DNA from: Candidatus Thorarchaeota archaeon | GTDB taxonomy: Archaea > Asgardarchaeota > Thorarchaeia > Thorarchaeales > Thorarchaeaceae | DNA length: 36,312 nt | Reading direction: 5' to 3' | Assembly: GCA_018238375.1 (NCBI GenBank) | Contig: JABCTJ010000168.1 | Span: 1-36,312 of the forward strand | Shown here: piece by piece, positions 1 through 36,312 of the stretch | How the letters are laid out: each line of letters opens with the position of its first letter | Position numbering within the stretch: position 1 is the first letter of the stretch | Notes under the pieces: generated by a model | What the model saw: the letters and a program-made list of their open reading frames with translations, nothing else | Told to the model about the DNA's origin: nothing | Database searches by the model: none | Made by a program: the position numbers and the translations under genes

Positions 1-506
1 AAATAGTTTAGTTCCATGAAAATAATGAAACAGACTATCAGGCTCCCTAGAGGAATTAGTAGAAGATTTGATGAAAATATGAGAGGAAGGACCACGAGTA
101 AGGCTAAGAATGCAAAGCCCAGTTTCCTAAGTATTCTACGTATATACTTGGTAAGAAACAACTGATACGGCCTTGCTGGCATGGGCATCATGATGTACTC
201 ATCAGTTTCGGTCAACTCGACTGAAGGCCCCCGCCCAAAGTATCCCCCAATCACTGCCGAAAGACTGACCAAGCCTAGAGCTGACATTACCATGTCTCTG
301 TCAATGGTAGCTTCGATCATTGTGGTCACGCTAATGAAAAGCTGGTCGTAGCTGCCTAGAATTGCTATAATCGAACTTACAATGTAAGTTCCTACTAGCA
401 TTATTGCGTAGAACAAGAGCATCGAAGGTGTTGTAATTGTGCGCTTCAGGTGATTGAATAGCATGCGAATCTCATTGACTAACAAAGAGAAAGTACTCGC
501 TGTCAT
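1..506 (-). CDS. ABC-2-type transporter permease-like membrane protein, truncated at left window edge
   Basis: Reverse-strand frame open from ATG at 506 to the window edge (MTASTFSLLVNEIRMLFNHLKRTITTPSMLLFYAIMLVGTYIVSS...); hydrophobic; directly downstream of an ABC ATPase on the same strand. Not in the ORF track because it is edge-truncated. Confidence 0.65.
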   Translation of the reverse strand, partial: MTASTFSLLVNEIRMLFNHLKRTITTPSMLLFYAIMLVGTYIVSSIIAILGSYDQLFISVTTMIEATIDRDMVMSALGLVSLSAVIGGYFGRGPSVELTETDEYIMMPMPARPYQLFLTKYIRRILRKLGFAFLALLVVLPLIFSSNLLLIPLGSLIVCFIIFMELNY

Positions 507-515
507 TTGAAACAC

Positions 516-1439
516 CTACGCTTCCGGTATGCCACCAGTTAGCTCCAGGAATATTTCCTCAATCGTGTGTGCGTTAGGCGTCTGAACAAACAGCTCCTCT
601 CGAGTGCCTCGTCCCACAACATCTCCTTCATTCATAATAACAAAACGATCACAGAGGCCTTCTGCAACTTCAAGAATGTGAGTGGATACTAGAATGGCTG
701 AACCTTCATCACGTAATTTTTTCAAGAGTACCTTTAGACTCCACGCTCCACGAGGATCAAGTCCGTATATCGGCTCATCCAGCGCAAGGATGTGCGGTGG
801 AGGTCTCACGAATATGCCCACTAGGAGAGTCCTTTGCAGGTTGCCCTTTGAGAGAGTACCGATATAGGCATCAAGAAGTCCGTTCAATTGGAATAAGTCT
901 ACATATTCCTTCATCCTGAGCGTGGCATCGATTTTCGGAATACGGTAGATTTTGGCGATGAATGTGAGATATTCGCGAACCTTCAGGTTCGGATAGCAGG
1001 TAGGTCTCTCAGGTATGTAGCCAAGCCTCTGTTTGGCTTTGAGTGGATGAACGCTCATGTTGAATCCATTCACCTGCACTGAGCCTTCTGTTGGTCTGAT
1101 AATCCCTGCAAGTATTCGCAATGTGGTTGTTTTCCCAGCACCGTTGGGTCCAACAAGGCCTACAATTTGGCCCGGACGCACAACAAGATTCAGGCCTCGC
1201 ACAGCAACAGTTTTCCCAAACTTCTTAGTCAAACCACTAATTTGAATAGCTAGATCGTTCAATCGGGTTTTTTTCCACGGAATCCCTTCACGATAATGTT
1301 CTTCGAGCTCACCTTGAATGATTTCCACGAGCAGATCACGTTTTACTTTTCGTTCCGTCAAAGACACGTCTAGCTGTCGAGCCAACCGGATTAGCTCATC
1401 ATTGTCCATTCGTTTAACGATATTCTTTACTGAGTTCAA
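516..1439 (-). CDS. ABC transporter ATP-binding protein with an extra N-terminal helical (SAP/Rho-N-like) extension
   Basis: Walker A GPNGAGKTT, signature LSKGNLQR, Walker B ILALDEP, H-loop STHILE; about 60 aa N-terminal extension before the ABC domain. Confidence 0.93.
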   Translation of the reverse strand: MNSVKNIVKRMDNDELIRLARQLDVSLTERKVKRDLLVEIIQGELEEHYREGIPWKKTRLNDLAIQISGLTKKFGKTVAVRGLNLVVRPGQIVGLVGPNGAGKTTTLRILAGIIRPTEGSVQVNGFNMSVHPLKAKQRLGYIPERPTCYPNLKVREYLTFIAKIYRIPKIDATLRMKEYVDLFQLNGLLDAYIGTLSKGNLQRTLLVGIFVRPPPHILALDEPIYGLDPRGAWSLKVLLKKLRDEGSAILVSTHILEVAEGLCDRFVIMNEGDVVGRGTREELFVQTPNAHTIEEIFLELTGGIPEA

Positions 1440-2572
1440 GATTTAATCCTCCTAAACCGCTTTTTCAGGCGCGATTCTAGTACGTAGATGATTGGAATGC
1501 TAATGTCTTGCTCATGGAGCGTAGGCAGTTCTGGCATTCTCAACTCCATTTCTCCTTCTCGCAACAATTGGTCTTTCTTCTTGATGAGCCAAAATCCAAT
1601 GAAAACCGAAATAGGAAGGGGAATGAATGCGCTGTTGGTCAGACCTAAGTTCACACCGACTCCGTTCAGAACGCTAATGAGCACGAGGGACACCAGCAAT
1701 ATCAGCCCAACCAGTGCAACTCTTTTCTGTGTGACCCGGTCCTCAAGGTACCTCAAAATTTCATGGGCAAAAAACACCTGAAGTCCGAGAACACCGAGCA
1801 TGAGAAAGCCAGCTGCCATGCTCCCGAGTTGGAAGCTAAGTAAAATACTGAACGGCTTATCCATAGTTCTCATCAAATAATAAAACTCGTAAAAAATGGA
1901 AGCAAATCCAACCAGCGGACTTGAAAAGCTTAGAGAAGATGTGTAGGTATCAGTAAGCAATCTGACTCCATAGGGCAGTACTAACGCGGCTAGAATCATC
2001 AGCTTGCTAACGCGGCGTGGCATATAGCCTGCAATTTTCAAATAAAGTCGGTCACGAATACGCTTGCTGTTTCCCGTTAATCTTCTGGGAAGACGTTTAC
2101 CTGATACGCGTTGCAAGGTCGGTATGAACACAAACAATGCAAGAAGAACTGTGACGAACCCTTGTAGAGACTGCCAGTACACTGAATCATATGCCCATCC
2201 GCCAGGCACGAACCAATACGAATAAGACACCAGAACTAGACAAATAAACGACACAACCATTGTTGCGGCGGCCAGCCTAGAGGGGGATTCTTCAGCTGAC
2301 ATAACGCGCATCCTATAGCAGAAGTAAAGACTTGGTCCCGCAACCACTAGAAGATTAGCTGCTGCTATCCAAGGGTTCAGTGAATTCAAGCTTGCAAGAA
2401 TTGGCATACCTGGATAGCGCCAGCTCCAAAACATGCCCCCAAGACGCACAACAACAAAATTGTCTGACCAGGCTCCAAACAAGATATTGTACGGAATGAG
2501 AGCCAAGATGATAACTTTGAACATCTGCACTGGCCAGAACGAACGCAGTTTTTCCCCTACCCGAGCTAGCAT
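1436..2572 (-). CDS. Multi-pass membrane protein, likely component of the adjacent ABC transporter
   Basis: 378 aa, many hydrophobic segments; stop overlaps the start of the ABC ATPase by 4 nt (ATGA), same strand. Confidence 0.7.
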   Translation of the reverse strand: MLARVGEKLRSFWPVQMFKVIILALIPYNILFGAWSDNFVVVRLGGMFWSWRYPGMPILASLNSLNPWIAAANLLVVAGPSLYFCYRMRVMSAEESPSRLAAATMVVSFICLVLVSYSYWFVPGGWAYDSVYWQSLQGFVTVLLALFVFIPTLQRVSGKRLPRRLTGNSKRIRDRLYLKIAGYMPRRVSKLMILAALVLPYGVRLLTDTYTSSLSFSSPLVGFASIFYEFYYLMRTMDKPFSILLSFQLGSMAAGFLMLGVLGLQVFFAHEILRYLEDRVTQKRVALVGLILLVSLVLISVLNGVGVNLGLTNSAFIPLPISVFIGFWLIKKKDQLLREGEMELRMPELPTLHEQDISIPIIYVLESRLKKRFRRIKS

Positions 2573-2618
2573 CTCGTCAAAATCCTAGCAGCATAGCAAG
2601 AAAAGCTTAATGCTTCCA

Positions 2619-3332
2619 TCAATGCAATGTGGAAAAGTGCTCTAATTCCACAGGAACTTGACTGATGAGTTGAAGATCCCAATCCACGACTTTGGTTGCC
2701 AGAGCATACACCCTTACTCCGTTCATGGCAGCACTTCGCAGCGCATTTGAAAATACCGGGTCTGTTGGGTCATTCGGTGAGAATACCTGCACATCAGGTC
2801 TCTGAATGATAAACACCACCGCTGTCCTATCCGCGATCTTCTCTTTCAGAGCCCGTGCAAGGTGGTTCATATGCCTAGCACCTCTCTTAGTTGGAGCATC
2901 CGGGAATATCGCACGACCATCCTCCACCAGAGTACATGACTTCACTTCTATGAGAGTAATCCCATTAAGCCCTTCAAGTTTGAAATCAAAGCGTCCATTG
3001 TAATAGCTGGGCTCAGGAACCACCGCTTCATAATCAGAAAACATCTCCAGTTTGTGTTCGTGTAGCATTCTCTTCATGAACCGATTGGGTAGAATTGAAT
3101 CAATTGAAACAAGAACGCCTGCATGCTCAATGCCAATGAGATTGTACTGCGTCTTTCTCTTATTTCCAATGGCTGGTCTGAGGTAAACATGTTTGCCAGG
3201 TACTATCAACTCATACATCCGACCAGGATTTGGAATAAACGCTTCAACCTGAATCCCATTGATATCCACTACTCCAAGGAATCGGTTTGGTCTTTCAATC
3301 AGGCGTCCTTCAAGGACGCTTCTTTGAGGCAC
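2619..3332 (-). CDS. sfsA: SfsA family protein (sugar fermentation stimulation protein homolog)
   Basis: Family-typical segments: LIERPNRFLGVV, AFIPNPGRMYEL, RFDFKLEG, LIEVKSCTLV, FPDAPTKRGARHMNHL. GTG start. Confidence 0.92.
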   Translation of the reverse strand: MPQRSVLEGRLIERPNRFLGVVDINGIQVEAFIPNPGRMYELIVPGKHVYLRPAIGNKRKTQYNLIGIEHAGVLVSIDSILPNRFMKRMLHEHKLEMFSDYEAVVPEPSYYNGRFDFKLEGLNGITLIEVKSCTLVEDGRAIFPDAPTKRGARHMNHLARALKEKIADRTAVVFIIQRPDVQVFSPNDPTDPVFSNALRSAAMNGVRVYALATKVVDWDLQLISQVPVELEHFSTLH

Positions 3333-3495
3333 AGGTAGTTCACCACTGGTAGAAGGGAGTCTACGTCATCCAACATGATAAGGGTACCTCATGAAATCAC
3401 GGGCGGATTTTGCTTTCACTGCGTTGCCAATTTGAAAGTTCAAAGAGCAACACCTAAGAGGGAATAGTTTTCCCCACGGACACAGTGAATCCACT

Positions 3496-5616
3496 ATGAC
3501 GGACTTACTGTTAATCGGACCGGTACTTGCATCTGGTCTGCTCGCCATTGTCGTTGCAATTTATATCTTCAGAGCCAATGAAAAGGCGGATGAAGGCGAC
3601 GAGCGAATGAAAGAGGTCAGCCACCTCATCGAGCAGGGTGCATACTCGTTTCTTAAACGTCAATACAAAGTCTTGACCGCATTTACCTTAGTTCTAGCTG
3701 TTGTGATCGCCCTTGTATTTGGTGAGTTTGCGTTTGCAATCGCAATCTCCTATATTCTGGGCTCTCTTGCTAGTATGGCCGCTGGCTACCTAGGGATTAT
3801 TGTGGCAACAAGAGCGAATAGACGAACAGCTGCAGCTGCTGCGAAGGGTGGCCTTATTCCAGCGTTCAGAGTGGCATTTAGGGCAGGCTCATTCATGGGT
3901 CTTTGCATTGCAGGAATCGCCTTGACTGGCCTAGGATTGATACTCCTATTATGGGAAGCCATTTTTCCTGCTGCTACCACCCCCGAGATCTGGGAGATTA
4001 TTGTGGGCTTTAGCTTTGGCGCTAGCACGGTAGCTCTATTTGCAAAAGCTGGAGGCGGAATCTTCACGAAAACTGCAGACATGGCTGCTGATATCGTCGG
4101 AAAGATAGAGCAACACATTCCCGAGGATGACCCAAGAAACCCCGCATCAATTGCTGATGCAGTTGGAGACAATGTCGGTGATGTTGCAGGAAGTGGGGCG
4201 GATATTTTTGACAGTAATATAGCATCCATACTTGCTGCGTCCATTATAGGCGCTGCAATAGATGTCACCGTGACCACTCCAATTTCGTTTGCACTTCTAC
4301 CTCTGCTACTTGCCGCACTTGGCACAATAGCTTCAGTAGTTGGCGTGTTTCTTGTGAGACCAAAAGAGGGAGAGGACCCTGGTCCTGCGCTGAACAGGGG
4401 AACTTACCTCACCACCATAATGTTCTCGATACTCGCTGTGGTCTTCATGACATTAGTAGGCCTGGATCTCGCGCTAGCTGGCGCGGCAATACTAGGTCTG
4501 GTTGCAGGAGTATTGATCGGTTTCACGTCAGATGTTTTCACAAGTGACCGTGGAATACTTGGATTCAAACCCGTGATGAATATGGTAGATGCAGCTGAAG
4601 AGAGCCCCGCAGGTCTGATCCTGTCAGGGTACTCATACGGCCTTCTTAGCACAGTCCCATCTGTCATTGGTGTGGTTGCGGCCCTTATTGGGTCATTCAT
4701 TCTGGGTAGTGCTGCTATTACTCCAGGCCTCGGTGGTTGGACTGGAGGAATATACGCTGTATCGATTGCAGCAGTCGGCCTTCTCGCTACCAATGGTTAC
4801 ATCATGTCCATTGACGCATATGGTCCGATTGTCGATAATGCAAGGGGTGTCATTGAACAGGCGCATGCTCCACACGAAGCCATTATTGCTTGTGACAAAC
4901 TAGACGCTAGTGGCAATACAACCAAAGCAATCACAAAGGGCTTTGCAATTGGCGCATCCGCGATATCAGTGCTAGCACTATTCTCAGCGTTCATCCAATC
5001 TGCAGGAATAACCTCTGTGGACTTCGCAAATCCATTTGTTATCGCAGGAGCGTTCATTGGCACATTAATCCCAGCCGTCTTCTCCGCGATACTGGTGCTT
5101 GGAGTTTCGAAGAACTCTGGGCGAATGATCAAAGAGATACGAAGACAGTTCGATGAAGATCCCGGAATCCTAGAAGGAACTTCACAGCCAGATTACGACA
5201 CATGCATTGGGATAGCCACTCATGGAGCTATCCGAGAGCTAATGCCAGGAACCATAATTGCAATTGGTGCAACTATTCTCACTGGTGTTATTTTGGGACT
5301 TGAGGCTCTTGCAGCGTATCTAGGCGGAGCAGTTCTGATTGGCTTCATCCTTGCGATCATGATGGACAACGCTGGAGGCGCATGGGACAACACCAAGAAG
5401 TGGGTTGAATCGCCAGAATACAAGAAATACGAGAAGGACACTGATAAGTGGCATAGTGTTCACGATTCGGTAGTCCTTGGCGACATGGTCGGTGATCCAT
5501 TCAAGGACACAGCTGGACCAAGTATCAATACTCTTCTAGTAGTGCTTTCGCTCACTGCGACACTGTTCTTACCCATTATCGCCATGCTAAATACATGGTT
5601 CGTCGGATTGTTTTGA
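3496..5616 (+). CDS. hppA: Membrane-bound ion-translocating pyrophosphatase
   Basis: 706 aa; GGGIFTKTADMAADIVGKIEQHIPEDDPRNPASIADAVGDNVGDVAGSGADIFDS, GNTTKAITKGFAIG, DNAGGAWDNTKKWVE, and GDPFKDTAGPSINTL near the C-terminus. Confidence 0.97.
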   Translation: MTDLLLIGPVLASGLLAIVVAIYIFRANEKADEGDERMKEVSHLIEQGAYSFLKRQYKVLTAFTLVLAVVIALVFGEFAFAIAISYILGSLASMAAGYLGIIVATRANRRTAAAAAKGGLIPAFRVAFRAGSFMGLCIAGIALTGLGLILLLWEAIFPAATTPEIWEIIVGFSFGASTVALFAKAGGGIFTKTADMAADIVGKIEQHIPEDDPRNPASIADAVGDNVGDVAGSGADIFDSNIASILAASIIGAAIDVTVTTPISFALLPLLLAALGTIASVVGVFLVRPKEGEDPGPALNRGTYLTTIMFSILAVVFMTLVGLDLALAGAAILGLVAGVLIGFTSDVFTSDRGILGFKPVMNMVDAAEESPAGLILSGYSYGLLSTVPSVIGVVAALIGSFILGSAAITPGLGGWTGGIYAVSIAAVGLLATNGYIMSIDAYGPIVDNARGVIEQAHAPHEAIIACDKLDASGNTTKAITKGFAIGASAISVLALFSAFIQSAGITSVDFANPFVIAGAFIGTLIPAVFSAILVLGVSKNSGRMIKEIRRQFDEDPGILEGTSQPDYDTCIGIATHGAIRELMPGTIIAIGATILTGVILGLEALAAYLGGAVLIGFILAIMMDNAGGAWDNTKKWVESPEYKKYEKDTDKWHSVHDSVVLGDMVGDPFKDTAGPSINTLLVVLSLTATLFLPIIAMLNTWFVGLF

Positions 5617-5637
5617 ACAGACCCACATGAAGTTACG

Positions 5638-5677
5638 GCAGTCAGAACATCTCTGACTGCTGTCTTCTCTCTTTTTT
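5638..5677 (+). terminator. Hairpin plus pyrimidine/T-rich tract downstream of hppA
   Basis: Perfect 9-bp stem GCAGTCAGA-ACATC-TCTGACTGC (5638-5660) followed by tgtcttctctctttttt. Confidence 0.7.
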
Positions 5678-5730
5678 CCGCAGATTCCCGAAAATATCAA
5701 TTGTCAGTTCAGCTAATGCTATCGCGTGTG

Positions 5731-6816
5731 TCACAAGAAATTTGTAAGACACATCTGCGTTGAGTTCTCGCTCAAACCCGACACCTTCACGCCCAAGAGC
5801 CGAACAGCTCTATCTGGATCACGCTTTTTGTCAAAGATTTCCCGAGCTACCCGCCTTAACATGTCGACATCACCTGTGGACACTGGTAAGGTACGACTGC
5901 GTTGTATAGTTGTATAGTCAGCGTATCGCAGCTTCACAGTTACGGTTCTGAACTGTAACGCTTTCTTCTTCACCTTCTCAGCTATTCGGTCACAGATTTT
6001 GGATATCGTTTCATGAAGGTAATTCACTGCCTCCGGTTCTACATCTTCCAAAAAAGTTCGATCTTTGCTAATCGACCTACGGATCCGAGGCCCGTTGTCA
6101 ACAAGAGGGCGCTCGTCAATTCCAGATGCGCGCTTATGCAACCATCTCGAACCTTTTCCCATTATTGGCCAGAGCTCTGCCACGCTCATCTGTTGTATCT
6201 GTCCGAGAGTTTCTATGTCATATCGTTGGAGACGCTTAGCAGTGACCTTGCCAACACCATTTAGCGCGTCCACTGGAAGCGGAGCTAGGAATCGGACAAC
6301 TTCCAAGGGATTTTGAGGAACGTAAGTGATTCCCATAGGTTTGTTAATGCCTGTTGCAATTTTGGCTACTGACATGTTTGGTGCGATACCTACCGAGCAA
6401 GGCAGCTTGGTGGAATTCTTAATGGTTGTCTGAATCTCAAGTGCGAGTTCCCTTGGATGTTCGTATTTTTTGCATGTGAAAGTGACCTCAATGTAGGCCT
6501 CGTCGATACTGGCTCGTCGGACCCTTCCTTCATCCCCGAATTCACGGAGGAGTGCCATAAACTCGTTTGAAGCGTCCACGTAGCTTTGGAAGTCACCGCG
6601 CACAAAGACTGCATCCGGACACAGACCGTAAGCCCTAGAAACCGGCATTCCAGCCCGTATACCATGATTTCTTGCTTCATACGAGGCGGCTCGAACAACT
6701 CCGCGGCCTTTACCTTCTTTTGGATCATGACCCACACATACGGGCAGTCCCTGAAGCTCCGAGTGATTTCTGTACTGTTCGACGGACGCGAAGTACGCAT
6801 CCATGTCTACGTGCAT
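5731..6816 (-). CDS. dinB: Y-family DNA polymerase IV
   Basis: MHVDMDAYFASVEQ, SIDEAYIEVT, CSVGIAPNMSVAKIATGINKPMGI, LNGVGKVTAKRL. ATG at 6816 is a better start than the TTG at 6831 in the ORF track. Confidence 0.95.
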   Translation of the reverse strand: MHVDMDAYFASVEQYRNHSELQGLPVCVGHDPKEGKGRGVVRAASYEARNHGIRAGMPVSRAYGLCPDAVFVRGDFQSYVDASNEFMALLREFGDEGRVRRASIDEAYIEVTFTCKKYEHPRELALEIQTTIKNSTKLPCSVGIAPNMSVAKIATGINKPMGITYVPQNPLEVVRFLAPLPVDALNGVGKVTAKRLQRYDIETLGQIQQMSVAELWPIMGKGSRWLHKRASGIDERPLVDNGPRIRRSISKDRTFLEDVEPEAVNYLHETISKICDRIAEKVKKKALQFRTVTVKLRYADYTTIQRSRTLPVSTGDVDMLRRVAREIFDKKRDPDRAVRLLGVKVSGLSENSTQMCLTNFL

Positions 6817-7042
6817 AATCCAACGTTGCAACTAGGTAACCCATCCAACAACTCACGCAATGACCTTTGGCAATTGCCGTGTTGAAATGTAGCCTTCAAT
6901 GGACAAGCGAATAGCGGAGAGATTTCCGAATCTATCCGTTCTGTGGCACGTCTGTAGCTATGTTCCACACCGACGACTGACTGGTTATTACATGAGCGCT
7001 ACTAATTTATGCGGAACTTTTTTCATACCGATGATGTAGGGC

Positions 7043-9661
7043 GTGAAGAAGACGATAAGACTTCTCTTCATTGATGACGACGATGCACTTCTTAGGATTG
7101 CAGAAACGTTTCTCCAAAGGCAAGACCAAGAATTGGAAATTGTAACAGTCAACTCCGCCGCTAACGCTCTTGAGAAGATGGTGGAGCAAGATTTCGATGT
7201 TATTGTCTGTGACTATCAGATGCCTGGCATGGATGGCTTGGAGTTGCTTGAGAAACTGCGAAACGAAGGTAATTCGATCCCATTTATCATTTTCACAGGT
7301 CGCGGCAGAGAGGACGTAGTAATCAGGGCTCTAAATTTAGGTGCAACTAACTACATTCAGAAAGGGAGCGACACAAAGAGTCAGTACGCTGAACTCGCAC
7401 GTCTGATACGTAGAGCGGTCGAGCATACGAATGGGCAGAAAGCGTTACTAGAATCAGAAGACCAATATCGAAATACGTTGAATTCGATTCGTGATGCTAT
7501 CCATGTTGTTGACGAAACCCTTCGAATAGTGCTCGTAAACCCAGCATTTACTGAGTGGATTGAGAAGCTCGGTTTTGACACGCAAATGCAAAACAAAACA
7601 GTAATTGAAGCATTTCCATTTCTTTCTGACAAAATCCTTGACGAGTACCGCGACGTGTTTGAAAGCGGCAATGTTCTAGTCACCGAAGAACGAAACGAAA
7701 TTAATGGTCAAGTAGTGCTCACCGAAATTGTGAAGATACCGATCCTCAGGGATAAGATAGTCAGTCAAGTTGTTACGGTCATCCGCGACATAACTGAAAG
7801 AAGAGTTATGGAGGACAGCTTGATAGAGAGCGAGAGAGCAAGGACTGCGATACTCGATAGCATCGCAGAGCATGTAAACTACTATGAAAGCTTAGACATG
7901 CGAATCAGGTGGACCAATAAAGCAGCGGCAAAGTCAGTCAACTTAACTCCAGAAGAACTCGTGGGAAAAACATGCTACGAGACCTGGCATGACTCTGAGA
8001 GACCATGTGACTCTTGTCCAGTTATCAAGACGTTCGAAACCGGGAAGAGTCATCATGAAGAAATGCGAACCCCAGATGGTCGCGTGTGGTCTGTTGGAGG
8101 CTATCCTCTGCGCAATGAAAACGGCGCTCTAACTGGAGTAGTAGAAGTAACCAGAGAGATAACAGAACAGGTCATTGCAGAGAAAGCCCTCAAGGAGAGC
8201 GAAGAAAAGCATCGCACCCTCGTTCAATCGCTAAACGATACGATTTTCGTGCTGAATAAGGATGATGTATTCGCAGAATTCTATCCCTCTAGCTCTGTGG
8301 AATTCCCTACTAAACCGGACAAGTTTATGGGACGCAACATCAATGAAATTTTGCCTCCTATCGCCGCTGAAATGCTATCACAGTTATCAGCTGAAGTGCG
8401 AAGAACTGGAAAACACACAAGCACAGAGTACTCTATGCCTGCGGGCAACGAAAGACACTGGTTCTCTTGCGGGATAGACCGGCATCCGGATGGAGAAAGT
8501 ACAGTCTTCGTTGTAAAAGACATCACTGAAACGAGGAATACAGAACAAGCCCTCAAGGAGAGTGAGAGTAGCTATCGCAGTATATTTGAGAACTCGCCTG
8601 TTTCGATGTGGATAGAGGACTTCTCTGAAGTCAAGAGGTATGTTGACGATCTTCGGACTTCCGGAATCGAGGATATCAATGAATTCTTTCTGGAGAATCC
8701 CGATGAAGTCACCAAGTGTACAAAACTTGTGAAACTGATTGACGTAAATCAAGCCACGATTGACCTACATAACGTAAGAAGCAAAGCTCATGTTCTCGGG
8801 AACTTGGGTGATATAATCCTTGAGGACGCATTGGATATGTTTCGGGAAGAGATAGTTGCGGTCACGGGGGGCAAGCAATACTACACAAGAGAGGCAACTA
8901 TGCTAAATCTGTCCGGCGAAAACAAACATCTACTCGTCCAGCTCATCGTCCCTCCAGGTTATGAGGAAACTCTATCGAGAGTCTTGGTCTTCATGGAGGA
9001 CCTCACTGAGAGAGTGGAATCCGAAACTATACTCCTGAGTCAGAAACAAGAGCTCAGTGAATTCGCACATGCTATGGGTCACGACCTTAGAGGCTCGTTA
9101 CATGCAATCATAGGATACGCAAACCTGCTTGAAGAAGAATATGAACAATCACGTGCTCAAGAGATAACGAACTTGGCTAGGGGGATGGCAACCATGCTTG
9201 AACAATCCATTGCTCTCGCTGACGCAGGTCAAGTAATCGGAGAAATCCATCCAGTTGATTTGGACAAGCTCGTCGCTGAAGTTGCAGCAACTGTTGTGCC
9301 TAAAAACATCCGATTTAAGCAGCAGAAGCTGCCGGTAGTTAGCTGTGATCGTGAAAAGATGAAACAAGTCGTACAAAACTTACTTGCAAACGCATTACAA
9401 CACGGAAAGCCAAATGTGATTGAAGTCAAGGCAGAGAAAGAGGAAGGGAGCATTTCACTATTGGTTTCCAACGATGGCACAAGCATCCCAGAAAAGGAGC
9501 GCGAAAAGATCTTTGACCGCGGCTTTACAACGAAGAAGGGGGGCGGTATGGGACTCACAATTGTCAAGAAAATTGTGGATGCTCATAAGTGGAAAATTGT
9601 ACTTGAGTCCTCAGGGAAGACGACATTCAGGCTGACTATCCCCATGATCCAAGAGCAATGA
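7043..9661 (+). CDS. Response-regulator receiver plus multi-PAS histidine kinase
   Basis: N-terminal receiver (LLFIDDDDALL, VIVCDYQMPGMDG, K in IQKGSD), several PAS segments, H-box EFAHAMGHDLRGSLHAIIGYANLL, N-box NLLANALQHG, G-box GGGMGLTIVKKI. GTG start. Confidence 0.93.
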   Translation: MKKTIRLLFIDDDDALLRIAETFLQRQDQELEIVTVNSAANALEKMVEQDFDVIVCDYQMPGMDGLELLEKLRNEGNSIPFIIFTGRGREDVVIRALNLGATNYIQKGSDTKSQYAELARLIRRAVEHTNGQKALLESEDQYRNTLNSIRDAIHVVDETLRIVLVNPAFTEWIEKLGFDTQMQNKTVIEAFPFLSDKILDEYRDVFESGNVLVTEERNEINGQVVLTEIVKIPILRDKIVSQVVTVIRDITERRVMEDSLIESERARTAILDSIAEHVNYYESLDMRIRWTNKAAAKSVNLTPEELVGKTCYETWHDSERPCDSCPVIKTFETGKSHHEEMRTPDGRVWSVGGYPLRNENGALTGVVEVTREITEQVIAEKALKESEEKHRTLVQSLNDTIFVLNKDDVFAEFYPSSSVEFPTKPDKFMGRNINEILPPIAAEMLSQLSAEVRRTGKHTSTEYSMPAGNERHWFSCGIDRHPDGESTVFVVKDITETRNTEQALKESESSYRSIFENSPVSMWIEDFSEVKRYVDDLRTSGIEDINEFFLENPDEVTKCTKLVKLIDVNQATIDLHNVRSKAHVLGNLGDIILEDALDMFREEIVAVTGGKQYYTREATMLNLSGENKHLLVQLIVPPGYEETLSRVLVFMEDLTERVESETILLSQKQELSEFAHAMGHDLRGSLHAIIGYANLLEEEYEQSRAQEITNLARGMATMLEQSIALADAGQVIGEIHPVDLDKLVAEVAATVVPKNIRFKQQKLPVVSCDREKMKQVVQNLLANALQHGKPNVIEVKAEKEEGSISLLVSNDGTSIPEKEREKIFDRGFTTKKGGGMGLTIVKKIVDAHKWKIVLESSGKTTFRLTIPMIQEQ

Positions 9662-9744
9662 AGTAGCCCATACCATCTCAGAGCTCCGCTAGAAGATGGA
9701 ATTGAATGGCACATCAATAGAGCTAGTCAAGACACCCGACAAAG

Positions 9745-9753
9745 CTATATACA
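9745..9753 (+). promoter_or_regulatory. Putative archaeal TATA box upstream of the 1016-aa sensor kinase
   Basis: CTATATACA about 54-62 nt upstream of the ATG at 9807. Confidence 0.4.
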
Positions 9754-9806
9754 CGCGGTAATCTCAGGCTTCTTGGAACCCTCAGACTGTATGAGGTAGA
9801 GATGAA

Positions 9807-12800
9807 ATGCCCGACGAATTTCCTGATACACCGCACGAAGAGCGAATCGCGAGTCTTGAAGAAGAATCGATTCGGTATAGAGCTCTTGTTGACAGCATGA
9901 ATGATGGATTCGGGGTTATCGACAAGGGCGGTAAACTAACCTATGTCAACGCACGTTGGGCATCCATGTTGGGATATGAACCTAGTGAGATGGTAGGTCA
10001 CTCACTTGTGAGCTTCGTAGATGAGAAGAACCACGAGATTCTGGATGACAATGTGAGAAAGAGAACCGAGGGACTTCCTTCGCAATACGAACTTGAATGG
10101 TTATCAAAGAATGGCAAATCGATTCCAACCATTGTATCAGGCGCACCGCTTGTCAGCGTGAATGGTTCGCACATGGGCTCCTACGCAGTCATCACAGACA
10201 TAACTGAGATTCGTCATGTTGAAGATGCGCTACGAGAAAACGAACGCTTCCTGTCTAGTGTATTTAGTAGCATTCAGGATGGCATTAACATCCTTGATTC
10301 GGATAGAACGATTCTTCGCGTTAATCCAACGATGGAGCAATGGTACGTCAACGCGATGCCATTGGTTGGTAAGAAGTGCTATGAAGCGCATGGAGGCTCC
10401 GCTCCATGCGAGAATTGTCCTGCAGAAATTACACTGGAAACAGGTAAGGCCGCTTCCGCAATTGTACCGAGAAGAGATGCCAGCGGCAAGGAAATTGGAT
10501 GGCTGGATCTTCATTCATTCCCATTAAGAGACAGAGAAACAGGAGAAGTCACAGGAATCATCGAGTACGTGCGAGACATCACTTACACCCGCCGTGCGGA
10601 AGATGAACTGCGCGAAAGCGAAACACGATATCGTCTGCTAGCGGAGCATGTTAAGGATATAATCTGGATTACAGACTTGAATTTAGTAATGACATTTGTT
10701 ACACCTTCAGTAGAGGAACAGCTAGGCTACACTGTTAGCGAGATAGTTGGCAAATCCCTTGAAAACATAATGACTCCCGAATCAATATTGTTGGCAAAGA
10801 AAACTCTTGTCGAAGCAATGGTTGCAGTGCAAGAGAATCGCGATTATGATTCCAACCTCTCTCTTCGATTGGAGCTCTACCACAAGAATGGGAGCCGAGT
10901 TATGATTGAGGTAAATCGCTCATTTCTAAGAGATGATGATGGAAAACCAATAGGAATCATAGGCGTCGCACGGAATATCGCTGAACGTATTCGCGCAGAA
11001 GATGCGCTGAGGGAATCCGAAGCAAAATTCAGAAGTATCTTCGAGTCAATCCCGTTGGGAATGCACCTTCTTCGACGTGATGAAGACGGTGATCTAATTC
11101 TCTCCGAAGCCAACCCTGCTGGAAAGCGTATGTTTGGCATGGAGGACGGTGAGTTCGTCGGTAAGAAAATCAAGGATGTGATTCCTGACCCGCCAGGCTT
11201 TGAAGTTGTCAAACATCTCCAAGATGTCCTCAGGAATGGAAGTACATGGCTTACCGAGGATGTCATTCGTAAAAAAGACGAAGTGAAGAGTGCATTTCAG
11301 GTTACTGCATTTCGCGCACTACCTGAAATGATTGTCGTGACCTATTCGGACCTCACAGAGCGTAGAAAAGCAGAAGAAGCCCTCAAGGCCAGTGAAGAGA
11401 AGTTTCGGCAGATGTTTGAACAATCACCTATTGGCATCGAATTGTTTGATGCTGATGGCAATCTAGTGGATGCCAACAGAGCAACATTTGAGCTATGGGG
11501 AGTATCAAGCCTTGATGACTTGAGCGAATTCAATTTATTCGATGATCCGAATTTCCCTTCAATGCTAAAGGAAAAAATTCGTCGAGGTGAATCCGTCAGA
11601 CATGAGGTCGACTTCGATTACAGCAAGGTCATAGAAGCAGGACAATACAAAACATCAAGGCGAGGCACTTCATACCTTGATGCTAATATTGTACCCTTTA
11701 GTTTGAAAAAAGACGGTTCTCCGAAGGGATACCTATCCCAAATTCTAGACATTACTGAGAAGACTGAAGCTATTATAGCGCTTAAGGAGAGCGAAGAGAA
11801 ATATCGCATGCTAATAGATAGCTCTCTCCAAGGCATTGCAATAATACAAGGAAATCCGTTCAGAATAGCCTTTGCAAATCCAGCTCTTGCTAAGACTCTT
11901 GGTTATTCGATTGGTGAACTCATGAATTTCCAGTCTTCTGAGCTCGAACATGTTTTATATCATGAAGACAGAGCAACATTTTTCCAGCGAATCAGAGACA
12001 TTCTTGAAGGACGACCGACCCCTGAGCACTTCGAGGCACGAGTAACCCGAAGGGACGGAGAGTTGCTGTGGCTTGAATTCACAGCCGGAAAAGTTACCTA
12101 CGCAGGGAATCCTGCAGTCCAAGTAGCTTTCGTTGATGTAACTGACCGCAAGAAAGCTGAAATGAATATTCGAACGGCTAACGAAAGGTCTAATCTATAC
12201 CTCGATATACTGGGTCACGATATCACGAATCAAATGCAGGCAATACTTGGTGGAGCCGCACTTCTAAGACATACAGCAGGAGGACCAGGAGTATCTGAAC
12301 AACTGGATCAAATCCTAGAGTCAGCCGAAAAATGTGCAAAAATAATCACGAAGGTTAAAATTACTGAGGACCTGATGGTTATACCGCTTAGCCCTAGGCT
12401 TCTAGACGATGTCCTGCGGAAAACCGTTGAAACGATGACATCTATGCACAAGGATGTGAAATTCGTTTCAAACATCCGGGCAACTGAAGCAACCATTCAA
12501 GCTGATAAATTCCTTGGGCACATATTCAATAACGTGATTGATAACGCAATCGACAAAAATCCCCACGACACTAAGAAAGTCTGGATTAACATGTCCGAAA
12601 GTGGTAATGGATATGAAGTGACCATCGAAGACAATGGCCCCGGAATCTCCACGAGGCTCAAGCCAAAGCTATTCGACACCTCACGACGGTTTGGAGGTGT
12701 TGGCCTTCATCAGGCCAAACATATTGTCGAAAAGTATGGCGGAAGAATCGAGGCTTATGATAGAGTATCTGGGCAACCGGGAAGAGGAGCAGGTATCTTG

Positions 12801-12857
12801 ATGTGGTTTCCGAAGACAACACGAAGAAATCAGAATTTGCCCAACGAAATGATGTGA
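9807..12857 (+). CDS. Multi-PAS sensor histidine kinase (no receiver domain)
   Basis: Repeated PAS domains joined by ALRESE/ALKASEEKFR linkers; H-box YLDILGHDITNQMQAILGG; ATPase motifs NNVIDNAIDKNP, IEDNGPGI, GGVGLHQAKHIVEKYGG. Confidence 0.93.
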   Translation: MPDEFPDTPHEERIASLEEESIRYRALVDSMNDGFGVIDKGGKLTYVNARWASMLGYEPSEMVGHSLVSFVDEKNHEILDDNVRKRTEGLPSQYELEWLSKNGKSIPTIVSGAPLVSVNGSHMGSYAVITDITEIRHVEDALRENERFLSSVFSSIQDGINILDSDRTILRVNPTMEQWYVNAMPLVGKKCYEAHGGSAPCENCPAEITLETGKAASAIVPRRDASGKEIGWLDLHSFPLRDRETGEVTGIIEYVRDITYTRRAEDELRESETRYRLLAEHVKDIIWITDLNLVMTFVTPSVEEQLGYTVSEIVGKSLENIMTPESILLAKKTLVEAMVAVQENRDYDSNLSLRLELYHKNGSRVMIEVNRSFLRDDDGKPIGIIGVARNIAERIRAEDALRESEAKFRSIFESIPLGMHLLRRDEDGDLILSEANPAGKRMFGMEDGEFVGKKIKDVIPDPPGFEVVKHLQDVLRNGSTWLTEDVIRKKDEVKSAFQVTAFRALPEMIVVTYSDLTERRKAEEALKASEEKFRQMFEQSPIGIELFDADGNLVDANRATFELWGVSSLDDLSEFNLFDDPNFPSMLKEKIRRGESVRHEVDFDYSKVIEAGQYKTSRRGTSYLDANIVPFSLKKDGSPKGYLSQILDITEKTEAIIALKESEEKYRMLIDSSLQGIAIIQGNPFRIAFANPALAKTLGYSIGELMNFQSSELEHVLYHEDRATFFQRIRDILEGRPTPEHFEARVTRRDGELLWLEFTAGKVTYAGNPAVQVAFVDVTDRKKAEMNIRTANERSNLYLDILGHDITNQMQAILGGAALLRHTAGGPGVSEQLDQILESAEKCAKIITKVKITEDLMVIPLSPRLLDDVLRKTVETMTSMHKDVKFVSNIRATEATIQADKFLGHIFNNVIDNAIDKNPHDTKKVWINMSESGNGYEVTIEDNGPGISTRLKPKLFDTSRRFGGVGLHQAKHIVEKYGGRIEAYDRVSGQPGRGAGILMWFPKTTRRNQNLPNEMM

Positions 12858-12923
12858 GTCAAGACACAATAATGCTGATAAGCCAGTTTGGACTTAACCA
12901 GCTCGTAAGGGTGGGAAAATCTG

Positions 12924-13826
12924 GTGAAACGGCGTTACATTGCTGCAATAGTTCTCTGGGTCCTTTTCTTTCAATTTCAAATAGCAGTTGAAGGTCTACA
13001 TGTTAGAGCAGATCCAATTGTAATCGAAGTTCCTCTTTCTGACCATATGGACATAGGTTCTGGTTTATGCCTTGGTTCAAACGTTTCAATGCCTGAAGCA
13101 TTCGTCAACATAAGCATTATTGTGGAAGATGCCTTCTGCTACACTATCAATATGTCCTGTCAGTTCCTATTGCAGACCATTACCGGACAGAATTTCACCA
13201 CTGCATTTGTATACCCAAGCGAATGGGGCTTGTTCTCCGAACCGGAAGTCGGATTCAAGTCTTTTGGGATCCGCATAAATGGTTCTGAAATTGATTTCTC
13301 TGTCATGGAGTGGGCAGACATTCTGGAAACCTATGATTTTGATGCGTCGGACTGGCTTTGGCTCGCTAGCAATCAATTTGCAGTATACTCACTTGAAATG
13401 CCTCCTAACTCGACGCGCGTTGTCAATGTCGAGGCGGACATCACGCTTCATTCTTATGCGCACGACTTCACATTCGCCTATTGCATAGGTTCTGCGCGTA
13501 GCTGGGATGGGAATACCCATCAAGTTATCCAAATGGATTTCAAGAATAATGCAAATCTGTTGGAGCACGGTTTCCAACCAGAAAATTATGAAGATCTCAT
13601 GGTGGATAATGAAACTGAAACAATACGATGGGAATTCCTAATTAGCGAACTGGATGATAACTACGTCACATTCTGGGCGTCGCAGTATGAAAATACCTCA
13701 TACGAACCGGACCCGTACTCGAACCCATTACGTATTGTTCTAGCCGCTTTCTTCACCATAGTGTTACCCATAGTTATCTTCAGCGCATATTGCATTAAAA
13801 CGAAAGATCAAACCCCAAAGGTTTGA
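12924..13826 (+). CDS. Secreted/membrane-anchored protein with N-terminal signal and C-terminal TM helix
   Basis: GTG start; MKRRYIAAIVLWVLFFQFQIAVEG signal-like segment; multiple N-x-S/T sites; C-terminal LRIVLAAFFTIVLPIVIFSAYCIKTK. Confidence 0.65.
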   Translation: MKRRYIAAIVLWVLFFQFQIAVEGLHVRADPIVIEVPLSDHMDIGSGLCLGSNVSMPEAFVNISIIVEDAFCYTINMSCQFLLQTITGQNFTTAFVYPSEWGLFSEPEVGFKSFGIRINGSEIDFSVMEWADILETYDFDASDWLWLASNQFAVYSLEMPPNSTRVVNVEADITLHSYAHDFTFAYCIGSARSWDGNTHQVIQMDFKNNANLLEHGFQPENYEDLMVDNETETIRWEFLISELDDNYVTFWASQYENTSYEPDPYSNPLRIVLAAFFTIVLPIVIFSAYCIKTKDQTPKV

Positions 13827-13884
13827 AGACAGATAACTTAATTCGGACTTGGTTACCCACAAAGCCACGCAAGTCTATCATCCG

Positions 13885-14697
13885 TTATCGCTTGCGTAGG
13901 ATACCATTCTTACGAAGGAATCTAACGCTAGACTCTAGGTCGGATCTACTCTTTAATTCAAGAATCGCTGGACCAGCAAAGCCGATACTTCTGACTGCCT
14001 CAAAGAAGCTTTCGAAGTCAATACTTCCTGCACCAAGAGGGAGATGGTCGTCAGAAATCCCGTTGTTATCGTGAAGGTGCAACTCAATAATCAAGTCATT
14101 GAGAAGATGTGTATAGTTCGCCAGTTCGCCATTAGCAGTGTGAGCGTGCCCAATGTCTAGGACTGCTCTAACACCTTGATCACGAAAAGCCTCAACAACC
14201 TCAAGGTGTTCATCGGGATACAGAACCAATTCTCGATCTTCAGATTTTTGTTTGTTCTCTACTCCGATTGTCACTCCAGAGTTCATAGCGACCTTGGTTA
14301 ATTCAGAGAGACTGCTGTGGAGTTGATCACGAGCTTTATTCATAAGGCTATTTGGAAGGTCTCCGGGAAATGAGCCTGCGTGCACAACTAGCAGGTTTGC
14401 ATTCAACCTACTTGCAAGCTCAACACATTCCTGCGTGAATACCACCGAAGCTCTTCGAATATTCTCCTTCAAACTGGATAGATTCGTATCAAATAGGGGA
14501 CCATGAAGAATAATGTTGAGACTGTAAGTGTCCGCAAGTTCCATGACTTCATTGACACGTTTCCGGTTCATCTCGGAAGGTGTGTAAGGATGTTCCGTCT
14601 GAATCTCAACATAGCTCATACCTAGGTCATTACACATGCTAAGGAACTGATCGAAGGGTATCTCACAACCTGCGTAGAAAGATGCTCCAATATCCAT
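13885..14697 (-). CDS. Sugar phosphate isomerase/epimerase (xylose isomerase-like TIM barrel, AP endonuclease 2 superfamily)
   Basis: YVEIQTEHPYTP, IILHGPLFDTN, LLVVHAG, VTIGVENK, VLDIGHAH, ELHLHDNNG, LPLGAGSIDFESFF, AILELK. Confidence 0.9.
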   Translation of the reverse strand: MDIGASFYAGCEIPFDQFLSMCNDLGMSYVEIQTEHPYTPSEMNRKRVNEVMELADTYSLNIILHGPLFDTNLSSLKENIRRASVVFTQECVELASRLNANLLVVHAGSFPGDLPNSLMNKARDQLHSSLSELTKVAMNSGVTIGVENKQKSEDRELVLYPDEHLEVVEAFRDQGVRAVLDIGHAHTANGELANYTHLLNDLIIELHLHDNNGISDDHLPLGAGSIDFESFFEAVRSIGFAGPAILELKSRSDLESSVRFLRKNGILRKR

Positions 14698-14934
14698 CGC
14701 GTATCACTTCACCCGTTAACGTGTCGCATTTGCTTCTCGCGAAAGCAGCATTATGAAGCTTATCCTGATTGAATGATGTCCGAATTGGAGAAACCCAATT
14801 TAATCGTTATCCTTGCCGCTAATGGTATCGTAAATTCATGGGTGCAGTAAATGCCTAACCGTTATAGCATATGATGCATATGCTCAGACCTTTTCTATGT
14901 TTAAAACAACTGTTATACAGGAAGGTCTCAAAAA

Positions 14935-15045
14935 ATGTGGCTCTTGGAAACCGTGACTCTGTTTGTGATTATAGAATCTCTGCTGCTCTTAACGGTGCTT
15001 TACTATCTGTTACCGCACAGAGCTCGCTTAGCACGTACACCATAA
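14935..15045 (+). CDS. Candidate 36-aa single-TM microprotein
   Basis: MWLLETVTLFVIIESLLLLTVLYYLLPHRARLARTP*; SD-like AGGAAGGT (14919-14926) 8 nt upstream of the ATG; TM helix followed by a basic tail. Below the ORF-track length cutoff. Confidence 0.5.
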   Translation: MWLLETVTLFVIIESLLLLTVLYYLLPHRARLARTP

Positions 15046-15183
15046 ACAGTGTAACAATCTAACTGAAACTATCAGTTCAACGAACTGAGCGATATCTGGA
15101 GCTGCAAGACACACATGCGTAATATCCATGAGCTTTATGACCACTTCATACCCTACAAGGGTTTCAATCAAGCTTAGTACTGG

Positions 15184-15684
15184 GTGTATCTATTGCGAGA
15201 AATCAGAAGAAGAGAGCGGGCGATTACTGATAGGAATGAGATGATCAAGATACTTGAATCGGTACAATACGTGACAATAGCCATGTGCGTGAATAACGAG
15301 CCATATCTTGTAACATTGAGCCACGGCTATGACCGTGAACATCATTGCATATACTTCCACTGCGCTAAGGAGGGCAAGAAGATAGACATCTTAAATTCCA
15401 ACAACGTTGTCTGGGGCCAAGCTCTTCTTGACAAAGGGTATGTCCAGGGTGACTGTGATCATATCTTCGCTACCGTTCAATTCAAGGGAAGGGTCACATT
15501 CATTGATGATTTGGTGGAAAAGAAACACGCACTACGTATCATGATAGAATGCCTTGAAGAAAATCCCTCGAAAGTTATTGCAGCAAAGGTTAAGGATAGT
15601 GCAGTTCAAAAACTGGGCATCGGCAGAATTGATATTGAATACCTAAGTGGAAAGAGGGCTGAGAAGGTCGACGTTTCAACCTGA
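15184..15684 (+). CDS. Pyridoxamine 5'-phosphate oxidase-like flavin-binding protein (NimA-like)
   Basis: LREIRRRERAITDRNEMIKILESVQYVTIAMCVNNEPYLVTLSHGYD...IYFHCAKEGKKIDIL pattern typical of the PNPOx-like family. GTG start. Confidence 0.88.
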   Translation: MYLLREIRRRERAITDRNEMIKILESVQYVTIAMCVNNEPYLVTLSHGYDREHHCIYFHCAKEGKKIDILNSNNVVWGQALLDKGYVQGDCDHIFATVQFKGRVTFIDDLVEKKHALRIMIECLEENPSKVIAAKVKDSAVQKLGIGRIDIEYLSGKRAEKVDVST

Positions 15685-16305
15685 GTCTGTCGATGGAAAG
15701 ATGCCTCCTTCGGACCGAGGTAGATCGTACCGTGAAACGTATTCAGTATCCTCGCTCCGCCGAATAAACCAAATCAACACGATGAGGGCAGCCGCCACCA
15801 CTCCTAGTGTTCCAACAATGATAATCCAAAGCTGACTCTCAAGATTTTCCCCCCACGTGTAGGGGGTAGGAAGATTAGTTGTGATGGTTGTGATAGTTAT
15901 GACATCAATCAAGTGGTCAACGTTTGCAACTACATGTTTGGCTCCAGAATTGATTGGGTCATTCCAAAACACGATATGCCACGTGTCAGCATATGGGACA
16001 GGAAAGCTAAACTCGCTCGACATGCTGTATCTGTATAGGTGGAACAAGTAGACCGAACCATTCGTCCAATCGGAGAAGTGTTCAGAGCTCATAACTAGTA
16101 GCGCGATTGGTGCACTGACGTTCGCATCCACAACCGTATAGTTCCCCGCGATGATATCACCCAAGCCGGCCACAATGGCTATCTCGTAAAATTCATCTTC
16201 ATCGAGCCAGAAATCCACTGTAACGCCAGCTTGCGCACAATTGGGAATTAAAAGAATCACAATAAGAGCTATGATTGGAAGAAATTTCGAACGTCCTTGC
16301 CTCAA
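15676..16305 (-). CDS. Membrane-anchored extracytoplasmic protein
   Basis: Signal-like N-terminus KFLPIIALIVILLIPNCAQAG; C-terminal TM LWIIIVGTLGVVAAALIVLIWFIRR. Confidence 0.65.
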   Translation of the reverse strand: MRQGRSKFLPIIALIVILLIPNCAQAGVTVDFWLDEDEFYEIAIVAGLGDIIAGNYTVVDANVSAPIALLVMSSEHFSDWTNGSVYLFHLYRYSMSSEFSFPVPYADTWHIVFWNDPINSGAKHVVANVDHLIDVITITTITTNLPTPYTWGENLESQLWIIIVGTLGVVAAALIVLIWFIRRSEDTEYVSRYDLPRSEGGIFPSTDSG

Positions 16306-16373
16306 TACGAACCCTTCACCTCAATCTCAATCTTGAATATGCTTTCAATGCATATCTATGTTGCTAATCCTAT

Positions 16374-16775
16374 TCATTTGCGTATCTGGAGGTCATCCAA
16401 CAACTGCATCGCCAAGCGTGCCTTTTTTTGCGGCACAAAGAGATGGTCGTGGAAGTAGGCTGATACAACGTTCACACTGATATCATTTTCAGACAGCTTG
16501 GCTGTGATGACCGCGAGAAAACCAATTGCAGAAAGGCTGGAGTGGACCGTTAATGCAATCCATGACCAGACATCATCGTAGTTCAAGGATTCCAAATCGG
16601 CTTGCCCTTTTTCTATGATGATTGTAACACCTTCTTCTTCCCGGAACACAAATAGCGGCGTCATCTTCAGAGCGGAGAACCTGTCTGGTGAGGTGCTGCA
16701 AAAAACAAACTGACTTTCGGAGAGCTTTGGACGCATGGAGCGCAGGAGGGTTTCTAGGTCTTTTTCTCCACTCAT
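16374..16775 (-). CDS. ACT-domain protein (small stand-alone ACT family)
   Basis: 133 aa; LTVHSSLSAIGFLAVITAKLSENDISVNVVSAYFHDHLFVPQKKARLAMQLL is ACT-like. Confidence 0.8.
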   Translation of the reverse strand: MSGEKDLETLLRSMRPKLSESQFVFCSTSPDRFSALKMTPLFVFREEEGVTIIIEKGQADLESLNYDDVWSWIALTVHSSLSAIGFLAVITAKLSENDISVNVVSAYFHDHLFVPQKKARLAMQLLDDLQIRK

Positions 16776-16832
16776 AGTATCACCCAGCCTAAGGTTGAAT
16801 TAGTTGAGTTCGTGGCAAGTCAGACAAGCTGG

Positions 16833-17339
16833 CTATTTGCCATATTTGCCCCATGATACAGTGTTCTCAATCGGTTGTCTCGAGCTGCTTCTATTCACAT
16901 CACTGTATCCAATGGAAACTGCACAAACAACCCTCAAGTTTTCGGGAATGTCCAAGATCTCACGAAATTCGGGTTCTGCAGAAGCATCTCTTACTCCCAT
17001 CCAACAAGTGGCCAAGCCAAGCGAGAAAGCAGCAAGCAGCATGTTTTGTACTGCGTTGTGAGGGTCACACAGGTGATACTTGGGATGTTTCTCTGGGTCA
17101 CCCAGTACAACAAGCACAACCGGCGACTGGTCCATCCAACTACCATGAGGATGCACCTTTGCAAGCTTCTTGCGAATTTCAAGGTCACGCACGACAATGA
17201 AATGCCAAGCTTGTTTATTGGATGCTGAAGGTGCCCATCGACCGGCCTCCAGAATGATATTGACTTTTTCCTCTTCAACATCTTTAGAGAGGTAAGAACG
17301 AATACTCCTTCGATTCTGAATTGCTTCCAGAACGTCCAT
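16833..17339 (-). CDS. Nitroreductase family protein
   Basis: MDVLEAIQNRRSIRSYLSKDVEEEKVNIILEAGRWAPSASNKQAWHFIVV; GLATCWMG; C-terminal IGYS. Confidence 0.95.
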   Translation of the reverse strand: MDVLEAIQNRRSIRSYLSKDVEEEKVNIILEAGRWAPSASNKQAWHFIVVRDLEIRKKLAKVHPHGSWMDQSPVVLVVLGDPEKHPKYHLCDPHNAVQNMLLAAFSLGLATCWMGVRDASAEPEFREILDIPENLRVVCAVSIGYSDVNRSSSRQPIENTVSWGKYGK

Positions 17340-17469
17340 AATTAATCGCGTTTCTATTGGACGATTGCATTATGAAGACATCGATATGAAGCAAGTCAAT
17401 GTAGCTCCAATCGTAAACCTAAAAGGCCGATGGATTTTGTGTCAGTTCCAAGGAGGCGCCGATTCTAGA

Positions 17470-18909
17470 ATGTTTGTCAAAACCACACAAAAGATACTCA
17501 CAAGCGTGGGGGTTGACATTGGCTCCTCAACATCGCACATCATTTTTAGCAGTATACTCCTTGAGAAGGACCCCCAAAGCAGGTCTGAGAAGTTCAGAAT
17601 AAAGGAGCGAAAGATCCTTCACTCAGGACCAATTCACCTAACACCATTCAGTGATGCTGATACAATAGACCTTGTAGCTCTCCGAGATTTGTTCCTTAGA
17701 GATTATGCTGCGGCGGGAATAGATGTATCAGAGATAGATACTGGTGCAGTCATCATAACGGGCGAATCAGCTAAAAAGCAAAACGCAGAACAGATTGTAA
17801 AAGCCTTAGCGGGAGAAACCGGCAAGTTTGTGGCAGCAACTGCAGGACCAAACTTTGAGGCGGTACTAGCTGCGTATGGCGCTGGTGCCGTATCAAGATC
17901 TGAGAACACCGGTCTTACAATCATGAATGTTGATGTCGGTGGCGGTTCTTCTAACATCTCGATATGCCAAAAAGGACGAATTGTTCAGACCGCTGCGATA
18001 AATGTTGGAGGCAGGTTACTGGCAACTGATGACAGCGGGATCCTTGTCCGGCTTGAGGAAACCGGTCGCAAGGTTGCTGAGCAACTTGGAATCAAGCTCA
18101 GCATTGGCCAAAGAATTGATGCTGATACTCAGAGAAGACTTGCCTCATCTCTAGCAGAGTCACTTGTAGAAGCTTTGCAAGGGCCCCCTAAGTCAGATAT
18201 GGCCAGAATGCTCATGATGACTCCACCCTTAGATGCAGCAGAGAAGATAGACGAGCTGACTTTCTCAGGAGGCGTCGCTGAGTACATATACGAAACTGAA
18301 ATTCGGGAGTTTAATGATCTCGGTCGTTCACTTGCTGATGAAATCCGAGCGAAGGTGACAGAGCGAGGTATGCCTTTGCACGAACCTGAGTACAAGATTA
18401 GGGCCACTGTCATAGGTGCTGGACAAAGCAGCCTACAAGTAAGCGGCTCTACAACTTTCCTTTCTGCGGGACTCAAGTACCCTCTGCGCAATTTGCCTGT
18501 GATCGTTCCTCATATTCCAAAAGGAAAGCAAACTTCCGAGAAAATCAGAAGAGCCATTATGAAAGCACTAGAAAGATTCGATATTCAAGAAGGTCTAACC
18601 CCGTTGATTCTCGCGTTCAAGGACGCAGTTAGACCCTCATACGAGAATCTTACGTCATTTTCAGAGGGAGTTGTCGCAGCATTGCCCATCACTGTAAGAA
18701 CTGGGAAATCAATACTCATGTGTTTTGACACTGACATTGGTAATAGTGTGGGAAATGTCATGAAAAGGGAAACTGGCATCGCGAATGAGATACTTTCCAT
18801 CGATGAAATTTCGCTTGACGAAGGTGATTTCGTGGATATAGGAGAGCCCATAATCGAGGGAGTTGTTGTTCCCGTTGTGGTAAAGACGCTGGTATTTAGC
18901 ACAGAGTAG
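17470..18909 (+). CDS. eutA: EutA-like reactivating factor (ethanolamine ammonia-lyase reactivase family, actin-fold ATPase)
   Basis: SVGVDIGSSTSHIIFS, VIITGESAKKQNA, MNVDVGGGSSNISIC, INVGGRLL, TFSGGVAEYIY, VIGAGQSSLQVSGSTTF. ATG at 17470 fits the family start better than 17365. Confidence 0.88.
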   Translation: MFVKTTQKILTSVGVDIGSSTSHIIFSSILLEKDPQSRSEKFRIKERKILHSGPIHLTPFSDADTIDLVALRDLFLRDYAAAGIDVSEIDTGAVIITGESAKKQNAEQIVKALAGETGKFVAATAGPNFEAVLAAYGAGAVSRSENTGLTIMNVDVGGGSSNISICQKGRIVQTAAINVGGRLLATDDSGILVRLEETGRKVAEQLGIKLSIGQRIDADTQRRLASSLAESLVEALQGPPKSDMARMLMMTPPLDAAEKIDELTFSGGVAEYIYETEIREFNDLGRSLADEIRAKVTERGMPLHEPEYKIRATVIGAGQSSLQVSGSTTFLSAGLKYPLRNLPVIVPHIPKGKQTSEKIRRAIMKALERFDIQEGLTPLILAFKDAVRPSYENLTSFSEGVVAALPITVRTGKSILMCFDTDIGNSVGNVMKRETGIANEILSIDEISLDEGDFVDIGEPIIEGVVVPVVVKTLVFSTE

Positions 18910-18924
18910 GTGCTGAGAACTCAT

Positions 18925-20373
18925 CTAATGCCTAGCACTTGGCAGCCAGACTTGAATTTCCACGCCCTCCTTAGGTTCATCTTCAACGCGGTCCACAACG
19001 ACAATATGACCCCGGTACTTGTCGACAATGTGCTTGACTTGTTGTGCTCCAACACCTCCAAGTCGCTTTTCTAGGTCGAAGAGAGAGAGTTTCATCTTCT
19101 CAGACATCCCGGGGCCATTATCAGAAATCGCGATCTTAAAGCCATCGTCACTTTGGCCAATACTGATCCATACCTGTTTCTTTTCTTTGGGATTATGTTT
19201 GACTGCATTCTCCAGAAGTTCCCTCAATAGATTTTCAAGATATGAGTCTGCACGGACAACTAGATCAAATCCACCGTAATCGACTGTTACTTTGACTTTG
19301 TGATGCTTTCTACGGAACAAATCCAATGTCTGCTCCAAAGTTACCTTCAAGGAAATATCGCCAAGGGGCACAGAGAGAAGATGTTCTGTAGCATGGACTT
19401 TGTCAATCAGAGCATCACAAACATCTGCAGCATTAATAACATACTCAAGAAGCCGCCCTCCATCAGGACCTAGAGCCATGTCCTTGAGCAAATCTGCACT
19501 CATGGTGATGGCTTGCAGTTGATTGCGAATGTCATGCCCCATCAGGTCTAGATACAACATCGATGTTTCAACTGCAGACTTAAGCTCTGATGCAGCCCTT
19601 TGACTCTCTGTGATATCAACCCCGGAGCTGAGCACGCCAATGATGTTACCATCTTCGTCAGATAGAGCAGTGTCTCGCCACGACACAATCCGCTCCACAC
19701 CACGTTTAGTGAGAACCGGGTTGTTGTAGTATTCGATTGTTTCCACTTCACCTGCAATAATAGTCCGAAAGACACTCCTCATCTCAAGTCTAAGGCGCTG
19801 AGGCATAATCGTATCAAACCAGTCCAAGCCCATAAACTCCGCTCCCGAGTACCCGAGCATTTCGGTTGCCTTACGGTTAGCGTAAGTGACTTTTCCAATC
19901 TTGTCCAAGACAACTATCGCGGCTCCAGCGATATCCAGATAACGCTGAAGCGTTTCGTGTTGAGCTCTCAACTCGTTTTCTGAGATCTTGAGCAAGGTTG
20001 TATTATTGAAAATAAGCTGAACAGTGGTCTGCTCTTTAAATTCTATCTTCTGAAGAAACACATCGAAAAAGCGGGGACGGTTCTTACGGTCATTCCACTG
20101 AAGCATAACTGTTTGCGTTTGCGTGGATTTCTTCGAAAGCTGAGCATTCACCTTCTTCCTAAGAGTTTCTACCTCACTTGGAAGGGCGGCAAGAAGAGCC
20201 TCACCGATTGTTTTGCCGAGAAGGCTCCCTGACACCGCTGACATCCTGTGGAACTTCTTGTTCGCATAGATGATTCCTTTCTTGTCAACGATTAGTATGC
20301 CTATTGGCGACTTGTCAAAAATGAGATAAAATGGGTCCCTTTTTTTTTCCGCAGGCATTTGGTCCACCAGCAA
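18925..20373 (-). CDS. PAS-PAS sensor histidine kinase
   Basis: Two PAS segments; H-box YLDLMGHDIRNQLQAITMSADLL; ELLENAVKHNP; ISDNGPGMS; GGVGAQQVKHIVDKYRG. TTG at 20373; ATG alternative at 20358. Confidence 0.93.
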   Translation of the reverse strand: MLVDQMPAEKKRDPFYLIFDKSPIGILIVDKKGIIYANKKFHRMSAVSGSLLGKTIGEALLAALPSEVETLRKKVNAQLSKKSTQTQTVMLQWNDRKNRPRFFDVFLQKIEFKEQTTVQLIFNNTTLLKISENELRAQHETLQRYLDIAGAAIVVLDKIGKVTYANRKATEMLGYSGAEFMGLDWFDTIMPQRLRLEMRSVFRTIIAGEVETIEYYNNPVLTKRGVERIVSWRDTALSDEDGNIIGVLSSGVDITESQRAASELKSAVETSMLYLDLMGHDIRNQLQAITMSADLLKDMALGPDGGRLLEYVINAADVCDALIDKVHATEHLLSVPLGDISLKVTLEQTLDLFRRKHHKVKVTVDYGGFDLVVRADSYLENLLRELLENAVKHNPKEKKQVWISIGQSDDGFKIAISDNGPGMSEKMKLSLFDLEKRLGGVGAQQVKHIVDKYRGHIVVVDRVEDEPKEGVEIQVWLPSARH

Positions 20374-20439
20374 ATCCTCAATCTGCTTGGAATGCTTTGT
20401 GAATGAAACGTTATCTTTCTTCCGAGTAATGACCCGAAC

Positions 20440-20964
20440 TCAATCAGTCAATCTAATTATCTCGCGAGTTACGATCTTGAAAACATCAACAACGTTTTCA
20501 TTCAGCTTGACTGAGGTTTCAACGTATTTCCAACCGAACTCTCCAGCGAGTTCTCTTCCTTCAGCCTCCGTGACAGCTCTGTCTTGTACCATGTCAGTTT
20601 TATTCGCCACAAGAAGAGAAATGCTTCTTTGGGCGTGGGTGTCAGCTTCTTTCTTCCAGCCCAGCATTTCATCGAATGTTTCACGGCGTGTCACATCGTA
20701 AATGAAAATGACTCCGCTGCTTCCAGTGTAGAAATTGCTACGAACCTTCTTCATCTGGGGCTGACCTGCGAGATCCCAAATTTGCAGCTTTACCAGTCGA
20801 TTATCCACATCTAGGTTCTTGAATGCGAACCCTGCGCCCAGAGTTTGTATGTATGTTTCACGGAAAGCGCCAGTAGTGAATCGCAAGATCAGAGAGGTCT
20901 TTCCAACGGCACCGCTTCCAACGACTACGATTTTGTAGATGCGAGTGAAGCTTCTATCGTCCAT
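20440..20964 (-). CDS. Ras/Rab-like small GTPase
   Basis: G1 GSGAVGKTS, G3 DLAGQ, G4 NKTD, G5 ETSVK; YDVTRRETFDEMLGWKKE. ATG at 20964 preceded by GAGGT. No C-terminal prenylation Cys. Confidence 0.95.
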   Translation of the reverse strand: MDDRSFTRIYKIVVVGSGAVGKTSLILRFTTGAFRETYIQTLGAGFAFKNLDVDNRLVKLQIWDLAGQPQMKKVRSNFYTGSSGVIFIYDVTRRETFDEMLGWKKEADTHAQRSISLLVANKTDMVQDRAVTEAEGRELAGEFGWKYVETSVKLNENVVDVFKIVTREIIRLTD

Positions 20965-21163
20965 AGTCGTCAAACCTCTATAGGTCTATTCTGTATTGTC
21001 CATCGAATCCTCTGGATTAGCCATTTTGAAAGGCGCTAAATTGGTATTTCTGTGTTAGTAGTATAGTACAGAGCCGTAGAATCTCTCGTAAATTCACTAC
21101 CTGAGCAAACATATTTGGCCTAGTCTTCCATGTCAATGTGCTAGTCAAAGAGGTCGATGAACA

Positions 21164-22213
21164 ATGGATGATGGGAGCAAGGTAGGTCTGCCACCAGGTA
21201 CTCCAATTCATACTGGCGACAAACAGTTGAGCAAGGTTAAGATTCGCATTATCGATTACAGCCCTTCGGAACTTGAGGTTCGCGAAGATGTAAATTTAAA
21301 GGACTGTGTGCCTTTAGCTGAAGGCGAAGGAATTCGGTGGGTACAGGTAAAGGGTGTTCACGATGTTGAAACAATTCAGTTTATCGGAAAAACATTTGAC
21401 CTTCACGCTCTAGTCATTGAAGACCTTGTAAGAACTCAACAACGGCCCAAGGTTGAAACTACCCAAAGCGGTGCTTTCTTGGTGGTCAGGCCTTTCAGCT
21501 TTGACAATGAAGAGGAGCGACTCAAATCTGAACAGCTAAGCATCGTGTTCGAAAAAGGACTTGTGATGACGTTCCAAGAATCAGATTCCGACATGTTCGA
21601 CCCCATCGAAAAGCGAGCCAAACAAGCGATAGGCCACCTAAGAACCGGAACTGCTGACTACTTGATGTATACAATTCTTGACCTTATTGTTGATCGTTAT
21701 TTCTTTGTCTTGGAAAAGCTGGGAGATAAAATCGAAGCACTGGAGGATAAGCTTGTCAGAGAATCCTCAGGCGATATGCTTCATGAGATTTACAGGCTCA
21801 AACGCAATATCATGGCCATGAGACGCCACGTGTGGCCTCTAAGAGAAGTTGTATTCCAACTCAACAGAGATGAAGCACACCTAATTCACGCAACCACTCA
21901 AGTTTATCTCAGAGACCTCTACGATCACGTTATTCGTGTTACCGATCTTCTTGAAACAAATCGCGAATCACTAACAGCCATGGTAGACATTTACCTCTCA
22001 AGCATGAGCAATAAAATGAACGAGGTCATGCAGGTCCTTGCAGTCGTTTCAACCATCTTCATCCCGTTGACACTTATGGCAAGCATCTATGGAATGAATT
22101 TCCCCAATATGCCTGAACTTACATTATCATATGGATACCCCCTATTTCTCTTTGGAATGATTACCATAGGAGTGATTCTAGGGCTCTATTTCAGGCGCAT
22201 TGGATGGATTTGA
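21164..22213 (+). CDS. corA: CorA family magnesium/metal transporter
   Basis: C-terminal YGMNFPNMPEL GMN motif between two TM helices; CorA-like coiled helices. Confidence 0.95.
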   Translation: MDDGSKVGLPPGTPIHTGDKQLSKVKIRIIDYSPSELEVREDVNLKDCVPLAEGEGIRWVQVKGVHDVETIQFIGKTFDLHALVIEDLVRTQQRPKVETTQSGAFLVVRPFSFDNEEERLKSEQLSIVFEKGLVMTFQESDSDMFDPIEKRAKQAIGHLRTGTADYLMYTILDLIVDRYFFVLEKLGDKIEALEDKLVRESSGDMLHEIYRLKRNIMAMRRHVWPLREVVFQLNRDEAHLIHATTQVYLRDLYDHVIRVTDLLETNRESLTAMVDIYLSSMSNKMNEVMQVLAVVSTIFIPLTLMASIYGMNFPNMPELTLSYGYPLFLFGMITIGVILGLYFRRIGWI

Positions 22214-22309
22214 GTAGCAAGACAAACTCCCTAGTCTGTGGGAAATCAGCTGCTCTTCAGCACAATTCATATAGCTGTGAACTGGAACGAGGCATCAGAG
22301 GAGTCAGCC

Positions 22310-23197
22310 ATGCAAGAAACCACGACAACCATATCAATCCCGGACCCGCTTGTTGATCCCATCGCATTCATCGGGCATTTTTGGCTCCAGATACTGCAAC
22401 TTGTCATTCTACTTCTGCTATACTTCATTCTAACACGGGTTCTCCGTCGGTCCTTGAGAGCTATGGGGGTGGGACCTGAGGCATCAAGCGGCATAGTGCT
22501 GATTTCAAGATTAATTCTCTTTGCAGCCATAGTTGCGGTCATTATGGCCTTCTTTTCGCCCAGTTTCGCTGCAATTCTATCAGTGTCTACACTATTTGGA
22601 ACCGCGATAGGTCTTGCATTCTCACAGGCGTTAGGAAACATCGTTAGTGGGTTGTATGTCTTTGCCGCCAGGCCGTTTCGTGTTGGAGACTACGTGAAAA
22701 TTGGAGATGTCGAAGGCATTGTCCGTGAGATTACACTCAACTACACCGAAGTTCTGTTGCCTGATGAAACGACTCAGTTGGTGCCTAATGGTAAAGTTGT
22801 AACAAGTGAAGTCACCAACTATCGCATTGAAATGTCAGACTTCGTCGAGAGGAGTGAGGAGCTGGAATCAGGTGCGGACTCCTCGGTAGAACGCTCAATG
22901 AGAAGAGCGCTTTATAGACTCAAAGATATGACTGGCTACGATGAAGCATATCGATACACCTTCGAACTGACTTTCCATATGAATTTCGACCATCAGAATC
23001 TTCGAATTACATTTGAAAATGTCTGTAAGAATTGGACAACCAAATTCCTGACAACTCCTAACTATATAGTATGGGCCGCTCCAAATGCATGCGTTGTCTA
23101 TCGATTCTCGTTCATTGTGGCTAGCCCGATGGACATTATCAAGTATGGTTCAGAGTTCAAGGATGATCTGCTGCAAGTGTACTGGAAAGGCACATAA
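22310..23197 (+). CDS. MscS family mechanosensitive ion channel
   Basis: FGTAIGLAFSQALGNIVSGLYVFAARPFRVGDYVKIGDVEGIVREITLNYTEVLLPDETTQLVPNGKVVTSEVTNY. ATG at 22310 preferred over 22238. Confidence 0.94.
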   Translation: MQETTTTISIPDPLVDPIAFIGHFWLQILQLVILLLLYFILTRVLRRSLRAMGVGPEASSGIVLISRLILFAAIVAVIMAFFSPSFAAILSVSTLFGTAIGLAFSQALGNIVSGLYVFAARPFRVGDYVKIGDVEGIVREITLNYTEVLLPDETTQLVPNGKVVTSEVTNYRIEMSDFVERSEELESGADSSVERSMRRALYRLKDMTGYDEAYRYTFELTFHMNFDHQNLRITFENVCKNWTTKFLTTPNYIVWAAPNACVVYRFSFIVASPMDIIKYGSEFKDDLLQVYWKGT

Positions 23198-23217
23198 ACA
23201 GCGCAAGTCTAGCAGAT

Positions 23218-24297
23218 TCAATCAGGAGTGGGAACAAAACCGAAGTGCTCATCCACAAGCTTTGATGCTGTAGCAAAGTTTTGAATCTCACTAGGATTAT
23301 CGAAAAACTGTGAATACTCGGCGTAGAAATGCTCTGTAAAAGCATCGATTGCATGCCTAAGTGTCTGACTTGACTTCGTAGCCACGAGAACGGAAGCTAC
23401 AGAGAACTTGTATGTCCGCTGTAGCACAAGGACTCCATTCTCAAGAACAATCTCTCTAACAGCTCCTTTCTGAACAGACTCATCCAATATCATAGCTATA
23501 CCTTGAAGCATGCCTGAGAAAAGCACCTCATCCGTCAAATCGTGTTCCGGGCCCCAGACATGGCTAAAAAGAGGCACGCCCCCTCTTGTTTCAAAGACTA
23601 TAAGTCGGAGAACCCTAAAAGGGAGAACATATGCCAGCTTCGGTTGCGTGATAAAAGCTATTGCGATAGGAATAACGCCGATTGAGAGCAGAAGTAGCCA
23701 AAGACCGGGCATCGTGAAATGCAGTCCTAGCCCTAGACCAGCAGGCCACAGAACCGCAAGTATAATCCCGCTCAGTAATCCGAGTCTGGCCCCGAACCGA
23801 AGATTCTTTGGCGCTTCTCGATTCATGAGAATCATATAGTATGTGAAAGACGCACCAGTCAGGATGATCAGTATTGCTCCTACGCCCATAACTCCTGGAC
23901 CGAGAACGATGGCAGGTTCCCCGATTGAATTCATCCCCACGATTATCTCCTCTGGTTGTAGGGAGAAGTACACAAGCAAGGTTGCGGCTATAGTAAGCAC
24001 AATCGATTTCCTTGGATCTATTTCATCTCGAGTGAATGAATCAATCATGAGGAATACCAAGGCAATTGTACATAGGCCCACATAGAGTCCCAGAGGGATG
24101 AATATCTCATCAAGGAACAAACTCCCAAGTGAGATAAAAAGGGACCAGAACGTGAGTCCAAGAAATATCCCCACTATAAACGGAGCATGTCGATGCTTGC
24201 TCCCTTGAAGACGCCATAAGGCGCCTGCGAATGCTACCGCATTGATGATGAAAGATGCAAGATACAGTACTACTTCAGTGGTCCAGTTCAACGCCAT
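23218..24297 (-). CDS. Seven-TM membrane protein with C-terminal longin/roadblock-like soluble domain
   Basis: Seven hydrophobic segments, then LRLIVFETRGGVPLFSHVWGPEHDLTDEVLFSGMLQGIAMILDESVQKGAVREIVLENGVLVLQRTYKFSVASVLVATKSSQTLRHAIDAFTEHFYAEYSQFF (beta-beta-alpha-beta-beta-alpha pattern). ATG at 24297 preferred over 24411. Confidence 0.6.
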   Translation of the reverse strand: MALNWTTEVVLYLASFIINAVAFAGALWRLQGSKHRHAPFIVGIFLGLTFWSLFISLGSLFLDEIFIPLGLYVGLCTIALVFLMIDSFTRDEIDPRKSIVLTIAATLLVYFSLQPEEIIVGMNSIGEPAIVLGPGVMGVGAILIILTGASFTYYMILMNREAPKNLRFGARLGLLSGIILAVLWPAGLGLGLHFTMPGLWLLLLSIGVIPIAIAFITQPKLAYVLPFRVLRLIVFETRGGVPLFSHVWGPEHDLTDEVLFSGMLQGIAMILDESVQKGAVREIVLENGVLVLQRTYKFSVASVLVATKSSQTLRHAIDAFTEHFYAEYSQFFDNPSEIQNFATASKLVDEHFGFVPTPD

Positions 24298-24496
24298 CTT
24301 CACACGACCCAATCGTATGGTAATCCTATGCTTTGAGATATATCCATCGATTCCAATGACTATTTGGAAAGCTAAAAGGACTGTAACGCTGTCCATCTCA
24401 TAGAAGGGCACAATCTCTATTGAAGATGTTATAATCCAGCAAGCGCATGCTATTCAAATAGGGCTGCAACTCATTCATCCTGAAAGGAGTCATTTC

Positions 24497-24916
24497 CTAT
24501 AGACGTTCAACAATCCTCTCGAGCAACTTGACTAGAACCTCAGTTTCCTTTTCGCTCATAGAACGCAAGATGGGACGAAGGTTTTTCATGCGGTGTTTAA
24601 CGAACTTCTTACTTGCTTGCGCTCCGCTCGCGGTTACTGAGAGAATCACACGCCTTCTATCCAACTTCGAGGGTTCACGTGCCACAAGGCCCCAATCCAC
24701 AAGCCTGTCTACCTGTCTTGTAGCAGTACTCGGAATCATGTTCATTGCCTTAACAACATCAGTCATACTGCACGGACCTTGTTGGTCGATGTAATCAATA
24801 ATGAAGATTCCTTGGCCCAACTTCTTATCTTCGAATGCAAAGGTTTCAACCTGGATAGTAAGGCGATGGACTGCCTGCGTAAAAAGTTGCAAGATCTCGT
24901 TTTCGCGATTTTTCAT
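24497..24916 (-). CDS. MarR family transcriptional regulator
   Basis: CSMTDVVKAMNMIPSTATRQVDRLVDWGLVAREPSKLDRRRVILSVTASGAQ. ATG at 24916 preferred over 24976. Confidence 0.92.
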   Translation of the reverse strand: MKNRENEILQLFTQAVHRLTIQVETFAFEDKKLGQGIFIIDYIDQQGPCSMTDVVKAMNMIPSTATRQVDRLVDWGLVAREPSKLDRRRVILSVTASGAQASKKFVKHRMKNLRPILRSMSEKETEVLVKLLERIVERL

Positions 24917-25060
24917 CGTGATCAAGAACAATAGACGCAATGAGTTAAAGATATTTGCATTATGGAACAATTGCAATTCGCAAGGTTTATTTGACTTGCA
25001 TGATAGTTGTATTATGAAAATATTGCCTTTTGCAATAATATGGTAGACAGAGGTGCTTCC

Positions 25061-25930
25061 ATGAAGACAGACTTCCTTACAAATATCGAACGGAGCAAGG
25101 TTTCTCCGAAAGTGGGCATTGTGTACATGTCACCTAACGGAAGTACAAGAGATGTTGCTAATCTTCTTGTCAAGGAGCTAGCCGTCATGGGAGAAGTTAG
25201 ATTGTTCAATCTTTCAGACTACGAGAGCGATGAAGGTCGGCTAGAAATACAGAATCAACTAGCAGAAATCCCAATCTTGGGCATCGGAACACCTGTATAC
25301 CAATTGACGATGCTAGACCCAATTAAGCACCTTCTCAAGGGATTGCCAAGCGCAAGTGCCACAGTAAATGAGCCAAGGAAAGCCTTCTGTTTTACGACAT
25401 TTGGGGGCGTAAATAGTGGAAAGACCTTGCTCCATATGTGTACGAATCTTCACAGCCGAGGCTTTGAAATCCTGGGCGCGCTCAAGCTTTTAGCACCTCA
25501 CTTCTACGACGAAGATGTTGAGTTCCCTATTAGAGAGGACAGAACGCTTGTTTTAGAATTCGCGGTCATAGTGCGTCAACGGCTTGAGAAACCAGTTGAG
25601 TGGAACGTGCTGAAGAAGAAACTGAATTGTATGTCAACAAAGGTGAAAGTTCTGTATCCCTTCGTTCGTGCGTTTGGACGCTTCAGAGTAACGAAAATTG
25701 AATTCGATAAGGATCTCTGCACCGTGTGCGGTGCTTGCGAAAATGCCTGCCCTGTTCACGCAATAACTGCACAGGATTTGCCTAGGAAGCGCAATGGTTG
25801 TCTTCCCTGCTTCAACTGCGTCATGGCGTGCCCAACCGGTGCCATGTATGCAGATGTCGAAGAAGCCAGGAGCACAATCCGCTTCAACGAAAAGCATGTC
25901 GGGGGCGAACCCGATCGGGAAATCTTCTAA
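25061..25930 (+). CDS. Flavodoxin-like domain fused to 2x[4Fe-4S] ferredoxin (EFR1-type protein)
   Basis: VGIVYMSPNGSTRDVA flavodoxin P-loop-like; CTVCGACENACPVHAI and CLPCFNCVMACPTGAM ferredoxin motifs. ATG at 25061 preceded by GAGGTG. Confidence 0.9.
   Translation: MKTDFLTNIERSKVSPKVGIVYMSPNGSTRDVANLLVKELAVMGEVRLFNLSDYESDEGRLEIQNQLAEIPILGIGTPVYQLTMLDPIKHLLKGLPSASATVNEPRKAFCFTTFGGVNSGKTLLHMCTNLHSRGFEILGALKLLAPHFYDEDVEFPIREDRTLVLEFAVIVRQRLEKPVEWNVLKKKLNCMSTKVKVLYPFVRAFGRFRVTKIEFDKDLCTVCGACENACPVHAITAQDLPRKRNGCLPCFNCVMACPTGAMYADVEEARSTIRFNEKHVGGEPDREIF
25800..25823 (+). repeat. 24-bp exact direct repeat, copy 1 (within flavodoxin-ferredoxin CDS)
   Basis: gtcttccctgcttcaactgcgtca, identical to 26300..26323. 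Confidence 0.95.
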
Positions 25931-26052
25931 AAGTAGATTGATGAAAAGAAAAGGATTGAAGGAGAGTAGCGATTGCCCCCTAAAGGGCGTCGTACCCGCC
26001 TTCTAAGCTGATGTCAGTTATCTCAAATGACTAATGCCATTTAGGATTACTA

Positions 26053-26529
26053 TTACCTGCGTCGTCTGTCTCGGCCGCCGTATCCACCGCCGCCGCCACC
26101 GCGACCGCCGTATCCACCGCTGCCGCCACCGCCATAGTCTCTGCGACGTCGAGTGTCTTCATGTTCCTCGGCTGACATGTCAAGTTCCATGTTGACTTCT
26201 TCAATGGCTTCTTCTGCGTCTGATAGCTCGCCGTAGCGGCCAACGTTCAGTCTCAGGTTGCCTCTGAAGAGACCTGTGTAACCGTTAGTCAGGTTGTAGG
26301 TCTTCCCTGCTTCAACTGCGTCAATTGTGTCGTCCCAGAGTGGTACTTGAACAGTTCCACTTGTATCGCCAACTGTAATATCGACAACACGATGTGTCGT
26401 TCCATCACGGCGTGAGCTAACCTCACGCTCTTCACCGATCTCAATCACTTTGAATGAAATGGTGACATTCTTCATACGTGGCTTCAATTCAGCCACTGTA
26501 GCCTCAATAGGCTCTCTGTCGTAACTCAT
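26053..26529 (-). CDS. RPA/crenarchaeal-SSB-like OB-fold ssDNA-binding protein with Gly/Arg/Tyr-rich (RGG) tail
   Basis: MSYDREPIEATVAELKPRMKNVTISFKVIEIGEEREV...VVDITVGDTSGTVQVPLWDD OB fold; tail YGGGGSGGYGGRGGGGGGYGGRDRRRR. ATG at 26529 preferred. Confidence 0.88.
   Translation of the reverse strand: MSYDREPIEATVAELKPRMKNVTISFKVIEIGEEREVSSRRDGTTHRVVDITVGDTSGTVQVPLWDDTIDAVEAGKTYNLTNGYTGLFRGNLRLNVGRYGELSDAEEAIEEVNMELDMSAEEHEDTRRRRDYGGGGSGGYGGRGGGGGGYGGRDRRRR
26075..26132 (-). repeat. Two 28-bp units at a 30-bp period encoding the Gly/Arg tail
   Basis: ccgccgtatccaccgc[c/t]gccgccaccgc at 26075 and 26105, one mismatch. Confidence 0.85.
26300..26323 (+). repeat. 24-bp exact direct repeat, copy 2 (within SSB CDS, antisense to it)
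   Basis: gtcttccctgcttcaactgcgtca, identical to 25800..25823. Confidence 0.95.
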
Positions 26530-26766
26530 TGTATGTACTCTCGCTTTTGCGAATAACAGGTTAGTCAAAACTAGGGAATTCTTCTAAAATGGTGCGAAAA
26601 GGAATGAACCCTCAATGAACCACGTGTCTGAAGCGTCTCTTGCTTGGTATACCTGCAATTGATTACAAAAAATGTTCCCTTATTACCTTACGCATTGTTA
26701 CCTTTTCGACGACTTCATTCACAATTTGCGCATTTAATTCGATTAGGCATACTAGTCGAAAACCAA

Positions 26767-26802
26767 TCGAAGAAGGTCTAAGCTTGAGAAGCATTGCAAC
26801 TC
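26767..26802 (+). promoter_or_regulatory. Promoter-like element shared with 29042..29077
   Basis: tcgaagaaggtctaagcttgagaagcattgcaactc; 30/36 identical to the element upstream of the alpha/beta hydrolase. Confidence 0.5.
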
Positions 26803-26923
26803 GCTCTTGCTTCAGAGAGGATTGATTTCACGGGCTTTAGGTAGAAACAATGAATGAAAATAGAAGCTCCCAAGATACTTATTTCAGATTATTAACCGAC
26901 TCTGTAAGTTGAGGGAGCAGAAT

Positions 26924-29023
26924 ATGGGACGAAGATATCCAGCCACTCGGAAGGAGAATATTGTTGAAGAGATACATGACATCAAGGTTGAAGACCCGTA
27001 TCGATGGCTTGAAGATTCATCCTCAAGTGAGGTGCTAGAGTGGGTTGTGGAACAGAACAAGTTGACCCGCTCGATTCTCGATGGATACTCGGGAGGAGAG
27101 ATTGTCAAAAAGCGAATGCAAAATCTGTTTTTGTACGACTATATTCTAGCTATGAATTTTGAGGTTGTAGTAACTAAGGATGGCCCCAGATTCTTCTATT
27201 TCTTCAGAGAGGCTGGAAAGAACCAGCCATCGCTCTGCTATCAAGATGGGGAAAAGGGACAGAGAGTAGTTCTCTTTAACCCACTTAGAGAGTCTGAAAA
27301 AGCTCTCGTCTCTATTGATTGGTTCAAAGCAAGTAGCGACGGAAGTTTGGTGGCGTACGGAACATCAGAGGGGGGCACAGAGCTGAGTGTTTTGTATGTG
27401 ATGGATGTTGAAAAGAGAGAGATTCTCACAGAGAAAATCCCTCAGACTAAATGGTGTAGAATCGTCTGGGTGAAGAACTTGGGTTTCTACTATGCTAGGT
27501 ACCCATTGCCAGGCACAGTTTCACCCGTGGATGAGAACTATTATCACCATGTCTACTATCATAAGCTTGGAGATGATTATAAGAAAGACGTGAAAGTATT
27601 CGGTGAGGGGAGACCGAAGACTGAACATCCTATTCTCTCAGTCAACAAAAATTGCACACTACTGGCAATCTGTAGCACTCGATTCATTTGCTCAGATGTC
27701 CATGTCGCTCACGTGCATGCCAATAACCCGAGCTCATTAGACTTCGTTCCTGTGATTGAGAATGATTCAGTTTCAAGCATATCTAAGTTTGATGGCAATC
27801 AACTGTTTGTGTTGACGGAAATCAGTGCGCCTAATGGTCAGATTCTGCAATACGATCTCTCAAGATTTTCTGAAGATGGAAAAATGCCAGAAGCCAAAAT
27901 CGCAGTAAAAGAAACTGAAGGTGTGATCTTCAATCGCCACGGCCACAACTTCGCCATTTGCGATGAGCGCCTTGTTGTGATAGAGGAAAAAAATGCCTCT
28001 AGTGCCTTGAAAATCTATGACATGGAGTCAGGCAAACTAGTAGATGATGTCAGTTTCGACTCCCACGTGACGCTCTATCATCTTTCAGCAGCTCCAGGTG
28101 CGGATTCATTCTACTATAGTCTTGGAAGCTTCTTCTATCCAGCCTCACACTACGCCTACAGAGCTGGTGAGCCCAGTCTTCTTCACAAACCGGACCTTAA
28201 CCTGCGCCCTGACCTATTCCAATCGAAGCTTGTCTGGTATAGATCAAAGGATGGCACGAAGGTTTCAATGTTTGTCCTTTCGAAGAAAGGCATGGATGTT
28301 TCTGAGAAGACTCCAGTCACGCTTACGGGATATGGCGGCTTTGGCATGTCATACAGTCCAAGTTTCAATCAAGAATACATTGCATGGATTGAGCAAGGAG
28401 GCGTAGTAGCAATTGCCCATCTCAGGGGTGGCGGAGAGTACGGACAGAAATGGCATCGTGCAGGAAACCGTGAAAACAAGCAGAATGTCTTTGATGATTT
28501 CATTGCTGCAGCTGAATGGCTCATTGAGAATAGGATTGGTAATCGCGAAACCATTGCAATCGATGGTAGAAGCAATGGAGGTCTCTTAGTGGGCGCTGCG
28601 TTGGTCCAGAAACCTGACCTCTTTGGAGCAGTATCGTGTCATGTACCCTTACTCGATATGATAAGGTACACCAACTTCCAGGTAGCAAAGACTTGGTCCC
28701 CAGAATACGGAGACCCAGAGGTCAAAGAGGAGTTTGAGTGGATATATCCCTACAGCCCTTATCATCAAGTCAAGAATGAGAAGTATCCTCCAACCCTACT
28801 ACTCACCGCCTTAGGAGACACGCGAGTTGACTCGATGCACGCTTTCAAGATGGCTGCAAAGCTGCAGAACACCTCAAATGAGGTACTAGAAGATAGGCCG
28901 TTCATACTTCATACAGAGAGCCAAGCAGGTCATGGAATAGGGTCACCCATCGAGAAGGTCGTTGATTCGTTGACTAAGTCGTTTATCTTTCGAGCACATC
29001 ACACGGGTATGAAAATCAAGTAA
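26924..29023 (+). CDS. Prolyl oligopeptidase family serine peptidase (S9A)
   Basis: DPYRWLED near N-terminus; RGGGEYGQKWH; IDGRSNGGLLVGA nucleophile Ser; LGDTRVDSMHA Asp; QAGHG His. ATG at 26924 preferred over TTG at 26909. Confidence 0.96.
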   Translation: MGRRYPATRKENIVEEIHDIKVEDPYRWLEDSSSSEVLEWVVEQNKLTRSILDGYSGGEIVKKRMQNLFLYDYILAMNFEVVVTKDGPRFFYFFREAGKNQPSLCYQDGEKGQRVVLFNPLRESEKALVSIDWFKASSDGSLVAYGTSEGGTELSVLYVMDVEKREILTEKIPQTKWCRIVWVKNLGFYYARYPLPGTVSPVDENYYHHVYYHKLGDDYKKDVKVFGEGRPKTEHPILSVNKNCTLLAICSTRFICSDVHVAHVHANNPSSLDFVPVIENDSVSSISKFDGNQLFVLTEISAPNGQILQYDLSRFSEDGKMPEAKIAVKETEGVIFNRHGHNFAICDERLVVIEEKNASSALKIYDMESGKLVDDVSFDSHVTLYHLSAAPGADSFYYSLGSFFYPASHYAYRAGEPSLLHKPDLNLRPDLFQSKLVWYRSKDGTKVSMFVLSKKGMDVSEKTPVTLTGYGGFGMSYSPSFNQEYIAWIEQGGVVAIAHLRGGGEYGQKWHRAGNRENKQNVFDDFIAAAEWLIENRIGNRETIAIDGRSNGGLLVGAALVQKPDLFGAVSCHVPLLDMIRYTNFQVAKTWSPEYGDPEVKEEFEWIYPYSPYHQVKNEKYPPTLLLTALGDTRVDSMHAFKMAAKLQNTSNEVLEDRPFILHTESQAGHGIGSPIEKVVDSLTKSFIFRAHHTGMKIK

Positions 29024-29041
29024 TAGCAAGTCAGAAGGCGC

Positions 29042-29077
29042 TCGAAGAAGGTTTAAGCCTGAGAAACACCACAACTC
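29042..29077 (+). promoter_or_regulatory. Promoter-like element upstream of alpha/beta hydrolase
   Basis: tcgaagaaggtttaagcctgagaaacaccacaactc, ending 14 nt before the ATG at 29092; TTTAAG may be the TATA-like core. Confidence 0.5.
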
Positions 29078-29091
29078 AGACGTGAGAATTC

Positions 29092-29925
29092 ATGAACCTA
29101 GATGTTTCGAAACTTCGACAACAGTTTGAGGGACCTCATCATCTAATCACAACCTCTGATGATCAAACTCTTTTCCTCAGGAAATGGGAACCCCAAGGCG
29201 AAACTCTACGCAAACAGGCGGTATTGATACTGCATGGAATAACTGCTCATAGCGGGCCGTATTCTATGATTGGGAATCCATTATCGAAATCGGGTTTCAC
29301 AGTCTACGGACTTGACCTTCGAGGGCATGGGCTATCTGATGGGGTTCGAGGAGATTATCCGAGCAAGGACAGGTTTGTCAAGGATATCTGCGAAACATTA
29401 GCCTTCACAAAGCAACTTCATGATGTTGTAGTGTTGCTCGGACATAGCCTCGGAGTTCTCTCATCCATACATGCACTGAACAATTGCCTCGCAAACATTG
29501 ACGGATCTATTCTGTTGAGCGGTGCCAGAACCATTAGACCGGAAGCATATCCGAAAATGTCAGTCCTGCAGAAGCTCAAGATAGGCCTTTGGTCGCTTAT
29601 CTCACCAAGCAAGCCAGTAATCAAATATGGACGAGATGGAATGGTTGGATTGGACGACCCATTGTTCAATTTCAGATACACGTTGCGCTTCATGAGAATG
29701 ATGAATCATAAGGACATGGAAATCCCAAAGGAATTGCACATTCCGTTCTTCGTTGGAATCGGTGACTCTGATGAGTTATTCACTGTTGATTCGTGTCGTG
29801 AGCTCTTTGAGGAGATTCCGTCTGACTCGAAGGAGTTTCATGTTTTTCCGAGTGGAAGTCATACAGAGTTCCCAAAAAATAGCTGGGTTCCGTTGGTCAC
29901 ATGGTTAGAGAAGACTTTCAACTAG
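29092..29925 (+). CDS. Alpha/beta hydrolase (lysophospholipase/monoglyceride lipase-like)
   Basis: ILHGITAHSGPYS, LDLRGHGLSDG, LLGHSLGVLSS, GDSDELFTVDSC, GSHTEF. Confidence 0.93.
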   Translation: MNLDVSKLRQQFEGPHHLITTSDDQTLFLRKWEPQGETLRKQAVLILHGITAHSGPYSMIGNPLSKSGFTVYGLDLRGHGLSDGVRGDYPSKDRFVKDICETLAFTKQLHDVVVLLGHSLGVLSSIHALNNCLANIDGSILLSGARTIRPEAYPKMSVLQKLKIGLWSLISPSKPVIKYGRDGMVGLDDPLFNFRYTLRFMRMMNHKDMEIPKELHIPFFVGIGDSDELFTVDSCRELFEEIPSDSKEFHVFPSGSHTEFPKNSWVPLVTWLEKTFN

Positions 29926-30064
29926 AACGGGAGTGCTAACCTCAGTTAATCACGCATCATCCACACGCCTGAACTATTGTTACCTAAGGATTTTTAACAA
30001 TTGTTACCTATTCGAATGGATAAGGCTACTAGTCACATGATGTGACCCTAAATTGTGGCCCTGC

Positions 30065-30072
30065 TTTATATA
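30065..30072 (+). promoter_or_regulatory. Putative archaeal TATA box
   Basis: TTTATATA about 48 nt upstream of ATG 30120. Confidence 0.5.
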
Positions 30073-30119
30073 CAAAAAAAGAATGGCTTTGAATAGAAAA
30101 AAACGACGCAAACGGATTC

Positions 30120-31262
30120 ATGAGGATATCTCTAGAAGAAACCATAGCGTTGGATTTAGGGTTTGATACAATGAAACCAATTGATGAAGATGTAACTCCA
30201 TCAGCCGATGACATACCTGAAGATGATGAGGCCGTGGAGTCTGTAATAGAGATAGGGATTTCAACTAGGAGACGGAGAGGTCGACGCAGAGAAACGAAGA
30301 TCCAGGAATACGGTTCTTTAGCTAGTATGATTGCTTGGATGGCATTTTTGTTTGTATGGCTATTCTTCTACGCAAGCAACTATGGTATCTTTGAGAACAT
30401 AGCAATCGTGCTAATTTCTCTTCTCATAGTCGGTGCATTGAATGCCGTTTCACGAATACCAATTCAGGGTGAAGGTTGGAGAGCTCGAACAAGTGCTGTT
30501 AGTGGAATCGCTTGGATAATCTTCTTGATAGCTTGGATAATCTTTTTCGCAGGTGATTACGGAATCTATGAGAATATTGGAATAGGCATTGCTTCTCTCC
30601 TAATTATTGGTGCTCTCAACGTTTTACTTTGGATTCCAACGGCAGGAGAAGGTTGGGGAGCTCGGATTAGTGCCCTAGGTGGTATTGGATGGCTGACATT
30701 CTTGGCGCTATGGTTTCCATTTGCGAATGACTTCGCGCTCATTTACTCGATCAATGTCTATCAGAATTTTGCAATAATACTTGCTTCCTTCTTGATAATG
30801 TTGGTAGTAGTGATTGCTCCTTGGAGATCTGAAATTGGTAGGGAGGTTCACCATGAACCTGGTTTGCGCCCCCGAATAAAAGGAACAATGACAGGATTCA
30901 TTCTGTGGCTTGTGTTCATCGTGATATGGTTGGTGTACTTTGCGGGGAATCCTATCTATAGCGCAAACCAAAATGTATCTGTTGTCCTCCTATCATTTTC
31001 AATATTCAGTGCAGTGATTCTAGGTCTATGGCTACCTTGGGCCCGCCGTAGAGGTGAAGGTCCTGAGAATTGGTGGGCTATTGGGCTAGCGTTTATTTGG
31101 GTCCTAGCACTAACAGCTTGGTTCTGGTTCTTCGCTGACAATTACGATGCATACCAGAATTTTGCAGTGTTCCTACTCTCTCTAATGGTCATGGCTGCTA
31201 TCAGCGGGGGTGCTCAGTGGAAGAAGGCCCGAGACTTTGGAGCCCTGGATTGGGACGACTGA
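30120..31262 (+). CDS. Multi-pass membrane protein built from about five tandem two-helix repeats
   Basis: Repeated W..F...W..FFA..Y..YEN..I...SLL pattern; acidic then Arg-rich N-terminal region. Confidence 0.8.
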   Translation: MRISLEETIALDLGFDTMKPIDEDVTPSADDIPEDDEAVESVIEIGISTRRRRGRRRETKIQEYGSLASMIAWMAFLFVWLFFYASNYGIFENIAIVLISLLIVGALNAVSRIPIQGEGWRARTSAVSGIAWIIFLIAWIIFFAGDYGIYENIGIGIASLLIIGALNVLLWIPTAGEGWGARISALGGIGWLTFLALWFPFANDFALIYSINVYQNFAIILASFLIMLVVVIAPWRSEIGREVHHEPGLRPRIKGTMTGFILWLVFIVIWLVYFAGNPIYSANQNVSVVLLSFSIFSAVILGLWLPWARRRGEGPENWWAIGLAFIWVLALTAWFWFFADNYDAYQNFAVFLLSLMVMAAISGGAQWKKARDFGALDWDD

Positions 31263-31284
31263 CGAACAAAATCTGAAATCTAAG

Positions 31285-31310
31285 GAATGGCAGGTAAGGC
31301 CTGCCTTCCT
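31285..31310. terminator. Hairpin between convergent genes
   Basis: GGAA-T-GGCAGG-TAAGG-CCTGCC-TTCC, followed on + by T-rich tcttcatttttct. Confidence 0.6.
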
Positions 31311-31312
31311 CT

Positions 31313-31933
31313 TCATTTTTCTATCGTTTCAATACGCAAGTCAAGACTTAGCGTATTGAAAGATAAGAGTGCGACAAAACCAAAGGACCCAAAAACTGTA
31401 AACCACTCGACAAAAGGCCCTCCGACTGCTAGTTCAAAACCCAGACTTAGGACGTTGATCGAAAAGCCGTAGACTGCAATCACTTTCAGGAACTTCGGAT
31501 GCCACAGCAGGGCTACATTAATCAGAATCAGCACGATGAAGTTCAACACAAAAAAAGTTGAGGAGGCCGTCATGTGAGGACTGCCCTGATCCTCAGAGAA
31601 GATGCCGATCATAATAAGAGCAATGGCTGAAAGGATGCCAACAATCTGTCCACCAATCAAGAGAATTTTGCTCAGTCGCTCTTCGGAATGCCATTTGTTC
31701 AGTCCCAAAAAGAAGGGGACTAGAGCCGCTCCTGTCAGCACACAGCCGAGATTGTAAAAATAGGCACCAAAGGGACTATAGTCGAAGTTACCCAATCTGC
31801 TCAGGTAATTATTCCACGGACTGAAAGGCTCTGGGTAGAAAGCCCAAGAAATGAGTGTGAAGACGCAATAGAGTAAGATAACTAGAACCCCGCTAAGGGT
31901 TGCCAAAGGCCATTTGCGAGGATTCAGTTTCAT
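31313..31933 (-). CDS. DUF998-like six-TM membrane protein
   Basis: PWNNYLSRLGNFDYSPFGAYFYNLGCVLTGAAL and hydrophobicity pattern resembling the DUF998 family. Confidence 0.65.
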   Translation of the reverse strand: MKLNPRKWPLATLSGVLVILLYCVFTLISWAFYPEPFSPWNNYLSRLGNFDYSPFGAYFYNLGCVLTGAALVPFFLGLNKWHSEERLSKILLIGGQIVGILSAIALIMIGIFSEDQGSPHMTASSTFFVLNFIVLILINVALLWHPKFLKVIAVYGFSINVLSLGFELAVGGPFVEWFTVFGSFGFVALLSFNTLSLDLRIETIEK

Positions 31934-32009
31934 ATGCTTTACCCGTGATTCAAGGCTGACTTGGCCTCATATATCCTCTTCTTAGGTTCTTCACAAGTTA
32001 AGATGCACG

Positions 32010-32051
32010 GGAAAAAAGAGAAAGGATGGAAGGAGCGCGACCAGCGCGCCC
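32010..32051 (-). terminator. GC-rich hairpin followed by a T-rich tract, end of the hydrogenase operon
   Basis: On the - strand: GGGCGCG-CTGGT-CGCGCTC (32051-32033), then tccttccatcctttctcttttttccc. Confidence 0.55.
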
Positions 32052-32064
32052 TTGCGAGGCTGTC

Positions 32065-32095
32065 AAGCCCAGTCCAGTCGTTTCCGACCGGGCCT
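32065..32095 (-). promoter_or_regulatory. Candidate SECIS element in the 3'UTR of vhuU
   Basis: - strand RNA AGGCCCGGUC-GGAAACGACUG-GACUGGGCUU: 10-bp stem (three G-U), purine-rich loop, immediately after the vhuU stop. Alternative inner fold GGUCG-GAAA-CGACU. Confidence 0.5.
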
Positions 32096-32248
32096 TCATC
32101 CGCCGCCAGTCACGAGCTCCTTCCTAACTATCTCGCGGCCCTCTTCATCGACAATGACGAGATGAGCGCCGCAGGATAGTCAGCAGTCATAGCACCGAAT
32201 AACCATCTCAATGATGTTCAGTACTCCTTCAGGTATTTCTTCTGTCAT
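32096..32248 (-). CDS. vhuU: VhuU-type selenocysteine-containing C-terminal fragment of the F420-nonreducing [NiFeSe] hydrogenase large subunit
   Basis: MTEEIPEGVLNIIEMVIRCYDC-TGA-LSCGAHLVIVDEEGREIVRKELVTGGG*; in-frame TGA at 32182..32180 at the first-Cys position of the DPCxxC..H ligand motif; starts just after the mvhA stop, and the mvhA ORF lacks this motif. Possible upstream in-frame ATG at 32254. Confidence 0.88.
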
Positions 32249-32266
32249 GATCATCAATTCTCTTGT

Positions 32267-33583
32267 CTAAGTCTTCACCATGGGTTCAGGAAGTGTAATC
32301 TTCTCGAGAATTTTATCCTCGAAGATTTGTTTCGCGGCAACCATTAACGACTTCTCGATGCCGGCAATATTGTTGTTCGTGGCGACAATGAGGTTCGCCT
32401 TGACCAGCATGCCCTTTTCGTCGGACGTGTAGTCATGAAGCAGTGTGCCTCGTGGAGCCTCAACAACACCAACGCCGTTGCCAGCCTTGGGTTCAACGTC
32501 AGAGAGCTTCACGTCCGTGCTCACAATCTCCGGGTCTTCTAGAAGCGTCTTGATCATCTCAGCAGCTTGCACCATCTCTACGATTCGAGCGTAGTGGTAT
32601 ACAAACGTGTGATGCGAAGGTCTCCCAACGAGTTCTCTCATCTCTTTCAGAGCTGCATCTGCAAGAGGTGTAGCCATCTTATCGGCTACATTGCACCGTG
32701 CGAGAGTATTCGCTCTCCAGATGCCCTCGGGATAGCCGACTGGTTTGTAGTAGATATGAGTTGCATAGGAGTGCTTGGCAACATGCTCGCCGTAGTACTT
32801 TGTATACTCGCTAGGCTTGAAGTTCTCTACAATCTTACCTTCAGGGTCCATCACGCGAATCTTGCCATCGTAGATATCATGAGTTCCATTGTTGGTCAAC
32901 CCGAGATAGTAAGTTGGAGTCACCGCTAGCTTTGTTATCACTTCAATGTATGAGTTGACAACGGTCTTGGCAAGGTCCACTGTCTTGTGGATATTCTCCA
33001 GCATTTCCGGGACCTTTGTTAGCCAGTCATCGCGTTCCTCTTCCTTCATAGCATACAGCATCCCGCCAGGAATGCCAGTCGTCGGGTGAATTGCCTTGGC
33101 CCCAATGGTCGTGCACAGTTCCTGACCAAACTCCATCAGCTTGATTGCTTGGACTGCAACATCAGGGAGATACTTGAGAACAGCAGCAACGTTCCGTACC
33201 GCTGGGCTCGCGAAGGGTCCAAAGACAAAGTCCGGAGCCGCAAGAGCGTAGAAGTGGATTGCATGAGATGAGAGCTGCTTCGCCTCAATCAATAGCCGCC
33301 TCAGTTTGATTGCGGCTGGCGGAGGTGTCACATCCCAAGCGGCCTCGACTGCCTTCAGTGAAGCAAGATGGTGTGGGATTGGGCATATGCCGCAGATCCG
33401 TGGAGCGATTCGTGGAGCCTCCTCCATTGGTCGCCCTTCTAGGAACTTCTCAAAGAACCGTGTACTGTTCACGTTGAACTGAATGTCCTTGACCTTGTTG
33501 CTAGGACCTAGTTTGATAGTCAATGTTCCATGGCCTTCGAGACGCGTCACTGGGTCAATGCGGATTATCTTCTCATTGGTCAT
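32267..33583 (-). CDS. mvhA: F420-nonreducing [NiFe] hydrogenase large subunit (VhuA/MvhA), lacking the C-terminal ligand motif
   Basis: IIRIDPVTRLEGHGTLTIKL, RICGICPIPHHLASLKAVE (L1 motif); ends ...MVAAKQIFEDKILEKITLPEPMVKT with no C-terminal DPCxxC. Confidence 0.96.
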   Translation of the reverse strand: MTNEKIIRIDPVTRLEGHGTLTIKLGPSNKVKDIQFNVNSTRFFEKFLEGRPMEEAPRIAPRICGICPIPHHLASLKAVEAAWDVTPPPAAIKLRRLLIEAKQLSSHAIHFYALAAPDFVFGPFASPAVRNVAAVLKYLPDVAVQAIKLMEFGQELCTTIGAKAIHPTTGIPGGMLYAMKEEERDDWLTKVPEMLENIHKTVDLAKTVVNSYIEVITKLAVTPTYYLGLTNNGTHDIYDGKIRVMDPEGKIVENFKPSEYTKYYGEHVAKHSYATHIYYKPVGYPEGIWRANTLARCNVADKMATPLADAALKEMRELVGRPSHHTFVYHYARIVEMVQAAEMIKTLLEDPEIVSTDVKLSDVEPKAGNGVGVVEAPRGTLLHDYTSDEKGMLVKANLIVATNNNIAGIEKSLMVAAKQIFEDKILEKITLPEPMVKT

Positions 33584-34503
33584 TTCGTCTTTACCTCCTC
33601 TCGCTTAATTCGAATTCCACCTAAGTGACTTGTTGGATAGGTGAATCTCCAAAAGGTGCCAAGTGGGTCAAGAACCTTCTCCGCAAGGACTTCTGGTTCA
33701 AGAGGTGCCATCGAGCCAAACATGGATATCGCTGCGGCCCCCTGGTCGGTTGTGATTGGCGGAGGTGGACCGAAACAGCCGCGGCATGTCGCCCCGTGAT
33801 TAACACACTGCCCTTCGCAGAGACCCCATGTTGCAGAACCAACACAGATGTAGCCCTGCTCAAGCAGGCACCTGTCAGGGTCCGCAATGCCCTCGAAGGG
33901 GCGAAGTATCTCTGTGATTGGGGTTTCCTTCCGCTCCCTGTCACAGTAATGACATACTGTATGGGGTGGCAACTCTATTTCCTTGCCTGTAAGCAGCGCA
34001 GTCAAGGCGGTCAGAATCAGCTTGGATGTCGGAGGACATCCTGGAAGGAAGATCTCGAAATCAACTATAGTACTGTTAGGTACCACAACTGGGGCAATCT
34101 CTGGAAGGTTCTCTGTCGGCACCTCGCCATCCTTGACTGTCTTGTTGTTTCGAAACTTGACTTCTAAGCACTCATCCAAAGTCGAGAAATTAGCAAGGCC
34201 TGGAATGCCTCCAAAGCAAGAACATGAGCCGAATGAGATCAGAATCTTGCACTTCGCTCTCATAAGCTTCAGCAGGTGAATGTCTTCTTCCGTTCGAGCC
34301 ATTCCTTCGTACAAGCCAACCGTGATTGACTTGTCAGGATAGCCTTCGAGGTCCTTGAGTTTAAAGTCAGCAACACATTGCCAATACTTGATATCAATCA
34401 ACGGCAGAACTGTTGCCAGATTGAGATGAATATCAATAAGGCTCTGGAAACAACCCCAACAGGAGCTACCTTGAGCCATCGCGATTGATGTAGGTTCTGC
34501 CAT
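33580..34503 (-). CDS. mvhG: F420-nonreducing hydrogenase small subunit
   Basis: SSCWGCFQSLIDIH, SFGSCSCFGGIPGLAN, FLPGCPPTS, CVGSATWGLCEGQCVNHGATCRGCFGPPP. Confidence 0.96.
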   Translation of the reverse strand: MAEPTSIAMAQGSSCWGCFQSLIDIHLNLATVLPLIDIKYWQCVADFKLKDLEGYPDKSITVGLYEGMARTEEDIHLLKLMRAKCKILISFGSCSCFGGIPGLANFSTLDECLEVKFRNNKTVKDGEVPTENLPEIAPVVVPNSTIVDFEIFLPGCPPTSKLILTALTALLTGKEIELPPHTVCHYCDRERKETPITEILRPFEGIADPDRCLLEQGYICVGSATWGLCEGQCVNHGATCRGCFGPPPPITTDQGAAAISMFGSMAPLEPEVLAEKVLDPLGTFWRFTYPTSHLGGIRIKREEVKTK

Positions 34504-34505
34504 CT

Positions 34506-34745
34506 TTAAACCTCCTTTAGAGAGTAGATCAACTCGTGGTTCTCTTCGCCTTTGATCTCTACGGCGCCCCAGCGGAGCATACCCATGAGGTTCCAGACTA
34601 CAAGGTTCTTGGCGAACTCCGTCTCCTCTGAGATCTTGGTCACTGTTGCTGGACCTGCCTTCAACACTTCTTCGATAGCCTTTCGCTGTCCGCGAACCTG
34701 GCCACGCTTCTGACTGAAAAACTTCGCAAACGAACTCATTTCCAT
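34506..34745 (-). CDS. Small winged-helix-like protein inside the hydrogenase operon
   Basis: 79 aa; QRKAIEEVLKAGPATVTKISEETEFAKNLVVWNLMGMLRWGAVEIKGEENHELIYSL wHTH pattern; tightly packed between mvhD and mvhG. Confidence 0.75.
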   Translation of the reverse strand: MEMSSFAKFFSQKRGQVRGQRKAIEEVLKAGPATVTKISEETEFAKNLVVWNLMGMLRWGAVEIKGEENHELIYSLKEV

Positions 34746-35182
34746 TCGCTCCTTAGAGGGCCAAGAGCCCTGACCTGCTCTACTATTGTTGTAACACCAT
34801 CAGCAAAGATTTGAGCCTCAGAGGCACTAGCCCACTGAAGCCGAATCCGCTCCGGGTTTATCCCGGCTTGTTCGATAGCCATCTTCATTATGGTCAGCCT
34901 TGCTCGAAGCTTCAGATTCCCACTAGAATAATGACAATCCCCAGGGTGACATCCCGAAACAAGAACACCATCAGCACCCATCTCCAGGGATGCAAGTATG
35001 AACTCGGGACTGATTCTACCGGTGCAGTTTACTCGTATGATCCTCGCGTTTGGTGGGTACTGTATCCTGCTGGTGCCTGCGAGATCAGCTCCAGCGTAGC
35101 TACACCAATTGCAACAGAATGCACCTATCTGCGGCTCCCACTTTTTCTTAGTCTGAACTTCCTTTTTCTCTACAGTAGTCAT
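34736..35182 (-). CDS. mvhD: F420-nonreducing hydrogenase iron-sulfur subunit
   Basis: IGAFCCNWCSYAGADLAGTSRIQYPPNARIIRVNCTGRISPEFIL, DGVLVSGCHPGDCHY. ATG at 35182 overlaps the hdrA stop (ATGA). Confidence 0.96.
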   Translation of the reverse strand: MTTVEKKEVQTKKKWEPQIGAFCCNWCSYAGADLAGTSRIQYPPNARIIRVNCTGRISPEFILASLEMGADGVLVSGCHPGDCHYSSGNLKLRARLTIMKMAIEQAGINPERIRLQWASASEAQIFADGVTTIVEQVRALGPLRSEWK

Positions 35183-36312
35183 TGGGGTTCGCCTCCCTCC
35201 AGTTGCGCTGGAGAACAAAGGTACGCCTCCACCATGGTCATGATCTGATTGTCAGTGGAATGATACATTACGATGGCGCTACTCGGACATGCGGCCGCAC
35301 ATGTGCCGCAACCGTGACACTTGGCCTCGGTGACGAAAGCAACAGACGGGTTAACAGTTTCGTCCATATTTATCGCGCCGTAAGGACATACAGTGACGCA
35401 CGTATGGCACGACGAGCATAACTCAGATAGCACATGCGACACCGTGGACTCTATCTCGACCTCTCCTTTGGCCATGAGTCCCACTGCCTTGGCAGCTGCT
35501 CCGCTTGCATCGATGACGGATTCAGATGCGTTCTTGGCGGCTTGCGAAGCTCCTGCTATCATTACACCCGCAGTATGCGTAGTCAACGGTGCGAGTTTGA
35601 TATGCTCAGGGTTGAAGAAACCGTCACCGCTTCTCGTGAGACTGAACATCTTCGCAGTTTCGGCGATGTCCTCTGGCGGAATCATCGCAGTGGCTAGAAC
35701 AAGCAAGTCCGGTTGGAATATCAGTTCCTGATCCGCGAGCACATCATGCCACTTCATATGTATCTTGCCATTCTTTACTATAACCGTTGGCTTCTCGTCC
35801 CTAGGGAACTTGCTAAAGACAACGTGTCGCTTTCTGGCTAATCGATAGAACTCCTCGTGACCTTTTCCATACGTCCTGATGTCTTGATAGAGGATGAGGA
35901 CTTCCTCAGTTCGTTCTCTAAGGTCTGCGGCAGCCTTTGATGTCGCGGTACAGCAGTAACGGGAACAATGTTCATGCCCCTTCACTCCGGGCTCACGCGA
36001 GCCTACACAGCCGATGAATGCAATCGTCTTCACTGGTTTTCCATCGCTCGGTTTCAAGAGCTGGTCGCTAGGAGGGAGCTCCTGAAGCTCCGCCAGCGTA
36101 ACGATATCAGGCGACTCGCCATAGGCGTAGTATCCGTAAGGTCGGAATGGTATAAATCCCGTGGCTACGATTACCGTGCCAATTTCGAATTTCTGTTTCT
36201 TTTTCGTCTTGAGATTCTCTACCGTTACTTCAAAGTTCCCTATGTAACCGTCAAATTCAACAACCTTGCTGTTTGTCAACGTCGTGATTCGCTTGTGTGC
36301 CTTGACATCCTT
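35179..36312 (-). CDS. hdrA: CoB-CoM heterodisulfide reductase subunit A-like flavoprotein, truncated at right edge
   Basis: VIVATGFIPF, IAFIGCVGSREPG..HCSRYCC, ELCSSCHTCVTVCPYGAI, CHGCGTCAAACPSSAI; frame stays open to the window edge (KDVKAHKRITTLTNSKVVEF...). Confidence 0.95.
   Translation of the reverse strand, partial: KDVKAHKRITTLTNSKVVEFDGYIGNFEVTVENLKTKKKQKFEIGTVIVATGFIPFRPYGYYAYGESPDIVTLAELQELPPSDQLLKPSDGKPVKTIAFIGCVGSREPGVKGHEHCSRYCCTATSKAAADLRERTEEVLILYQDIRTYGKGHEEFYRLARKRHVVFSKFPRDEKPTVIVKNGKIHMKWHDVLADQELIFQPDLLVLATAMIPPEDIAETAKMFSLTRSGDGFFNPEHIKLAPLTTHTAGVMIAGASQAAKNASESVIDASGAAAKAVGLMAKGEVEIESTVSHVLSELCSSCHTCVTVCPYGAINMDETVNPSVAFVTEAKCHGCGTCAAACPSSAIVMYHSTDNQIMTMVEAYLCSPAQLEGGEPQ

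Follow-up and report, generated by a model that had tools for sequence, protein, structure and literature searches.

A selenocysteine-type vhuU gene of a Thorarchaeota archaeon and a three-way junction model for its SECIS element

Subunits of the FrhA, MvhA or VhuU type that contain selenocysteine (Sec) are reported for 68% of the Asgard archaea that use Sec, and Thorarchaeia are among these (Huang et al. 2024, PMC11227280); VhuU proteins of ∼50 amino acids have been described in Atabey- and Freyarchaeia (PMC11291895). Asgard archaea carry eSECIS-like elements in which AUGA lies over the stop codon, a feature for which Mariotti 2016 is cited, and the frhA SECIS has the lower stem [U/C]GG_C[C/U][A/G] (PMC11227280). 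The methanogen SECIS differs in having a GAA_A kink-turn-like motif, and a lokiarchaeal vhuU SECIS in the 3' UTR was non-functional in Methanococcus maripaludis (PMC11881835).

Here we describe a vhuU locus in a 36,312-nucleotide stretch of DNA from a Candidatus Thorarchaeota archaeon (contig JABCTJ010000168.1), referred to as the window. The VhuU selenoprotein of Asgard archaea is already established, and the present gene is a further case, ordinary in kind. Standard annotation takes the vhuU UGA as a stop, and a hydrogenase subunit predicted to complete the active site is thereby missed. Sequence comparison documents the frame, its conservation, the Sec machinery of the genome and the covariation of the SECIS stems.

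The vhuU frame and its gene cluster

The split large subunit gene vhuA (mvhA) occupies positions 33583-32267 of the minus strand, on which all features of the window described here lie. As the initial annotation had stated, it ends at 32267 without the C-terminal ligand motif. The encoded protein covers positions 4-417 of the 418 positions of the VhuA model NF041785 (E 1e-152) and, because the model is spanned nearly end to end, we regard vhuA as complete for a split enzyme. Profile matches identified the hydrogenase small subunit gene vhuG (mvhG, 33580..34503) and a Cys form of mvhD (vhuD, FlpD; 34736..35218). With an hdrA2-like fragment (35179..36312) that is cut by the contig end, the cluster holds the group 3c complex gene set vhuA, vhuG, mvhD and hdrA. 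Sec was looked for in the HdrA fragment and MvhD of the window and none was found, the part of hdrA that is present having no in-frame TGA. Elsewhere in the genome, the sole strong TGA-flagged match to a Sec-type HdrA (contig C202) was rejected; it stops genuinely before an HdrC-like gene. Over ∼35 residues the hdrA fragment of the window is nearly identical to one located where contig C172 ends (L112), and the two contigs are either neighboring or paralogous.

Adjoining vhuA is a small separate open reading frame at 32248-32096, comprising 50 codons and a TGA stop at 32098-32096, with an alternative ATG start upstream at 32254. Its translation is MTEEIPEGVLNIIEMVIRCYDC-U-LSCGAHLVIVDEEGREIVRKELVTGGG*, where U stands for an in-frame TGA (32182-32180) that takes the place of the first metal ligand in D-C-U-x-x-C-x-x-H; the local motif reads RCYDC-U-LSCGAH. 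The initial annotation had placed this sequence in the next frame, which has to be corrected: it lies in the frame of vhuA itself, behind the vhuA stop codon TAG. The identification as VhuU and the split active site that had been proposed are borne out by homology to VhuU and to hydrogenase C termini. The frame aligns to the Sec-bearing chain 9sfi_M (27 residues) and to the ends of full-length MvhA and FrhA. Queried with Cys in place of Sec, it matched the 45-position VhuU model NF041786 with an E-value of 6e-15 and 54.7 bits against a cut-off of 70. This shortfall from the NCBIfam cut-off concerns a database score and no biological feature; the curated cut-offs for VhuU, and for PSTK (below), appear to have been fixed on methanogen sequences.

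The position of the in-frame TGA is strongly conserved. TGA occupies the Sec site in ∼130 short split orthologues from relatives and 228 genomes of the phylum, and TAA or TAG was found there in none of these ∼130 Asgard sequences. One locus (L067) has an extra TAA further downstream in the vhuU frame and retains the TGA at the Sec site. The TGA was invariant in 49 of 49 distinct sequences of a first set, and not one of the 47 other vhuU codons was invariant in a 45-sequence subset of it. The pN/pS ratio was 0.21 upstream of the TGA and 0.41 downstream, compared with 1.0-2.3 in shifted frames, showing that codons on both sides are under purifying selection. Three split copies (L083, L145 and L146) have Cys at the UGA position, reading DCCLSCSAF. 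These copies (L083 at 1304-1465, plus strand) also have Phe in place of the ligand-motif His (SCSAF). On the combined evidence of TGA conservation, Cys replacements, a SECIS element and Sec machinery, we conclude with high confidence that the frame is vhuU, encoding a split [NiFeSe] group 3c hydrogenase subunit in which UGA is predicted to be decoded as Sec at the first ligand, as had been proposed from the sequence at the outset.

Two other readings of the frame were weighed. The TGA might be a real stop, followed by an untranslated look-alike of a hydrogenase end or by a decayed gene. Translation table 11 does assign TGA to stop, the terminator of vhuU is itself TGA, and decayed vhuU copies exist in which SECIS and tail are retained and the head is gone (L135 and L226). 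Against this stand the purifying selection downstream, the invariant TGA, the intact motif and the presence of Sec machinery; judged by the substitution pattern, the reading is already refuted, and we consider it extremely improbable. Still less probable is that vhuA and vhuU form one gene in which suppression of the TAG yields a full-length large subunit. The shared frame behind a single TAG would allow this here, but across 44 pairs of the two genes vhuA ends in TAA, in TAG or, in a single case, in TGA, and all three frames are used by vhuU. Because stop type and frame vary in this way, vhuA and vhuU are two genes and not a read-through fusion. The initial annotation had also named what would count against a Sec-type vhuU, namely a full-length DPCxxC subunit elsewhere together with unconserved TGA flanks. 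A full-length large subunit does exist (G000:C49, DPCVSCSVH), with a small-subunit gene and one for an FAD/NAD-type protein beside it, but it is a different hydrogenase, probably of group 3b by resemblance, and the flanks of the vhuU TGA are strongly conserved.

The two decayed copies, L135 (G003:C35, 2695-2755) and L226 (G227:C279, 801-861), consist of an intact SECIS after a truncated vhuU of which only the C-terminal tail is left; they appear to be remnants of genes whose SECIS has survived.

Sec machinery and the residue before Sec

The search for Sec machinery that the initial annotation had called for was successful. In the Thorarchaeota metagenome-assembled genome (92.6% complete, 5.3% contamination), tRNA-Sec scored 56.3 bits (cut-off 47), SecS 459 bits (cut-off 225) and EFSec 273 bits (cut-off 242). 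A PSTK homologue scored 140 bits, under its curated cut-off of 290, and lies 36 bases from tRNA-Sec; all four are carried together on contig C255. SelD (contig C66) scored 208 bits (cut-off 125) and has its own in-frame TGA in the motif THGU-SCK. By eye and in the minimum free energy (MFE) fold, the SelD SECIS (L099) has a hairpin after it within an outer stem GAGGCCG/CGGCCUC.

The Cys that precedes Sec was taken in the initial annotation for an unusual replacement of the Pro in DPC. The replacement is present, but it is no oddity: among 116 TGA-type split Asgard loci the motif is DCU in 112, DPU in 2, DNU in 1 and DFU in 1, and on the strength of the 112 loci we regard DCU as an Asgard-wide feature. 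The split Cys forms read DCC in three of three cases, and the full-length large subunits DPC in six of six loci. The Pro before Sec of the solved methanogen VhuU (DPU) is not found here, and we do not count it as defining. A Cys-Sec pair is known as a redox center in mammalian thioredoxin reductase. By analogy, one might guess at a similar redox role for the pair in Asgard VhuU.

Architecture of the SECIS element

A eukaryote-type SECIS element overlaps the vhuU stop codon, with the sequence GGAUGA-AGGCCCGGUC-GGAAAC...-GACUGGGCUU-GA. Its AUGA/GA quartet, 10-bp stem and run of A residues agree with the Asgard eSECIS-like pattern of AUGA...AA(A)...GA and an upper stem of 7-15 bp at the stop. The match to the Rfam family SECIS_1 scored 20.9 bits, below the threshold of 35, and is by itself insufficient for a SECIS claim. 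From a comparative alignment, the element (32037..32113) is best modeled as a three-way junction of an outer stem P0, a helix P1 and a hairpin P2. The 5' strand of P0, GUGACUGGC (32105..32113), is formed by the final sense codons of vhuU and pairs with GCUGGUCGC in the 3' UTR (32037..32045). The AUGA of the quartet (32096..32099), whose UGA is the vhuU stop codon, is invariant in 35 aligned sequences. P1 (32063..32095) comprises the upper stem and an apical loop containing AAA (32083-32081), together with the quartet's 3' GA (32064-32063). P2 (32048..32060) is a 3' hairpin, GCCU-CGCAA-GGGC, recognized by its motif and complementarity.

The SECIS stem covaries in the 35 Thor-type sequences. In the Thor-type set of a wider alignment, 85.8% of cells were paired in P0, 86.8% in P1 and 96.9% in P2; both-side changes occurred at 14 of 24 pairs, with 72 double-change cells against 22.5 in shuffles. 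The Loki-type set gave 96.9, 95.8 and 94.2%, respectively, with both-side changes at 11 of 21 pairs and 54 double-change cells against 12.8. In both sets cell and covariation counts exceeded all 500 shuffles, which ignore relatedness among sequences, and sliding the partner strand reduced the paired cells to 27-50%. P0 and P1 covary in both sets. In 10 Thor-type sequences both members of the outer P2 pair have changed, but the inner pairs hardly vary, so that P2 is supported by preserved complementarity, motif and position more than by covariation.

Folding energies were less informative. The three-way junction appeared in 70 of 115 MFE folds, but the element as it stands in the window has another fold as its minimum (−38.7 kcal/mol versus −34.1 kcal/mol for the proposed fold), and the z-score of the SECIS fold is a modest −1.7. 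Support for the model therefore comes from comparison, not from folding energy. In the 2.5-Mb genome a single copy of the P2 motif CCYYGCAAGGG is present. A covariance model of P1 and P2 matched after a two-Sec mvhD and prx-like gene from a Loki-type genome. The Cys-type vhuU copies L083 and L145 gave no such match, and L146, the third Cys-type locus, is cut by a contig end and uninformative on SECIS presence. The occurrence at other selenoprotein genes and the absence at Cys-type L083 and L145 tie the element to Sec.

An alternative lower stem, GCGG/CYGC instead of P2, pairs in 93.6% of cells. It was set aside, as the changes are mostly one-sided, its 5' strand codes for Gly-Gly, and P0 accounts better for both lineages. 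A competing hairpin behind P2 was likewise rejected as weaker than P0.

A simple eukaryote-like SECIS of lower stem, internal loop and upper stem, with P2 incidental, would match the published model, which consists of core, upper stem, apical loop, internal loop and lower stem only (PMC11227280), and the near invariance of the inner P2 pairs leaves the covariation thin. The 94-97% paired cells of P2, the both-side changes of its outer pair in the 10 Thor-type sequences and the recurrence of the junction in the MFE folds speak for the three-way junction, and we consider the simpler element unlikely, although a serious competitor. That P2 and the tract behind it are a transcription terminator and no part of the SECIS seems more doubtful again. 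Thor genomes do have a pyrimidine-rich tract after P2, and in that region the competing hairpin has 77.6% of its cells paired. Against a terminator stand the single occurrence of the motif in the genome, the joint matches of P1 and P2 behind selenoprotein genes of the mvhD and prx-like types, the lack of P2 at the Cys-type vhuU copies L083 and L145, and the P0 pairing that encloses P2 in both lineages.

Two further observations concern P0 and P2. Genome G006 has two vhuU copies (L010/L093 and L007/L043), with P0 strands GUGACUGGC/GCUAGUCGC and CAGACCGGC/GUCGGUCUG; the change is compensatory at the paralogue level and also alters the protein from LVTGGG to LQTGGG. In three Thorarchaeota genomes a VhuU-type SECIS with P2 and the outer stem ACCAGC/GCUGGU lies 19-44 nucleotides behind cysS: L136 (G010:C60, 1668-1728), L137 (G006:C8, minus strand) and L138 (G021:C70, minus strand). 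No Sec codon was found at these loci in cysS, which ends in TAA or TAG, or in neighboring frames. A new selenoprotein, a relic or a regulatory use is possible.

Proposed mechanism and comparison with known systems

From the genes present we infer the following scheme for Sec insertion, assembly, catalysis and the role of the Cys before Sec. Along the archaeal/eukaryotic route, PSTK would phosphorylate Ser-tRNA-Sec, and SecS would convert the phosphorylated tRNA-Sec with selenophosphate supplied by SelD. EFSec would then bring Sec-tRNA to the UGA of vhuU, directed by the SECIS at the stop codon. The VhuU peptide is predicted to dock on VhuA so that the two share the Ni-Fe site, VhuU bringing in the C-terminal half with Sec, the Cys of DCUxxC and His, and VhuA the N-terminal RICGIC half. 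The ∼20 residues after the His may be cut off on maturation, a presumption drawn from the deposited methanogen VhuU chain, which stops right behind the His. The resulting VhuAGU-MvhD-HdrA complex would couple H2 to heterodisulfide and ferredoxin. The Cys before Sec might serve, for example, in a reversible Cys-Sec bond as an oxidized resting state.

To our knowledge, no SBP2 has been found in Asgard archaea. As a combined proposal, Asgard vhuU SECIS elements may be three-way junctions, with the kink-turn quartet at the P0-closed junction and P2 (CCC-YGCNN-GGG) as third arm; P2 or the junction may help to recruit EFSec for the missing SBP2, and a Cys-Sec bond may shield the hydrogenase. We offer this conjunction tentatively, its failure in some part being the likelier outcome. 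The wider comparison offers a SECIS model that is concrete and open to test in the lineage closest to eukaryotes, where SBP2 has not been found. If the Loki construct used in M. maripaludis (PMC11881835) left out the coding-region P0 strand, it was an incomplete element, which may bear on its failure.

Between the core and the lower stem, the text of PMC11227280 places neither a hairpin nor a junction; we found no description of P2 there, and P2 and the DCU rule are candidate new findings. The published frhA lower stem [U/C]GG_C[C/U][A/G] fits P0. With the Asgard SECIS of the same study the present element shares the AUGA overlapping the stop, the unpaired A run and the GA core.

Full-length MvhA, FrhA and other group 3 large subunits have the same C-terminal ligand motif (DPCxxCxxH) but are single chains with Cys at the metal and Pro before it. 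The Methanococcales VhuU (NF041786; PDB 9sfi chain M) is likewise a separate Sec peptide whose UxxCxxH completes VhuA. As deposited, that chain reads DPX, with X taken as Sec, and ends behind the His, whereas Asgard VhuU has DCU and ∼20 further encoded residues. With the known Asgard VhuU and FrhA proteins (PMC11227280, PMC11291895), the present gene shares the small Sec subunit of an F420-non-reducing hydrogenase and the archaeal Sec machinery, and there is no difference in kind. Added here are the DCU tally, the Cys-type split copies without SECIS, the location of the P0 5' strand in coding sequence, and P2; the interest of the locus lies in how its SECIS is built and in DCU as an Asgard-wide motif.
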